Source of the DNA: Vibrio orientalis CIP 102891 = ATCC 33934
Lineage (GTDB): Bacteria; Pseudomonadota; Gammaproteobacteria; Enterobacterales; Vibrionaceae
Length of the DNA stretch: 64,000 nucleotides
Assembly: GCF_000176235.1 (NCBI RefSeq)
Contig: NZ_ACZV01000003.1
Coordinates: 62,001-126,000 of the forward strand
Reading direction: 5' to 3'
Part shown: in pieces, positions 1-64,000 of the stretch
Numbering within the stretch: position 1 is the first letter of the stretch
Layout of the letters: each line of letters starts with the position of its first letter
Notes under the pieces: model-generated
What the model saw: the letters and a program-made list of their open reading frames with translations, nothing else
What the model was told of the DNA's origin: nothing
Database searches by the model: none
Position numbers and translations under genes: made by a program

Positions 1-512
1 ACTACATCGTTAAAGGCTCTGTTGCGGTTCTTATCAAGGACGAAGAAGGTAAGGAAATGATTCTTTCTTACCTAAACCAAGGTGACTTTATCGGTGAGCT
101 TGGTCTATTCGAAGAAGATCAAGAGCGTACTGCTTGGGTTCGTGCTAAGTCTCCTTGTGAAGTAGCAGAAATCTCTTTCAAGAAGTTCCGTCAACTAATT
201 CAAGTTAACCCAGACATCCTAATGCGCCTTTCAGCGCAAATGGCAAGCCGCCTACAAGTGACTAGCCAAAAAGTGGGTGACCTAGCATTCCTAGACGTAA
301 CGGGCCGCATTGCTCAGACGCTACTAAACCTAGCGAAACAACCTGACGCAATGACTCACCCAGACGGCATGCAGATTAAGATCACTCGTCAAGAGATTGG
401 TCAAATCGTTGGCTGTTCTCGTGAGACCGTTGGTCGTATCTTGAAGATGCTAGAAGAGCAGAACCTAATCTCTGCTCACGGTAAGACAATCGTTGTATAC
501 GGTACTCGTTAA
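1..512 (+). CDS. crp: cAMP receptor protein (CRP), 5' end outside window
   Basis: Global cAMP-dependent transcription regulator; the reading frame enters the window already open (first full codon at base 3), so about 169 C-terminal residues are visible of a protein normally about 210 long. The cAMP pocket motif [18 protein letters not shown] is present; it has T where E. coli CRP has S83. The C-terminal winged helix carries the recognition-helix motif [11 protein letters not shown]. The protein ends in VVYGTR like other CRPs. A terminator follows directly. The product should act on many loci in this window (aspA, acs and others are classical CRP targets in relatives), but that is inference. 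The start and promoter cannot be judged here. Confidence 0.98.
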
Positions 513-535
513 TTTCGATTAACCGTTAAAATTTT

Positions 536-571
536 AAAAGCCACCAATGGAGACATTGGTGGCTTTTTGTT
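536..571 (+). terminator. Rho-independent terminator of crp
   Basis: The stem AAAGCCACCAATG / CATTGGTGGCTTT with a short loop is followed by a T-rich tail (TTTTTGTTT). It begins 24 bases after the crp stop. Confidence 0.9.
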
Positions 572-578
572 TATTTGC

Positions 579-683
579 GTCATCCCCGAGATGGAGGGAC
601 GACCGAGTTGGGGATCTCTTTAAATAACCAAGTCAACCGATGAAGATTCCCTACTCCCTCCTTCGTCGGTCTATGGAATGACG
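579..683. repeat. Palindromic intergenic repeat (family A), single copy
   Basis: Imperfect palindrome of about 105 bp. It opens with GTCATCC and closes with GGAATGAC. The inner arms GAGTTGGGGATCTC and AGATTCCCTACTC are near-complements. Related copies lie at 4283-4377, 15493-15924 (cluster) and 28924-29308 (cluster). Here it separates crp from the convergent DUF1338 gene. It has no coding content. Confidence 0.8.
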
Positions 684-723
684 GATACTCTCACTAGGGA
701 GAAGTCCGTTCTCACTTCTACTT

Positions 724-1515
724 TTACCCGTTGGTACTTTCGAAAATCTTATCTGCAGATGCTGCAACAAAACCTGGGTAAAGTTCACCATTTGTCATTG
801 GATAGCGCTTAGCAAACTCATAGAAACCACCGGGGATGATTTCAGTCCCTTCAGTAAACTGCACTGCAACTTTATCCGCCATAGTCGAAGATTGTTCTAG
901 CAGTACCTCTGGAGAGCCTTTCACTTCACCACCAAACTCGTTAATGGTAAAGCCAGCATCACGTAGGTGATTGTTGACACCCACGACTTCCTCAAATGCA
1001 TTCAGTTGGTTGACGCTAACCGTAAAGTGGTTGGCACCATAGCCATGCGCCGCTAGCCAAGAAGCGTACTCACTCTCTGCCGCAAGCGTTTGGAAATCTG
1101 CGTAGCTAAGATCCCATAAACGACCGCCAGACAAGAACTCATGACCTTTTAGCTTACTGGTGTCCAATTGCTCAACAAGCTTAGCAACGATAGATTGCAG
1201 TGCTTGTGAACACTCTTCCACTTTTAGCTCACTGATAAACACTTTTGGCTGTTTTGGGTCTGGATGCTCAAAGTGCTTAGCTACCAACTTCTTACTTTCA
1301 AACAGATAGTCACCACAAGGCTTGTAGCCTACGTCTAAGAAAGGCTGCGCTAAAGTTGCGATACCCAATGGCTCGACATTGAAAGTGCGTAACGCGATAT
1401 GGTCATTGATCAGTGCTTCATCTTCTTGCAGTAGTTGATGCACTTTTTCAGCAGAGGGACACAGGCGTTGAATATAGTCCTTCCATAACGATTGGAATAA
1501 AGCATCTGGCGTCAT
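724..1515 (-). CDS. DUF1338 protein, probable 2-oxoadipate dioxygenase/decarboxylase-like metalloenzyme
   Basis: 263 residues spanning a DUF1338 domain. Characterised relatives (HglS type) are Fe(II) enzymes that convert 2-oxoadipate to D-2-hydroxyglutarate in lysine catabolism. Candidate metal ligands are H39 (NDHIALRTF), H163 (GANHFTVSVN) and E233 (PGGFYEFAKR), the conserved H/H/E positions of the fold. The gene lies 191 bp downstream of astD, on the same strand. The same neighbour follows the AST genes in V. cholerae, as I remember it. A role in arginine or lysine catabolism is inferred from context. The actual substrate is unknown, since the Vibrio members are shorter than HglS and may use another 2-oxoacid. 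The GAGG Shine-Dalgarno sits just before the ATG. Confidence 0.85.
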   Translation of the reverse strand: MTPDALFQSLWKDYIQRLCPSAEKVHQLLQEDEALINDHIALRTFNVEPLGIATLAQPFLDVGYKPCGDYLFESKKLVAKHFEHPDPKQPKVFISELKVEECSQALQSIVAKLVEQLDTSKLKGHEFLSGGRLWDLSYADFQTLAAESEYASWLAAHGYGANHFTVSVNQLNAFEEVVGVNNHLRDAGFTINEFGGEVKGSPEVLLEQSSTMADKVAVQFTEGTEIIPGGFYEFAKRYPMTNGELYPGFVAASADKIFESTNG

Positions 1516-1706
1516 AACGCCTCCTTGTTTACGGTTGTTTACGTTATAGGGTTAGTCGTTATTATTATTGGTTAAGTTATAAAAGAGGCTACCAAACCGA
1601 TTTGTCCAGATAATCAGTCTGATAGCCTTCAACCTGTGACGTTAAAAGCCTCCCTGCTCAGGGAGGAAGAAGGGAATTCCCTAACTTAGGTTCTATGACC
1701 TAATTT

Positions 1707-3164
1707 TTATAGCTCAACCCCTGGGCTCAATGTCGCAGGCAGAATTGTCTCTCCACCTTCCATTGATGCCATAGGGTAAGCACAGTAATCAGCTGCGTAG
1801 TAAGCACTTGGGCGTAAGTTACCCGATGCGCCCGGACCGCCAAACGGTGCATCACCACTTGCGCCCGTTAGTTGGCGGTTACGGTTAACGATGCCTGCGC
1901 GGATGTGGTCAACAAAGTATTCCCACTCGCTGTCATCGGTAGACACAAGACCTGCCGATAGACCAAAGCGCGTATCATTGGCTAGCTCTACCGCTTTATC
2001 TAGACCTTGGTAACGAACAACTTGTAGCAATGGACCAAAGTACTCTTCATCTGGCAGCTCTGCGATCGCGGTAACGTCGATGATACCCGGTGTCACAAAC
2101 GCAGCGTTACCCGCTTTCGCTTCCACCAGACTCTCACCACCAAGCTTTTGCAGATTCGCTTGTGCGGCAAGGATAAAGTCAGCAGCTGCTTTAGAAATCT
2201 GCGGCCCCATAAATGGAGCAGGCTCTGCAAATGGCTGATCGACCCGAATCTTGTTGGTCGCGTCCACCAGTTTGCTCACCAGTAAGTCACCTTTTTCACC
2301 GACAGGAACATACAGGCGACGCGCACAAGTACAACGCTGGCCTGCACTAATAAAGGCAGATTGGATAATGGTATAAACAGTGGCATCGACTTCGCCAAAG
2401 TTTTCTGAAATCACCATCGGGTTGTTACCGCCCATTTCTAGCGCCAGCATTTTACCCGGCTGACCGGCAAACTGTTTATGCAGGATATGGCCAGTATTAG
2501 CGCTGCCGGTAAACAGCACACCATCAAGACCTTTAGAGTCTGCCAGTGCAATCCCGGTTTCTTTCGCACCTTGTACAAGGTTAATAACACCTTTTGGTAG
2601 ACCAACTTGATCCCATAGCTTCATTGCAAACTCACCGGTTAGCGGCGTCTGCTCTGAAGGTTTAAATACCACGGTGTTACCCGCCAGAAGCGCAGGTACA
2701 ATGTGACCATTAGGTAAGTGACCAGGGAAGTTATATGGACCAAATACGGCCATCACGCCGAGTGGACGGTGGCGAAGGACAATTTGGTTGCCGGCGGCTT
2801 CACGCTGCGCTACACCAGTACGGTCATGGTAAGCACGAATAGAGATAGCAATCTTGCCTGCCATCGCTGCCGCTTCTGTGCGCGTTTCCCAAATCGGTTT
2901 GCCGGTCTCTTTAGCGATGATTTCAGCAATCTGCTCACTGTTCTCTTTTACCTTCTCGGCAAAGGCTAGAACAATCGCTTCACGCTCAGCAAAGCTCATT
3001 TTTTTCCAACCCACAAACGCACTGCGTGCTGCTGAAACGGCTTGCTCAACTTGCTCTGGAGTGGCACTTTCACCTTGCCAGATGACGTCATTGTTGTATG
3101 GGCTTTGCGAGTTCATTGACTCACCTTGACCTGCAACCCATTCACCTGCAATCCAATGTGTCAT
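1707..3164 (-). CDS. astD: N-succinylglutamate 5-semialdehyde dehydrogenase
   Basis: Fourth AST-pathway enzyme: oxidises succinylglutamate semialdehyde to succinylglutamate with NAD+ in the cytoplasm. It is a full-length aldehyde dehydrogenase of 485 residues. Visible motifs are [15 protein letters not shown] (cofactor binding), [16 protein letters not shown] (general-base glutamate region) and the catalytic-cysteine stretch [12 protein letters not shown] start it at the ATG at 3164 (MTHWIAGEW), which has an AAGGAA Shine-Dalgarno. The frame stays open to a TTG at 3179, which overlaps that ribosome site and is unlikely. It follows astA by 35 bp in the same direction, so co-transcription is likely. 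Confidence 0.96.
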
Positions 3165-3199
3165 AACTTGTTCCTTCAAATTTGTTCTTAATCTCAGCG

Positions 3200-4219
3200 T
3201 TACTGAGCTAGCATGCGAACATAGTCGCCTTCGTTTACTTTCAGTGCTTGGGCCACTTCAGGCGATAAAATAACTGACTCTGACTCATGGTCATGGGCCG
3301 CTTTTGCTGCCGCTGCGCGGAAGTCTTCAAACGAGGTGTTAGAAATCAGGTAATCTTGCGAGCTGGTATGCTCTGCAATCGTCACTTTGGCACGGATAGA
3401 GTGACGCACGGATTCAATATTACGCACATCACATTCAACCGTTGGGCCACCATCGAAAATGTCGACGTAGTTGCGGCAAGTAAACCCTTCTTTTTCCAGT
3501 AGGCGTAGGGCTGGTTTAGTGTTGTCATGGACTTGACCAATCACCGCTTGCGCTTCTTTGCTCAATAAGTTGATGTAAATTGGCAACTTTGGCATGAGAT
3601 CAGCAATAAAGCCTTTCTTACCAATACCGGTTAGGTAATCGGCCATAGTGAAATCAATCGAGAAGAAGTGCTCTTGCAGCCACTGCCAGAATGGCGAATT
3701 ACCTTCTTCATCAGAGACACCACGCATTTCAGCAAACACGGTTTTAGAGAAACGGTGTGGATGCTCTGCCATCATTAGAAAACGACACTTCGACATTAGG
3801 CGGCCATTCAAACCACCGCGGAATGTTGGTCTCAAGAATAGTGTACAAATCTCACTACAACCTGTGTAGTTGTTGCCGAACGTCAGTAGCTTAACGACGT
3901 TATTCACACCCAGTTTCGGTGATGAATGCACCACGGTACTGATGTGATATGAGTAGAAAGGTACATCCCAACCAATTGATGCTTCGATACCTGTACAACC
4001 AGCGACTTCACCGGTTTCACTATCAAAGCCCACCATCAGATAGCCTTCATCACCGGGCTCTGTGACCTCTGGCTTTGTGAAGCTATATTCTGAATGAGTA
4101 ATACGGTTAGTTAACAATTCTTCGTTAACCGGTAGAGATGTAAATCCATGACCAGACTCAACCGCACACGTGTGCAGCGCGTCGTAGTCCGACATTGCGA
4201 TAGGGCGAACAACCAGCAT
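3200..4219 (-). CDS. astA: Arginine N-succinyltransferase
   Basis: Commits arginine to the AST route: arginine + succinyl-CoA gives N2-succinylarginine. The 339-residue protein starts [15 protein letters not shown], has the family landmarks [14 protein letters not shown] and [28 protein letters not shown] (residues about 95-155), and ends in a typical small C-terminal domain; length matches the family (about 340). It lies between astC/argD and astD on the minus strand. A palindromic repeat occupies the 196-bp gap to astC, so the mRNA could be processed or attenuated there. An astB (succinylarginine dihydrolase) is not in this window and would have to be elsewhere. Confidence 0.96.
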
Positions 4220-4282
4220 CGATACTCCCTCCTGATGCGTGAACGCTAGTACTCATTAGTTATCTGTTTATACTTTGACTTC

Positions 4283-4377
4283 GTCATTCCCTACAGTAAG
4301 GAACGAACGTGATAGGGAATCCCTCAACGCGATGTAGGAGATCCCCAACTCGGTCGTGCCTCCCTCTTGAGGATGAC
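4283..4377. repeat. Palindromic intergenic repeat (family A), single copy inside the ast gene row
   Basis: About 95-bp relative of the copy at 579-683, in the opposite sense. It runs from GTCATTCCC to GGGATGAC-like ends (GAGGATGAC at 4369-4377), with inner arms AGGGAATCCCT and AGGAGATCCCCAACTCGG. It sits between the astC stop and the astA start, so any ast operon transcript contains it as a hairpin. Confidence 0.75.
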
Positions 4378-4415
4378 ACTATTTATGTCGATATGAGTAC
4401 TAGACTAGGTGTTTC

Positions 4416-5630
4416 TTATTTAACTAGCGTCGCTAGAGCTTTATCTAGGCGCGCTAATCCTTCTTCAACTTCTTCTTTAGTGATAACCAGTGATGGGGTG
4501 AAACGCACTACGTTTGCTCCTGCCACTAGTACCATTAGGCCTTCTTTGCCTGCTGCAACCAATACGTCACGAGCGCGGCCTTGCCAATCTTCATTCAGTG
4601 CTGCGCCAAGCAATAAGCCTTTGCCACGTACTTCGGCAAACATGTTGTACTTATCATTCAGTTTAGCTAAGCCTTCACGGAATAGAGCTTCACGCTCTGC
4701 AACACCCGCGAGTGTTTCTGGCGCGCTAACAACATCAACCACAGCTTCTGCAACTGCACACGCGAGTGGGTTACCACCGTAAGTTGAGCCGTGTGTACCC
4801 ACTTTCAGGTGCTTAGAAAGCTTAGTTGTTGTAAGCATTGCGCCGATAGGGAAACCACCACCAAGTGATTTCGCAGTACTTAGGATGTCAGGCGTTACAC
4901 CCAGACCTTGGTATGCGTAGAAATTACCAGTACGACCGTTACCAGTTTGTACTTCATCAAAGATAAGCAGTGCATTGTGCTTGTCACACAGTTCACGCAC
5001 TGTCTGTACGAATTCGTCAGTTGGAGAGATGATGCCGCCTTCGCCTTGAAGTGGCTCCATCATGATGGCACAAGTGCGATCTGAGATATGCGCTTTTAGT
5101 GCTTCCACGTCATTGTATGGTAGGTGAGTAACATCACCCGGCTTAGGACCAAAGCCGTCTGAGTAAGCCGCTTGACCACCAACAGTCACAGTAAAGAAAG
5201 TACGACCGTGGAAGCCCTGTTTAAAGGCGATAATTTCTGATTTCTCAGGGCCAAACTCATCAGCAGCGTAGCGACGCGCTAGCTTAAGGGCCGCTTCATT
5301 CGCTTCTGCGCCAGAGTTAGCAAAGAACACTTTCTCAGCAAAACACACATCGGTGAGCTTTTTCGCTAAACGCAGTGCTGGTTCGTTAGTCATCACGTTA
5401 CTTAGGTGCCAGATCTTCTGACCTTGCTCAGTTAACGCGTTAACCATTGCAGGGTGACAATGACCTAGGCAGCTCACGGCAATACCACCAGCAAAGTCGA
5501 TATATTCAGTCCCCTGTTGGTCCCAAACTCGAGCGCCTTCGCCTTTTACTGGAATCATTTCCATTGGGTTGTAACAAGGTACCATTACCTCATCAAACAA
5601 ACCGCGTTCTACGTTATTTTCTACAGTCAT
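4416..5630 (-). CDS. argD: Acetylornithine / succinylornithine aminotransferase
   Basis: PLP-dependent class III aminotransferase, 404 residues. Family members act on N-acetylornithine (biosynthesis) and on N2-succinylornithine (AST catabolism). Visible are the [16 protein letters not shown] region, [45 protein letters not shown] (PLP aspartate) and [15 protein letters not shown] with the Schiff-base lysine. The gene leads a row astC/argD-astA-astD, which favours a catabolic or dual role. V. cholerae carries one such gene at the same place, annotated argD. From sequence alone the symbol astC is equally defensible. The ATG at 5630 is preceded by GGGAA. Confidence 0.93.
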
Positions 5631-6032
5631 TGCACATTCCCTCTTAATACCGCATGCATAGCGAATATGGTGTCCTTACTTCGATTCAATGAAATAAGAT
5701 ATTGTTTTGCTTTTAAGCAAGTACGGCATTGTATTTACATTTAATTAACCATTTCAATAGTGGTTTATTCTTTTTAATCGCCACTATAAAGTCTGATACT
5801 CATAATCCTTGAGTATTTATGCATTACCCTTTCACATTTATGAAGCAATATATTCTTATATTAAAGATAAGCTATGGTTAATCTTAGTCGCGATAAGGGC
5901 TAAGAAGTAGACGTGACAAACTCTGCGCATACTTTTTCACAAAGTATCCACTGTAAGGTTTATGAAGAAAATGTTAAGAAAAGTGATCTCAGTCAGGCTT
6001 TAACCGAATAGTAGCCACTGAATTTGGGTGTT
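5631..6032. other. 402-bp regulatory gap between argD/astC and pabA
   Basis: AT-rich sequence that should hold the astC/argD promoter (minus strand). A weak hairpin AACCATT/AGTGGTT followed by TATTCTTTTT lies at 5746-5776. I found no convincing ARG box, no leader peptide and no RNA gene. Confidence 0.5.
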
Positions 6033-6620
6033 TTAAAGTGCCGCTCGGGCAATAAAGTTGGCAAGGATCTGATGACCTTGCTCTGTTTTAATCGACTCAG
6101 GATGAAACTGAACCGCATCAATCGGTAAGGTTTTGTGCTGATAACCCATGATTTCATCCATGCTGCCATCAGCCAGTTGGGTCCAAGCTGTCAGCTCAAA
6201 GCAATCCGGTAGCGTGCCGTTTTTCACCACTAGAGAGTGATAGCGTGTCACGGTAAGAGGGTTATTCAAGCCAACAAACACACTGCGGTCATTGTGGGCA
6301 ATTAGCGACGTTTTACCATGCATCACCTGCCTAGCTCGTACCACCTCACCACCGAGTACTTGGGCAATTGCCTGATGACCTAAACAGACACCGAGGATCG
6401 GTAACTTTCCGGCGAAGTACTCTATCGCCGCCAAAGAAATGCCCGCTTCGTTTGGTGTACATGGCCCTGGAGAAATGACCAAATGGGTTGGGTTTAGCGC
6501 TTCAATCTGTTCTATGCTGATTTCATCATTACGCACTACTTTCACCTCAGCACCCAACTCACAAAAGTACTGGTACAGGTTATAAGTAAAAGAGTCGTAG
6601 TTATCGATAATCAGTAACAT
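6033..6620 (-). CDS. pabA: Aminodeoxychorismate synthase glutamine amidotransferase subunit (anthranilate synthase II-like)
   Basis: Class I glutamine amidotransferase of 195 residues that supplies ammonia to PabB for 4-aminobenzoate (folate) synthesis; a TrpG role cannot be excluded from sequence. Motifs: [17 protein letters not shown] at the N-terminus, oxyanion segment [13 protein letters not shown], nucleophile C79 in [11 protein letters not shown], and the His/Glu of [12 protein letters not shown]. It stands alone on the minus strand between xds and argD, as I recall for pabA in V. cholerae; trpG would normally sit in a trp operon, which favours pabA. The ATG at 6620 follows a weak ribosome site. 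Confidence 0.88.
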
Positions 6621-6705
6621 GGTGAAACGAACAGCATTGATAAGTTGGATGGTTAGGGGCGGTATTGTGCAGCAAGAAAGAATAAAGGCAAGTGCAAACG
6701 ATAAA

Positions 6706-6735
6706 ATAAGGCCGGCATAGGCCGACCTTATCTGT
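6706..6735 (-). terminator. Terminator downstream of xds
   Basis: Stem ATAAGGCCGGC/GCCGACCTTAT with loop ATAG and one mismatch. On the minus strand it continues into TTATTTTATC. It ends xds transcription before pabA. Confidence 0.75.
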
Positions 6736-6750
6736 TTACAGCAAGTTAGT

Positions 6751-9354
6751 TTACTTGCGACGACGCCATAGTGCTAAACCAAATAGCGACATCATGGCAC
6801 CAAAGCCAAATGAACCGGCCATGTTCAGTTCTAGAACCGCTGGATCGTGGTCTGAAGAACGGAAGTGGTCGTTGTACTTAGGTAGGTCACCTTTGTACTC
6901 TTCGTTGTAGTCAAACAACTTCGACTCACCACCATTGATATGCCAATCCGTTGCATCAACAAAGTGCTTTTCTAGGCTTGGGCTCATCAGTAGGTGGTCA
7001 AGCGCACCCACTTCATCATTGTATGAGTAGCTCCAGCTGTTTGGATGCGCTTTCGCCACAGCATTGATGTAGCCATAGCTGTCAGTGATCACAGCGCCTT
7101 CATCACCAAATTGCACCTGACCATCGATGTAGGTATTACGTGCTGCTTTGATCGTCTTACCGTATTTCTCTTGGCTGTAATCTGTCAGTACTAGCAGTGG
7201 ATCTTCCATACCGTATGCGTTCAAGTCACCTAAGATAACTTTGTGACCTTTGATTTCGCTCAATGCATCACCTAGCGCCACAGCTGCGGCAACACGGAAG
7301 TTCTCACAAGAACCTTGTTTATCTAGGTCTTGGCCACCCTGACCACCTTGCTCAACTGGTGCTGCATCTTCCCAACACTTAGAGCCTTTCGATTTAAGGT
7401 GGTTAATCGCCACTGTGATCTTCTCTTTAGTGCCTTTCACTTTGAAAGTTGGCGCAAGCGAATCACGCTGGTAGTTCTTACCATCTTCAATCACTTTACC
7501 ATTGTCATCCAATACTTCTGGGGCTTGCTGACTTGGCATAGGAATTACGCGAGAATCTTTCAGCTTAACCACTTTCGGGCGGTAGATTACACCGGTAGTA
7601 ATCACATCAGTGCCGATGTAGTCGTTCTCGTCAGTCACTTTGTCGCCGTTAGAGTCGATAGCAACGATGTCGTAGCGGTCTTTCTTCTTCTCAATTTGAG
7701 CGTTTAACTGATCAACCAACTGACGAATTGCACCACTGTCACCGAAGCCGTTGTTTTCAATTTCCATCAGGCCGATGATGTCAGCGTCTAAGCGCAGGAT
7801 TGCATTAACGATTTTTGCTTGTTGTACTTCAAATTCTTCAAAGCTGTTCGCACCACGGTTATTACCATGTGGATTTGCATCACCACCAAATGGCGAGTTG
7901 AAGTAGTTAAGTACGTTAAACGTAGCGATGCGTAAATCGCCCTCTTTCATATCGATATCTTCGGTACGAGGGTCATTACGAATAAAGCTTTCGCTCGTTA
8001 GGGTATTGGTTGGAATTAAGCGGTAATCACCGTAACTGTAGGTAATCACACCTTCTAAGCCGACAATGGTATCGTCGATACGGATGTAATCTTCGGTAGA
8101 ACCATCTTGGTCAATATCAGTGCGGCCGAAGTCTGGGTAGTATGGAACTTGTCCATCGCCAGCCTTAGCATCTGACTCAACATACAAACGGCGCTCTGCG
8201 TTTTCGATGCTTTGCTGTTTCGCCTCTTCAGAACCTGCTGGGAAATTCTGGTTTGGCTGCATGCTGATACGACCTTGCGCTAGTACCATGTTGTTGCGAC
8301 GCGCTGCGTAATCGTAGCCAAAGGTACGGGTAACGCGCATATCTAGAGCTTCAGTTGTGTTCACCAACATGCCTTCGTAGCGCTCTAGAGTGCGATCGAA
8401 GTTTTCATCCGTTGCTAGGATTTCGATGTCCGTCGCCGTTGGCGCAGCTTGCTCGCCTTGTTTAACCCAGTTGTTGTTTTCTGCTTTTAGTTGAGTGTGA
8501 TCGTAGTACTCTTGTACCTTACCTTTGACACACACCACATCGCCCGCTTGTAGATCAGAGCTTGATTGATTGGTATGAACAAACAGACCTTCAGATGTCT
8601 CTGGGTTGTAGTCGTCCGTTAACGCTTGTAGATAGAAGCCTTTCGTCAGGCCTGTTGTTACCGCACTGACGACACCTTTAACAAAGAACTCTTCATCGGT
8701 GATGTATGGGTAACCATTGATAAATGGAGAAGTATCCCCTTCACCTTGGATCTCTTGAATCGAAGTAAAGGTAGGAGTTGCGCCATCTTGTGTACAAGCA
8801 AACGGTTCTGGCGCGGTACCACCATCAAGTACACCTAAGCCCTCGATGCTGTCTTTCGGAAGTGATGACCATTGAGAAGCGTCATAAGTAGAAGAAGGCG
8901 TCATCGCATCCGAGTTACGTACTAATGTTACGTCTTTAGCAAAGTCAGGACCATCTGCACCAACATTGCCAACAACATCATGTACAGCACCATTTTTGAG
9001 CAGTGCCATTGGATCATTACCATTAAAATTAGCAATGGCACTATTCAAGATATCGGAAACAGCTTTAATGTCATCGCTAGCACTTGTGTGTGCTACAACA
9101 AGAACACTTTGCGCTGCTAACACTTGACCATTTAGCGACAGCTTACTGCCCCAGTCGCCTTTACCATTGCTCTGCTTGGCAAGTTCATATCCATCAAGTG
9201 ATACTGAGCTATCACCCGTATTAGCAATCTCAATCGCTTTGTTGTAGCTACCACCTTCCACATATTGAGAGATGATGATGTCTGCCATTGCTGGAGACGA
9301 AAGAGCACCAGCTACCACTGCAGCGAGTAGCGTAGGAGTTAATTTTTGTTTCAT
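6751..9354 (-). CDS. xds: Secreted ExeM/NucH-type extracellular deoxyribonuclease (Xds-like) with C-terminal sorting tail
   Basis: 867 residues from the ATG at 9354 ([10 protein letters not shown]), which has GGTGGA upstream; an in-frame extension to 9384 is unlikely because it precedes the signal peptide. Order: signal peptide ending SSPAMA, lamin-tail-like domain (about 25-140, [17 protein letters not shown]), OB-fold-like domain (about 220-330), and an endonuclease/exonuclease/phosphatase domain (about 470-835) with [32 protein letters not shown] and [11 protein letters not shown]. The end has a hydrophobic segment plus arginines ([19 protein letters not shown]), like a GlyGly-CTERM signal handled by rhombosortase. 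V. cholerae Xds degrades extracellular DNA for phosphate and biofilm turnover; the neighbour pabA fits the gene order I recall there. Confidence 0.92.
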
Positions 9355-9706
9355 GTTATCCACCATGCATCGCTTCCATTTCAATGTTAAACATCAACTA
9401 GAAAGCGTGTTCCAAATCACTTTTAGCGTGACTACTTATTAATAAACCTTGCTCAGTGTTGACGTTTTTTATGAAACAAAAAATTACATTCAGTGACAGT
9501 GAGATTTCGATCTCATAGATATGCTGAATATTTGAAGCACCATCAAGTTTTCAACATATCGTGATAACAGAAGTTTCAAAAATGAGAATATCTTGCTGAA
9601 ATAAATCAGATTTTGCTAATAAATAAAGCAATAGCTCTACTATTCTCTTGATTTTTAGGCATAAAAAAAGGCGCTATCAAAAGCACCTTTTTCATAATCG
9701 GACCGA
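9355..9706. other. 352-bp gap between fxsA and xds
   Basis: AT-rich, holding the presumed xds promoter on the minus strand and, at 9663-9695, the fxsA terminator. I see no ORF, RNA gene or clear operator. A PhoB box would be of interest for an Xds-type nuclease, but I could not identify one by eye. Confidence 0.45.
9663..9695 (-). terminator. Terminator of fxsA
   Basis: Stem AAAGGCGCT/AGCACCTTT (one mismatch), flanked by A-runs and T-runs on both sides, so it can act on the minus strand behind fxsA. Confidence 0.7.
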
Positions 9707-10225
9707 TCAATTCAATCTATTGCGATCGTCGTCATCTTTTCGCTCATACTCACCTTCAAAGGTCGAACCTTGCTGCGAATCATCACGATGAAAAGGATCC
9801 TGTTCAAATGGGCTTTGACCAAATTGGTCGCCTTGGAAACTACCATGGAAGCCATTACTGCCCATCGACTTGACCACCATTTTACTCATCAGGTATTTGG
9901 CAATCATAGCGCGAGGTGCTGGCAATAGTACCAGCATACCCAATGCATCGGTCATAAAGCCCGGTGTCAGGAGCAATACACCTGCAACAGCTAGCATCAC
10001 CCCTTCAAAAATCTGCTGAGCAGGAAGCTCACCTTGCTGAAGACGGTTTTGTACCGACATTAATGTTTGTAGACCTTGGCTACGCACGAGAGAAGCCCCT
10101 ACGAATGCCGTAATCAATACCAAGGCGATAGTTGGCCACAAACCAAGGAAGCCACCAACTTGAATAAATAGACCTATTTCGATGATAGGAACGAAAATAA
10201 ACAGTAGTAATAAGATAGGAAACAC
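9707..10225 (-). CDS. fxsA: FxsA family inner-membrane protein
   Basis: 172-residue membrane protein with hydrophobic segments near residues 2-20, 27-45 and 75-100 and a polar acidic C-terminal tail (GEYERKDDDDRNRLN). FxsA of E. coli relieves F-plasmid exclusion of phage T7 when overproduced; its native function is unknown. The start is GTG at 10225, directly behind a strong AGGAGGG ribosome site. It diverges from aspA, the same neighbourhood as in E. coli (fxsA-aspA), which supports orthology. No catalytic motif is visible. Confidence 0.9.
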   Translation of the reverse strand: MFPILLLLFIFVPIIEIGLFIQVGGFLGLWPTIALVLITAFVGASLVRSQGLQTLMSVQNRLQQGELPAQQIFEGVMLAVAGVLLLTPGFMTDALGMLVLLPAPRAMIAKYLMSKMVVKSMGSNGFHGSFQGDQFGQSPFEQDPFHRDDSQQGSTFEGEYERKDDDDRNRLN

Positions 10226-10554
10226 ACGCCCTCCTTTGTTGTACTCAGTGTACGTGCTCTGCGGTTTGAGCTCAAATTAAAGCAGTAATAAAACGTGACA
10301 CAGAAATGATAAAAAACTCAATTAACCCCTACCACTAAAGGGTTATTAATACTCTGTTCATATCTAACCAAATTTTGACTCAACAAAAGCAAAAAAAGGT
10401 GATCAAGTTACTATTTTTATACGCTAGGTACAGTATCATGTGCCACATAAGTCAGGACGGATTATACAGCCAAAAATTCTGCCGAATGGATTCTTACACT
10501 ACAGAATGGCTAGAAATAAACTTTATTATCAGAATAAATTCCTAAGGATCCTGT
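10226..10554. other. Divergent promoter region between fxsA and aspA (329 bp)
   Basis: AT-rich, no ORF. A TGATCAAG half-site at about 10402 resembles half of an FNR/CRP-type site, and aspA of relatives is FNR/CRP controlled. I cannot define a full palindrome or a clear -35/-10 pair. Confidence 0.4.
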
Positions 10555-12006
10555 ATGGCTACCCTAACTGATGCTCCAAAAACGGCTAACTCTGCAACTC
10601 GTATCGAAGAAGACCTACTAGGCGAGCGCCATGTACCGGCTGATGCGTACTACGGCATTCACACTCTACGCGCGATCGAAAACTTCAATATTTCAAGCAC
10701 TACTATTTCAGACGTACCTGAATTCGTCCGTGGTATGGTGATGACGAAGAAAGCCGCTGCACTGGCAAACAAAGAGCTTGGTGCGATTCCAAAAGACGTT
10801 GCTAACTACATCCTAGAAGCGTGTGATTTGATCCTTGAAACAGGTAAGTGCATGGATCAGTTCCCGTCAGACGTATTCCAAGGCGGTGCGGGCACGTCAG
10901 TAAACATGAACACTAACGAAGTTATCGCGAACGTTGCACTTGAACTAATGGGCAAGGAAAAAGGCCAATATGAGTTCATCAACCCGAACGATCACGTAAA
11001 CAAGAGCCAATCAACTAACTGTGCGTACCCAACCGGTTTCCGTATCGCAGTTTACAACAGTGTTCATCAGTTGATGGAAGCGATCGAATACCTTAAAGGC
11101 GCATTCGAACTTAAAGCACAAGAATTCAAAGACATCTTGAAGATGGGTCGTACTCAGCTGCAAGATGCGGTTCCTATGACTGTGGGTCAAGAGTTCCACG
11201 CATGGGCAGTTACACTAAACGAAGAGATTCGTGCCCTGGACTACACGTCTAAACTGCTACTAGAAATCAACCTAGGTGCAACAGCGATCGGTACTGGTCT
11301 AAACGCACCAACTGGTTACCAAGCACTAGCAGTGAAACACCTAGCGGAAGTAACTGGCGTTGAAGTAGTTGCAGCAGAAGACCTAATCGAAGCGACGTCT
11401 GACTGTGGCGCTTACGTAATGACGCACGGCGCGCTTAAACGCCTAGCAGTGAAACTGTCTAAGATCTGTAACGACCTTCGTCTACTTTCTTCTGGTCCTC
11501 GCTCTGGTCTAAACGAGCTAAACCTACCAGAAATGCAAGCAGGCTCTTCAATCATGCCAGCTAAAGTAAACCCAGTTATCCCTGAAGTTGTAAACCAAGT
11601 TTGCTTTAAAGTTCTAGGTAACGACAACACCGTTTCTTTCGCAGCAGAAGGCGGCCAGCTACAGCTTAACGTAATGGAACCGGTTATCGCACAAAGCGTG
11701 TTTGAGTCTATCTCTCTACTACACAACGCGTGTGTTAACTTGCGTGATAAGTGTATCGACGGCATCACAGTGAACAAAGAAGTGTGTGAGAACTACGTAT
11801 ACAACTCTATCGGTATCGTTACTTACCTAAACCCATACATTGGCCACCATGAAGGTGACATTGTTGGTAAAATCTGTGCAGAAACAGGTAAGAGTGTACG
11901 CGAAGTGGTTCTTGAGCGCGGCCTACTAACAGAAGATGAACTAGATGACATTCTTTCTGTTGAAAACTTTATGCACCCAACGTATAAAGCGAAACGCTAC
12001 GAATAA
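10555..12006 (+). CDS. aspA: Aspartate ammonia-lyase (aspartase)
   Basis: Converts L-aspartate to fumarate and ammonia. The 483-residue protein belongs to the fumarase/aspartase superfamily. Signature [15 protein letters not shown] (flexible loop with the catalytic serine) is present, as are [26 protein letters not shown] and [18 protein letters not shown]. The N-terminus (about 12 residues) is slightly longer than in E. coli AspA (478 residues). An AAGGATCC ribosome site precedes the ATG. dcuA follows 154 bp downstream, giving aspartate-to-fumarate conversion plus C4-dicarboxylate exchange, the usual anaerobic fumarate-respiration pairing. A terminator between the two means at least part of dcuA transcription may be separate. 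Confidence 0.98.
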
Positions 12007-12018
12007 TAGCAAATTGAT

Positions 12019-12045
12019 AAAGGCCCCAAACGGGGCCTTTTTTAG
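12019..12045 (+). terminator. Terminator between aspA and dcuA
   Basis: Perfect stem AAAGGCCCC/GGGGCCTTT with loop AAAC and six T residues after it. Confidence 0.9.
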
Positions 12046-12086
12046 GCCTCTATACGGTTAACCACACGCAGTTAAAGGTCTTTATT

Positions 12087-12133
12087 TTCTGATTATCTAA
12101 ACATTCAGACAGTGAGTTTTTAGATAATCAGAA
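12087..12133. repeat. Perfect 15-bp inverted repeat upstream of dcuA
   Basis: Arms TTCTGATTATCTAAA (12087-12101) and TTTAGATAATCAGAA (12119-12133) are exact complements separated by 17 bases. The right arm ends 27 bases before the dcuA ATG. No T-run follows, so it is not a normal terminator. It could be an operator or an mRNA leader hairpin. Confidence 0.8.
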
Positions 12134-12160
12134 TCAAAATAACTTTATGAGGTAATTATT

Positions 12161-13468
12161 ATGGTTGCAGTAGAGCTCTTTGTCGTTCTGCTCTTTATCT
12201 ATTTGGGAGCAAGAATCGGCGGTATCGGTATTGGCCTAGCCGGTGGTGCTGGTGTTATCGCCCTGTCATTAGTGTTAGGTGTACCAACAAGCCAAGCATT
12301 CATTCCTATCGATGTTATCCTGATCATCATGTCAGTGATTACCGCGATTGCAGCAATGCAAGTCGCCGGTGGTCTAGATTGGATGGTACAAGTGGCAGAA
12401 AACTTTTTGCGTAAACACCCTGAGCGCATCACATTTTACGCGCCGATTGTTACCTTCTTGATGACATTGATGGCGGGTACAGGTCATACAGCATTTTCTA
12501 CACTTCCTGTTATTGCAGAAGTCGCTAAGGGCCAAGGCGTTCGTCCTTCCCGCCCTCTTTCTATTGCGGTTGTTGCGTCTCAAATCGCGATCACAGCATC
12601 GCCAATTTCTGCAGCAGTTGTCGCATTCGCAGCAATGCTGGCACCAATGGGCGTGGATTACCTAACCCTACTTGCGGTTTGTATTCCAACCACGTTTGTT
12701 GCCTGTATGGTTGGTGCATTCGTTGCAAACTTCATGGGCTGTGAGCTAAAAGATGATCCTGTTTACCAAGAACGTTTAGAGAAAGGCCTAATTAAACTTG
12801 CGACGGATGAACAGCGTGAAATCCTACCTACTGCGAAAAAGGCAACTTACATTTTCCTAGCGGCGATTGGTTTTGTGGTTTGTTACGCAGCGGCAATTTC
12901 AAACTCAATAGGCCTAATCGAGAACCCAGCGCTTGGTCGTAACGAAGCAATCATGACGGTAATGCTAGCAGCTGCAGCAGCGATCGTAATGAGCTGTAAA
13001 ATCGACGCTGGTAAAATCCCAGCTGCGGCAACATTCCGCTCTGGTATGACAGCGTGTGTCTGTGTACTTGGTGTGGCATGGCTTGGTTCAACGTTCGTTA
13101 ACGCGCACGTAGATGGCATTAAAGAAGTCGCAGGTGCGCTACTGGCAGATTACCCATGGATGCTGGCAATGGTACTGTTCTTTGCTTCTATGCTGCTCTA
13201 CTCGCAAGGTGCAACGACTGTGGCTCTAATGCCAGCAGCGCTAGCGATTGGCGTAGCGCCACTAACAGCAGTTGCATCATTTGCGGCAGTCAGTGCTCTG
13301 TTCGTACTGCCAACTTACCCAACGCTACTAGCAGCAGTTGAGATGGATGACACGGGCTCAACACGTATTGGTAAGTACGTCTTTAACCACCCATTCTTTG
13401 TCCCTGGTGTGGCGACGATTGCTTCTGCAGTCGCACTTGGCTTCACATTTGGTGGTCTATTTATCTAA
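12161..13468 (+). CDS. dcuA: Anaerobic C4-dicarboxylate transporter, DcuA/DcuB family
   Basis: Inner-membrane antiporter of 435 residues with about ten hydrophobic segments; exchanges fumarate, malate or aspartate for succinate. Recognisable family stretches are GGIGIGLAGGAGV (N-terminal), AGTGHTAFSTLPVIAEVAKGQGVRPSRPLS and the C-terminal FFASMLLYSQGATTVALMPAALAIG. The position directly behind aspA is typical of dcuA rather than dcuB (which goes with fumB), so I prefer dcuA. Ribosome site GAGGTAATT precedes the ATG. Regulation may involve the long inverted repeat in its leader. Confidence 0.94.
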   Translation: MVAVELFVVLLFIYLGARIGGIGIGLAGGAGVIALSLVLGVPTSQAFIPIDVILIIMSVITAIAAMQVAGGLDWMVQVAENFLRKHPERITFYAPIVTFLMTLMAGTGHTAFSTLPVIAEVAKGQGVRPSRPLSIAVVASQIAITASPISAAVVAFAAMLAPMGVDYLTLLAVCIPTTFVACMVGAFVANFMGCELKDDPVYQERLEKGLIKLATDEQREILPTAKKATYIFLAAIGFVVCYAAAISNSIGLIENPALGRNEAIMTVMLAAAAAIVMSCKIDAGKIPAAATFRSGMTACVCVLGVAWLGSTFVNAHVDGIKEVAGALLADYPWMLAMVLFFASMLLYSQGATTVALMPAALAIGVAPLTAVASFAAVSALFVLPTYPTLLAAVEMDDTGSTRIGKYVFNHPFFVPGVATIASAVALGFTFGGLFI

Positions 13469-13488
13469 TCGCATCAAGCGAATATATA

Positions 13489-13510
13489 GGGAGCTTCGGC
13501 TCCCTTTTTT
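13489..13510 (+). terminator. Terminator of dcuA
   Basis: Stem GGGAGC/GCTCCC with a stable TTCG tetraloop, followed by TTTTTT. Confidence 0.9.
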
Positions 13511-13899
13511 ATTTTCTCCATCGTAAAAACACTTAGCTCACATTTCATTTTTGACTTTAATCAATAAAAGCTCCGAAATTTACTCTTGAATTTTAATCCG
13601 GCGATATGAATAAAATTCCCTCATTATTAATTTATGCCTTTTTTCACTCAAGCCAATAAGAAAACTCCGTCAAAAAAAAGAATATTAATCCGGCTATTTC
13701 AAACAATTAGTCTCCACTTAATCTTTTGTAAAAAACCATACAAAGACAGGGTCTATATTTTTGTGAAGGCCCACAAAGTTACCTTTCCATCCTCGGATTA
13801 AAATAGTCCCAACAGGCAAGAAGCCTATATAAGAATTCCAATTACTAATAACTTCCCTACAAAGTTATTTTATTTTTAATAACGATGAGTCGCTGATTC

Positions 13900-13929
13900 A
13901 CTTTTATTTATCGGTATATAAATAAAAGT
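13900..13929. repeat. Perfect 12-bp inverted repeat abutting the ribosome site of the arcD-like gene
   Basis: ACTTTTATTTAT (13900-13911) and ATAAATAAAAGT (13918-13929) are exact complements around a 6-base loop. The Shine-Dalgarno AAGGAG starts at 13930, and the ATG is at 13942. It is either an operator at the promoter or a hairpin affecting translation. Confidence 0.8.
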
Positions 13930-13941
13930 AAGGAGATAGCC

Positions 13942-15390
13942 ATGACAACCCAAACTGTACCGACCGAAGAAAAAAAAGGTGGCTTCTTTGCCAACTTCAA
14001 ATTCCCTTCTGCATACACCATTCTTTTTATCTTAATTGCTTTAGTGGCAATGCTGACTTGGATCGTTCCCGCGGGTCAATACGACCGTGCAATGAATGAA
14101 GACCTAGGTCGTGAAGTTCCTGTCACTGGTACTTATCAAGCTGTAGAAGGGAACCCTCAAGGTGTGATTGATGTACTTCTAGCACCTATTGATGGCTTCT
14201 ACGACCACAATAGCTATGAAGCTGCTGCAATCGATGTTTCTCTTTTCATTCTTATCATCGGTGGCTTCCTAGGACTAGTAACCAAGACAGGTGCGATTGA
14301 CGCAGGTATTGAACGCGTTACCCATCGCTTGCAAGGTAGAGAAGAGATGATGATTCCTATCTTGATGGCACTGTTTGCAGCCGGCGGTACTGTCTATGGG
14401 ATGGCGGAAGAGTCACTGCCTTTCTACACCCTACTCGTTCCTGTGATGATGGCCGCTCGCTTTGACCCATTGGTCGCAGCCGCAACCGTTCTTCTTGGTG
14501 CTGGTATCGGTGTGCTCGGTTCTACAATTAACCCATTTGCGACGGTAATTGCAGCCAACGCTTCTGGTATTCCATTTACCGACGGCATTATGCTGCGCGC
14601 TCTCATGCTAGTGATTGGCTACGGTATCTGTGTCGCTTACGTGATGCGCTATGCTCGCATGGTTCGTGAAGACCAAAGCAAGTCTATCGTTTACGACAAG
14701 TACGAAGAGAACAAGGCGCACTTCCTTGGCAACCAAGATGGCGGTTCTCTAGAGTTCACAACTACGCGTAAAGTAATTCTAACTATCTTCGGTGGTTCAT
14801 TCGGGGTAATGATTTACGGTGTATCTGTCGCAGGATGGTGGATGGCAGAGATCTCAGCCATGTTCCTAGCAGCAACGATTCTTGTTGGTCTAGTGGCTCG
14901 CATGAGTGAGGAGGACTTTACCAATAGCTTTATCGACGGCGCTCGTGACCTACTGGGTGTCGCACTGATCATCGGTATTGCCCGTGGTATCGTGGTAGTG
15001 ATGGACCGCGGTATGATCACCGACACTATCTTGTTCTCAGCAGAACAGATGGTGACTGGTCTATCGTCAGTGGTGTTCATTAACGTGATGTTCTTCCTAG
15101 AGATTCTACTGTCATTCCTAGTGCCATCAACGTCAGGTCTAGCGGTATTAACCATGCCAATCATGGCACCACTTGCTGACTTTGCGGGTGTTGGTCGTGA
15201 GCTTGTGATTACTGCTTACCAATCTGCTTCAGGTCTAGTGAACTTAATTACACCAACATCAGCGGTAGTAATGGGTGGTCTAGCTATCGCTCGCGTCCCT
15301 TACGTTCGCTGGGTGAAATGGGTCGCGCCACTACTCGCGATTCTGACTCTGTTCTGCATTGTATGTCTAAGTATTGCAGCGCTAATCTAG
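13942..15390 (+). CDS. arcD: YfcC-family membrane transporter, probable arginine/ornithine antiporter (ArcD role)
   Basis: 482 residues with about 12 hydrophobic segments, of the YfcC/DcuC-like group of the ion-transporter superfamily. Landmarks: TWIVPAGQYDR near the N-terminus, AGGTVYGMAEESLPFY, LGSTINPFATVIAA and the C-terminal LVPSTSGLAVLTMPIMAPLADF with ASGLVNLITPTSAVVMGGLA. Several Gram-positive ArcD exchangers belong to this family, and the next three genes are arcA, arcC and an ornithine carbamoyltransferase, so arginine-in/ornithine-out exchange is the best guess. Specificity is inferred from neighbours only. It is separated from arcA by 1.1 kb of repeats and has its own terminator, so it is a separate transcription unit. 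Confidence 0.85.
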   Translation: MTTQTVPTEEKKGGFFANFKFPSAYTILFILIALVAMLTWIVPAGQYDRAMNEDLGREVPVTGTYQAVEGNPQGVIDVLLAPIDGFYDHNSYEAAAIDVSLFILIIGGFLGLVTKTGAIDAGIERVTHRLQGREEMMIPILMALFAAGGTVYGMAEESLPFYTLLVPVMMAARFDPLVAAATVLLGAGIGVLGSTINPFATVIAANASGIPFTDGIMLRALMLVIGYGICVAYVMRYARMVREDQSKSIVYDKYEENKAHFLGNQDGGSLEFTTTRKVILTIFGGSFGVMIYGVSVAGWWMAEISAMFLAATILVGLVARMSEEDFTNSFIDGARDLLGVALIIGIARGIVVVMDRGMITDTILFSAEQMVTGLSSVVFINVMFFLEILLSFLVPSTSGLAVLTMPIMAPLADFAGVGRELVITAYQSASGLVNLITPTSAVVMGGLAIARVPYVRWVKWVAPLLAILTLFCIVCLSIAALI

Positions 15391-15440
15391 GTTAATCGTT
15401 TCTTTTCCTTACCCGGCTCACAGGAAGTGAGCCCTCTCCC

Positions 15441-15466
15441 AAAGCCGCCTTAGTGCGGCTTTTCTC
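15441..15466 (+). terminator. Terminator of the arcD-like gene
   Basis: Stem AAAGCCGC/GCGGCTTT with loop CTTAGT, then TTTC. Confidence 0.8.
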
Positions 15467-15492
15467 ATATCTAGGCTAGGTAAGAACCGTCC

Positions 15493-15924
15493 AGAGATTC
15501 CCTACTCGCTCCTTCGTCACTCTATGGAATGACTAACAAGCCTCTTCCTCACTACAGCATTGTCATCCTCAAGAATGAGGAACCAACGAGATGGGGATCT
15601 CTTAACCCTAGTCGCGATATTTTAGAGATTCCCTGCTCACTCCTTCGTCGCCCTATGGGATGGCTAACAAGCCTCCTCCTCACTACAGCACTGTCATCCT
15701 CAAGAGTGAGGAACCAACGAGTTGGAGAGTTCTTAACGCTAGTCGCGATATTTTAGAGATTCCCTGCTCACTCCTGCCGCCCTATGGAATGACTAACAAG
15801 CCTCCTCCTCACTACAGCACCGTCATCCTCAAGAGTGAAGAATGAACGAGTTGGGGATCTCTTAACGCTCGTCGCGATATTTTTGAGATTCCCTGCTCAC
15901 TCCTTCGTCGAACTATGAAATGAC
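15493..15924. repeat. Tandem cluster of palindromic repeats (family A), one half copy and three full copies
   Basis: A half copy at 15493-15533 is followed by full copies at about 15562-15664, 15693-15793 and 15822-15924. They are spaced by a conserved 28-29 bp linker (AACAAGCCTCCTCCTCACTA core), giving periods of 131 and 129 bp. Each full copy runs from GTCATCCTCAAG to a TGGAATGAC-like end, with inner arms TTGGGGATCT and AGATTCCCTGCTC. Confidence 0.85.
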
Positions 15925-16400
15925 TAATTCAAATATCATCATTCGATAATTATATATCTCGATATTTATAATAAGAAAAACTATCGCTATCAATTAACTC
16001 CATTAATCAATCTTATTTTAGTGTTCAACGCATTTTAAATAGTCAATGTGATCCAGAACAAATTTATTATCAAAAGTTTTGTTACCAAAGGCGTAAATCA
16101 CCCTTTAAAAACACTTAACTAAGAACTTATAGTGCATATTTCTATTCTATTCACTGTTTTATCAAAGTTATTAAATTGAATATCTTTCCCCCAAACCACC
16201 TTTTGTCTAATTCCACGCATAAACTAATGCATAAACTTCCCAAGAACATAGCTAAATAGGGCATTCACATCCAGATAACAAGTGAATAGATATTGTTAAA
16301 ACCCTTATAAATCAAGGCCTGGAGCATAAAAAACGAACTGTGATTGACCTCTAAGAATCCCCTGCCAACAGGCGTAATATGAATTCCAGAAACAAAATAA

Positions 16401-16418
16401 GTGAATAAATAAATTCAC
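16401..16418. promoter_or_regulatory. Candidate arginine-repressor (ARG box-like) site upstream of arcA
   Basis: GTGAATAAATAAATTCAC has exact 6-base arms GTGAAT/ATTCAC. The core resembles the ARG box consensus (TGAAT-N4-ATTCA), but with six instead of four central bases. It lies 75 bp before the arcA ATG. The 10-mer TGAATAAATA recurs upstream of the ArgR paralogue (21844-21853). Confidence 0.5.
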
Positions 16419-16492
16419 GCTTCTATTCCCTACAAATTAATTATTAGTTTTTAAAATAAAACTAATTAAAGAAATATAAGAGAGATACGATC

Positions 16493-17716
16493 ATGAGTAA
16501 GTTATACGTAGGTTCTGAAATCGGTCAATTACGTCGCGTCCTTGTTCACCGCCCTAGACGCGCTCTCACTCACTTAACACCTTCTAACTGTCATGATCTA
16601 CTGTTTGATGATGTACTTGCAGTAGAACGCGCAGGTAAAGAGCACGATGTGTTTACTCAAACACTACGTGACCAAGGTGTCGAGGTTCTACTACTTACTG
16701 ACCTTCTTGCTGACACACTTGCAGTGCCAGAAGCAAAAGACTGGCTACTAAGCCGTCAGGTATCTGATTACCGTTTAGGTAAAACATTTGCTAATGACGT
16801 GCGCTGCTACCTAGGCGACCTTCCAAACCTAGAGCTAGCGAAGATCCTGACGGGTGGTCTGTCTTACGCTGAAATGCCAATGAAGTCTTCTTCAATGCTG
16901 CAAGGTCTTCACGCTCCAACAGACTTCATCATCGAGCCACTACCGAATCACCTATTCACTCGTGACACGTCATGCTGGGTATACGGTGGCGTATCTATCA
17001 ACCCGATGGCGAAACCAGCTCGTCAACGTGAAACTAACCATGTTCGCGCTATCTACCGCTGGCACCCAACTTTCGCCGGCCAAGACTTCATTAAATACTT
17101 TGGCGATGACGAAAACATCAACTACGACAACTCTACCATCGAAGGCGGTGACGTATTGGTTATCGGTCGCGGCACAGTACTTATCGGCATGTCTGAGCGT
17201 ACAACCGCACAAGGTGTTGAGCACTTAGCATCAGGCCTATTCAAACATGGCCAAGCGAAGCAAATCATTGCGATGGAGCTACCAAAACACCGCTCTTGCA
17301 TGCACCTAGATACCGTAATGACGCACATGAACGAAGACACCTTCTCTGTCTACCCAGAAGTGGTACGCAAAGATGTGAAGTGCTGGAGCCTAACTGGCGA
17401 TGAGTCTGGCGCAGTTAACGTCAAAGAAGAAGGCTACTTCGTAACAGCTATCGAGAAAGCGCTTGGCGTAGACAAGCTAAATCTGATCACTACCGGTGGT
17501 GACAACTTCCACGCAGAACGTGAGCAGTGGAACGACGCGAACAACGTTCTCACTGTGAAACCTGGCGTGGTTATCGGCTACGAAGGCAATACTTACACCA
17601 ACGAGAAATACGACAAAGCAGGCATCACTGTCCTACCTATCCCAGGTGATGAGCTAGGTCGTGGTCGCGGCGGCGCTCGCTGCATGAGCTGCCCAATCGA
17701 ACGTGACGGCATTTAA
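16493..17716 (+). CDS. arcA: Arginine deiminase
   Basis: First enzyme of the arginine deiminase (ADI) pathway: arginine to citrulline and ammonia. 407 residues, full length. Guanidino-group-modifying enzyme motifs are visible: [11 protein letters not shown] near the N-terminus, [31 protein letters not shown] and the C-terminal nucleophile motif [10 protein letters not shown] with Cys397 as the likely catalytic residue. Ribosome site AGAGAG precedes the ATG. arcC follows after 60 bp and the ornithine carbamoyltransferase after another 105 bp, making an arcA-arcC-arcB/argF row. The upstream half-sites suggest control by an ArgR-type protein. Confidence 0.97.
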
Positions 17717-17776
17717 GTAACCAGTTGATTTGGCAGGAGGGATATTTCTCCTGCCCCCTGCAAAGAGATAACAGCA

Positions 17777-18688
17777 ATGACTAAACAAACTGTAGTTGTA
17801 GCACTAGGTGGTAACGCTCTTCTTCGCCGCGGTGAACCGTTGGAAGCAGATGTACAACGCCACAACATTGAAATCGCGGTAAAAACCATTTCTGAAATCG
17901 CTCAAGAGTACAACGTAGTACTTGTCCACGGTAATGGCCCACAAGTTGGATTACTGGCTCTACAAGGCTTGGAATACAAAAAAGTGGCACCTTACCCATT
18001 AGACGTATTGGGCAGTGAGACTCAAGGCATGATCGGCTACATGCTGATGCAAGAATTCAAAAACCAAATGCCTAACGTCAACGCAACTTGCATGTTGACC
18101 CAGATGACGGTCGATCCAAAAGATCCTGCATTCGCTGACCCAACTAAGCCAATTGGCCCTATTTACGAAGAAGCTGAAGCGCGTGAGCTGGCAGAGAAGT
18201 ACCACTGGACAATCAAGCCAGACGGCCAGCACTTCCGCCGTGTAGTACCTAGCCCACAACCAACGGGCATCATTGAGCATGAAGCGATCACTGCGCTTAT
18301 CGAACAAGGTCACCTAGTAATTTGTACTGGCGGTGGCGGTATTCCGGTGAAACGCGAAAACGGCAAGTTAGTCGGTGTTGAAGCGGTTATCGACAAAGAT
18401 ATGTCAGCTGCATTCCTCGCTAAGCAGTTAGATGCCGATGCACTGCTTATCCTGACTGATGCCGACGCGGTTTACCTAGATTGGGGCAAACCAACCCAAC
18501 ACGCACTGCGCAGCACTAACCCAAGCGAACTGGCGAAATACCAATTTGATGCTGGTTCTATGGGACCAAAAATCGAAGCATCGTGCGAGTTCATTAATCA
18601 AGGCGGCAAAGTAGTCGGTATCGGCTCACTGCAAGATGGTCTGCAAATTCTTCAAGGCACAGCCGGCACTAACATCACTAAAGGCTAG
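17777..18688 (+). CDS. arcC: Carbamate kinase
   Basis: Makes ATP from carbamoyl phosphate and ADP, the energy step of the ADI pathway. 303 residues of the amino-acid-kinase fold: VVVALGGNALLRRGE at the N-terminus, VLVHGNGPQVGLL, FRRVVPSPQP (family-specific), VICTGGGGIPV, AVIDKDMSAAFLA and LLILTDADAVYLDWG. Length and motifs match known ArcC proteins. It sits between arcA and the carbamoyltransferase gene, consistent with one transcript. The ATG follows AAAGAGATAACAGC. Confidence 0.97.
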   Translation: MTKQTVVVALGGNALLRRGEPLEADVQRHNIEIAVKTISEIAQEYNVVLVHGNGPQVGLLALQGLEYKKVAPYPLDVLGSETQGMIGYMLMQEFKNQMPNVNATCMLTQMTVDPKDPAFADPTKPIGPIYEEAEARELAEKYHWTIKPDGQHFRRVVPSPQPTGIIEHEAITALIEQGHLVICTGGGGIPVKRENGKLVGVEAVIDKDMSAAFLAKQLDADALLILTDADAVYLDWGKPTQHALRSTNPSELAKYQFDAGSMGPKIEASCEFINQGGKVVGIGSLQDGLQILQGTAGTNITKG

Positions 18689-18729
18689 GCCTTAAATAAA
18701 ACATTAGTTACTTAAAACCAATTACCTTG

Positions 18730-18769
18730 TGCGCTTTCTTACCTCTTTCCCTGCAACCAAGAGAGCGCA
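18730..18769 (+). repeat. Hairpin-forming inverted repeat between arcC and the OTC gene
   Basis: TGCGCTTTC (18730-18738) and GAGAGCGCA (18761-18769) pair at eight of nine positions, plus a wobble. No T-run follows, so it is more likely an mRNA processing or stability element than a terminator. Confidence 0.45.
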
Positions 18770-18793
18770 TACAAAACAAAGAAGGAAAACATC

Positions 18794-19804
18794 ATGGCTT
18801 TTAACCTACGTAACCGTAACTTCCTAAAACTATTAGACTTTACTCCACGTGAAATCCAACACTTCTTGGACCTTTCAGCGGAACTGAAAAAAGCGAAATA
18901 CAACGGCTATGAGCAACCTCGTCTAAAAGGTAAAAATATTGCGCTAATTTTCGAGAAAACATCGACTCGTACCCGTTGTGCATTTGAAGTTGCAGCATTT
19001 GACCAAGGCGCTCAAGTGTCTTACTTAGGCCCATCTGGTTCTCAAATTGGTCACAAAGAGTCAATGAAAGATACTGCTCGCGTTCTTGGTCGCATGTACG
19101 ACGGCATCGAGTACCGTGGCTTCGGTCAAGAGATCGTTGAAGAGCTAGGCGCATACGCTGGTGTACCAGTATGGAACGGTCTAACAGACGAATTCCACCC
19201 AACTCAAATCCTAGCTGACTTCCTAACGATGATGGAACACGGCCGTGGTAAACAACTGCACGAAATGAAGTTTGCTTACCTAGGTGATGCACGCAACAAC
19301 ATGGGTAACTCACTCATGGTTGGCGCAGCGAAAATGGGCATGGACATCCGTCTAGTCGCTCCAAAAGCATTCTGGCCAGAAGAAGAGCTAGTGGCAACTT
19401 GCCGTGAAATCGCACAAGAGACTGGCGCGAAAATCACAATGACTGAAGACGTTCAAGAAGGCGTTCAAGGCTGTGATTACCTATACACTGACGTTTGGGT
19501 ATCGATGGGTGAAGCGAAAGAAGCTTGGGCTGAGCGTATTAACCTAATGATGCCTTACCAAGTAAACATGGAAATGCTTAAAGCAACAGGCAACCCACAT
19601 GTGAAATTCATGCACTGTCTACCAGCGTTCCACGGTGAAGATACCACTGTTGGTAAAGAGCTAGCAGCAGAATACCCACAACTGAAAGATGGTGTGGAAG
19701 TAACAGATGAAGTGGTTGAGTCTAAGCACTCTATCGTCTTCGATGAAGCTGAAAACCGCATGCACACAATCAAAGCGGTAATGGTTGCGACACTAGGTGA
19801 TTAA
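18794..19804 (+). CDS. argF: Ornithine carbamoyltransferase
   Basis: Interconverts ornithine + carbamoyl phosphate and citrulline + phosphate. 336 residues with the carbamoyl-phosphate motif [26 protein letters not shown], and the ornithine-loop motif [10 protein letters not shown]; length equals E. coli ArgF/ArgI (334). Position behind arcA and arcC suggests the catabolic direction (arcB role), whereas E. coli-like sequence and the neighbouring pyrBI allow a biosynthetic role. Which one cannot be decided without knowing whether another copy exists in the genome. Ribosome site GAAGGAAAAC precedes the ATG. Confidence 0.95.
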
Positions 19805-19822
19805 TCACCACTAGTCGCAGCT

Positions 19823-19965
19823 AATACTCAAAATAGTTGGAGCTGTAGCAAGGCAACAAATGAATGAGTCTTCCTGAGTTTAGTCCGCTAAATGATTGGC
19901 TGGGCCGGCACTCCGGGCGAATGAATGCAGTTAACGCCGCTACAGTTTCAAATATGAAGAGTATT
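19823..19965. repeat. ERIC-like palindromic repeat downstream of the OTC gene
   Basis: About 143 bp with complementary ends: AATACTCAAAATAGTTGGAG at one side and TTTCAAATATGAAGAGTATT at the other. The inner segments AGCTGTAGCAAGGCAAC and GCAGTTAACGCCGCTACAG match what I remember of the enterobacterial ERIC consensus ends. Related copies are at 53566-53674 and, reduced to ends, at 43682-43718. Confidence 0.75.
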
Positions 19966-19974
19966 TCTGCAGGG

Positions 19975-20034
19975 AAATGCGGGTGGCATGATGACTCTTC
20001 TCGATTATGTCTGAATAAAGCCCGCATTTTTTTT
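19975..20034 (+). terminator. Probable terminator of the arcA-arcC-argF row
   Basis: AAATGCGGG (19975-19983) and CCCGCATTT (20021-20029) pair perfectly across a 37-base loop and are followed by TTTTT. The long loop makes it unusual, but the T-run supports termination. Confidence 0.6.
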
Positions 20035-20161
20035 CATTGAGCATTAGAGAATTTTCTAACAAATACGCCCTCAAGCAAGATCTATCAAAGGTAGATTAAA
20101 AGTTTCGAAAAGATGCGAAATTCGCATAAAAATCCAATTTCTGGATACTTTTCGCAAACGC

Positions 20162-20189
20162 TTGCGTGGCGTTTTTTTGTGCGTATAAT
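20162..20189 (+). promoter_or_regulatory. Sigma-70 promoter of pyrL-pyrBI
   Basis: -35 TTGCGT (20162-20167) and a perfect -10 TATAAT (20184-20189) with 16-bp spacing, about 31 bp before the leader-peptide ATG. Confidence 0.7.
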
Positions 20190-20219
20190 CCTCCGCAATT
20201 TGTCTAAGGAGAGTTAAAA

Positions 20220-20312
20220 ATGACACAGTCACCGACAACCTTTCGTTGTTACCAAACGCGCCCAGAGTCGGGATCGTTTTCTGTTTCATTCTCTCTATTG
20301 ATTCTATTTTAA
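20220..20312 (+). CDS. pyrL: pyrBI operon leader peptide
   Basis: 30-codon ORF starting [18 protein letters not shown] and ending SLLILF, preceded by the good ribosome site AAGGAGAG. Its stop codon overlaps the base of the attenuator hairpin (20311-20335). The second half of the message is U-rich (many TTT/TCT/ATT codons), as expected for UTP-sensitive attenuation: when UTP is low RNA polymerase pauses, the leader ribosome catches up and blocks the terminator. The peptide sequence is not similar to E. coli PyrL, but position and design are the same. Confidence 0.8.
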
Positions 20313-20340
20313 AGCCTCCTATTTCAGGGGGCTTTTTTTT
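20311..20340 (+). terminator. pyrBI attenuator
   Basis: Ten-pair stem AAAGCCTCCT/AGGGGGCTTT (one G-U) with loop ATTTC, followed by eight T residues, 31 bp before the pyrB ATG. Confidence 0.88.
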
Positions 20341-20370
20341 GTCTGTAAATCACGACTAGGAAACATTGCT

Positions 20371-21300
20371 ATGGCGCATTCGTTATTTAATAAGCACATC
20401 ATCTCCATCCCTGAGCTCAGCCGTGAAGAGCTAGAGCTTATCGTTGATACGGCGGCAAGATTAAAAGCTGAACCCAATCCAGAACTGTTGAAGAACAAAG
20501 TCGTGGCAAGCTGCTTCTTTGAGCCGTCGACTCGTACTCGTCTTTCATTTGAAACGGCTGTCGAGCGTTTAGGTGGCAGCGTGATTGGCTTTGATAATGG
20601 TGGTAACACATCACTGGCGAAAAAAGGCGAAACATTGGCTGACTCGGTCCAGGTTATCGCTTCGTATGTTGATGCGTTCGTTATGCGTCACCCACAAGAA
20701 GGCGCAGCACGTCTGGCGTCTGAATTCTCTAAAGGAGTGCCAATCATCAACGGTGGTGACGGCGCTAACCAGCACCCGACGCAGACACTACTCGACCTAT
20801 TCTCTATTCATGAAACTCAAGGCACGTTAGACAACCTCAACGTAGCATTTGTTGGCGACTTAAAATATGGCCGTACTGTTCACTCACTGACTCAAGCTCT
20901 GGCGAAATTTAACAATGTGCGCTTCTTCTTTATCGCCCCTGATGCACTAGCGATGCCAGATTACATCTGTGAGGAACTCGAAGAATCCGGAATCCAATAC
21001 AGCACTCACAGCAATATTGAAGAGGTGGTGCCTGAGCTTGATGTTCTTTATATGACGCGCGTGCAGAAAGAACGTTTTGACGAGTCGGAATATGCACATA
21101 TGAAGTCAGCATTCATCTTAACGGCCGCAACGCTAGAGGGCGCACGAGATAATCTAAAAGTGCTTCACCCATTGCCACGCGTTGACGAAATCACAGTAGA
21201 TGTCGACAAAACCAAACACGCTTACTACTTCGAGCAAGCAGAAAATGGCGTTTACGCTCGCGAAGCGCTACTGGCTCTCGTTCTAAACCAAACCATTTAA
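20371..21300 (+). CDS. pyrB: Aspartate carbamoyltransferase catalytic subunit
   Basis: Commits carbamoyl phosphate and aspartate to pyrimidine synthesis. 309 residues; carbamoyl-phosphate site [14 protein letters not shown], the [12 protein letters not shown] stretch, and the aspartate-loop HPLPRVDEI are intact. It forms the c3/r2-type dodecamer with PyrI, encoded 16 bp downstream. Expression should depend on the leader peptide and attenuator directly upstream. Ribosome site AGGAAAC precedes the ATG. Confidence 0.98.
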
Positions 21301-21316
21301 TTGCAGGAGAGATATC

Positions 21317-21781
21317 ATGGTGAAAGAAACTCAACTTCAGGTAGAAGCGATTCGTAATGGCTCTGTGATCGACCATATCCCTGCGAATATTGGGATTAAA
21401 GTACTTAAGCTGTTCAAAATGCATAAGTCGAATCAGCGAATCACTATTGGCCTTAACCTGCCTTCATCAGCATTAGGTGCGAAAGACCTGATCAAAATTG
21501 AGAACATCTACCTAACGAAAGAGCAAGCTAACCAGTTAGCCCTTTACGCACCGAAAGCAACGGTCAATCAGATTGAAGAGTACAAGGTGGTCAATAAACT
21601 CAACTTGGTTCTGCCTAACAGTATTGAAAGTGTTTTTGAATGCCCGAACAGCAACTGTATTTCACATGGTGAGCCAGTAGAAAGTCGCTTTAAGGTGCAA
21701 GAAAAACATGACAATGTGCAGCTAAAATGTCACTACTGTGAAAAAGTATTCTCTCGTGAAATTATGACAGAAGCTCGCTAG
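21317..21781 (+). CDS. pyrI: Aspartate carbamoyltransferase regulatory subunit
   Basis: 154-residue allosteric subunit binding ATP/CTP. The N-terminal allosteric domain has the family stretch [18 protein letters not shown]. The C-terminal zinc domain shows all four cysteine ligands (CPNSNC and CHYCEK). Length equals E. coli PyrI (153). It follows pyrB by 16 bp with its own GCAGGAGAG ribosome site, so the two are one operon. Confidence 0.98.
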
Positions 21782-22071
21782 CACCATCCCATCTAGGTCG
21801 CGATACCTTGCGATAAAATTATGCGGATATTTATGCCAGCCTCTGAATAAATATCCGCAAATAAGCAGAATTCACTCCTAATTACAGTTACTTGGCCAGT
21901 TTTTTATTTGGCGATCCCATTCACAAAGCCGCATATACTTTGGTGGTAGACTGATAATCAAAATTAAGTCACCACAGAGTGACCGCTCATAGATAGATTG
22001 CACTTACATGGATCTGAGTGCCCAATAGCCACATGGACGATTGATTATTACGTCTGTTTTAAGGAGTTCGC
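21782..22071. promoter_or_regulatory. Upstream region of the ArgR paralogue
   Basis: 290 bp without an ORF. It includes TGAATAAATA (21844-21853), the same 10-mer as in the candidate ARG box of arcA, and ATTCAC at 21870-21875. Together these suggest autoregulation or cross-regulation. The assignment is by eye. Confidence 0.4.
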
Positions 22072-22560
22072 ATGAGTGAAACTCTAAACCCTAGTGTCAT
22101 TGATTACAGCGAAGATAAAACGCTGACGGCTGCCTGCAAACGTTTATTACAGCAACAGAGCTTCACAACCCAAAATGAGTTGCGAGAAGCTCTGGTTGAT
22201 ATTGGTTTTCAAGGTATTAGCCAATCCACGGTATCAAGACTCCTGTCTCAGCTCGGGGTCGTGAAAGTACAAAATGCCTGCGGCAAAAAGGTATACTGTA
22301 TTACGGTAGAAACCGCCCCTGTGCGTGTCGAATCCTCGATCTCTTCTCAGATTGAGTTCATTACTCATAACCAAGCGATGGTGGTAGTGAAGACCCACCC
22401 AGGCAGTGCCCAGCTGGTTGCACGTTTAGTGGATATTGACCCTCACACCGAGATCCTCGGTACGGTCGGGGGGAATGATACGGTGCTAGTCATTCCTAAA
22501 GACACCGACCACATCGATGCGTGTGAACGTGTCGTTCGAGCAAGGCTAGGCGTCGCTTAA
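22072..22560 (+). CDS. ArgR-family transcription regulator (paralogue beside the ADI genes)
   Basis: 162 residues with both ArgR domains: a winged helix at about 15-80 (recognition segment SQSTVSRLLSQLG) and a C-terminal hexamer/ligand domain with HPGSAQLVARLVD and EILGTVGGNDTVLVI. In E. coli ArgR the last motif reads GTIAGDDTI and both aspartates (D128, D129) bind the ligand; here the first is N135. Ribosome site AAGGAG precedes the ATG. The position next to arcA/arcC/argF and pyrBI suggests it controls the ADI genes, while a standard ArgR (next to mdh in Vibrio, as I recall) would be encoded elsewhere. The ligand may differ from arginine; see findings. Confidence 0.9.
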   Translation: MSETLNPSVIDYSEDKTLTAACKRLLQQQSFTTQNELREALVDIGFQGISQSTVSRLLSQLGVVKVQNACGKKVYCITVETAPVRVESSISSQIEFITHNQAMVVVKTHPGSAQLVARLVDIDPHTEILGTVGGNDTVLVIPKDTDHIDACERVVRARLGVA

Positions 22561-22709
22561 TCTTTTCTGGCGGCTGTCACTCGCACATGCAGTCGCCTTT
22601 AGAGCAATCTCTCGAACTACAGAATAATTTTCTTAAGGTGAAACTTATTCCCCCTATCCTCTGTCTGATTGAGTTAAAATGATGAAAATTTAACTCAAGT
22701 GACTCTTTT

Positions 22710-24503
22710 ATGCGCTTCGCCTTATCTCTAATCTTGCTGTTTCTTTCTGTTATCTCTGCACCTGCGATGGCATTGTTTGGCAATTCGAATTCTGCACCAA
22801 GCTTTGGTAATAGCAGCAATACTTTTGTCCCTGTTGATGAGGCCTTCCCATTCAATGCCTTTCAACAAGGCAATCATGTTCTGCTTGATTGGCAAGTAAA
22901 AGAAGATTACTACCTTTACCAACATCGTATTTCAGTCAGTGGCGAGAACGTTACATTAGGTGATGTTGAAATGCGTGATGGTGAACCTTACAAAGATGAG
23001 TTCTTTGGTGAAGTCAATATCTACACGTCGCCACTGTTTGTTGAAGTGCCGCTGAGCAACTATCAAGAAGGCGCGCGTCTGATTGTTCAGTATCAAGGCT
23101 GTGCCAAAGCTGGTTTCTGTTATCCGCCAGAGACACGAATTGTCGATCTTACAAGCTTTGACTACCAAGAACCAAGTGCCGTAATACCTGCTCAAAAACC
23201 TGTCGACACTCAACCCGCATCAAAACAAGAGAGCACCTCATCACCTGTATCGAGTGAATCTAATCTCGCCTCCAAGTTGGGTGACAGTTGGTGGACTCCA
23301 CTGCTGTTCTTAGCCTTAGGTGTTGGCCTAGCATTTACACCGTGTGTGCTGCCTATGTATCCAATTTTAACCAGTATCGTATTGGGCAGCGGTAAACTCA
23401 GCCATACTCGTGCATTAGGGCTAGCCTTTATTTATGTCCAAGGAATGGCGCTCACCTATACCTTACTTGGACTAGTCGTCGCATCTGCGGGCATGCAATT
23501 CCAAGCAGCAATGCAACATCCTTATGTTCTGATTGGCCTTAGTATTCTATTTGTTGTATTAGCGCTTTCGATGTTCGGCTTGTACACCATTCAATTGCCT
23601 AGCAGCGTACAGACTTGGTTAAACAACCTCAGCAATAAACAGCAAGGTGGTAGTTCGCTTGGCGTATTTGCCATGGGGGCGATTTCTGGTCTTGTTTGCT
23701 CACCATGTACTACCGCGCCACTCTCAGGAGCGCTACTATATGTCGCTCAAAGTGGCGATCTGTTTACTGGTGGTATTGCTCTGTATGCCTTAGCGATGGG
23801 CATGGGGATCCCATTGATGTTCGTCGCCGTGTTCGGCAATAAATTGCTGCCAAAAGCAGGTAATTGGATGGATCGAGTCAAGACGCTATTTGGCTTTATC
23901 TTACTTGCTGCGCCGATCTTCTTGCTAGAACGAATCTTGCCAGAATTATGGGCAACCGCGATGTGGTCAGGACTTGGTATTGCTGCCTTTGGTTGGCTAT
24001 ATCACGTTAAAAATTCACTGCCATTTGGTGGCTGGAAGCAGAGCGTGGTCGGCATCATTGCTGTACTTGGCCTATTTGCTTCAGCTCAACCAGCGCTGAA
24101 TTACTACTTCGGTAACAGCACAATCGAACAAACAAGCCAGATTGAGTTTATCCAAATTAGCAATATTGATGAGCTAAACCAGCAGTTAGAAGCCGCCAAG
24201 CTTGCCGGTAAACCTGTCATGTTAGATTTCTACGCCGATTGGTGTGTGGCCTGTAAGGAGTTCGAGAAATACACCTTCCACCAGCCAGCTGTAGAAGCAA
24301 AATTGAAAAACTTCATTTTACTCCAAGCGGATGTCACGCGTAACCAACCGCAAGATATTGCGCTGCTGAAAGAAATGCGTGTGCTGGGATTACCGACTAT
24401 TGAATTTTGGGATGCCAATGGCGAGCCAATTTCAAACGCTCGCATTACTGGCTTTATGAATGAAGATACTTTTCTAAAGCATTTGGACAGCCATAACCTG
24501 TAA
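22710..24503 (+). CDS. dsbD: Thiol:disulfide interchange protein DsbD
   Basis: Carries electrons from cytoplasmic thioredoxin to periplasmic DsbC/DsbG and cytochrome maturation. 597 residues: signal peptide (about 1-21, ending SAPAMA), N-terminal periplasmic domain with C131 and C137 (GCAKAGFC), eight-helix membrane domain with C212 ([10 protein letters not shown]) and the C330/C333 pair ([11 protein letters not shown]), and a C-terminal thioredoxin-like domain with C512/C515 ([10 protein letters not shown]). All expected redox cysteines are present. The ribosome site is weak (AAGTGA). A strong terminator follows. A linker rich in Ser/Thr/Gln (about 160-185) joins the first two domains. Confidence 0.97.
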
Positions 24504-24513
24504 GCAATTCAAA

Positions 24514-24545
24514 CAACGCCAGCCTCTTTGCTGGCGTTGCTTTTC
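24514..24545 (+). terminator. Terminator of dsbD
   Basis: Perfect stem CAACGCCAG/CTGGCGTTG with an 8-base loop, followed by CTTTTCTTCC. Confidence 0.85.
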
Positions 24546-24704
24546 TTCCTCTCCCAATCACACTCACTCTTCGCCGTCCGACATATATATGCAATTTTGC
24601 TAATAAAACCCGATACAGTTCAGACTTTTAGCGGATAAATATTGTCCACAATCGCAAAGATGACAATAATTCTATTAACTAAACAGTCATAAGTAGTTAA
24701 CGTC

Positions 24705-25340
24705 ATGGATTCGACTTACACCATTATCATTGCAGATGATCACCCGCTATTTCGCAATGCACTATTCCAATCAGTGCACATGGCAGTGAGTGGTGCCAAC
24801 CTACTCGAAGCTGACTCTCTTGAGGCGCTGCTTTCGCTATTAAAAAAAGAAGATGAACCGGACTTACTACTGCTTGATCTGAAAATGCCTGGAGCCAATG
24901 GCATGTCAGGCCTTATCCAGCTGCGCGCCGAATACCCTGATTTACCCATTGTTGTTGTCTCAGCCAGCGAAGAACCTGCGGTAGTGACGCAGGTCAAAAG
25001 TCATGGTGCATTTGGCTTTATTCCTAAGTCGAGTGATATGCGTGAGTTAGTCAGCGCGCTAAACCAAGTACTCAATGGAGAACCCTTTTTCCCAGAAGGT
25101 TCAATCACCAATAACGCGGCTTGTAACGATCTAGCAGAAAAAATTGCCACTTTGACACCTCAACAATACAAAGTCCTCGGAATGCTATCTGATGGTTTGC
25201 TAAACAAGCAAATTGCTTATGAGTTAAATGTTTCTGAAGCTACGATAAAAGCCCATATGACGGCAATCTTTAGAAAACTTGGGGTAAAAAACCGAACTCA
25301 AGCAGTAATTTTGCTGCAACAGCTAGAATCTGAAATCTAA
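24705..25340 (+). CDS. crbR: LuxR/NarL-type response regulator of the acetate switch
   Basis: 211 residues: receiver domain (about 5-120) with acidic pocket D11/D12, phosphoacceptor D58 (LLLLDLKMPG) and K108 (FIPKSS), then a LuxR-type helix-turn-helix (about 145-205; LSDGLLNKQIAYELNVSEAT). CrbR is the partner of the transporter-linked kinase CrbS in V. cholerae and activates acs; here crbS and acs are 4 and 12 kb away, and the VC_2705-type symporter genes follow marC. The pairing with this crbS is inferred from locus and family. No clear Shine-Dalgarno is seen before the ATG. Confidence 0.88.
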   Translation: MDSTYTIIIADDHPLFRNALFQSVHMAVSGANLLEADSLEALLSLLKKEDEPDLLLLDLKMPGANGMSGLIQLRAEYPDLPIVVVSASEEPAVVTQVKSHGAFGFIPKSSDMRELVSALNQVLNGEPFFPEGSITNNAACNDLAEKIATLTPQQYKVLGMLSDGLLNKQIAYELNVSEATIKAHMTAIFRKLGVKNRTQAVILLQQLESEI

Positions 25341-25443
25341 GTTACAAAAAATTACACTATAGCTCTCAGAATTCTGTTAGCATAAGGGAATCAGGCGACA
25401 ATCTGATTTACCCCTCTGTTCATTAACTCTGGGAGTACTTCTC

Positions 25444-26070
25444 TTGTTAAGCATTATAATTACACAGTTCGTTGTTCTTTGGGCGGTTATCGACCCAATT
25501 GGCTCTGTTCCCGTTTACCTTTCACAAACTCAACATTTATCCGCTAAACAACGTCGACTTGTCGCGTTAAAAGCGGTCGCTATCTCAACCGGTGTTTTAC
25601 TGTTTTTCTTACTCGTAGGTCAGTTGCTCCTTGAAGCGATGCAAATTCCATTGCCAGCGTTTCAGGCCGCCGGCGGTTTAGTTCTACTGCTGTTCGCCCT
25701 TACGATGATCTTTGGTGAATCTAAACCTGAGCAAGAAACCAAGCTATCTAAAGAAGTCAACCACTCAGACTTAGCAGATTTAGCGGTCTATCCACTGGCT
25801 ATCCCTTCTATCGCCTCTCCTGGCGCTATGATGGCGATTGTCATGCTAACCGACAACCATCGCTTTTCACTGATCGATCAAAGCATCACTGCTGGTGTGA
25901 TGGTGGCAGTACTACTGATTACGCTATTGTTGCTGCTTGGTGCTACCCATATTCAGAAATGGATTGGTAATGTCGGCGCCGCGATTATCAGTCGTGTTAT
26001 GGGGCTCATTTTGGCCGCCGTTGCCGTCAACAACCTGCTGATGGGGATCAAAGATTTCTACTTAGCCTAA
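25444..26070 (+). CDS. MarC family inner-membrane protein (YhgN-like)
   Basis: 208-residue integral membrane protein with about six hydrophobic segments. Family motifs are VIDPIGSVPVYL near the N-terminus and AVYPLAIPSIASPGAMMAIV in the middle. Function is unknown; the old link of MarC to antibiotic resistance has not held up in E. coli. The start is TTG at 25444, eight bases behind GGGAG. There is no better ATG, and the first residues LSIIITQFVVLWAVIDPIG are typical of the family. It lies between crbR and the symporter genes and ends before a terminator, so it may share a transcript with crbR. Confidence 0.88.
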   Translation: MLSIIITQFVVLWAVIDPIGSVPVYLSQTQHLSAKQRRLVALKAVAISTGVLLFFLLVGQLLLEAMQIPLPAFQAAGGLVLLLFALTMIFGESKPEQETKLSKEVNHSDLADLAVYPLAIPSIASPGAMMAIVMLTDNHRFSLIDQSITAGVMVAVLLITLLLLLGATHIQKWIGNVGAAIISRVMGLILAAVAVNNLLMGIKDFYLA

Positions 26071-26160
26071 TAAAAATTGATAGATTTAACGCTGAAACGT
26101 TAGACTTTAGGCTAATTTAACACAACAGTAACATCACAAAAATCAATACGTCTCCTGCTA

Positions 26161-26191
26161 AGCGCCCGTTATATGGGCGCTTTTTGTTTTT
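26161..26191 (+). terminator. Terminator downstream of the marC family gene
   Basis: Perfect stem AGCGCCC/GGGCGCT with loop GTTATAT and a TTTTGTTTTT tail. Confidence 0.88.
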
Positions 26192-26291
26192 ATCGCCGCG
26201 ACTAAAGTTGAAAAGAGTTCTTGCCAACCCCTTGCTAATGTAGATGGTGAAACATTTTTTTAACAACCCAACCAATCGTAAGGAGGCGGCA

Positions 26292-26555
26292 ATGGCGTTT
26301 GAAAGTCAGGATAAAGCCAAAGCCTATTGGGATAAGAACGTAAAACTAATGATCACGTTAATGGTTATCTGGTTTGTCGTTTCTTTCGGCTGCGGCATCT
26401 TATTTGTCGATCAACTCAATCAATTTCAACTAGGCGGTTACAAACTAGGCTTCTGGTTTGCTCAACAGGGCTCAATCTATGCCTTCCTAGGTATTATTTT
26501 CTACTACGCGTGGAAAATGCGCCAAATCGACCGTGAATTCGGCGTAGATGAGTAA
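26292..26555 (+). CDS. DUF4212 small subunit of a sodium:solute symporter
   Basis: 87 residues with two hydrophobic segments (about 17-40 and 55-77). It matches the small-subunit family that always precedes the VC_2705-type large symporter. I start at the ATG at 26292 (MAFESQDKAKAYW), which has a perfect AAGGAGG ribosome site; the open frame reaches an ATG at 26244 without such a site. The large subunit follows after 12 bp. It probably forms a complex with it, by analogy with other small symporter partners. Confidence 0.9.
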   Translation: MAFESQDKAKAYWDKNVKLMITLMVIWFVVSFGCGILFVDQLNQFQLGGYKLGFWFAQQGSIYAFLGIIFYYAWKMRQIDREFGVDE

Positions 26556-26567
26556 GGAGTAACTCAG

Positions 26568-28295
26568 ATGGATTTGAAAACAATCACTTACCTCGTTGTT
26601 GGTGCGACCTTTATCCTTTACATCGGTATTGCGATTTGGGCTCGTGCTGGATCAACTAAAGAGTTCTATGTTGCAGGCGGTGGTGTAAACCCAATCGCCA
26701 ACGGCATGGCAACAGCAGCAGACTGGATGTCAGCAGCATCATTTATCTCTATGGCTGGTCTTATCGCCTTCATGGGTTACGGCGGCAGCGTATTCCTAAT
26801 GGGTTGGACTGGCGGTTACGTACTTCTAGCACTACTACTTGCACCTTACCTACGTAAGTTCGGCAAGTTCACTGTACCAGAGTTCGTAGGTGAACGTTTC
26901 TACTCAAACGCAGCACGTATCGTAGCGGTTGTGTGTCTAATCATCGCCTCAGTAACTTATGTTATCGGCCAGATGAAAGGCGTTGGTGTTGCGTTCGGTC
27001 GTTTCCTAGAAGTTGATTACTCTACTGGCCTACTGATCGGTATGTGTATCGTATTTATGTACGCGGTTATGGGCGGCATGAAAGGGATCACGTACACGCA
27101 GATTGCTCAATATTGCGTACTCATTTTAGCTTACACTATTCCTGCAATCTTTATCTCTCTGCAACTAACAGGTCACCCTCTACCTCAGATTGGCCTAGGA
27201 AGTACCATCCAAGGCACCGATGTCTATCTGCTCGATAGGCTCGACCAAGTGGTCACCGAACTCGGCTTTAGTGAATACACCACTCAAGTCCGTGGCGATA
27301 CGTTAAACATGTTCGTTTACACAATGTCACTAATGATCGGTACTGCAGGTCTACCACACGTAATCATCCGTTTCTTCACTGTACCTAAGGTTCGTGACGC
27401 ACGTACATCAGCAGGTTGGGCACTACTGTTCATCGCAATCCTATACACGACAGCTCCAGCAGTATCTGCAATGGCGCGTCTAAACCTAATGGATACGGTT
27501 AACCCAGCACCTGGCAAACACCTTGCTTATGATGAGCGTCCTGACTGGTTCAAGAACTGGGAGAAAACAGGTCTACTAGGCTTTGATGATAAGAACGGCG
27601 ACGGCCTTATCGAGTACACATCAAGTGCAGCAACAAACGAACTGAAAGTTGACCGTGACATCATGGTACTGGCTAACCCTGAAATTGCGAAACTACCTAA
27701 CTGGGTAATCGCGCTTGTGGCAGCGGGTGGCCTAGCAGCGGCACTATCAACGGCGGCAGGTCTATTATTGGCTATCTCGTCCGCGATATCCCATGACTTA
27801 ATCAAAGGTGTCATTAATCCAAATATCTCTGAGAAGAAAGAGCTGCTCGCCAGTCGAATCTCCATGGCGGTGGCGATTGCGGTGGCAGGCTATCTCGGCC
27901 TCAACCCGCCAGGCTTTGCTGCAGGTACGGTTGCACTGGCCTTCGGTCTAGCCGCTTCCTCGATATTCCCTGCACTGATGATGGGTATCTTCAGCAAAGG
28001 CATCAACAAGGAAGGCGCAATCGCAGGTATGATTGCAGGTATCAGTATCACTCTATTCTACGTATTCCAACACAAAGGCATCCTATTCGTTGCTGACTGG
28101 AAATACCTAGAAAGTTGGGGCAGCAACTGGTTCCTAGGCATCGAGCCAAATGCATTTGGTGCAATTGGTGCTCTATTTAACTTCATCGTAGCGTTCGCTG
28201 TATCAAAAGTAACAGCAGAAACTCCACAAGAAGTTAAAGACTTGGTTGAACACGTACGCGTACCAGCAGGCGCTGGCGGTGCAGTAGACCACTAA
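26568..28295 (+). CDS. Sodium:solute symporter large subunit, VC_2705 subfamily (likely acetate or monocarboxylate uptake)
   Basis: 575 residues, SSS superfamily, about 13 membrane segments. ActP-like stretches: STKEFYVAGGGVNPIANGMATAADWMSAASF (about 30-60), the GQMKGVGVAFGR segment, GTAGLPHVIIRFFTVPKVRDAR and LAAALSTAAGLLLAISSAISHDL (sodium site region). An insert of about 60 polar residues (about 310-370) differs from ActP. Neighbour genes crbR, crbS and acs suggest acetate, but other short carboxylates are possible. It is co-transcribed with the DUF4212 gene and followed by a terminator. Confidence 0.92.
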   Translation: MDLKTITYLVVGATFILYIGIAIWARAGSTKEFYVAGGGVNPIANGMATAADWMSAASFISMAGLIAFMGYGGSVFLMGWTGGYVLLALLLAPYLRKFGKFTVPEFVGERFYSNAARIVAVVCLIIASVTYVIGQMKGVGVAFGRFLEVDYSTGLLIGMCIVFMYAVMGGMKGITYTQIAQYCVLILAYTIPAIFISLQLTGHPLPQIGLGSTIQGTDVYLLDRLDQVVTELGFSEYTTQVRGDTLNMFVYTMSLMIGTAGLPHVIIRFFTVPKVRDARTSAGWALLFIAILYTTAPAVSAMARLNLMDTVNPAPGKHLAYDERPDWFKNWEKTGLLGFDDKNGDGLIEYTSSAATNELKVDRDIMVLANPEIAKLPNWVIALVAAGGLAAALSTAAGLLLAISSAISHDLIKGVINPNISEKKELLASRISMAVAIAVAGYLGLNPPGFAAGTVALAFGLAASSIFPALMMGIFSKGINKEGAIAGMIAGISITLFYVFQHKGILFVADWKYLESWGSNWFLGIEPNAFGAIGALFNFIVAFAVSKVTAETPQEVKDLVEHVRVPAGAGGAVDH

Positions 28296-28312
28296 AATTA
28301 TACCTAAACCAC

Positions 28313-28337
28313 AAAAGCCCCTATTGGGGCTTTTTTA
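28313..28337 (+). terminator. Terminator of the symporter operon
   Basis: Perfect stem AAAAGCCCC/GGGGCTTTT with loop TATT and six T residues. Confidence 0.88.
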
Positions 28338-28388
28338 TTCGCTAAATTGAGTTAACTTAGCCCTTTAACGTTGTAGCAAGGACGCAAG

Positions 28389-28871
28389 ATGTTCAAAAAC
28401 AAGCACTTTCTAATCGCATTACTAATCGCCCCGATTCTTTCTCTGATTGCCTATTTTGGTACTGATATGGCGCTGAGTGAAAAACCTCATGCCGCTAAAG
28501 AAGGGGAAACCTATAAGTTAGCCGCCAAATCAAACTGCCGCTATACCAGTGGTCTGTGCGATATGACGAATGGCGACTTTAAAGTGCAATTTCGTTCAGA
28601 AAAGCTAACCGCTCAAGGGCTAGACTTAACATTAAAAGCAGCTTTCCCTCTTGAAGGCGTCAAGCTATCACTGGTAGATAGCCAAGATCAGAGCGCACAA
28701 CCTATCGATATGGCATCGACAGATAGCACAGGTCAGCACTGGGCTGTGTCCTTACCAAAACCGAACTCCGCAGAGAGCTGGCTACGAGTTGCTATTCAGT
28801 CTGAAGGCACGCTTTATTACGGTGAGACTCAAACGGCTTTTGTTAAGTATGAAACGCTGTTTACCGAGTAA
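28389..28871 (+). CDS. Membrane-anchored periplasmic protein of unknown function
   Basis: 160 residues: a short basic N-terminus, one hydrophobic segment (about 7-27) that acts as anchor or uncleaved signal, then a polar, probably beta-rich domain with two cysteines (NCRYTSGLCDMTNGDF, C49 and C57) that could form a disulfide. I do not recognise a named family; the fold pattern faintly resembles FixH-like or immunoglobulin-like periplasmic domains. It has its own AAGGACG ribosome site and a terminator on both sides, so it is a single-gene unit. Its place between the symporter and crbS is the only hint at function. Confidence 0.75.
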   Translation: MFKNKHFLIALLIAPILSLIAYFGTDMALSEKPHAAKEGETYKLAAKSNCRYTSGLCDMTNGDFKVQFRSEKLTAQGLDLTLKAAFPLEGVKLSLVDSQDQSAQPIDMASTDSTGQHWAVSLPKPNSAESWLRVAIQSEGTLYYGETQTAFVKYETLFTE

Positions 28872-28894
28872 CTGAAATATTAGATTTTAATAGG

Positions 28895-28918
28895 GGTTGG
28901 CATTTGCCAGCCTTTTTT
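28895..28918 (+). terminator. Terminator behind the unknown periplasmic protein gene
   Basis: Stem GGTTGGC/GCCAGCC with loop ATTT and six T residues. Confidence 0.85.
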
Positions 28919-28923
28919 ATCAC

Positions 28924-29308
28924 TGTAATTCCCCGAGAGCGAGGTATGAGTGAGCTTGGAGCGCTTAAAACAAACAGGAAACTTTATGAGATTCCCTACT
29001 CTCTCCTTCGTCGCTCTATGGAATGACCAGCTTCTTATGTTCATTGAGAACCTTAGCCCTACTGCCGTCATCCTCGAGAGCGAGGAACGAGTGAGTTGGG
29101 GATCTCTTCAAGCAAGTCGATGACTTATGGAGATTCCCTACTCTCTCCTTCGTCTATCTATGGAATGAATAGCTTATGTTTATTGAGAGCCTTAGCCCTA
29201 CTGCCGTCATCCTCGAGAGCGAGGAACGAGTGAGTTGGGGATCTCTTCAAGCAAGTCGATGACTTATGGAGATTCCCTACTCCTTCCTTCGTCAGTCTAT
29301 GGAATGAC
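28924..29308. repeat. Tandem cluster of three palindromic repeats (family A)
   Basis: Copies at about 28924-29027, 29067-29168 and 29206-29308. The segment 29051-29143 is identical to 29190-29282, a shift of exactly 139 bp over 93 bp. This points to a recent tandem duplication of copy plus linker. Each copy has arms GAGTTGGGGATCTC and GAGATTCCCTACTC. The cluster fills the gap between two convergent genes and ends 17 bp from the crbS stop. Confidence 0.85.
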
Positions 29309-29324
29309 GATAATAGAGCTCCCC

Positions 29325-32300
29325 TTAAACCTGATTCAACACCGCTCTCAATTTCAACGGTTTAACAGGCTTAGGAATAAAGCTAAAGCCATTCGACTTA
29401 ATGCCATCGAGCATGTCCTCAGTTCGGTCAGCACTGATGATCACCCCTTCAAAGCTATCACCTAAACGTAGGCGGCATTGCTGAAGCACTTCCAATCCGG
29501 TGCGGCCATTATCAAGACGATAATCGGACAAGATCACATCCGGCACCCAAGTTTCTTCGATGGCCTGAAGTGAATGGACTAAATCGACCGCCGTGCGAAC
29601 ATCACATCCCCAGCGTCCGAGCAGGTTCTCCATTCCAACCAAAATGTCGCTTTCGTTATCGACACACAACACTTTAAGATGACTTAGATCCGAAACAGCA
29701 CTCGCTGGAGCAGCTTTCACAGGGGCAATCACCTGTTCACTGCGCGCTAAAGTGATCGAAAACACGCTGCCTTGACCCGGCCAAGAACGCATCGTGATTT
29801 GATGACCAAGCACATGAGCAATCCCTTTTGAAATCGCCAAGCCTAATCCTAGTCCCTGATCAGAGCGAACTTGTGTCCCACGCTTAAACTCTTCAAAGAT
29901 TTCTTGCTGCTTGTCCTCATCAATGCCCATACCGTTATCCCACACATCAATACGAGCTTGGCTGCCGACACGCCGAACGCCCAGTACCACTTTCCCTTTC
30001 GGGCTATAGCGGAACGCATTGGTTAAGAAGTTTTGCACTACTCGACGGAGTAATTTCGGATCAGATTGAACCAGTAACAAGCTTGGAATCATCTTAAACT
30101 CAATACCTTGCTGCTTAGCAAGGGCACTAAACTCGGCATTAAGGTTGGCGAGCACATCATTAATCGCAAAGCCATGGACATTGATATCCAACTTGCCCGA
30201 CTCAAGACGAGAGATATCGAGTAAGTCGCCGATCAAATCTTCTGCCGCCCCCAAGGCACTTTCTATATGATGAGAAAGTTGTTTGGTTTCATCATCCTTT
30301 GCCACTTCTGACAATGAAGAAGCGAATAGACGAGCCGCATTAAGTGGCTGCATTAAGTCATGACTAACCGCGGCTAGGAAGCGCGATTTCGATTGAGATT
30401 CATGTTCAGAACGTTGGGTTGCACTGACCAGCTTCTTATTCAGTTGTTCTAGCTCTTGGGTTCGCTCTTGAACGCGTTCTTCCAGCGATTCATTGGCATC
30501 TTTCAGCGCTTGTTCGGCGTCCCTAAACACCGTGATATCGGTAAAGCTCATGACGAAGCCACCACCCGGCATAGGGTTCCCCTGCACTTCAATCACGCGA
30601 CCATCAGGACGAACACGAGACGAAGTATGACGGGTTCCTTGTTCTAAGTGAAACACTCGGCGGCGAACGTGCTGCTCTGGGTCACCTGGGCCACATAAAC
30701 CTTGCTCGGCATTATGACGAATCACATCGGCAATCGGCCGCCCGACTTGAATTAACCCGGCAGGAAAGGTGAATAGCTCTAGGTAACGCTGATTCCACGC
30801 CACCAGCCTCAACTGCTTATCAACCACCGCAATCCCTTGGCCAATGTGTTCAATTGCCCCTTGCAACAAACCACGGCTAAAGTCATACAGCTCTGACGCT
30901 TCATCAACAATGGTTGCGACTTCTTCAAGCTGCATGTTTCGCCCTTGCAGCGCCGAAGTAAGGACTAACTTAGCGGAAGAGGCACCAAATACACCGGCCA
31001 GTACGCGTTCAGTATGACGAATTAAGGTAGAAGGGGCTTGCTGATTAGGTAACAAGGTTTCACGTTGCTGCTGCCAGTACTGCCTAAATGCACTTCTAAC
31101 TCGCTGACGACCGACAAATCTAGAGGCCAACATTTCTAGCTCACCAACGGTGACTCGACTCTGGTATAGGCTTATATTTTCGCTTTCTGGCAACGGCGTA
31201 CCGACAAATGATGCCGACTGTAAGCGTTCACTCAGGCTTGCGCGAGTAAACAGTGAAATCACCACATAACACAGAGTATTGAGCGTTACACTGAGCACGA
31301 TGCCCCAATCTGAGTTTTTCACATCCCAATTTTGCAACAGTTCTGGTGGCGTGATCAGCCACAGTAAGAAGTTACTTTCAGCCGAACCCGCTAGCATATC
31401 GGTTTGGCTCATCAAGGTAATCAGCCACAAAGTAAAACCAACCGCTAAACCAACATATACCCCTTTGCGGTTACCCTGACGCCAGTACATACCACCAATA
31501 AGCGCCGGGGCGAATTGAGTAATCGCAGCAAAAGAGAGAAAACCAATCGCAGATAAAGAGTGGATACTGCCAAATGCTTGATAGAAACCCCACGCACCGA
31601 GTAGCAAGAGTAAAATGAGCCCGCGACGAATAACCAGTAGCAGCCCAGAAAAATGACGATGAGTACGCTGTGATAATCGCATCCGGCGCAGCAATAACGG
31701 CATCACTAGGTCATTCGAGACCATGATCGCCAAAGCAATGGTCGAGACTATTACCATGCCACTCGCTGCTGACGTACCACCTAAGAATGCCAGTAGAGCG
31801 ACATCTTGCGCGCCGACAGCCATCGGTAGGCTAATCACATAGGTATCAGGACTGGCATCAGTCAACAGGCTTTGTCCTACCCAAGCAATCGGCAGAACAA
31901 AGATCCCCATCAAAATCAGGTAAACCGGAAATAGCCATCGCGCGGTATGCAGGTCTTGAGCGCGCTCGTTTTCCACCACCATGGTATGGAATTGACGAGG
32001 TAAACAAACAATCGCCAACATAGTTAACACGGTATGAATCAACAGAGTTGGGACATTGGGTGACTGATACGTTTGGCTGGCAATCTCAGCTAGTTCGACA
32101 TCACTGCGGTTAAGGGCAAGGAAAAGGATAAAACAGCCGACCGCAAGGAACGCCACCAGCTTAACAATCGATTCAAAGGCAATCGCCATCATCATACCGC
32201 GGTGGTGCTCGGTATTATCAATATGACGGGTACCAAATAGCATGGTAAAGATCGCTAACGCAGCAACCACGAACCAAGAGACATCGAAACTCGAACCTTC

Positions 32301-32753
32301 GAGATGCACAGGGAGTTGCGGGGCAATGATCTCCAGTCCCATGGTGATACCACGTAGCTGCAGCGCGATATAGGGCAATATACCCGCCACAGCAATCAAG
32401 GTGACAACCACCGCTAACCCTTGCGACTTGCCATATCTTGCTGCAATAAAATCAGCGATAGAGGTGATGTGTTCGCGTTTAGCGGTAATGATCAGACGAG
32501 CTAAGATTCGCCATCCAAAGGTAAAGACTAAAATTGGCGCGATGTAGATCGGTAAGAATGACCAAGGATTGTTACTGGCCTGCCCGACCGTGCCGTAGAA
32601 CGTCCACGAAGTACAATAGACGGCAATCGATAAGCTATAGACCCACGGACGCCACTTAGCGAGCCAAGTTTGACGCTTGTCACCATACCAAGCAATGAGA
32701 AACAGCAGCCCGAGATAGAGCAGTGAAACCGTGATCACTAACCAGCCTTGCAT
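29325..32753 (-). CDS. crbS: Transporter-fused hybrid sensor histidine kinase of the acetate switch
   Basis: 1142 residues. N-terminal SLC5/SSS-type transporter domain of about 13 membrane segments (about 1-490), a linker where CrbS proteins carry a STAC domain (about 510-620), a PAS domain (about 635-750; IGQGIAVVDKQLRLVAWNQRY), a dimerisation helix with phospho-His H798 (FLAAVSHDLMQPLNAARL), an ATPase domain (NFLTNAFRYS, WDNGMGID, GLGLGLAISKG) and a C-terminal receiver with phospho-Asp D1077 (ILSDYRLDNG). CrbS with CrbR switches Vibrio from acetate excretion to assimilation by inducing acs. Whether the SSS part transports or only senses is not visible. The ATG at 32753 has AAGGAT upstream. 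Confidence 0.93.
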   Translation of the reverse strand: MQGWLVITVSLLYLGLLFLIAWYGDKRQTWLAKWRPWVYSLSIAVYCTSWTFYGTVGQASNNPWSFLPIYIAPILVFTFGWRILARLIITAKREHITSIADFIAARYGKSQGLAVVVTLIAVAGILPYIALQLRGITMGLEIIAPQLPVHLEGSSFDVSWFVVAALAIFTMLFGTRHIDNTEHHRGMMMAIAFESIVKLVAFLAVGCFILFLALNRSDVELAEIASQTYQSPNVPTLLIHTVLTMLAIVCLPRQFHTMVVENERAQDLHTARWLFPVYLILMGIFVLPIAWVGQSLLTDASPDTYVISLPMAVGAQDVALLAFLGGTSAASGMVIVSTIALAIMVSNDLVMPLLLRRMRLSQRTHRHFSGLLLVIRRGLILLLLLGAWGFYQAFGSIHSLSAIGFLSFAAITQFAPALIGGMYWRQGNRKGVYVGLAVGFTLWLITLMSQTDMLAGSAESNFLLWLITPPELLQNWDVKNSDWGIVLSVTLNTLCYVVISLFTRASLSERLQSASFVGTPLPESENISLYQSRVTVGELEMLASRFVGRQRVRSAFRQYWQQQRETLLPNQQAPSTLIRHTERVLAGVFGASSAKLVLTSALQGRNMQLEEVATIVDEASELYDFSRGLLQGAIEHIGQGIAVVDKQLRLVAWNQRYLELFTFPAGLIQVGRPIADVIRHNAEQGLCGPGDPEQHVRRRVFHLEQGTRHTSSRVRPDGRVIEVQGNPMPGGGFVMSFTDITVFRDAEQALKDANESLEERVQERTQELEQLNKKLVSATQRSEHESQSKSRFLAAVSHDLMQPLNAARLFASSLSEVAKDDETKQLSHHIESALGAAEDLIGDLLDISRLESGKLDINVHGFAINDVLANLNAEFSALAKQQGIEFKMIPSLLLVQSDPKLLRRVVQNFLTNAFRYSPKGKVVLGVRRVGSQARIDVWDNGMGIDEDKQQEIFEEFKRGTQVRSDQGLGLGLAISKGIAHVLGHQITMRSWPGQGSVFSITLARSEQVIAPVKAAPASAVSDLSHLKVLCVDNESDILVGMENLLGRWGCDVRTAVDLVHSLQAIEETWVPDVILSDYRLDNGRTGLEVLQQCRLRLGDSFEGVIISADRTEDMLDGIKSNGFSFIPKPVKPLKLRAVLNQV

Positions 32754-32789
32754 CCGATATCCTTATCTTGTGCGCATTTTTAACCACAA

Positions 32790-32823
32790 ATAAAAAACCT
32801 CTCCGACTTGGAGAGGTTTCATT
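32790..32823 (-). terminator. Terminator of the MFS gene
   Basis: Stem AACCTCTCC/GGAGAGGTT with loop GACTTG-type. On the minus strand it ends in TTTTTTA. It lies between the MFS stop (32860) and the crbS start. Confidence 0.85.
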
Positions 32824-32859
32824 TAACTAAGGATAACCAGTGAACTCAATCAGATAGAC

Positions 32860-34044
32860 TTAATTCTGTGCTTTAGACTCTGCTTTCACTGATTGCGTTG
32901 CATTGGCTTGTTGCGGGTCGAGTTTAATAAATAGTGCCAAGACGCCCATTGCCGCCATCACCCAGAACACGTTTACACCCCAATGCTCATAGCCCCAGCC
33001 ACTAAATGTCGTCATCAATGCGATGAAGGCACCGAGTGGAATCGCGTTGTACAGTGCCTGCAATGCCACCATCTTTCGCTGCTCACAATGTTGGATATAT
33101 TGAATCGCAGCGATATGGGCCATCGCAAACGTCACGCCGTGCAACAGTTGGATCAGGACTAACGCCACCAAAGCGGTCGTCGATGCGGTTAATCCCCAAC
33201 GAGCAATGACACCCAATGCCGCGACCACAAATAGAGCTCTTAAGCTCCAACCTGCGAACAAACGCTTACTGAGCGCAAATACCGCCACTTCAGCAACCAC
33301 ACCTAAGCTCCACAAGTAGCCAATGATATCTTCCGAGTAGCCTGCCCCTTTCCAATAAATCGAACTGAAACTGTAATAAGCGGCGTGACTGCCCTGAATC
33401 AAGGCAGCCAAAGCGAGGAACTTAATTACTGGCAGTTCACGCAGTAACTCAGACAATTTTGGACGTTGGGCATCGACTTCTTCAGTCGTGACTGGCATCG
33501 GATTAGTGTTGCGCATACTCAGGACTAACGCGACCAACATCCCCGCCAACGCGGTATAAAGAATCATATCAGTGCCAAACTTCGCTACTAGGAAGCCAAC
33601 CACTGTCGAACCAGCGATAAAGGCCACCGAGCCCCATAGACGAGTGCGCCCATAATCGAGCATTTTTAAGCGTGAATAGTAGTTCGCCATCGCATCAGAC
33701 AACGGCACGATAGGACCGCAGCAGAGGTTAAATAGTACTGTCGCCAGTGCCATCAACCAAAAGCTTCCGCCAGCAAAGAAGTGGAAACCAACAAACAGCA
33801 ACGCGGCAAAACTTAACCAACGCAGCGCTGGCATAAGGTGCTCGACTTTATGCAAACGAGGCGTCAAAGCCATGTTAGCAACACAACGCGTTGCAAAGCC
33901 GATACCGACTAGCACACCAATGTCGGTTGCAGATACTCCCTGCTCTTCAAACCAAAGAGCCCAAAACGGTAAGTAAACACCGTAGGCAAAGAAAAAGCCG
34001 ACAAAATACTGGGAGATCCAGCCATATGGAGATGGGGTGAGCAT
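32860..34044 (-). CDS. HcaT-like MFS transporter (3-phenylpropionate permease family)
   Basis: 394 residues from the ATG at 34044 (MLTPSPYGWISQYF), with ribosome site AGAGG. The open frame extends to 34209, but the added residues are polar, unlike the family N-terminus. Twelve hydrophobic segments. Family stretches: YFVGFFFAYGVYLPFWALWFEEQG at the start and LLHGVTFAMAHIAAIQYIQ near residue 320. E. coli HcaT takes up 3-phenylpropionate, but no hca catabolic genes are nearby, so the substrate is open. It lies behind its own terminator, upstream of crbS on the same strand. Confidence 0.88.
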   Translation of the reverse strand: MLTPSPYGWISQYFVGFFFAYGVYLPFWALWFEEQGVSATDIGVLVGIGFATRCVANMALTPRLHKVEHLMPALRWLSFAALLFVGFHFFAGGSFWLMALATVLFNLCCGPIVPLSDAMANYYSRLKMLDYGRTRLWGSVAFIAGSTVVGFLVAKFGTDMILYTALAGMLVALVLSMRNTNPMPVTTEEVDAQRPKLSELLRELPVIKFLALAALIQGSHAAYYSFSSIYWKGAGYSEDIIGYLWSLGVVAEVAVFALSKRLFAGWSLRALFVVAALGVIARWGLTASTTALVALVLIQLLHGVTFAMAHIAAIQYIQHCEQRKMVALQALYNAIPLGAFIALMTTFSGWGYEHWGVNVFWVMAAMGVLALFIKLDPQQANATQSVKAESKAQN

Positions 34045-34276
34045 CGCAACCTCTGAATGCTGAGTGAATGGGAACAGAACGGCGCCATTATCCTTACCTT
34101 TACCATGAATAAAAAGGGAATAATCGTCACAAGTGAGTTTCCCTATTCTCACCATTTGCTTCACGAGCAATAAATCAAGTTGGCTCGTTTCACTGATAGA
34201 TTCGACCAAAGTCGTCTGGAAGAAAAATATAAATCACGCACACTTAGCTGATAGAATATTGCGTGAGTAGGTCAGT

Positions 34277-36103
34277 ATGCCAGACAAATTTAATATGCAT
34301 TCCCCGCCTTTCGATCGACTGGATGCCCAGCAGCAAAACCGTCTGCGTAGCTCACTCGACGTGGCTTACTTTCGCGCCAAAGAAACCTTATTGCAGGCCG
34401 GTGACACTAGCCAACATCTGCATATTATTATCAAAGGTGCGGTCGAAGAACGCGCTCAAGATGACAACGAAATCTTCGCCCACTACGCCAATGAAGACCT
34501 GTTTGATGTCCGAGCGCTATTTGAAACCTCCGTCAAACATAAGTACATCGCCCTTGAAGATACTCTCGCCTATCTGCTGCCTAAATCGATTTTCATTGAG
34601 CTGTATAACGAGAATGGCCAGTTTGCTGCTTACTTCGATACTAACCTTGCTCGCCGTCAAGAGTTGATCGAAGCCGCTCAACAGCAGCAAAACTTGGCTG
34701 AGTTTATTTTGACTAAAGTCGATAGTGAGATTTACCACCCGCCAATGGTACTTTCTCCTGAACAACCTCTTAATCAAGTCACCCAAACTCTGAAAGACAA
34801 TGGCATCGATTCAGCATTAGTCCGTCTTCATGATACGGATGTGCGATTGATTGACGATTCACACTCACTGCCCTACGGCATTATCACAAGAACCAATATG
34901 CTCCATGCGGTGATGCTCGACAATCACCCCCTAGATACCCCTGTTGGCAAAATCGCAACCTTTCCTGTGATTCACGTTGAGGACGGTGAGTTCCTTTTCA
35001 ACGCCATGATAAAAATGACGCGTCACCGCGTTAAACGAGTCATGGTGGCGGACGGCAAAGACGCGGTCGGCATGCTCGACATGACCCAGATCCTCAGTGC
35101 TTTCTCGACTCACTCTCATGTATTAACCCTGAGTATTGCCCGCTCATCCAGTATTGAAGAGCTGGCGTTAGCCTCCAATCGCCAGCGCCAATTAGTTGAG
35201 AGCTTACTCAGCAATGGCATTCGCACCCGCTTTATCATGGAGCTGATTTCAGCGGTCAATGAACAGATTATTGAGAAAGCCTTTGAACTGATTGTTCCCC
35301 CCGCCCTTCACGATCACTGTTGTTTGGTCGTTTTAGGCTCAGAAGGGCGTGGTGAACAAATCCTTAAAACCGACCAAGATAATGCGCTTATCATCAAAGA
35401 TGGACTGCAATGGCATCAATGTGAGTCTGTCATGGAGACCCTCACTCACACCTTGCAACAGCTCGGCTACCCACTTTGTCCCGGTAACGTAATGGTCAAC
35501 AACCCTAAATGGGTCAAAACCCAAAGCGAGTGGAAGAGTACGATTAGCCAATGGTCGAGACCAAACTCCGCCGAACAAGTGATGGATTTAGCGATCTTTA
35601 CTGATGCTCACGCTGTTGCGGGAAACACCAGTTTATTGGAACCGATTGCCGAACATCTTCAGCAAATCATGGAAGGCAACATGCTCGCTTTGCAAGATTT
35701 TTCTCGCCCTGCACTACAGTTCTCGCTACCGCTCACTCTGTTTGGCAACGTCAAAAAAGATAAGCAAGGCGTCGATGTCAAAAGTGGCGGCATCTTCCCA
35801 ATCGTGCACGGTATTCGTACCTTGTCATTGGAGTATGGCATCGAAGAGAAGAACACCTTCGAACGTATAGAAGCACTGCGCAATAAACGTATCTTAGAGC
35901 CCGATACCGCTGACAACCTTAGTGAAGCATTGAAGTTGCTGTTTAAGCTGCGCCTTCACCAACAACTGACCAATCAACACAACCACAATCGTATCGACCT
36001 CAAACAGATCGATAGAACCGAGCGTGACTTACTCAGGCACAGCCTACATGTTGTGAAAAAGTTTAAGCAGTTCTTGGGCTATCACTATCAAATAAGAGAT
36101 TAG
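34277..36103 (+). CDS. cNMP-binding / CBS / DUF294 nucleotidyltransferase-like signalling protein
   Basis: 608 residues in four parts: an N-terminal cyclic-nucleotide-binding-like beta-barrel (about 1-130; LLQAGDTSQHLHIIIKGAVEE), a CBS pair (about 155-275), a DUF294 nucleotidyltransferase domain with the motif GSEGRGEQILKTDQDNALI (about 355-375), and a C-terminal DUF294_C helical part (about 475-608). The nucleotidyltransferase motif G-S...D-x-D is intact, so the enzyme may be active, possibly uridylylating or adenylylating an unknown target. The ORF ends 10 bp before the exonuclease gene; both lead toward acs. The same trio precedes acs in V. cholerae, as I recall, which suggests a role in acetate metabolism control. 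Confidence 0.88.
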   Translation: MPDKFNMHSPPFDRLDAQQQNRLRSSLDVAYFRAKETLLQAGDTSQHLHIIIKGAVEERAQDDNEIFAHYANEDLFDVRALFETSVKHKYIALEDTLAYLLPKSIFIELYNENGQFAAYFDTNLARRQELIEAAQQQQNLAEFILTKVDSEIYHPPMVLSPEQPLNQVTQTLKDNGIDSALVRLHDTDVRLIDDSHSLPYGIITRTNMLHAVMLDNHPLDTPVGKIATFPVIHVEDGEFLFNAMIKMTRHRVKRVMVADGKDAVGMLDMTQILSAFSTHSHVLTLSIARSSSIEELALASNRQRQLVESLLSNGIRTRFIMELISAVNEQIIEKAFELIVPPALHDHCCLVVLGSEGRGEQILKTDQDNALIIKDGLQWHQCESVMETLTHTLQQLGYPLCPGNVMVNNPKWVKTQSEWKSTISQWSRPNSAEQVMDLAIFTDAHAVAGNTSLLEPIAEHLQQIMEGNMLALQDFSRPALQFSLPLTLFGNVKKDKQGVDVKSGGIFPIVHGIRTLSLEYGIEEKNTFERIEALRNKRILEPDTADNLSEALKLLFKLRLHQQLTNQHNHNRIDLKQIDRTERDLLRHSLHVVKKFKQFLGYHYQIRD

Positions 36104-36113
36104 AGGTCGCTGT

Positions 36114-36746
36114 ATGAATTGGTTTCGACGTCGCTATTGGTATCACAAACTCAAAAATTCACCTTACCAACCGTTGTTTGCTTCGGTGGGCAAAGGTGAG
36201 TTCGTTTCTCTCGACTGTGAAACCACCAGCTTGGACCCTAATCGAGCGGAACTGGTCACGATCGCCGCAACCAAAATCATTGATAACCGAATCATTACTA
36301 GTAAACCTTTTGAAGTGCGCTTACGTGCCCCGCAGTCGCTCGACTCAGGTTCAGTCAAGATTCATCACATCCGCCATCAAGATCTCGCCGATGGTATTGA
36401 TGAGAAACAAGCGCTTATCCAGCTATTAGAGTTCATTGGTAATCGGCCATTGGTGGGTTACCACATCCGCTACGACAAAAAAATTCTCGATCTCGCTTGT
36501 CGCAAGCAACTTGGCTTTCCACTGCCAAACCCACTGATCGAAGTCAGTCAGATCTACCATGATAAGCTTGAAAAGCACCTGCCAAATGCCTATTTCGATC
36601 TCAGTTTGGATGCCATCTGCAAGCACTTAGACTTGCCACTACAGAACAAACACGATGCTCTGCAAGACGCTATCGCTGCTGCACTTATCTTCGTTCGCCT
36701 AACAAAAGGTGATCTACCTAGCCTAAATCTGCCCTACACACGCTAG
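36114..36746 (+). CDS. DnaQ-like 3'-5' exonuclease (DEDDh family)
   Basis: 210 residues. Exonuclease motifs: ExoI SLDCETTSLDP (about 30-40), ExoII GYHIRYDKKILDLACR (about 118-130) and ExoIIIe HDALQDAIAAA (about 181). It is similar to the epsilon proofreading subunit but is a separate small protein, so a role in DNA/RNA end trimming rather than replication is likely. It starts 10 bp behind the CBS/DUF294 gene with an AGAGGT ribosome site, so they are probably one operon. The link to acetate genes is unexplained. Confidence 0.88.
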   Translation: MNWFRRRYWYHKLKNSPYQPLFASVGKGEFVSLDCETTSLDPNRAELVTIAATKIIDNRIITSKPFEVRLRAPQSLDSGSVKIHHIRHQDLADGIDEKQALIQLLEFIGNRPLVGYHIRYDKKILDLACRKQLGFPLPNPLIEVSQIYHDKLEKHLPNAYFDLSLDAICKHLDLPLQNKHDALQDAIAAALIFVRLTKGDLPSLNLPYTR

Positions 36747-36885
36747 TACAAGCTTAGATCTAACTCTCAATTTCAAACATAGTTCCTTCATTTTTAAGCA
36801 GATTCCTCTCTCTCATCCTAAAGTCTAATTGTCGAATCTTCGCGTGTGATTGAAAGTTAAAGGCACAGGGATTTTACGACGTCAG

Positions 36886-36897
36886 GGTCAGGTGACC
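36886..36897. promoter_or_regulatory. Candidate operator upstream of acs
   Basis: GGTCA-GG-TGACC is a short inverted repeat 61 bp before the acs ATG, in sequence that also has a GTGTGATT half-site (36844-36851) resembling half a CRP site. It could be bound by CrbR or another activator. This is by-eye inference only. Confidence 0.35.
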
Positions 36898-36957
36898 TTA
36901 TCGTTTTAAACGGACACTTGCTCGATTCGAGTTGGAGAGAGCACAAGGAGATAAGCA

Positions 36958-38907
36958 ATGAGTGAAGCCCACATTTATCCGGTAAAAGAAAACATCAAAA
37001 AAAATACACACGCGGATAACGATACTTACCAAGCCATGTACCAACAATCTGTCTCAGATCCTGTTGGCTTCTGGAGTGAACACGGCAAGATTGTCGATTG
37101 GATGAAGCCTTTCACTCAAGTAAAGAACACCTCTTTCGATACAGGCCACGTTGATATTCGTTGGTTTGAAGATGGCACACTCAACGTATCAGCAAACTGT
37201 ATTGACCGTCACCTAGCCGAGCGCGGTGATGAAGTCGCTATTATTTGGGAAGGCGACGATCCAAATGATGATGCGACACTGACTTTTAAAGAACTGCACA
37301 AAGAAGTGTGTGAGTTTTCTAACGCACTAAAAGAGCAAGGCGTGCGCAAAGGCGACGTAGTCTGTCTGTACATGCCTATGGTGACAGAAGCGGCTGTTGC
37401 GATGCTGGCTTGTACTCGTATCGGAGCAGTCCACACGGTGGTATTCGGTGGTTTCTCTCCTGAAGCCCTATCTGGTCGTATTATCGATTCAGACGCCAAA
37501 GTCGTCATTACCGCTGATGAAGGTGTTCGTGGTGGCCGCGCTGTTCCACTGAAGAAAAACGTTGATGAAGCACTAACCAACCCAGAAGTGAAAACCATCG
37601 AGAAAGTGATCGTGATGAAACGCACTGGTGGTGACATCGACTGGCACGAACATCGTGACGTTTGGTGGCACGAAGCAACCGCTAACGTTTCTTCAGACTG
37701 CCCACCAGAAGAGATGAAAGCAGAAGATCCGCTCTTTATTCTTTACACGTCAGGTTCAACGGGTAAACCAAAAGGCGTACTGCACACAACTGGCGGTTAC
37801 CTAGTTTATGCTGCAATGACGTTTAAATACGTATTCGATTACCAGCCAGGAGAAACCTTCTGGTGTACTGCCGATGTGGGTTGGATTACTGGCCACACTT
37901 ACCTAATCTATGGACCATTGGCAAACGGCGCGAAGACAATTCTGTTCGAAGGTGTACCTAACTACCCAAGCACGAATCGTATGAGCCAAGTGGTCGATAA
38001 GCATCAAGTCAACATCCTTTACACGGCGCCAACGGCTATTCGCGCATTAATGGCGAAAGGCAATGAAGCGGTTGAAGATACATCTCGTAGCAGCCTACGT
38101 ATTATGGGTTCAGTGGGTGAGCCAATTAACCCAGAAGCTTGGGAGTGGTACTACAAAACTATCGGTAACGAAAACTCACCGATCGTTGATACATGGTGGC
38201 AAACGGAAACAGGCGGTATCTTGATTGCGCCACTTCCAGGGGCAACTGACCTCAAACCAGGTTCAGCCACTCGTCCATTCTTCGGTGTTCAGCCTGCTCT
38301 TGTTGATAACATGGGTAACATTATTGAAGGCGCCACTGACGGTAACCTTGTTATCCTAGATTCATGGCCAGGTCAGATGCGTACCGTTTACGGTGACCAT
38401 GAGCGCTTCGAGCAAACCTACTTCTCTACCTTTAAAGGCATGTACTTTACTAGTGATGGTGCTCGCCGTGATGAAGATGGTTACTACTGGATCACTGGCC
38501 GTGTTGATGACGTACTAAACGTATCAGGCCACCGTATGGGTACTGCAGAGATTGAATCGGCACTGGTTGCACACGATAAGATTGCAGAAGCAGCAATTGT
38601 TGGTATTCCGCACGATATTAAAGGTCAGGCAATCTACGCTTACATCACGCTAAATGATGGTGAGTTCCCAAGTGCTGAGCTACACGCAGAAGTGAAGAAC
38701 TGGGTACGTAAAGAGATTGGTCCAATCGCAACGCCAGATGTATTGCACTGGACTGACTCTCTACCGAAGACTCGTTCAGGTAAGATCATGCGTCGTATCC
38801 TACGTAAGATTGCAACGGGTGATACCAGCAACTTAGGTGATACATCAACGCTAGCGGATCCAAGTGTAGTTGATAAGCTGATTGCAGAAAAAGCTGAACT
38901 GGCTTAA
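36958..38907 (+). CDS. acs: Acetyl-coenzyme A synthetase
   Basis: Activates acetate to acetyl-CoA through acetyl-AMP. 649 residues; adenylate-forming motifs [21 protein letters not shown] (P-loop), [10 protein letters not shown], the hinge [17 protein letters not shown] and the C-terminal catalytic lysine in [14 protein letters not shown], which is the usual acetylation-controlled residue. Ribosome site AAGGAG precedes the ATG. It is the expected output gene of the CrbS/CrbR switch, whose genes are in the same region. Length equals E. coli Acs (652). Confidence 0.98.
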
Positions 38908-39212
38908 CTCACTGTTTAAAACAGCCTAATTACAGCAAAGCCGTCACTAATGTGGCGGCTTTTTTGGTTGTTAGAGCACAAAACCGCCCCGTCAAATGGC
39001 TCGAAAGTGACCAGTTTTGTTACCTTGGTAGCAAAATCGCCACCCAACTCTGGCTGATTAGACCAGTAAATTGCTGCTAAATGCGCTGAATTAGCTATAA
39101 TCTGGGTCTATTTCAAAGATCCAGACCAATTTCTTACAAAGAAATCATGCTGAATCCGCGATAATATGGGAATATCTAAGTTCGTCTCATGTATTAGGAA
39201 GATAGCGACACA
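38908..39212. promoter_or_regulatory. acs-aroQ gap with probable aroQ-accBC promoter
   Basis: 305 bp without ORF. After the acs terminator, a perfect -10 TATAAT lies at 39096-39101. The best -35 is TTGCTG at 39071-39076, a long 19-bp spacing. This would place the transcript start about 105 bp before aroQ. Confidence 0.45.
38937..38967 (+). terminator. Terminator of acs
   Basis: Stem AAAGCCGTCAC/GTGGCGGCTTT (one wobble) with loop TAAT, followed by TTTTTT. Confidence 0.88.
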
Positions 39213-39662
39213 ATGGCAGCAAAATCACGCATTCTTGTCTTAAACGGTCCAAATCTGAACTTGTTGGGGCTACGTGAACCGGCACATTACGGTTCTCAAA
39301 CGCTTCCACAAATCATCGATTCGCTGACCAAGCAAGCAGCACTTGCAGATGTAGAACTGGAACATCTACAGTCAAATCGCGAGTACGAACTGATTGAACG
39401 AATCCACGCAGCTTATGGCAACGTGGATTTTGTCATTATCAATCCAGCAGCTTTCACACATACCAGTGTGGCACTGCGAGACGCCCTACTTGGCGTTGCG
39501 ATCCCATTTATCGAAGTGCACTTATCTAATGTGCATGCCAGAGAACCTTTCCGTCATCACTCTTATCTGTCCGATAAGGCAGAAGGCGTGATTTGTGGTT
39601 TAGGCGCTCAAGGCTACGAATTCGCTCTGTCTGCAGCACTCAAGCAATTGCAGACAAAGTAA
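39213..39662 (+). CDS. aroQ: 3-dehydroquinate dehydratase, type II
   Basis: Third shikimate-pathway enzyme: dehydroquinate to dehydroshikimate. 149 residues with the type II motifs [17 protein letters not shown] (active-site Asn/Arg/Tyr loop), [18 protein letters not shown] and [21 protein letters not shown] (catalytic His). It leads an aroQ-accB-accC row; this arrangement is common in gammaproteobacteria. The accB gene begins 79 bp downstream. Ribosome site AGGAAG precedes the ATG. Confidence 0.97.
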
Positions 39663-39741
39663 CTTAATTACTTTAAGAGTAAACAAACACTCTGCAGCTC
39701 TCAGGAGCTGTCTTATTCACAAGATAAAAGAGAAAGAAAAA

Positions 39742-40197
39742 ATGGATATCCGTAAAATCAAGAAGCTTATCGAGTTAGTAGAAGAGTCTGGCATTGCTGA
39801 GCTAGAGATCTCTGAAGGTGAAGAGTCGGTACGCATCAGCCGTAACGGTGCAGCGGTACCTGCGCCTGTACATTACGCAGCAGCACCTGCGCCTGTAGCA
39901 GCACCTGCTCCAGCAGCGGCACCTGCTCCAGTAGCAGAAGCGGCAGCACCAGCAGTTCCTGCGGGCCACCAAGTTCTTTCTCCAATGGTAGGTACTTTCT
40001 ACCGTTCTCCAAGCCCAGACGCGAAATCATTCGTAGAAGTTGGCCAAAGCGTTAGCGCTGGCGACACGCTATGTATCGTTGAAGCAATGAAGATGATGAA
40101 CCAAATCGAAGCTGACAAGTCTGGTGTTGTTACTGCAATCCTAGTTGATGACGGCCAACCAGTTGAATTCGACCAACCACTTGTTGTTATCGAATAA
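39742..40197 (+). CDS. accB: Biotin carboxyl carrier protein of acetyl-CoA carboxylase
   Basis: 151 residues: an N-terminal dimerisation segment ([18 protein letters not shown]), a flexible Ala/Pro linker at about 40-78 built from repeated APAPVA units, and the C-terminal biotinyl domain with the biotin-accepting lysine K117 in [12 protein letters not shown] and the thumb-containing [21 protein letters not shown]. AccC follows after 15 bp. The product carries biotin for fatty-acid synthesis. In E. coli AccB also autoregulates accBC; nothing here proves that. Confidence 0.98.
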
Positions 40198-40212
40198 TAG
40201 AGGCTCTCTCTT

Positions 40213-41556
40213 ATGCTAGATAAATTAGTCATCGCGAACCGAGGTGAAATCGCACTTCGTATCCTTCGCGCATGTAAAGAATTAGGCATCAAAACAGTTG
40301 CGGTTCACTCAACTGCTGACCGTGACCTAAAGCACGTACTGCTTGCAGACGAAGCAATTTGTATCGGTCCTGCTCGTGGTATCGACAGCTACCTAAACAT
40401 CCCTCGTATTATTTCTGCGGCGGAAGTAACCGGTGCAGTTGCGATCCACCCAGGCTACGGCTTCCTTTCTGAGAACGCAGACTTCGCAGAGCAAGTAGAG
40501 CGCAGCGGCTTTATCTTCGTTGGTCCAAAAGCGGAAACCATCCGTATCATGGGTGACAAGGTTTCTGCTATCACAGCAATGAAAAAAGCGGGCGTACCTT
40601 GTGTACCGGGTTCTGACGGTCCTCTGGATGATGACGAAGCGAAAAACAAAGCACACGCGAAACGTATTGGCTACCCAGTAATCATCAAAGCCTCTGGTGG
40701 CGGCGGTGGTCGTGGTATGCGTGTTGTTCGCTCTGAGAAAGAGCTAACAGAAGCAATCGCAATGACACGTGCAGAAGCAAAATCGTGCTTCAACAACGAC
40801 ATGGTTTACATGGAAAAATTCCTAGAAAACCCACGTCACGTTGAAGTTCAGGTTATTGCTGATGGTCAAGGCGGTGCAATCCATCTAGGTGAACGTGACT
40901 GTTCAATGCAGCGTCGTCACCAGAAAGTTGTTGAAGAAGCACCCGCTCCGGGTATTACTGAAGAGATGCGTAAGTACATCGGTGAACGTTGTACCCGTGC
41001 ATGTCTAGAAATCGGTTACCGCGGCGCAGGTACGTTTGAGTTCCTATACGAAAACGGCGAATTCTACTTCATTGAAATGAACACGCGTATTCAGGTTGAG
41101 CACCCAGTAACTGAAATGGTTACCGGCGTTGATCTAATCAAAGAACAGCTACGTGTTGCAGCAGGTCAGCCTCTGTCATTCACTCAGGATGACATTAAGA
41201 TCCGTGGCCATGCTATCGAGTGTCGTATCAATGCGGAAGACCCAGAGCGTTTCCTACCTTCTCCGGGTAAGATTGAACGCTTCCACGCTCCTGGCGGTAT
41301 GGGTGTTCGTTGGGAATCACACATCTACACGGGTTACACAGTACCTCCTCACTACGATTCAATGATCGGCAAGCTGATCACATTCGGTGAGAACCGTGAC
41401 GTAGCGATTGCTCGCATGAAGAACGCTCTGAGTGAAATGATTATTGAAGGCATCAAAGTGAACGTATCTCTACAAGAGTCGATCATGAACGATGAGAACT
41501 TCCAGCACGGTGGTGCAAACATCCATTACTTAGAGAAGAAACTGGGTCTTCAATAA
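40213..41556 (+). CDS. accC: Biotin carboxylase subunit of acetyl-CoA carboxylase
   Basis: 447 residues, ATP-grasp enzyme that carboxylates AccB biotin. Motifs: [20 protein letters not shown] at the start, [15 protein letters not shown], the glycine-rich [14 protein letters not shown] lid, [15 protein letters not shown] and [26 protein letters not shown]. It is co-transcribed with accB (15-bp gap). Ribosome site AGAGGC. A terminator follows before prmA. Confidence 0.98.
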
Positions 41557-41575
41557 GCCTAGATTCTAAATCTTG

Positions 41576-41604
41576 AAAAATGCTCACTTCGGTGGGCATT
41601 TTTG
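41576..41604 (+). terminator. Terminator of accC
   Basis: Stem AAAAATGCTCAC/GTGGGCATTTTT (one wobble) with loop TTCG-type, ending in T-run. Confidence 0.8.
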
Positions 41605-41693
41605 TTTTAGGGCATTTATTAACCTATAAAAGCGCCCATTTTCTGCTAAACTCTGCGCCAAATCACATCAATCAATGTAAAGAGCTCATACTC

Positions 41694-42581
41694 ATGCCTT
41701 GGATTCAAATCAAACTCAATGCGACCAATGAAAACGCTGAACAGATCGGCGATATGCTTATGGAAGAGACTGGTGCGCTGTCTGTCACCTTCCTAGATGC
41801 GCAAGATACGCCTGTATTCGAGCCTCTACCGGGTGAAACTCGTCTTTGGGGTGATACGGATATCCTAGCGCTGTATGACGCTGAGGCAGACACTCAGTTT
41901 ATTCTTGAGCAAACCAAGCTAAGTGGCTTATTGACAGAAGGCTTTGCTTACAAGGTCGAGCAACTTGAAGATAAAGACTGGGAACGTGAGTGGATGGATA
42001 ACTTCCACCCAATGAAGTTCGGTGAACGTCTATGGATTTGCCCTAGCTGGCGTGAGATCCCCGAGCCAGACGCAGTCAACGTGATGCTCGACCCAGGCCT
42101 TGCATTTGGTACCGGCACTCACCCAACGACGGCTCTGTGTCTTGAGTGGCTAGAAGGTCTAGACCTGACAGGTAAAACTGTTATCGACTTTGGTTGTGGT
42201 TCTGGCATCTTGGCGATCGCCGCGATCAAACTGGGCGCTGAAAAAGTTATCGGGATCGACATTGATCCTCAAGCACTACTAGCTTCTAAAGATAATGCCG
42301 AGCGTAACGGCGTTGCTGACCAACTTGAAGTATTCCTACCTCAAGACCAACCTGAGGGCCTGATTGCTGACGTTGTGGTTGCCAACATTCTGGCCGGTCC
42401 ACTACGTGATCTTTCATCGATTATTAAATCATTAGTGAAGCCAAATGGTGAGCTTGCGATGTCAGGTGTACTCGATACGCAAGCTGAAGATGTCGCTAAC
42501 TACTACCGTGACGAACTTCACATTGATCCTATCAAAGAGCAAAGTGAATGGTGTCGCATCTCTGGTCGCAAGCAAGGCTAG
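41694..42581 (+). CDS. prmA: Ribosomal protein L11 methyltransferase
   Basis: Trimethylates lysines and the N-terminus of L11 with SAM. I start at the ATG at 41694 ([17 protein letters not shown]), giving 295 residues, close to E. coli PrmA (293). The open frame reaches back to 41580, but that part overlaps the accC terminator. The N-terminal L11-binding domain (about 1-95) is followed by the SAM domain with [34 protein letters not shown] and [11 protein letters not shown]. It precedes dusB-fis, the order also known in other gammaproteobacteria. Confidence 0.96.
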
Positions 42582-42656
42582 ATAAGACTTTGCGAGCTAA
42601 TTGACTGATTTTTGGGCATTTTACGAAAACAATTTGTAAATGCTCAAATATTAGTC

Positions 42657-42693
42657 TTTTCACAGCGCAAAAAAATGCGTAAAATGCGCGCCC
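42657..42693 (+). promoter_or_regulatory. dusB-fis promoter with GC-rich discriminator
   Basis: -35 TTTTCA (42657-42662), 17-bp spacer, -10 TAAAAT (42680-42685), directly followed by GCGCGCCC. A weak -35 plus a GC-rich discriminator is the design of the E. coli fis promoter, which is under stringent and growth-phase control. The spacing to the dusB start at 42721 is short (about 30 bp). Confidence 0.7.
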
Positions 42694-42720
42694 TTGCTGG
42701 TACTAAGCTGTGAAGACGTT

Positions 42721-43683
42721 TTGAAAATCGGAAACCACCAACTTAAGAACAATCTCATCGTTGCCCCTATGGCTGGCGTAACGGATAGACCATTCCGTGA
42801 GTTGTGCCTCCGCTATGGTGCTGGGATGGCCGTCAGTGAAATGATGTCGTCAAACCCAAAGCTATGGAAAACGTCAAAGTCGAAGCAACGCATGGTGCAT
42901 GAAGGCGAATCGGGCATTCGCTCTGTACAGATTGCGGGAGCCGATCCACAGCTTATGGCCGACGCTGCTCAGTTTAGTGTTGAAAACGGTGCGCAAATCA
43001 TCGACATCAACATGGGCTGTCCAGCAAAAAAAGTGAATAAGAAGCTAGCCGGCTCAGCGCTGCTTCAGTATCCAGATATCATCAAAGATATTCTGCAAGC
43101 TGTAGTGAACGCCGTGGATGTCCCTGTGACATTGAAAACCCGTACTGGCTGGGACACAGATAACAAAAACTGCGTCCAAATCGCTAAATTAGCCGAAGAC
43201 TGCGGTATACAAGCTTTGGCCCTTCATGGGCGCACTAAAGCGTGTATGTACAAAGGTGAGGCCGAATACGACAGCATTAAAGCGGTAAAACAGGCGATCT
43301 CTATTCCGGTTATTGCTAACGGTGATATCGATAGCCCAGAGAAAGCTAAATTTGTCCTAGAGTACACCGGGGCAGACGCTTTAATGATTGGACGCCCTGC
43401 CCAAGGTCGTCCGTGGATTTTTCAGGAAATCCAACACTTTTTGGAAAACGGCACCACGATGCCTGATCTTCCTTATTCGGAAGTGAAAGACATCCTGCTT
43501 GGTCATGTGAACGCCCTGCATAGTTTCTATGGAGAGTATTTAGGCCCACGTATCGCGCGTAAGCACGTTGGTTGGTATCTAAAAGAGCATGAGCAAGCGA
43601 GTGAGTTTCGCCCTACCTTCAACGCCATCGACGCAGCTGAGCTGCAACTTGAAGCGTTAGAAGAGTATTTTGATAAAGCCTAA
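42721..43683 (+). CDS. dusB: tRNA-dihydrouridine synthase B
   Basis: FMN enzyme reducing U17 in tRNA. Family alignment ([25 protein letters not shown], compare E. coli [25 protein letters not shown]) puts the start at the TTG at 42721, giving 320 residues; E. coli DusB has 321. An upstream in-frame TTG at 42694 lies in the promoter discriminator and is unlikely. Motifs: [31 protein letters not shown] (catalytic cysteine), [19 protein letters not shown] and [11 protein letters not shown]. fis follows after 72 bp. Confidence 0.93.
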
Positions 43684-43718
43684 TTAGTTGGAGCTACGGC
43701 TTCAAATATGACGGGTAA
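43682..43718. repeat. Remnant of an ERIC-like repeat between dusB and fis
   Basis: TTAGTTGGAGCTA joined to GGCTTCAAATATGACGGGTAA. These are the two ends of the ERIC-like element found at 19823-19965, without its middle. It overlaps the dusB stop by two bases and ends 37 bp before fis. Confidence 0.6.
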
Positions 43719-43755
43719 ACGTTGCATCATAATTAAGAGAAGAGCTAGACCGAAT

Positions 43756-44052
43756 ATGTTCGAACAAAATCTGACTTCAGAAGCATTAACAGTAACTACA
43801 GTAACGTCACAAGACCAGATTACTCAAAAGCCTTTGCGTGACTCTGTTAAAGCATCTCTTAAAAACTACTTGGCTCAACTAAACGGCCAAGAAGTAACAG
43901 AACTATACGAATTAGTTCTAGCTGAAGTTGAACAGCCACTACTAGATACTATCATGCAGTACACTCGCGGTAACCAAACTCGCGCAGCAACTATGATGGG
44001 TATCAACCGCGGTACTCTTCGCAAAAAACTTAAGAAATACGGCATGAACTAA
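43756..44052 (+). CDS. fis: Nucleoid-associated protein Fis
   Basis: 98-residue DNA-binding and bending protein that activates rRNA promoters and shapes the nucleoid. Starts [16 protein letters not shown] and ends with the classical helix-turn-helix [26 protein letters not shown]; length equals E. coli Fis (98). The ATG at 43756 is chosen from family length; the frame extends to 43708. Second gene of the dusB-fis operon. In Vibrio, Fis also affects quorum-sensing small RNAs. A very strong terminator follows. Confidence 0.98.
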
Positions 44053-44077
44053 TCGTTCATTCGAATTCTTGAATTCT

Positions 44078-44112
44078 AAAGCCGGGCTCACATTTGTGAG
44101 CCCGGCTTTTTG
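44078..44112 (+). terminator. Terminator of dusB-fis
   Basis: Perfect 14-bp stem AAAGCCGGGCTCAC/GTGAGCCCGGCTTT with loop ATTT, then TTTGTTG. Confidence 0.95.
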
Positions 44113-44239
44113 TTGCTTGATATATTGTTACCAACAATGTCATGCGAACAAATATTCACCATTCTGTGATCTATTGCGATTGCACAAGGTCAATGTAGCG
44201 ATATAATAATCAATTACGTTTCCGTCTGGGCTCATCTAC

Positions 44240-45217
44240 ATGGTTGATATGCAAAGAGAAGAATGGCTTGGCTTGCTACTCAAAGAGCTGCCAGATCGTC
44301 TGATCGTTATCAACGAGCAAGGCTATGTGGTTGATAGCTTTAGCGAAGATAGCCAAAGCTGTATTACCTACCAGACATGCGAACAACAACCCTTCTATGA
44401 CCTCGCTCCCAGCGTTATCAGCCACCAGCTAATAAGCAGTTTCGAGTTTGCGTTATCAAAGGGACAGCGATGTAGTTTCCGCTACTCGCTCAACCCAAGC
44501 CAACTGCTACAACTGTCGATTGAGGCTTTACAGGAATGGGGGGAAATCGAAGAGCGCTGGTTTGAAGCCACGTTTAAGCCAATCACCCTGTCCAATGGCA
44601 ATCGCTATGTACTGTGGCAAGATAAAGAGATAACTCAATCTCACCTACATGAGACTGAGCTAAAAAGACTGGCAGAAACCGATGAGCTAACCGGTATATT
44701 GAACCGACGTGCCTTTATCCAAGGGCTTGAGTGTGAGTTCAATGCACCAGCTCCATTACTGTTATCCTGTTTAATGCTCGATATTGATCATTTTAAAGAG
44801 ATCAACGATCAGGTTGGCCACCTTTCTGGCGACGAAGTCATTACCCAAGTTGCCCACATTTGCCAAGGGTTAATTCGCTCCAGTGACTATATTGGCCGCT
44901 TGGGCGGAGAAGAGTTTGGCATCGTATTGAGCCGCACTAACGCGATTCAAGCCTACGATATTGCTGAGCGAATTCGTCAATCGATAGAGACTACGCCATG
45001 CCATGTTGATGGGCATATTATCTATCCAACGGTAAGCATCGGTATTGCAGAGCTCAATAGCCAAGTTTCCTCGATTAAAGAATTACTAGTACAAGCAGAT
45101 AAAGCGATGTACTACTCGAAGCAAACGGGTCGCAACCAAGTCACGCTGTATTACGATAGCCTCCCTGAGATCCAACCGAGCAGTGAACTTAAGGCCAACA
45201 TTCGCCGCGCTTCGTAG
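44240..45217 (+). CDS. Diguanylate cyclase (GGDEF domain) with N-terminal PAS-like sensor
   Basis: 325 residues: an N-terminal PAS-like region (about 10-130; LPDRLIVINEQGYVVDSFSED) with no membrane segment, then a GGDEF domain (about 150-310). The active site is GGEEF at 222-226, and RSSD at 213-216 is an intact inhibitory site, so it should make c-di-GMP with product feedback. Other landmarks are DELTGILNRRAF and MLDIDHFKEINDQVGH. Two cysteines at about 42 and 48 (SCITYQTC) could sense redox. The start is uncertain: ATG at 44240 or 44249, neither with a good Shine-Dalgarno. Confidence 0.9.
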   Translation: MVDMQREEWLGLLLKELPDRLIVINEQGYVVDSFSEDSQSCITYQTCEQQPFYDLAPSVISHQLISSFEFALSKGQRCSFRYSLNPSQLLQLSIEALQEWGEIEERWFEATFKPITLSNGNRYVLWQDKEITQSHLHETELKRLAETDELTGILNRRAFIQGLECEFNAPAPLLLSCLMLDIDHFKEINDQVGHLSGDEVITQVAHICQGLIRSSDYIGRLGGEEFGIVLSRTNAIQAYDIAERIRQSIETTPCHVDGHIIYPTVSIGIAELNSQVSSIKELLVQADKAMYYSKQTGRNQVTLYYDSLPEIQPSSELKANIRRAS

Positions 45218-45278
45218 CCCCAACAAACTGGCTTTAAGCAAGCCACTGACTGTCGCAACTCCAACTAATAGATATAAA

Positions 45279-45307
45279 AAAAGATAAGGACAGTGTCCTT
45301 ATCTTTT
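45279..45307. terminator. Bidirectional terminator between the GGDEF gene and cadA
   Basis: Perfect 12-bp stem AAAAGATAAGGA/TCCTTATCTTTT with loop CAGTG, with A-run before and T-run inside the stem, serving convergent genes. Confidence 0.85.
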
Positions 45308-45367
45308 GTCCGACTTATGCTTGAGGGGATTGAGCTGTCGAATTAGGTTGCGAGTTGGCTAGCGAAA

Positions 45368-47503
45368 TTAATCTTTGAGAACTTTCACTGTGTAACTACC
45401 ATCTTGCTGGCGATATAGGCCATGGATATCGGTTTCAAATCCTGGGTAGTGGGCACCAATCTCACACAGCATTTCCAAGAAATCCAATACTGGACGTGAG
45501 CTATCCGTCACCATTTCACCTGGTAGCACCAAAGGCACGCCTGGAGGGTATGGCAAAATCATATTGGCACTAATGCGGCCAACCATATCATTCAGCTGGA
45601 TCTCTTCCACATTACCACTCAGCTCTTGTTGCCACGCTTTGTGCGGTGTGACCTTCATTTCAGGCAGTACATCAAAAGCTTTAAACATCAGTTCAGGTAA
45701 ACGATATTTCTTAGTGAGATCATGGATACCTTGAGCTAAGTCTTGCACGCGCATGCCTTCGTAGAAATGCGGGTCCTCTTGATAGAGTGATGGCAGCATA
45801 TTTCGCACTGTCAGGTTCAAATCGTAACCGCGTTTGAACTCGGTTAATCCACGCAGCAGTTGCATCGCCTTAGACTTATCAATACCAATCGAGAATAGGA
45901 ACAGTAAGTTATATGGACCTGTTTTCTCAACCACGATGCCACGCTCATCAAGGAACTTAGCCACTAGTGTCGCTGGAATACCGCTTTGCTCTAGCTCGCC
46001 CTCTTCACTCATCCCTGGAGTCAGTAAGGTAATCTTGATCGGATCAAGATACATGTGGTCACTGTCGATATCTTTAAAGCCATGCCATGTCTCTTTCGGG
46101 TCAAGCATCCAACACTCTGTCGTGTCGATATTGTCCGGTTGCCAAACATCAAAGAACCAGCTCTCACTTTCTGCTTTAAGGCGTTTGATCTCTTTACGGA
46201 AACGTACCGCGCGATCAATTGAGCTTTGCATCAAGCGACGTCCAGTGTTACCACGCATCATCGCCGCTGCCGTCTCAGTCGACGCCACAATACCGTATTG
46301 TGGCGATGTTGAGGTGTGCATCATAAAGGCTTCATTAAACGACTCTTTGTCGAAGTCACCTTTAATATGAATCATCGAAGCCTGAGAGAAGGCCGCCAGC
46401 AGTTTATGAGTCGATTGAGTTTCATAGAACACTTTGCCCGGCATCGCGTCACCACTCATACCACACTTACCTTGGTAAATTGGGTTGAAGTTAGTGTATG
46501 GCACCCATGCGCTATCAAAGTGAATATGCTTACAATCTAACGATTCTTTAATGAATTGAGTGTTGTAGAGCAAACCATCATAAGTAGAGTTAGTAACCAC
46601 AGCGTAGCTTGGCGCAGAGGCACCTGGAGTCGTCGCCACTTTATCCGCTATCACTTCACGGCTAAATTCACTTTGTGGAATACCACCCAAAATCCCGTAA
46701 GCGTTACGAGTAGGACGGAAGTAAATTGGTGTCACATCGCACATCATCATTAAGTGAGTCAGTGACTTATGACAGTTGCGGTCAACTAACACCGTACTGC
46801 CCGCCGGCGCTGAGTACATACCAACGATCTTGTTTGAAGTCGAAGTACCATTAGTCACGATGTAAGAGCTATCGGCATTAAAAGTATGGGCAATATACTC
46901 TTCCGCCTGCTTGTGTGGACCAGAGTGATCCAGCAACGAGCCTAGTTCAGGCATCGAAATAGAGACGTCCGCCTTGAAGGTATTTGGCCCGTAGAAATCG
47001 TAGAAGATACTCCCTGCCGGGCTTTTTTGAAACGCAGTACCGCCCATATGGCCCGGAGTACAGAAGGTGTATTTGCCTTCATCAACATACTTAAACAGCG
47101 CTTTAGTAAATGGAGGCATGATCGCCGATTTGTACTCTTCCGTCGCTTGATTAATCTTAATCGCAATATCATCGGCCATGCCTAGCGCATACTCGAAGAA
47201 ATTCACGTTAAGGCGTAAATCAGTCAAGCTGATATCCAAGGTCGATTGGTCGTTGGCAAAAGCGTAAACCGGCAGTTTCTCATTCAGTTGATTGATTTCA
47301 CGACATAGGTCTAGTGAGTACTTGTCCCAGTCAAATAACACACCACAAATACGTGGGTTCATTTCTAGCATTTTAATCAGGTCTTTATCATCAACAGGAT
47401 AAACAACTTGATAGCCAGATTGCTCTAGCGCTTGGTGAAGTTGACGTACAGGCTCTTCTTTAAAGAACACACCCATATGGTTCAAGATGGCAAATATATT
47501 CAT
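45368..47503 (-). CDS. cadA: Inducible lysine decarboxylase
   Basis: Converts lysine to cadaverine and CO2, consuming protons during acid stress. 711 residues from the ATG at 47503 (MNIFAILNHMG; ribosome site GGAG), close to E. coli CadA (715). Domains: N-terminal wing (about 1-130), PLP core with K367 in ETQSTHKLLAAF, the same residue number as in E. coli, plus TNGTSTSNKIVG, HFDSAWVPYTNF and the C-terminal segment. A speF/ornithine decarboxylase reading is less likely because cadB and cadC are neighbours. The frame extends to 47542, but that start lacks support. Confidence 0.97.
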   Translation of the reverse strand: MNIFAILNHMGVFFKEEPVRQLHQALEQSGYQVVYPVDDKDLIKMLEMNPRICGVLFDWDKYSLDLCREINQLNEKLPVYAFANDQSTLDISLTDLRLNVNFFEYALGMADDIAIKINQATEEYKSAIMPPFTKALFKYVDEGKYTFCTPGHMGGTAFQKSPAGSIFYDFYGPNTFKADVSISMPELGSLLDHSGPHKQAEEYIAHTFNADSSYIVTNGTSTSNKIVGMYSAPAGSTVLVDRNCHKSLTHLMMMCDVTPIYFRPTRNAYGILGGIPQSEFSREVIADKVATTPGASAPSYAVVTNSTYDGLLYNTQFIKESLDCKHIHFDSAWVPYTNFNPIYQGKCGMSGDAMPGKVFYETQSTHKLLAAFSQASMIHIKGDFDKESFNEAFMMHTSTSPQYGIVASTETAAAMMRGNTGRRLMQSSIDRAVRFRKEIKRLKAESESWFFDVWQPDNIDTTECWMLDPKETWHGFKDIDSDHMYLDPIKITLLTPGMSEEGELEQSGIPATLVAKFLDERGIVVEKTGPYNLLFLFSIGIDKSKAMQLLRGLTEFKRGYDLNLTVRNMLPSLYQEDPHFYEGMRVQDLAQGIHDLTKKYRLPELMFKAFDVLPEMKVTPHKAWQQELSGNVEEIQLNDMVGRISANMILPYPPGVPLVLPGEMVTDSSRPVLDFLEMLCEIGAHYPGFETDIHGLYRQQDGSYTVKVLKD

Positions 47504-47527
47504 TTGGAAATCTCCAAGACGAAAAAA

Positions 47528-47568
47528 GGCGCTCTTTGTCAATTAAGACAATGAGTAAGATGAGCGCC
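47528..47568 (-). repeat. Nested hairpin between cadB and cadA
   Basis: Outer arms GGCGCTC (47528-47534) and GAGCGCC (47562-47568) enclose inner arms TTGTC (47536-47540) and GACAA (47547-47551). It sits 25 bp upstream of the cadA start inside the likely cadBA transcript. It may set differential expression of the two genes. Confidence 0.55.
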
Positions 47569-47615
47569 GTTAGGGGTATTAGGGTTGTCAGTTCAGTAGC
47601 GACTGACGCGATAAA

Positions 47616-48959
47616 TTAATGGCTTGCAGGAGCCGTTGAGTCATTAGCATGCAGTTCGACATATTGAGTCAGGCCTGCTTTTTTGCTGTAGAACATCAAG
47701 ATGACCAAAGACATGATGAAGGTCGCGGTGAGTGTGGTGCCTTCTGCGCCAGCAAGAGCAATCATGCAGAACACACATGCGATACCAGAGAAGAACATCA
47801 CAAAGCCACTACGCGTTGTCATCCCTTCAAAGCGGATTAAGTTAATGCTTGAGTAGAAGTAAGGCAGCATAGTCAGCAATACCGCATCAGTGGTTAACTG
47901 GTTGAATAGATCGGCCGTATGAGCGGTTTTAGAGCTGAACACGGTCAAAACCACCATTAATACGGTCATTTTGATTGAAGCGAGAATAAGACCTTTTTTA
48001 GGCACACCATTCTTGTCTGCTTCACCATAGATTTTCGGGAAGTTGCCATCATTGGCCGCACGTTTACCCGCTTCGCCAACCAACATCATCCAAGAACCCA
48101 GTGAGGTGAAACACGCTAGAGCGGTGAATGCAGCAACGAAAGGAGCGGTCCAACTACCAAAGACCTCGGTGGTGGCTAGAGCAAACGGCGCACCAGACGC
48201 AGCGACTTCAGAGGCAGGGAACATGCCGCTAATCATCTGAGTAGAAACAATGTAGATCACCCCAGCGATACCAGTACCTAGCATGGTTGCTAGTGGTACG
48301 GTGCGTTTTGGGTTCTCAACCATACCGGAAGATACCGCTGCCGATTCAACGCCGACAAATGACCACAAACAGATCAGAACTGCAGTAATAACCGCATGGC
48401 TATCCGTCCCAGCAGAAACATTCCAGTTTTGTTGATACAGCTCAGGATCAAAGTGGGTCCAGCCGACGAACGCAGTACCTAGCACTGGAATTAAGATCAG
48501 AACTAGACCAAGGGTACATAAACGGCTTACCCAACTACCGCCAAGCAGGTTGACCAAGGTAAACACCCAAACTGAAGCTATGGTAGCAATACCTGCAGGG
48601 ATTGGATGATTAAGGATAGGGAAGAAAACAGAGAGATAAGAAACACCGGTAATCGCAATCGCTAAGTTGCCAATCCAGTTTGCATGGTAATACAGCACAC
48701 CTGTTTGGAAACCAAATACCGGAGAGACTTCACCCGCATAAGCAATTGGACCGCCCTCTTGTGGGTTCTTGGTCGCCAATCTAGCGAAAACGAACGCCAA
48801 GCTCAGCGCGCCAGTAATACAAATTAGCCAACTGAATAGAGAAATAGAACCTACTGTGGCTAGGCTAGATGGCAGCAGCGCGATACCACTGCCCATCATG
48901 TTACCGGCAACAACCCCTGTACAGGCAATCACACCGATTTTCTTTGTCGTTGATGACAT
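47616..48959 (-). CDS. cadB: Lysine/cadaverine antiporter
   Basis: 447 residues, APC superfamily, 12 hydrophobic segments. Start MSSTTKKIGVIACTGVVAGNMMGSGIALLPSSLA contains the family glycine-rich unwound helix G(N)MMGSGI, followed by PQEGGPIAYAGEVSPVFGFQTG. It imports lysine and exports cadaverine, completing the proton-consuming cycle with CadA, encoded 112 bp downstream. Transcription should be driven by CadC, encoded upstream on the same strand behind its own terminator. Confidence 0.97.
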   Translation of the reverse strand: MSSTTKKIGVIACTGVVAGNMMGSGIALLPSSLATVGSISLFSWLICITGALSLAFVFARLATKNPQEGGPIAYAGEVSPVFGFQTGVLYYHANWIGNLAIAITGVSYLSVFFPILNHPIPAGIATIASVWVFTLVNLLGGSWVSRLCTLGLVLILIPVLGTAFVGWTHFDPELYQQNWNVSAGTDSHAVITAVLICLWSFVGVESAAVSSGMVENPKRTVPLATMLGTGIAGVIYIVSTQMISGMFPASEVAASGAPFALATTEVFGSWTAPFVAAFTALACFTSLGSWMMLVGEAGKRAANDGNFPKIYGEADKNGVPKKGLILASIKMTVLMVVLTVFSSKTAHTADLFNQLTTDAVLLTMLPYFYSSINLIRFEGMTTRSGFVMFFSGIACVFCMIALAGAEGTTLTATFIMSLVILMFYSKKAGLTQYVELHANDSTAPASH

Positions 48960-49365
48960 AACGTCTCCAAGTTTTTCTACGAGCTAAAGCGCTCAATCTG
49001 CGACTTAGTGAGATGTCATCACAAGCTAGCCTGCAATATCTCACTCGATTTGCCGTGCAGACTACGCTCAAAAAAGCTAAAAGAAATAATGGTGAGGTTA
49101 TTAATAAAATGATGATGAAAACATCATAAGGTTGATATAAACCTGACGACAAACACAGTGAAAACGCTTTATTTACAATGCATTACTAGAGAACCCTAAA
49201 CCTTCTCCGAAGTGAGTTATAAAAAAATCAACTTATCAATCTCTGCTCGGCAAGTGGATAACGACCATTCACTCAACCACCAACCGCTCCCAATACGAAT
49301 GTCATAGCAGCATTTAGCTTCATCACTACGGCTAGCTGAATATTCGAGTGGTTGATACACCTGTG

Positions 49366-49394
49366 GGAAGGAAAGGAGAAAGGAGAAAGGAGGA
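49366..49394. repeat. Purine-rich short tandem repeat
   Basis: Three to four imperfect units of GGAGAAA/GGAAA in a row, all purines on the plus strand, between the cadC terminator and the cadBA promoter region. Confidence 0.55.
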
Positions 49395-49426
49395 ATGGCA
49401 ATAACACCAATTGGTTAGATAATAAA

Positions 49427-49451
49427 AAGCCCTCGCAGAGTGCGAGGGCTT
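49427..49451 (-). terminator. Terminator of cadC
   Basis: Perfect 11-bp stem AAGCCCTCGCA/TGCGAGGGCTT with loop GAG, with T-run (TTTTATT) on the minus strand. Confidence 0.92.
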
Positions 49452-49470
49452 GATTTTCGGCGCTGTCTTT

Positions 49471-51018
49471 TTACAGCAAGTGAACCACCGATGGATGCAC
49501 CGAGCGGTAAAGCGCGTAATCCAAGGACTTCAAGTTAGTATAAAAAATCATGTTTTCACACAGCATGTAGGTCTCAATAGCAGTATCGATATAGAAAGCC
49601 TCACTGTAGGCTTCACTGGCCTGATCCAAATCACCCATCAACTCCGCATGCTTACCAAGCAAAACGTACGACAAAGTAGAGTCTCGCGTCGCTAATGCTT
49701 GGTCTAAATAGCGCTTAGCAACATCCATATGATTACTCAACGTCGCATGCAGTGCCAGAGCTTCATAAATCCTTGGTTGTACTGGCGCGACTAGTATAGG
49801 ACGACTGGCTTCTAAATTGCGGCTAAGGGCATTAACCCGTGATTGATTCAATTCCTGTTCAGTATCAAGCGCCTGTGCCACATAGTAGGAAATGTAGAGT
49901 TCCGCTTGAACATACAGGTTATTTGGTTCGATTTGTAAAACTTGCTCTAATAGATCCACACCGTGCTTGAACGGTTTCACATCCGACTGATTTAGATAGT
50001 GATTAGCTTGAATCAACAGTTGCATCGCTTGAGCATCGTTGGGCAGTCCCACCACCAACGCGTTAGATTTCTGCTCTGGTTGAGGGATTTTCATCGCCGT
50101 CATTAAATCCACCGCCACCTGACGTAAGATAGCCTTCAAGTGCTGGATAGCAAGTGGGTACTGACGACTAAAAATGACCTTTTCAGATGAGTTGTTGCGG
50201 TATTCTACGACTAAAAACTCGCTACCATTTTCATCCTCTACCCGTACAGAGACGGTTTTGCCTGGCAAAATGCCTGAGGTGAAATCGGCTTTATCCAATT
50301 GCACTCGATAGGAGCTCACTTGAGTGATGTCCGACATCAGCTTTTGTGTGATTCCATCCGCCAATTCGTGGCTCAACTGGCTATTGTTAAATCCGTCCTG
50401 ATACTGAAATTCAATCAAATGTGCATCAATCGCCTGAGTAATCTTCACCCCAGTTTGATGATAGGTAAAGATCGCGATGAACACGACCAATAGGGAAATC
50501 CACAGGGCATTGAGAACGTTGTGTTTGCCACGAGAATTCAGCGTGAAATAACCACTGCGACGCTTTTGACATACCGCTCGCGTTAAAGGCCCGGCAGGAA
50601 ATGTCATCTCTGAAGAATTACCGCTCTGCACGGGCTCGGCATGTACGGAAGCTTGCGTCACATCAGGAGTTTTCCCCTTACCTAGCGGCAAACGCTCTAA
50701 AGCCTCAACATTCGCCACTAACTTGTAGCCACGCTTGGGAACCGTCACTACATAATGGGTGTTATCTTCACGGCCATCTTTAAGCAATTTGCGTAGCTCA
50801 AAGATTGACTGAGTGACCACTTGATCTGTCACAATCGCTCCAGACCACACATGCTCAATGAGCTCTTCGCGACAAAATACTTCGCCGACATGCTGGGCTA
50901 GAAACAGTAATAAGTTAATTAATCTTGGCTCAACCGAAACTTCCCTATCTTGGCGATATAGCTTATTTTCATCAACGCTTAGAACCCAATCGTTGATTTG
51001 AAGGTACATTCCGACCAT
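49471..51018 (-). CDS. cadC: Membrane-bound transcription activator of the cad operon
   Basis: 515 residues, ToxR-like: an N-terminal OmpR-type winged helix in the cytoplasm (about 5-105; VSVEPRLINLLLFLAQH, VTVPKRGYKL), a basic linker, one membrane segment (about 170-190; ALWISLLVVFIAIFTY) and a large periplasmic domain with TPR-like repeats at about 340-480. In E. coli the periplasmic part senses pH and lysine (via LysP) and has a regulatory cysteine pair; here the only periplasmic cysteine is in ETYMLCENM. Start taken at the ATG at 51018 behind GAGAG; M4 (51009) is an alternative. Confidence 0.93.
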   Translation of the reverse strand: MVGMYLQINDWVLSVDENKLYRQDREVSVEPRLINLLLFLAQHVGEVFCREELIEHVWSGAIVTDQVVTQSIFELRKLLKDGREDNTHYVVTVPKRGYKLVANVEALERLPLGKGKTPDVTQASVHAEPVQSGNSSEMTFPAGPLTRAVCQKRRSGYFTLNSRGKHNVLNALWISLLVVFIAIFTYHQTGVKITQAIDAHLIEFQYQDGFNNSQLSHELADGITQKLMSDITQVSSYRVQLDKADFTSGILPGKTVSVRVEDENGSEFLVVEYRNNSSEKVIFSRQYPLAIQHLKAILRQVAVDLMTAMKIPQPEQKSNALVVGLPNDAQAMQLLIQANHYLNQSDVKPFKHGVDLLEQVLQIEPNNLYVQAELYISYYVAQALDTEQELNQSRVNALSRNLEASRPILVAPVQPRIYEALALHATLSNHMDVAKRYLDQALATRDSTLSYVLLGKHAELMGDLDQASEAYSEAFYIDTAIETYMLCENMIFYTNLKSLDYALYRSVHPSVVHLL

Positions 51019-51255
51019 TTGAAACTCTCAGCTCGTAAATTAAAAATGCTTTGCTACGAATATGCAGCAGTTGGATTTTTATGCTGTCGACCAAAGGAGG
51101 GGATTATAGGCACGGGTATAAGTAAAACCTAATCAAGCCTAGCGGTAATAATGCAATCTTAGATTGTTATAGGCAGGAATGGCTGCAAGATAAATGCAGC
51201 CAATGTCTAAAATAACGTCACTACGCAGTGATAAATCGCTCAGTGACATACTCAA

Positions 51256-51684
51256 TTAACGATGAGGCTTGCAAGAACTACGCTCACTCTCTAGTGCTGC
51301 CAAAATGGAGCAATGGCTAGCATCATCATTGTCATGACCACAACATGCATCATTAATTTTCTTTAGCGCGCTACGGATACGAGTTAGCTCATTGATTTTT
51401 TCATCGATGACACCAAGTTTGGCGCTGGTGATTGCTTTGACCTCAGCACAACTATGCTCAGTAGCCTCAAGCTTGATTTCAAGCAGCTCTCGAATCTCGT
51501 CCAAGCTCAGCCCGAGGTCTTTTGCCTTGAGAATAAAGCTGACTTGTTTTTGGTTCTCTTCATTATAAAGACGATAACCTGAATCACTACGCCCTGCTGG
51601 CTTGATTAACTGGTTTTTCTCGTAAAATCGCAGCGTATCTGCGGTCACATTACAGCGTTTTGCCAGTTCTCCAATCTGAAACAT
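51256..51684 (-). CDS. zntR: Zinc-responsive MerR-family activator
   Basis: 142 residues: N-terminal MerR helix-turn-helix (FQIGELAKRCNVTADTLRFYEK), dimerisation helix, and a C-terminal metal loop. Candidate zinc ligands are C79 (SCAEVK), C114/C115 and H117 (ACCGH) and H124/C125 (SHC), which follow the pattern of E. coli ZntR (C79, C114, C115, H119, C124). A CueR-like copper role is less likely because CueR lacks this loop. It would activate a zinc-export ATPase gene encoded elsewhere. An extra cysteine sits near the end (SSCKPHR). Confidence 0.9.
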   Translation of the reverse strand: MFQIGELAKRCNVTADTLRFYEKNQLIKPAGRSDSGYRLYNEENQKQVSFILKAKDLGLSLDEIRELLEIKLEATEHSCAEVKAITSAKLGVIDEKINELTRIRSALKKINDACCGHDNDDASHCSILAALESERSSCKPHR

Positions 51685-51753
51685 AACTTTTCCTATTAAC
51701 TGTTTCGTTACTTTTTACCGATAAAGACAAGGTTTTTGCAATTAATTTTGCGA

Positions 51754-51769
51754 TGCCAAACGATTGCGC
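51754..51769. promoter_or_regulatory. PurR-box-like site upstream of purH
   Basis: TGCCAAACGATTGCGC agrees at 11 of 16 positions with the PurR consensus ACGCAAACGTTTNCGT. A TAGAAT -10-like box follows at 51793-51798. Confidence 0.6.
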
Positions 51770-51968
51770 GAGCTTTTTTGTAATAAATTAGTTAGAATGT
51801 GCGCCATCAAACTCAGAGACTATTCTATCCCCAGTATCTACTGGAAAGGTCTTTACCAAAACTGGCCAATATTCTACTCGGCTAAACATAGTCATAGTAG
51901 GAACAAGTTCATTTTTGGCAAACATCTTTATCTTTCATATTAACTCTGTGACTTTGAGGAATTGAAGC

Positions 51969-53561
51969 ATGACTAACGCTCGTCCTATTCGCCGCGCTCT
52001 GATCAGCGTATCAGACAAAACTGGTATTGTTGAGTTTGCACAAGCTCTAACTAACCGTGGCGTTGATATTCTATCAACTGGTGGTACGGCTCGCCTACTA
52101 GCAGAAAAAGGCATCTCTGTAACTGAGGTATCAGACTACACTGGTTTCCCTGAAATGATGGACGGTCGCGTTAAGACTCTTCACCCGAAAGTACATGGTG
52201 GTGTTCTAGGTCGTCGTGGTCAAGATGATGAAGTGATGGAAACGCACGGCATCAACCCAATCGATATGGTTGTGGTAAATCTATATCCATTCGCAGAAAC
52301 AGTAGCAAAAGAAGGCTGTACACTAGCTGACGCGGTAGAAAACATCGATATCGGCGGCCCAACTATGGTTCGCTCTGCGGCTAAAAACCATAAAGATGTG
52401 ACTATCGTGGTTAACGCTCACGACTACGAGCGTGTTATCGCTGAAATGGATGCAAACGAGAAATCTCTAACACTAGAGACTCGCTTCGACCTAGCTATCG
52501 CTGCATTCGAGCACACCGCTTCTTACGACGGTATGATCGCAAACTACTTCGGCACTATGGTCCCATCATACGGTGAGAACAAGGAAGGTGATGAAGAGAG
52601 CAAATTCCCTCGCACCTTCAACCAGCAGTTCGAGAAAAAGCAGGACATGCGCTACGGTGAGAACAGTCACCAAGCAGCGGCTTTCTACGTTGAAGCGAAT
52701 CCTGAAGAAGCGTCTGTTTCTACTGCTCGCCAAATCCAAGGCAAAGCCCTTTCTTACAACAACATCGCCGACACTGACGCAGCGCTTGAGTGTGTGAAAG
52801 AGTTCGACGAGCCAGCATGTGTGATCGTTAAGCACGCGAACCCATGTGGTGTGGCACTAGGCGGCAACATCCTAGAAGCATACGACCGTGCATTCAAAAC
52901 AGACCCAACGTCTGCATTTGGCGGCATCATCGCATTCAACCGTGAGCTGGATGCTGCAACTGCAACAGCTATCACTGAGCGTCAATTCGTTGAAGTTATC
53001 ATTGCTCCTGCTGTTTCTGCACAAGCAGTCGAAATCATCGCGGCTAAGAAAAACCTTCGCCTACTTGAGTGTGGCGAGTGGACAACCAAGACTACGGGCT
53101 TTGACGTGAAGCGCGTTAACGGCGGCCTACTAGTTCAAGACCGCGACCAAGGTATGGTGTCTGAAGATGACCTTAAAGTCGTTTCTAAACGCCAGCCAAC
53201 CGCTGAAGAGCTAAAAGACGCGCTATTCTGCTGGAAAGTAGCGAAGTACGTGAAATCAAACGCGATTGTTTACTCTAAAGGTGACATGACTATCGGTGTC
53301 GGTGCTGGTCAAATGAGCCGCGTGTACTCAGCAAAAATCGCAGGTATTAAAGCTGCAGACGAAGGTCTACAGGTTGAAGGTTGTGTCATGGCATCAGATG
53401 CATTCTTCCCGTTCCGTGACGGTATCGACGCGGCTGCAGAAGCAGGCATTAAGTGTGTTATCCAACCAGGCGGTTCTATGCGTGATGACGAAGTTATCGC
53501 GGCAGCCGATGAACATGGCATGGCGATGATCTTTACCGGAATGCGTCACTTCCGCCACTAA
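51969..53561 (+). CDS. purH: Bifunctional AICAR transformylase / IMP cyclohydrolase
   Basis: Last two steps to IMP. 530 residues: N-terminal cyclohydrolase (about 1-200; [49 protein letters not shown]) and C-terminal transformylase with the [11 protein letters not shown] motif and [16 protein letters not shown]. Length matches E. coli PurH (529). Ribosome site TGAGGAATTG. purD is 280 bp downstream, with an ERIC-like repeat between; a PurR-like box lies upstream. Confidence 0.98.
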
Positions 53562-53565
53562 TTCT

Positions 53566-53674
53566 CTCTTCGTATTTGGTACTGTGGCGTCGTTAACTGC
53601 TTTCGCCCACCCCGGTCACATAGCGGGGATGGGCTCAATTGTTGCCTAGCCACAGCACCAACTACTTTGAGAAA
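53566..53674. repeat. ERIC-like palindromic repeat between purH and purD
   Basis: About 109 bp. One end is CTCTTCGTATTTGGTACTGT, the other CAGCACCAACTACTTTGAG, which are near-complements. The inner CCACCCCGGTCACATAGCGG and GGGGATGGGCTC parts match the ERIC core from memory. It is a relative of the copy at 19823-19965, inverted. Confidence 0.75.
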
Positions 53675-53841
53675 AGCTTATTACTTGGCTTTCAAATATT
53701 TAGCATTTCAAAAAATATTTGAAATACGTAGAGCAAGTCAGTGGTTTTAGTTCAAGGAAAAAGCGCGGAGTTTATAAGCATAAATGAGCACTTTTGACAC
53801 AGAAATAAAGACACTGACGCAGCTATAAGGATTTTAAAGAC

Positions 53842-55131
53842 ATGAATGTATTAATTATTGGTGCTGGCGGTCGTGAGCACGCTTTAGGTTGGAAAGCAGC
53901 ACAAAACCCAAATGTTGAGACAGTATTCGTTGCGCCTGGTAACGCAGGCACAGCTCTAGAGCCAAAACTAGAAAACGTAAACATTGATGTTGAAGCAATC
54001 TCTGAGCTGGTTGCTTTTGCTCAAGAGAAGAAAATCGAGCTAACAATTGTTGGCCCTGAAGCGCCGCTAGTTATCGGTGTGGTTGATGCTTTCCGCGAAG
54101 CGGGTCTACCAATCTTCGGCCCAACCGAAGCGGCTGCGCAGCTAGAGGGCTCAAAAGCATTCACCAAAGACTTCCTTGCGCGCCACAAGATCCCAACAGG
54201 CGCATATGCAAACTTCACTGAAATTGAACCAGCTCTAGCTTACGTTCGTCAGCAAGGTGCTCCTATCGTAGTGAAAGCTGACGGTCTTGCTGCAGGTAAA
54301 GGTGTTATCGTTGCGATGACACTAGAAGAAGCAGAAGACGCAATCAAAGACATGCTGGCTGGCAACGCCTTTGGTGAAGCTGGTAGCCGCGTGGTAATCG
54401 AAGAGTTCCTTGAAGGCGAAGAAGCGAGCTTCATCGTGATGGTCGATGGTCAGAGCGTTCTACCTATGGCCACCAGCCAAGACCACAAACGTGTCGGCGA
54501 CAAAGATACCGGTCCTAACACTGGCGGCATGGGTGCTTACTCTCCTGCTCCTGTGGTAACACCTGAAATCCACGAACGTATCCTTGAAGAAGTTATCTAC
54601 CCTACCGTGCGCGGTATGGATGCAGAAGGCCACCCATACACGGGTTTCCTATACGCGGGTCTAATGATCGATAAAGACGGCACACCGAAGGTTATCGAGT
54701 ACAACTGCCGCTTCGGTGACCCAGAAACGCAACCTATTATGATGCGTATGGAGTCTGACCTTGTTGAGCTATGTCTAATGGCCATCGACGAGAAGCTAGA
54801 TGAAGCTGAGTCAAAATGGGACCCTCGCGCGTCTATCGGCGTTGTCCTAGCCGCTGGCGGTTACCCTGCTGATTACGCAAAAGGAGATGTCATTTCTCTA
54901 CCCGCTGAGCAAGCTGACGCTCAGAAGATCTTCCATGCTGGTACTGCAAATAATGCAGCGGGTGAAGTGGTGACAAATGGTGGGCGCGTACTGTGTGCAA
55001 CAGCATTAGGTAATAGCGTTTCAGAAGCGCAAGAGAAAGCTTATGCACTGGCTAAGCAGGTGAGTTGGAATGGTATGTTCCACCGCAACGACATCGGCTA
55101 CCGCGCGATTGCACGTGAGCAAGAGAAATAA
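53842..55131 (+). CDS. purD: Phosphoribosylamine-glycine ligase
   Basis: Second purine step, joining glycine to phosphoribosylamine with ATP. 429 residues of the ATP-grasp fold: [81 protein letters not shown] and [17 protein letters not shown]. Length equals E. coli PurD (429). It is likely read from the purH promoter through the ERIC element, or from a promoter in the gap. Ribosome site AAGGATT. Confidence 0.98.
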
Positions 55132-55166
55132 ATAACAATTTCAGTTTGGCTAACTGACTAAAAGTA

Positions 55167-55192
55167 AAAAGGCGCTCAACGAGCGCCTTTTG
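55167..55192. terminator. Terminator of purD (possibly bidirectional)
   Basis: Perfect stem AAAAGGCGCTC/GAGCGCCTTTT with loop AAC, A-run on the left and T-run on the right, between convergent genes. Confidence 0.88.
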
Positions 55193-55213
55193 TTTATCTG
55201 TTAAAGCCTACGC

Positions 55214-55906
55214 TTATTCTTCAATTAAGCTTGGACGCTCAATACAGTCATGACTGTCATCAGACAGCATTAATAGCTCATTAACGACTACTTTATTGCT
55301 GCGTGTTGAACCAATAAACGCCGCATAGCTATCGACCGATGATAAACGATTCACGACGAAGCTTGGTAAGGTCTCATTAAACTCCACCTGCTCGTAACTC
55401 TTACCATTACATGCATCGAAGCTGGTTCCGTCCCAATAGCCTTGAATCAGTCTCGTACCATTGCTACTTTGCTGCTTGGCGACATCAGCAATGTTGAGCG
55501 CTTCTTGCTTCAACCAAGCAATTTTATCGGCCTTAAGCGGCAACACTCGACCATCTAGCCTATGTTGCTGATAGATCGCATCGCCGTCTTTGTTAAAGCG
55601 CACATGAATACGATACGGCACTAGCTCGGTATCTTTAAGCTGTTCACCTTCACGAATCAGTTCTCGCAGCTCACCGTCATCCCAGCGGTAGTCGGTTTTA
55701 TACCAGCCATAATCGCCAGCCGCGACATAATCTGCAGCCGTATGAGGAAAGGTCAGACGCTCCGTGTACCAATATAAACTGGTCGCATCGCCCATCGTCT
55801 GTCCACCAGTATAGTTGGAGAACTGATCAAGGTTCGGCGTTGGTACACTCGAGGAGCAACCGATAAGCAAAGAAGCGATTAGTGAAGGAAGAAGTATTTT
55901 TTTCAT
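55214..55906 (-). CDS. DUF1481 lipoprotein (YjaH-like)
   Basis: 230 residues from the ATG at 55906: MKKILLPSLIASLLIGC with lipobox LIGC, acylated at C17. The frame extends to 55930, but that start would put extra residues before the signal peptide. The mature part resembles the DUF1481 proteins typified by E. coli YjaH, which also follows hupA. Function unknown. No catalytic motif is seen; it has conserved tryptophans (SLYWYTERLTF, YGWYKTDYRWDDGELREL). It is probably an outer- or inner-membrane periplasmic lipoprotein, co-directional with hupA. Confidence 0.85.
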   Translation of the reverse strand: MKKILLPSLIASLLIGCSSSVPTPNLDQFSNYTGGQTMGDATSLYWYTERLTFPHTAADYVAAGDYGWYKTDYRWDDGELRELIREGEQLKDTELVPYRIHVRFNKDGDAIYQQHRLDGRVLPLKADKIAWLKQEALNIADVAKQQSSNGTRLIQGYWDGTSFDACNGKSYEQVEFNETLPSFVVNRLSSVDSYAAFIGSTRSNKVVVNELLMLSDDSHDCIERPSLIEE

Positions 55907-55921
55907 AGTCACAAAATAAAT

Positions 55922-55955
55922 ATACGCCAAGATAGGAAAGACTACCTTGGCGTAT
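55922..55955 (-). terminator. Probable terminator of hupA
   Basis: Arms ATACGCCAAG (55922-55931) and CTTGGCGTAT (55946-55955) are exact complements. On the minus strand they run into ATTTATTTT. It lies between hupA and the lipoprotein gene. Confidence 0.65.
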
Positions 55956-55997
55956 TATATACAATCTAGAGTGTAAAACTCTGAAATCAGTATTTAA

Positions 55998-56270
55998 TTA
56001 TTTTACTGCGTCTTTCAGTGCTTTACCTGCTACGAATGCAGGAACGTTCGCTGCAGCGATTTGGATCTCGTCACCAGTTTTAGGGTTACGGCCAGTACGT
56101 GCTGCACGGTGGTTAACTTTGAATGTACCAAAACCAATTAGTTGAACCTGGTCACCCTCTTTTAGTGCGCCAGTCACACCTTCAAGAGTAGCTTCAAGAG
56201 CAGCTTTAGCTTGTGCTTTAGATAGGTCTGCTTTCTCTGCGATAAAGTCGATTAATTGGGTCTTGTTCAT
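55998..56270 (-). CDS. hupA: DNA-binding protein HU-alpha
   Basis: 90-residue histone-like protein starting [22 protein letters not shown]. The DNA-binding arm contains [24 protein letters not shown] with the intercalating proline, and the protein ends [10 protein letters not shown]. Length equals E. coli HU-alpha (90). I use the ATG at 56270 (family start); the open frame runs to 56303. Together with fis the window thus encodes two nucleoid proteins. Confidence 0.97.
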
Positions 56271-56600
56271 TAGGTTTCCCTTCTCATATGTTATCGAATT
56301 CAACTCACTCTAAATCATAAATGCCCCATCTGGCAAAGGTTTGTAAGCGATCTTTCGCTTTCATGACGTACTTTTAACCGTATTCTGAGTAATAACTCAC
56401 AATTTGTTACTCTGGAAGGATCAGTTAATACTTGTTTTTAACCTCATTAGGCCTTATTTATACATCAGCGAAAGTCCGTAAAGCCTGATAGTGCGGGGCT
56501 TAAAGCGAATACAAAATGTCCACTTTAATCATGCACAGGTTCGAAAAGTCAGACTTTTCATGCAAAGTTTAAAGTGGAGATAAACCTACATAGGACACTT
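56271..56600. other. 330-bp divergent region between hupA and the CNNM/CBS gene
   Basis: No ORF. It should hold promoters for both genes. A nested inverted repeat lies at 56521-56576 next to the second gene. Confidence 0.5.
56521..56576. repeat. Nested inverted repeat before the CNNM/CBS gene
   Basis: Outer arms CACTTTAA (56521-56528) and TTAAAGTG (56569-56576) enclose the exact palindrome GAAAAGTC-A-GACTTTTC (56543-56559). It ends 24 bp before the ATG. It is a possible operator or mRNA hairpin. Confidence 0.65.
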
Positions 56601-57710
56601 ATGTTGTTGCTAACTATATACGTCTCTGTTGCGATTGGCGTATCGTTTATCTGCTCCGTTTTAGAAGCGGTTCTTCTGAGTATCTCACCAAGTTATATCG
56701 CCCAATTGCGTCAGCAAGGCCACCCTGCGGCTGCCGCTTTGGCAAAGTTAAAAACAGATATCGACCGTCCACTGGCTTCGATCCTTACCCTTAACACCAT
56801 CGCTCACACAATTGGTGCGGCGACAGCGGGTGCTCAGGCTGCGGTAGTATTCGGTAGCGAATGGCTTGGCGTATTCTCTGGCGTACTGACACTAGGTATT
56901 CTGGTCCTGTCTGAAATCGTACCGAAAACCATCGGCGCGACATACTGGCGTCAACTTGCGCCAATGGCAGCAACTACACTACGCTGGATGGTATGGGCCC
57001 TGACACCGTTTGTTTGGTTCTCAGAACAGATCACTAAGCGCTTAGCTCGTGGCCATGAAGCACCAAAAATGCGTGATGAACTGTCTGCGATGGCAATTTT
57101 GGCAAGAGAGAGTGGCGAATTTGCTGAGGGTGAGTCTAAGATCCTCAACAACCTGCTAGGTATTCAAGATGTCCCCGTGACGCAGGTGATGACGCCTCGT
57201 CCGGTGGTATTCCGCGTCGATGCAGAAATGACGATTAACGAGTTTCTGGATAAACATAAAGAGACGCCATTTTCGCGCCCACTGGTATACAGCCAGTCAA
57301 CGGATAACATCATCGGCTTTGTTCACCGCTTAGAGTTATTTAAGCTTCAGCAAGCAGGCAGTGGTGAGAAGCAACTTGGTGCAGTGATGCGTCCAGTACA
57401 TGTACTGTTCAATACCATTGCGCTACCAAAAGCGTTTGAGCAGATGATGGCTAACCGCCTGCAACTAGCCATGGTGGTCGACGAGTACGGTACAATTCAG
57501 GGTATTTTGACTCTAGAGGATGTGTTTGAACACCTAGTTGGTGAAGAGATTGTCGACGAAGCGGATCGCACCACCGACATGCAAGAGCTCGCTTTTGACC
57601 GCTGGGAAAAGTGGAAAGAAAAACACGGCGTTATCGAAAATCGCGATGATGACGATGAAGAGTTTGAGAAACCATCAAGCACTGATGACTCGAAAGAGAA
57701 TAAATCATAG
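56601..57710 (+). CDS. CNNM/CorC family membrane protein with CBS domains
   Basis: 369 residues from the ATG at 56601 (MLLLTIYVSVAIGVSFICSVLEAVLL), which follows AGGACACTT; a GTG at 56574 lies in the hairpin and is unlikely. A DUF21/CNNM membrane domain (about 1-150, four segments; LSEIVPKTIGATYWR) is followed by a CBS pair (about 190-330; DVPVTQVMTPRPVV, VDEYGTIQGILTLEDVFEHLVG) and an acidic tail. It lacks an obvious CorC_HlyC C-terminal domain. Relatives export magnesium or cobalt. Older annotation as haemolysin is not supported. Confidence 0.9.
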   Translation: MLLLTIYVSVAIGVSFICSVLEAVLLSISPSYIAQLRQQGHPAAAALAKLKTDIDRPLASILTLNTIAHTIGAATAGAQAAVVFGSEWLGVFSGVLTLGILVLSEIVPKTIGATYWRQLAPMAATTLRWMVWALTPFVWFSEQITKRLARGHEAPKMRDELSAMAILARESGEFAEGESKILNNLLGIQDVPVTQVMTPRPVVFRVDAEMTINEFLDKHKETPFSRPLVYSQSTDNIIGFVHRLELFKLQQAGSGEKQLGAVMRPVHVLFNTIALPKAFEQMMANRLQLAMVVDEYGTIQGILTLEDVFEHLVGEEIVDEADRTTDMQELAFDRWEKWKEKHGVIENRDDDDEEFEKPSSTDDSKENKS

Positions 57711-57714
57711 AAAA

Positions 57715-57746
57715 AATAAAGGGAGCCTCGGCTCCCTTTATTTTTA
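57715..57746. terminator. Bidirectional terminator between the CNNM gene and yjaG
   Basis: AAATAAAGGGAGC/GCTCCCTTTATTT with a CTCG loop and T-run, between convergent genes. Confidence 0.92.
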
Positions 57747-57754
57747 AAACTGCT

Positions 57755-58342
57755 TTACAGACTAATACCGATATTGCTCACGCCTTCATCACGCAGCTCT
57801 GCTCGTAAATCTTTAATCAAGTCGATATCACGCTCTTCTGCTTCACGTAGCGGACGGAAGATCGCCCATTGCACGTCCCACTCCTCACAAACCGCTTCAT
57901 TCTGCTTCTGGTTTTCGTTAGTGATTTCTTCACCCGTTTGCGCTTCTTCAAGTTGAGCAACCGTCATCACTGACTGCTGACTTACCTTATGCATGTTCTC
58001 AAACAAGTAGTCTCTGTCTAGCAAGCCATGAAGTAAGTGCGACAGCGATACACATGCATCAATCGCTGGGTAAACCCCGTAAAAATCAAAGTCTTCAGAA
58101 GTAGGGATAATCTCTTCAAGCTTTTCTAGTTGGCGTTCAAAATTCACCTTCGCGGTTTTAACGGTAAGCTGCTCCCAGATGCTATCCAACACATCGCGGT
58201 AAACACGCGCCTGAGCAAACTCTGTACTATCACAAAACATCGCATAGTTTGGGTACATACGTTCACACAGGCTCGCCATAAAGGTAATCTGTTTCCATGG
58301 TTCTAACTTCTCAAGGCGAAGCTGAAGAGGATTCTGTAGCAT
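57755..58342 (-). CDS. yjaG: DUF416 family protein YjaG
   Basis: 195-residue soluble protein of the DUF416 family; in E. coli yjaG lies directly before hupA and yjaH, and here all three are close together, although separated by the CNNM/CBS gene. All-helical, rich in acidic residues, no signal peptide and no catalytic motif visible; landmarks are KQITFMASLCERMYPNYAMFCD and YPAIDACVSLSHLLHGLLD. Function unknown. Ribosome site is weak (AGAG). Confidence 0.88.
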   Translation of the reverse strand: MLQNPLQLRLEKLEPWKQITFMASLCERMYPNYAMFCDSTEFAQARVYRDVLDSIWEQLTVKTAKVNFERQLEKLEEIIPTSEDFDFYGVYPAIDACVSLSHLLHGLLDRDYLFENMHKVSQQSVMTVAQLEEAQTGEEITNENQKQNEAVCEEWDVQWAIFRPLREAEERDIDLIKDLRAELRDEGVSNIGISL

Positions 58343-58426
58343 AGAGACTCTTAGGGTCTATTGACCTAGTTGCTGAATTAGACAGCGAAAGTGTACTTGA
58401 TAACCAGCAGGGAAAAAAGCAAGGCG

Positions 58427-59353
58427 ATGAACAATTTCACTCATAAGTTGTATCTACTCACTGAAGATAATCCATATTATCTCGCGCTATTGGATCAGTT
58501 AACACTACCTGATATAGAAATAACGTCTGATAAGGAACAAGCGACGATTCTATTAGCCTCTCCGCCCATGGCAGCCAAGTGCTTTGATGAGTTTCCCAAT
58601 GTCGAGTGGGTGCAATCTATCTACGCAGGTGTTGACGCACTTGTTCCATGTCTAGAGAGCTTTAGTGGCGAACTCACCAATGTAAAAGGCATCTTCGGCC
58701 AACAAATTTCTGAGTACGTCCTTGGCCATACCATTGAGCATTGCCGTCACTTTACGCACTACCACCAGCAACAAATGCAAAAAGCTTGGTCACCAAAGCC
58801 TTATCAATCTCTGGCAGGCAAGAAGATGGTGATTCTTGGCACAGGTTCGATAGGTTCCTATCTCGCCAATACTGCTAAAACATTTTCGATTGTGCCTATT
58901 GGTATTAATCGTAGTGGTATCCCAAGTAAAGGCTCACCATTTGAGTCGACTTATCATATTCAAGAGTTAGCTACCGCCTTAGATCAAGCAGATATTGTCG
59001 TCAACACATTACCCAACACGCCTGAAACACAACATATTCTAAATAGCGACAGCTTATCTCACTGTAAAGGCGCGCTACTGTTCAACGTTGGTCGCGGCAG
59101 CGCGCTTGAGCAGCAAGGTCTACTAGAAGCTCTTGAATCTGAATCAATTAGCCATGCTTTCCTTGATGTATTCGAGCAAGAACCATTAGAAAGTAATCAC
59201 CCCTACTGGCAGCATCCAAACATCACCATCACTCCACATATTGCGGCTCTTAGCTTTCCTGAACAGGTGGTGGAGATCTTTGCGGAAAACTACCAACGCT
59301 GGCGAGATGGGTTTGGTTTAATTAACACTGTGGACTTGGATAAAGGCTACTAG
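58427..59353 (+). CDS. D-2-hydroxyacid dehydrogenase (glyoxylate/hydroxypyruvate reductase-like)
   Basis: 308 residues from the ATG at 58427 (MNNFTHKLYLLTEDN); the frame also opens at a GTG at 58391, and neither start has a perfect ribosome site. NAD(P)-binding motif GTGSIGSYLA (about 140), NVGRGSALEQQGLL and the catalytic His region TPHIAALSFPEQV are clear; the Arg/Glu pair lies in NTLPNTPETQHIL-VFEQEPLESNHP. Substrate unknown, probably a small 2-oxoacid. It is followed after 15 bp by the glycosylase-like gene, so likely co-transcribed. Confidence 0.88.
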   Translation: MNNFTHKLYLLTEDNPYYLALLDQLTLPDIEITSDKEQATILLASPPMAAKCFDEFPNVEWVQSIYAGVDALVPCLESFSGELTNVKGIFGQQISEYVLGHTIEHCRHFTHYHQQQMQKAWSPKPYQSLAGKKMVILGTGSIGSYLANTAKTFSIVPIGINRSGIPSKGSPFESTYHIQELATALDQADIVVNTLPNTPETQHILNSDSLSHCKGALLFNVGRGSALEQQGLLEALESESISHAFLDVFEQEPLESNHPYWQHPNITITPHIAALSFPEQVVEIFAENYQRWRDGFGLINTVDLDKGY

Positions 59354-59368
59354 TGCCGAGAAAGATAT

Positions 59369-59944
59369 ATGTTGGATGATTTACTGCAGCAAGTAAGAGC
59401 TTGTCGTTTGTGTGAAGAGAACTTGCCCTTTGGCGCGAACCCCGTCATACAAGCTTCTGAATCTGCAAAGTTATTGATTATCGGCCAAGCTCCTGGAACT
59501 CGTGTCCATGAAACCTCAATCCCTTGGAATGACCCAAGCGGTAACAGACTAAGAGAATGGCTTGAGCTCGATAAAGAGACCTTTTACGACGAAAGTCAGG
59601 TAGCCATTATGCCGATGGGGCTCTGCTATCCTGGCAAAGGGACAAGTGGAGACTTACCTCCTAGAAAAGAGTGCGCCCCTAAATGGCATCAAGCGGTATT
59701 AGAACAATTACCTAATGTCGGTATGACGTTACTGATTGGACAGTATGCACAAAACTACTATCTAAATGACAAACCTAAGACTCTGACGGAAACTGTGCAG
59801 CAATGGCAGCGCTGGGCACCAACTTATTTACCACTGCCCCACCCTTCACCAAGAAACACATTATGGCTAAAAAAGAACCCATGGTTTGAAGATGAGGTGG
59901 TGCCGTTTATTCGCGACTACGTACATCGACACCTAGGCACCTAG
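59369..59944 (+). CDS. Uracil-DNA glycosylase superfamily protein
   Basis: 191 residues. N-terminal CRLCEENLPFG, a phosphate-loop-like IGQAPGTRVHETSIPWND, the PGKGTSGDLPPRKECAPKW segment and the C-terminal LPLPHPSPRN, where the HPS motif is the family histidine. Matches the UDG-like family used for base excision (family 4/5-type), although the first motif GQAPG differs from the canonical GEAPG, so catalysis is not certain. Four cysteines (C11, C14, about C87 and C102) are near the N-terminus and middle, and could hold a cluster as in family 4 enzymes. Second gene after the dehydrogenase. Confidence 0.85.
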   Translation: MLDDLLQQVRACRLCEENLPFGANPVIQASESAKLLIIGQAPGTRVHETSIPWNDPSGNRLREWLELDKETFYDESQVAIMPMGLCYPGKGTSGDLPPRKECAPKWHQAVLEQLPNVGMTLLIGQYAQNYYLNDKPKTLTETVQQWQRWAPTYLPLPHPSPRNTLWLKKNPWFEDEVVPFIRDYVHRHLGT

Positions 59945-59962
59945 CTAACTAGCAGATACAAA

Positions 59963-59992
59963 AAAACGGAGACCGAAGTCTCCGTTTTCAAT
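59963..59992. terminator. Bidirectional terminator between the glycosylase-like gene and groEL
   Basis: Perfect 11-bp stem AAAACGGAGAC/GTCTCCGTTTT with loop CGAA, with A-run upstream and T-rich tail. Confidence 0.92.
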
Positions 59993-60017
59993 TTCACTAT
60001 GAATAGCGAGGGGATGA

Positions 60018-61667
<1,650 letters not shown>

Positions 61668-61736
61668 TTATTTCCTTTAAATTCTTTGTCTTGACTAGTA
61701 TTTGAATCTGAGCAAAAAACTACTCAATGATTGCTA

Positions 61737-62027
61737 TTACTCAACGATCGCCATAATGTCGTTTTCAGACATCACTAGCACTTCTTTACCGTCGATTTTT
61801 TCAGTCTTAGTACCGTAACCTTCAGCGAAGATAACCGTGTCGCCAACTTTTACGTCCAACGGTAGAACTGTACCGTTTTCTAGAATGCGGCCTTTACCTA
61901 CAGCTAGAACTACGCCGCGAGTCGATTTCTCTGCAGCAGAACCAGTTAGAACGATGCCACCAGCTGACTTAGATTCAACTTCTTGGCGCTCAACGATAAC
62001 TCGGTCGTGTAATGGACGAATATTCAT
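61737..62027 (-). CDS. groES: Co-chaperonin GroES (10 kDa)
   Basis: 96-residue lid of Gro[31 protein letters not shown] with the mobile loop, and [36 protein letters not shown]. The start is the ATG at 62027; the frame runs on to 62231, but that part overlaps the promoter region. Length equals E. coli GroES (97). A heat-shock promoter lies 67-99 bp upstream. Confidence 0.98.
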
Positions 62028-62093
62028 CGGGTGTCTCTCCTGAAAATTTCCATGTTTGATTTGATAAACGGCTTTCAAAGCCTTGTGGTAACT

Positions 62094-62126
62094 ATATGAG
62101 GGACGGATTAAGTAAACCCAAGGGGG
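62094..62126 (-). promoter_or_regulatory. Sigma-32 (heat-shock) promoter of groESL
   Basis: On the minus strand CCCCCTTGGGT (62116-62126) matches the CCCTTGAA-type -35 and CCCTCATAT (62094-62102) the CCCCATnT -10, with 13 bp between. Confidence 0.75.
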
Positions 62127-62221
62127 AGTAGAATTTTTTTTGTGATCGAGTTCAGAGATGTAGGCAAACGAGAGCCTGTTCAATGAGAATATTCTTGAGA
62201 AATTAAAGCGACCTAAAGAAC

Positions 62222-62557
62222 TCAGCGCCACTCATCTAACGAGATAACATCCGCTAATGGCTGTTTGTCTGATTCAATGACATCGCCATCTAATACACCT
62301 TGGAATTTGGTCATTTGAGATACAAGTTCACGCATTAAGACCATATTGGCATGGTTCGGGTTCTTACAGGTGCTGACAACACGATCGATATGACTTTGCT
62401 GTGCCCAAAGTCTCTCTTGCATCTCTTCCGAAGCGGAGAGGATCATCTCTTCACACATGTCTTGCTTGAGTTGAGAGAAGGCATCGGGGTTATTTTGTGC
62501 AAGCTCCATCAACTCATCAAAAGAAGGTAATGTTTGATTGATTAATGGTGTTCTCAT
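62222..62557 (-). CDS. DUF3135 family protein
   Basis: 111 residues, soluble, acidic, predicted all-helical; the stretch [41 protein letters not shown] is the family core. No catalytic motif, unknown function. A strong GAGGAGG ribosome site precedes the ATG at 62557. It reads toward groES on the same strand, its stop about 96 bp upstream of the heat-shock promoter, so transcripts from this gene could continue into groESL. Confidence 0.82.
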
Positions 62558-62683
62558 AATGCCTCCTCATACACTGATTGAAGTATCAGCAACTCATTTA
62601 AGGATAGGTGATCATGAAAACAATGGAAGATGGGATTATTCTAAGTCTCAAAAGTAAGAACACTTAATGAGGTATAGGTTTAA

Positions 62684-63304
62684 TCAGTCTTCAAACGAAA
62701 TTCGGTAAGCGCATCGCCTTTCGCCTTGAACAATATGCTCTGTTCGTTCTATCAGGCACTCAGCACCAAGTAGCTTCTTAAAAACATTCAGCTCAGACTG
62801 ACAAAGAGAAGGGCAACGCGTTGCAGCTTTACAGATAGGACAGTGGTTTTCAATCATAGTATATCCAGACTCCGTCTTCTCTAACTCAGCCATATAGCCT
62901 TCTTGTTGACGCAACTCGACTAGCTTTAGTAAACGAGCTTCCAGTTCAGAATATTCGCTTAACTGACTTAGGTAATTATGAAAAGTTTGCTTTTCCCTTT
63001 CATCGGCGACCTTTTGTAGCCCTTCTTTACCAAACAAGCTCTCAACCGCGTCTATGACTTGAATTGTTAGTTCACCGTGACGATCAGCAAATTCTTTGTG
63101 CCCTTCAGAAGTAAGCGACCAATATCTAGTTGGTCGGCCAACTTTTAATTTACGGTCTTCAAATGTAAGCACGCCTTGAGACTCAAGAGCTTGTAGGTGC
63201 TGACGAGCGCCCATCGTCGTCATAGATAACTCTTGTGCCAACTGTTTTACCGTAACCGCACCAGTGGTTTTGATTAACTGTAAAATTTTATCCGTGCTTT
63301 TCAT
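62684..63304 (-). CDS. ArsR/COG2345-type winged-helix regulator with cysteine cluster (SufR-like spacing)
   Basis: 206 residues from the ATG at 63304 (MKSTDKILQLIK; ribosome site GAGGAAG); the frame opens six codons earlier. N-terminal winged helix (about 5-70; VKQLAQELSMTTMGARQHLQALESQG) is followed by a helical linker and a cysteine-rich C-terminus with C155, C158, C164, C168, C183 and C198. The spacings C155-x12-C168-x14-C183-x14-C198 are close to the SufR ligand pattern C-x12-C-x13-C-x14-C, so an Fe-S cofactor is plausible. No suf genes are adjacent, so its targets are unknown. Confidence 0.82.
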   Translation of the reverse strand: MKSTDKILQLIKTTGAVTVKQLAQELSMTTMGARQHLQALESQGVLTFEDRKLKVGRPTRYWSLTSEGHKEFADRHGELTIQVIDAVESLFGKEGLQKVADEREKQTFHNYLSQLSEYSELEARLLKLVELRQQEGYMAELEKTESGYTMIENHCPICKAATRCPSLCQSELNVFKKLLGAECLIERTEHIVQGERRCAYRISFED

Positions 63305-63361
63305 ATTTACTTCCTCAATCACTAGGTAATTATGAGGGAAGCCATTTATAAAGCAAACGCT

Positions 63362-63805
63362 TTACATGCCTAAAGATGACTCTGACACAAGGTACTTCAT
63401 TGGTACCAGCGCTTTAGTACGAGTATAGCGATCGTATAAACCTTTCAACGAGTTAGGCAGCTCCTGACAATCAACCGTCTTAAAGCCATGCTGTGCATAA
63501 AAGCCTTCAAGGTGCTGATAGGCAAAGCAGTAATCGCCCTCAGCTAGCACATGCTGCGAACAATAACACATCAGTTCATGTCCGAGCCCTCGCCCCCTAA
63601 AATCAGGGATAACAAGCATCCCCGTCAGTAATCGATATTGTTCAATAGCTCGAAAGCGGACAACAACTGCCATTTGGTTTTCCATGTAGCCGACCAAAGT
63701 TAGCTCATCCTTTTTTGCCTTACCAGATGGATAAAAGGATTTGTATAGCCTCGTGACTAAAGGCAACTTCATCGGGTCCAGTTGCTCAATCTGCATTGCA
63801 CTCAT
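63362..63805 (-). CDS. GNAT family N-acetyltransferase
   Basis: 147 residues from the ATG at 63805 (MSAMQIEQLDP), which follows GGTGATA; a TTG at 63814 and an ATG at 63796 are alternatives. The acetyl-CoA site VIPDFRGRGLGHELMCYC (motif A) is intact, and the C-terminal YAQHGFKTVDCQ fits the family. Substrate unknown. It ends 57 bp before the ATG of the regulator gene, on the same strand, so the two may share a transcript. Confidence 0.85.
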   Translation of the reverse strand: MSAMQIEQLDPMKLPLVTRLYKSFYPSGKAKKDELTLVGYMENQMAVVVRFRAIEQYRLLTGMLVIPDFRGRGLGHELMCYCSQHVLAEGDYCFAYQHLEGFYAQHGFKTVDCQELPNSLKGLYDRYTRTKALVPMKYLVSESSLGM

Positions 63806-63863
63806 TATCACCAATCTCGATTTGAGGTAGAATGAGCGCAGTTTAGATTACTCGATAAAACCA

Positions 63864-64000
63864 ATGCAAATTACAGCTAACGCCGACCTACGTCCTTATC
63901 ATACTTTTTCTATTTCTCAGCAGTGCGCCTTTCTTGTTGAGGTCAACTCTATAGATGAGCTAAAACAGGTCTACCTGAATGCCGAATGGAACGCTTTACC
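63864..64000 (+). CDS. murB: UDP-N-acetylenolpyruvoylglucosamine reductase, start only
   Basis: The window ends inside this gene. The visible 45 residues MQITANADLRPYHTFSISQQ match the MurB N-terminus (E. coli: LKPWNTFGIDH), which starts the FAD-binding domain. MurB reduces the enolpyruvyl group in peptidoglycan precursor synthesis. It diverges from the GNAT gene; birA often follows it, outside the window. Confidence 0.85.
   Translation, partial: MQITANADLRPYHTFSISQQCAFLVEVNSIDELKQVYLNAEWNAL

Follow-up and report, generated by a model that had tools for sequence, protein, structure and literature searches.

ArgR is a textbook amino-acid-sensing repressor with a ligand pocket for which detailed models exist. 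Which ligand, then, is sensed by an ArgR-family protein that is encoded at the end of an arginine deiminase (arc) cluster and carries Asn in place of the acidic residue that holds the guanidino group of arginine? Such a protein is encoded in Vibrio orientalis CIP 102891 = ATCC 33934 at positions 22072-22560 of the window, by which we mean the whole stretch of 64,000 nucleotides that was analysed. Activation of arc genes by a regulator from the same locus is already known from Vibrio fluvialis (PMC11172107), and the Asn change of the pocket is, as read from the alignments, real and conserved. The V. fluvialis study treats its regulator as an ordinary ArgR and makes no mention of the Asn or the pocket, of a second ArgR, of ligand choice or of citrulline sensing (PMC11172107). 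A clade fixed for a neutralised key carboxylate, with a reversion where the partner genes are gone, is a natural experiment on the evolution of ligand choice in an allosteric hexamer. It makes testable how bacteria with both arginine synthesis and arginine breakdown prevent cross-talk of two related regulators.

The arc locus and its regulator

All genes of the cluster lie on the forward strand. The ORF of arcD (13942-15390) encodes an arginine/ornithine antiporter of the YfcC family, in synteny with arc loci. It is followed by arcA (16493-17716), whose product, arginine deiminase, makes citrulline and is 73% identical to the annotated E. coli ArcA, and by an ORF for carbamate kinase, arcC (17777-18688), in synteny with annotated arcC. 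ORFs for ornithine carbamoyltransferase, arcB (18794-19804), and for the catalytic and regulatory chains of aspartate carbamoyltransferase, pyrB (20371-21300) and pyrI (21317-21781), complete the order arcD-arcA-arcC-arcB-pyrB-pyrI. The cluster is closed by the regulator gene (22072), after which a dsbD-like gene begins (22710). The earlier note had placed arcA about 5 kb away from the regulator gene, and it does lie 4.4-5.6 kb upstream. In the intergenic region between arcD and arcA, three direct repeats of about 130 bp each, 81-89% identical, follow one another in tandem (15494-15927).

Second copies of several of these genes are found on another contig of the genome, C5. There argF-pyrB-pyrI-ridA (L269:25-2708) is found just ahead of mdh and the housekeeping argR, and its argF, pyrB and pyrI are 83-84%, 86% and 74% identical, respectively, to arcB-pyrB-pyrI of the window (18794-21781); the genome thus encodes aspartate carbamoyltransferase, complete with its regulatory chain, twice. 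C5 also carries a second gene for arginine deiminase (L269:12437-13663), which is separated from the housekeeping argR by about 7 kb, is 76% identical to arcA of the window and is of the type that occurs as lone arcA in Vibrio genomes devoid of a cluster copy (G073, G009, G001, G031, G094, G066).

The regulator ORF has an ATG start and encodes 162 amino acids. Both Pfam ArgR domains are detected (PF01316 and PF02863; 54.4 bits at a cut-off of 27 and 62.4 bits at a cut-off of 25), which assigns the protein to the ArgR/AhrC family. Its NCBIfam scores are below the ArgR equivalog cut-offs (NF003457, 134.7 against 194; TIGR01529, 114.7 against 130.45), whereas the housekeeping ArgR of the same genome passes both (274.3 and 143.2). 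The sequence LVARLVD, which includes the equivalents of Arg110 and Asp113, corresponds to the LIAR--D motif defined for ArgR of the E. coli group (PMC7248756). A fold model matches the ArgR structures 3V4G (V. vulnificus) and 1XXA (E. coli); the overall pLDDT is a moderate 78 and the domains are not oriented, and the C-terminal domain of the model superposes on 1XXA at 1.7-2.0 A.

The regulator thus shares the two-domain fold and the Arg110 motif with the housekeeping ArgR proteins of E. coli, V. vulnificus and V. orientalis itself. The last of these (L001, on contig C5) has the motif GVVAGDDT, is only about 43% identical to the regulator of the window and is encoded beside mdh rather than beside an arc cluster. 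It is a candidate regulator of arginine synthesis. Since this second, housekeeping ArgR with Gly-Asp-Asp (GDD) is present in the same genome, "paralogue", as the earlier note had it, is the correct label for the protein of the window. A housekeeping ArgR with GDD was found throughout Vibrio, and the examined genomes that have the paralogue also encode a housekeeping ArgR. As in other arginine deiminase-linked ArgR activators, the gene lies beside arcDACB by synteny and the protein falls into a clade apart from ordinary ArgR, a split with support of 100/99.

The ligand pocket

In the beta5-beta6 turn, where arginine-sensing ArgR proteins have Gly-Asp-Asp with Asp128 and Asp129, the protein of the window has Gly-Asn-Asp (GND). 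Translation of the ORF confirms the motif GTVGGNDTV read in the earlier note, with N135 at the position of the first Asp. In the alignment to E. coli ArgR, N135 corresponds to Asp128 and D136 to Asp129 (codons at 22474-22479, forward strand), Q114 to Gln106, D121 to Asp113 and R118 to Arg110 (codon at 22423-22425, forward strand), the latter being Arg in 115 of 115 aligned rows. Also borne out is the claim that N135 occupies the place of an arginine-contacting residue: Asp128 of E. coli ArgR forms a salt bridge to the guanidino group of L-arginine, and in the unliganded protein it pairs with Arg110 (PMC2880562). The alpha groups of the ligand are held by Gln106, Asp113, Thr124, Ala126, Asp128, Asp129 and Thr130 (PMC2880562). 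An equivalent of Asp128 is absent from some ArgR homologues, according to a study from 2020 (PMC7248756).

Among 67 non-redundant GND proteins Arg110, Asp113, Gly127 and Asp129 are invariant, while Gln106 is found in 64 and Thr130 in 60 of them. To judge by these residues, the part of the pocket that reads the amino-acid moiety has been retained, and the part that reads a positive charge has been neutralised. Decay of the pocket is rejected for the GND proteins, since Arg110, Asp113 and Asp129 do not vary and Gln106 hardly does. It is plausible for the paralogues with the motif Gly-Ser-Ser (GSS). In the alignment, the arc-linked paralogues of Enterobacteriaceae show A104Y, Q106R, D128S, D129S/N and T130I. 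These changes look like loss of the ligand site.

Distribution of the Asn residue

The motif was compared among loci of Vibrio, other Vibrionaceae, two more families of the same order (f2 and f25) and Enterobacteriaceae; f25 is taken as Aeromonas from a named locus (L234) with the same gene order and motif. The 88 distinct arc-linked paralogues comprise 82 with GND, five with GSS, one with GSN and none with GDD, and ordinary or other non-arc ArgR show GDD in 71 of 71 distinct sequences, including the second ArgR of V. orientalis; both counts are of related, non-independent sequences, and three changes on the tree suffice to account for the four states. The six GSS and GSN proteins are all from Enterobacteriaceae. 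With Asp in none of the 88 linked proteins but in all 71 ordinary ones, the change at N135 is systematic. Alignment of the linked group, which the earlier note had recommended, reveals Asn to be fixed in the arc-linked paralogues of Vibrionaceae (including Photobacterium), f2 and f25/Aeromonas. The finding named in that note as fatal to its idea, Asn being common in ordinary ArgR, did not occur (0/71), which rules out Asn as the common state of such proteins.

Both Asn codons are in use (89 copies with AAC, 86 with AAT), so that the residue rather than the codon is kept, which points to selection on the residue. The Asn is unchanged while the identity of the paralogues drops to about 44%. A chance or sequencing variant is ruled out by the 82 distinct arc-linked copies and the two codons. 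Only 31 of 299 genomes sampled across the phylum gave a hit to the ArgR C-terminal domain, and nearly all of these belong to the order that includes Vibrio; the paralogue clade therefore looks confined to that order. One arc-linked regulator (L107, 5992-6486) is inverted and sits on a very long branch (1.21), yet has GND.

Loss of the arc genes and return to Asp

In a tree built with columns 128 and 129 removed, four Asp-type paralogues are nested in the GND clade beside arc-linked copies (100/99). A tree that places the Asp proteins outside the GND clade is not rejected by the AU test alone (p = 0.31). Gene order bears on the same point. Two loci (L105, L106) have atpI-atpB, the arc block, a GND regulator and a DUF3541-like gene; four others (L108, L109, L110, L170) have atpI-atpB, a GDD regulator and the same DUF3541-like gene, assigned to DUF3541 by Pfam in L110, without the arc block. 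From this comparison, the Asp-type paralogues derive from the arc-linked locus: in one Vibrio lineage, atpIB-arcDACB(-pyrBI)-regulator-DUF3541 has become atpIB-regulator-DUF3541, and the regulator has Asp in five of five copies. Three of these Asp-type genomes lack any arcA, and in two a diverged arcA is all that is left. Gene order thus supports descent by removal of the arc genes beside the regulator, with the residue Asp again, at an AU p of 0.31; the return to Asp is counted as a single event.

Six Photobacterium-type genomes (g8: L167-L169, L171, L181, L182), which keep a GND regulator in the absence of any arcA, speak against a strict link of the Asn to arginine deiminase. In these genomes the regulator sits between pyrI and a ridA-like gene. 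In Vibrio ostreicida the Asn is kept as well, and the examined stretch beside the regulator has no arc cluster.

Predicted operator sites

In V. fluvialis, the argR beside arcDACB (AMF95903) is needed for expression of arcD and arcACB, despite the GDD housekeeping ArgR found throughout Vibrio, and its product binds both promoters directly; the arc genes are induced 8- to 34-fold by L-arginine added at 25 mM (PMC11172107). Two of the functional sites upstream of arcA in that species are present in the window of V. orientalis. V. fluvialis site 2 is matched by TGCATAAACTTCC (16228-16240, forward strand), a conserved predicted half-site for ArgR that precedes arcA by 265 bp, and site 3 by GTGAATAGATATTGTTAA (16282-16299, forward strand), a conserved predicted site 211 bp upstream of the same gene (PMC11172107). 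With up to two mismatches allowed, they occur in 28 and 25, respectively, of 68 non-redundant arcA upstream regions and in none of 68 shuffles. TGMATA half-sites are enriched upstream of arcA (3.96 per region, 0.95 by chance) and of arcD (2.63 and 1.02). Over the whole window, the number of full palindromic ARG boxes does not exceed expectation (six matches with up to two mismatches against 4.6). The direct action in V. fluvialis and the conservation of two sites speak for the proposal of the earlier note that the linked ArgR would regulate the arginine deiminase genes.

What does the regulator sense?

As the acidic residue that holds the guanidino group is Asn here, is fixed as Asn in linked copies and never so in ordinary ArgR, the regulator of the window probably senses something other than arginine. 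With the alpha contacts kept and the carboxylate of Asp128 replaced by Asn, the pocket would suit a neutral isostere of arginine. Citrulline fits best, being such an isostere as well as the product of the controlled gene. The D128N exchange in E. coli ArgR reportedly moved preference from arginine toward citrulline (Niersbach and colleagues, 1998), a report on which the present argument does not draw. Ornithine is less likely, given its positive side chain, the opposite of what neutralisation of Asp128 favours. The best explanation, though we hold it somewhat more apt to be wrong than right, is a citrulline-sensing activator of the arc genes with product feedback, its ligand and the feedback being deduced from the pocket. 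The regulator would be a dedicated, hexameric ArgR-type activator of the arginine deiminase genes that acts on ARG half-sites in front of arcA and, if V. fluvialis is a guide, on the arcD promoter as well. Its pocket would hold the alpha-amino and alpha-carboxyl groups, with Asn in place of the guanidino-holding carboxylate, and respond to a neutral arginine isostere, most probably citrulline. Basal ArcA, for which the genome has two genes, would turn arginine from outside into citrulline, and citrulline would lock the regulator in its active form, giving a positive feedback that is insulated from the normal arginine pool driving the housekeeping ArgR. The second ornithine carbamoyltransferase on C5 is a complication for the citrulline model, since this anabolic enzyme also makes citrulline and the sensor could fire during arginine synthesis.

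The citrulline sensor is one of three live readings, because Enterobacteriaceae have lost the Asp residues and Gln106 and some Photobacterium keep Asn without arcA. Rather less probable is that ligand sensing has been given up, the protein binding DNA constitutively, forming mixed hexamers or acting in concert with the arginine-sensing housekeeping ArgR. Loss of Asp128, Asp129 and Gln106 from the arc-linked homologues of Enterobacteriaceae favours ligand-independent action or partnership, and indicates that a regulator of this kind can also succeed after losing its ligand. The V. fluvialis protein gave a gel shift under buffer conditions for which neither arginine nor citrulline is listed (PMC11172107), which fits the former, and co-occurrence with a housekeeping ArgR in the genomes examined fits the latter, for which the division of labour between ArgR and AhrC in Lactococcus lactis is a precedent (PMC6586332). 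However, strong conservation of every other pocket residue in the GND proteins would be surprising for a pocket that binds no ligand, and an identity of only about 43% to the housekeeping ArgR argues against mixed hexamers. Nor is the gel shift decisive, because weak DNA binding in the absence of arginine is also a property of E. coli ArgR.

That the pocket still senses arginine with lower affinity, so that the housekeeping ArgR would respond to little arginine and catabolism would start only once arginine is plentiful, we consider unlikely. Arginine is the physiological inducer in V. fluvialis, Asp129, Asp113, Gln106 and Arg110 remain, and Asn can still serve as a hydrogen-bond acceptor. But the induction in vivo is compatible with either arginine or citrulline as the signal, since ArcA converts the one to the other, and many changes could weaken an arginine site, yet the same residue is affected throughout, as Asn clade-wide and as Ser in the Enterobacteriaceae branch. 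It is very improbable that the Asn was simply inherited within the clade and matters little for which ligand is bound. The small number of changes on the tree and the persistence of Asn in the Photobacterium-type genomes without arcA agree with such inheritance; the constancy of Asn down to about 44% identity with both codons in use, and the return to Asp in a lineage with deleted arc genes, speak against it. As a tentative history, which we think doubtful as a whole, a citrulline-sensing ArgR may have arisen once in the gammaproteobacteria by neutralisation of Asp128, activating the arginine deiminase genes by product-sensed positive feedback; the ligand would have been lost in Enterobacteriaceae and an arginine-type pocket regained in the arc-deleted Vibrio lineage.

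Related systems

The V. fluvialis locus resembles that of the window in its order arcD, arcA, arcC, arcB with argR downstream and pyrB/pyrI associated, as taken from accession numbers and text. In V. furnissii (L075), the sister species of V. fluvialis, the regulator has GTVGGNDT. Salmonella RosE (STM4463), an ArgR-family paralogue in an arginine deiminase islet, is a counterpart by location and description and binds DNA upstream of the std fimbrial genes (PMC2328253). In L. lactis, two ArgR paralogues, one encoded upstream of arc, control the arc operon, with ArgR binding DNA and AhrC as the sole arginine sensor (PMC6586332). Unlike the Vibrio-type protein, which activates, the non-sensing ArgR of this Firmicutes species represses arc at low arginine. 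The arginine deiminase of Salmonella is reportedly regulated by STM4463 (Choi, 2012). The arc-linked ArgR of E. coli and other Enterobacteriaceae differs from the Vibrio paralogue, which lacks Asp128 only, by GSS or GSN together with Q106R, both Asp residues being gone.

In the examined stretch of a Staphylococcus arc plasmid a Crp/Fnr regulator is present and ArgR is absent. In Enterobacteriaceae, the arc cluster with a GSS regulator is also found on plasmids, for example E. coli plasmid pEc-050-T5-ESBL_2 (L231). Matches to ArcA and the regulator occur in about 239 E. coli plasmid records, and many of these plasmids are predicted to be conjugative.
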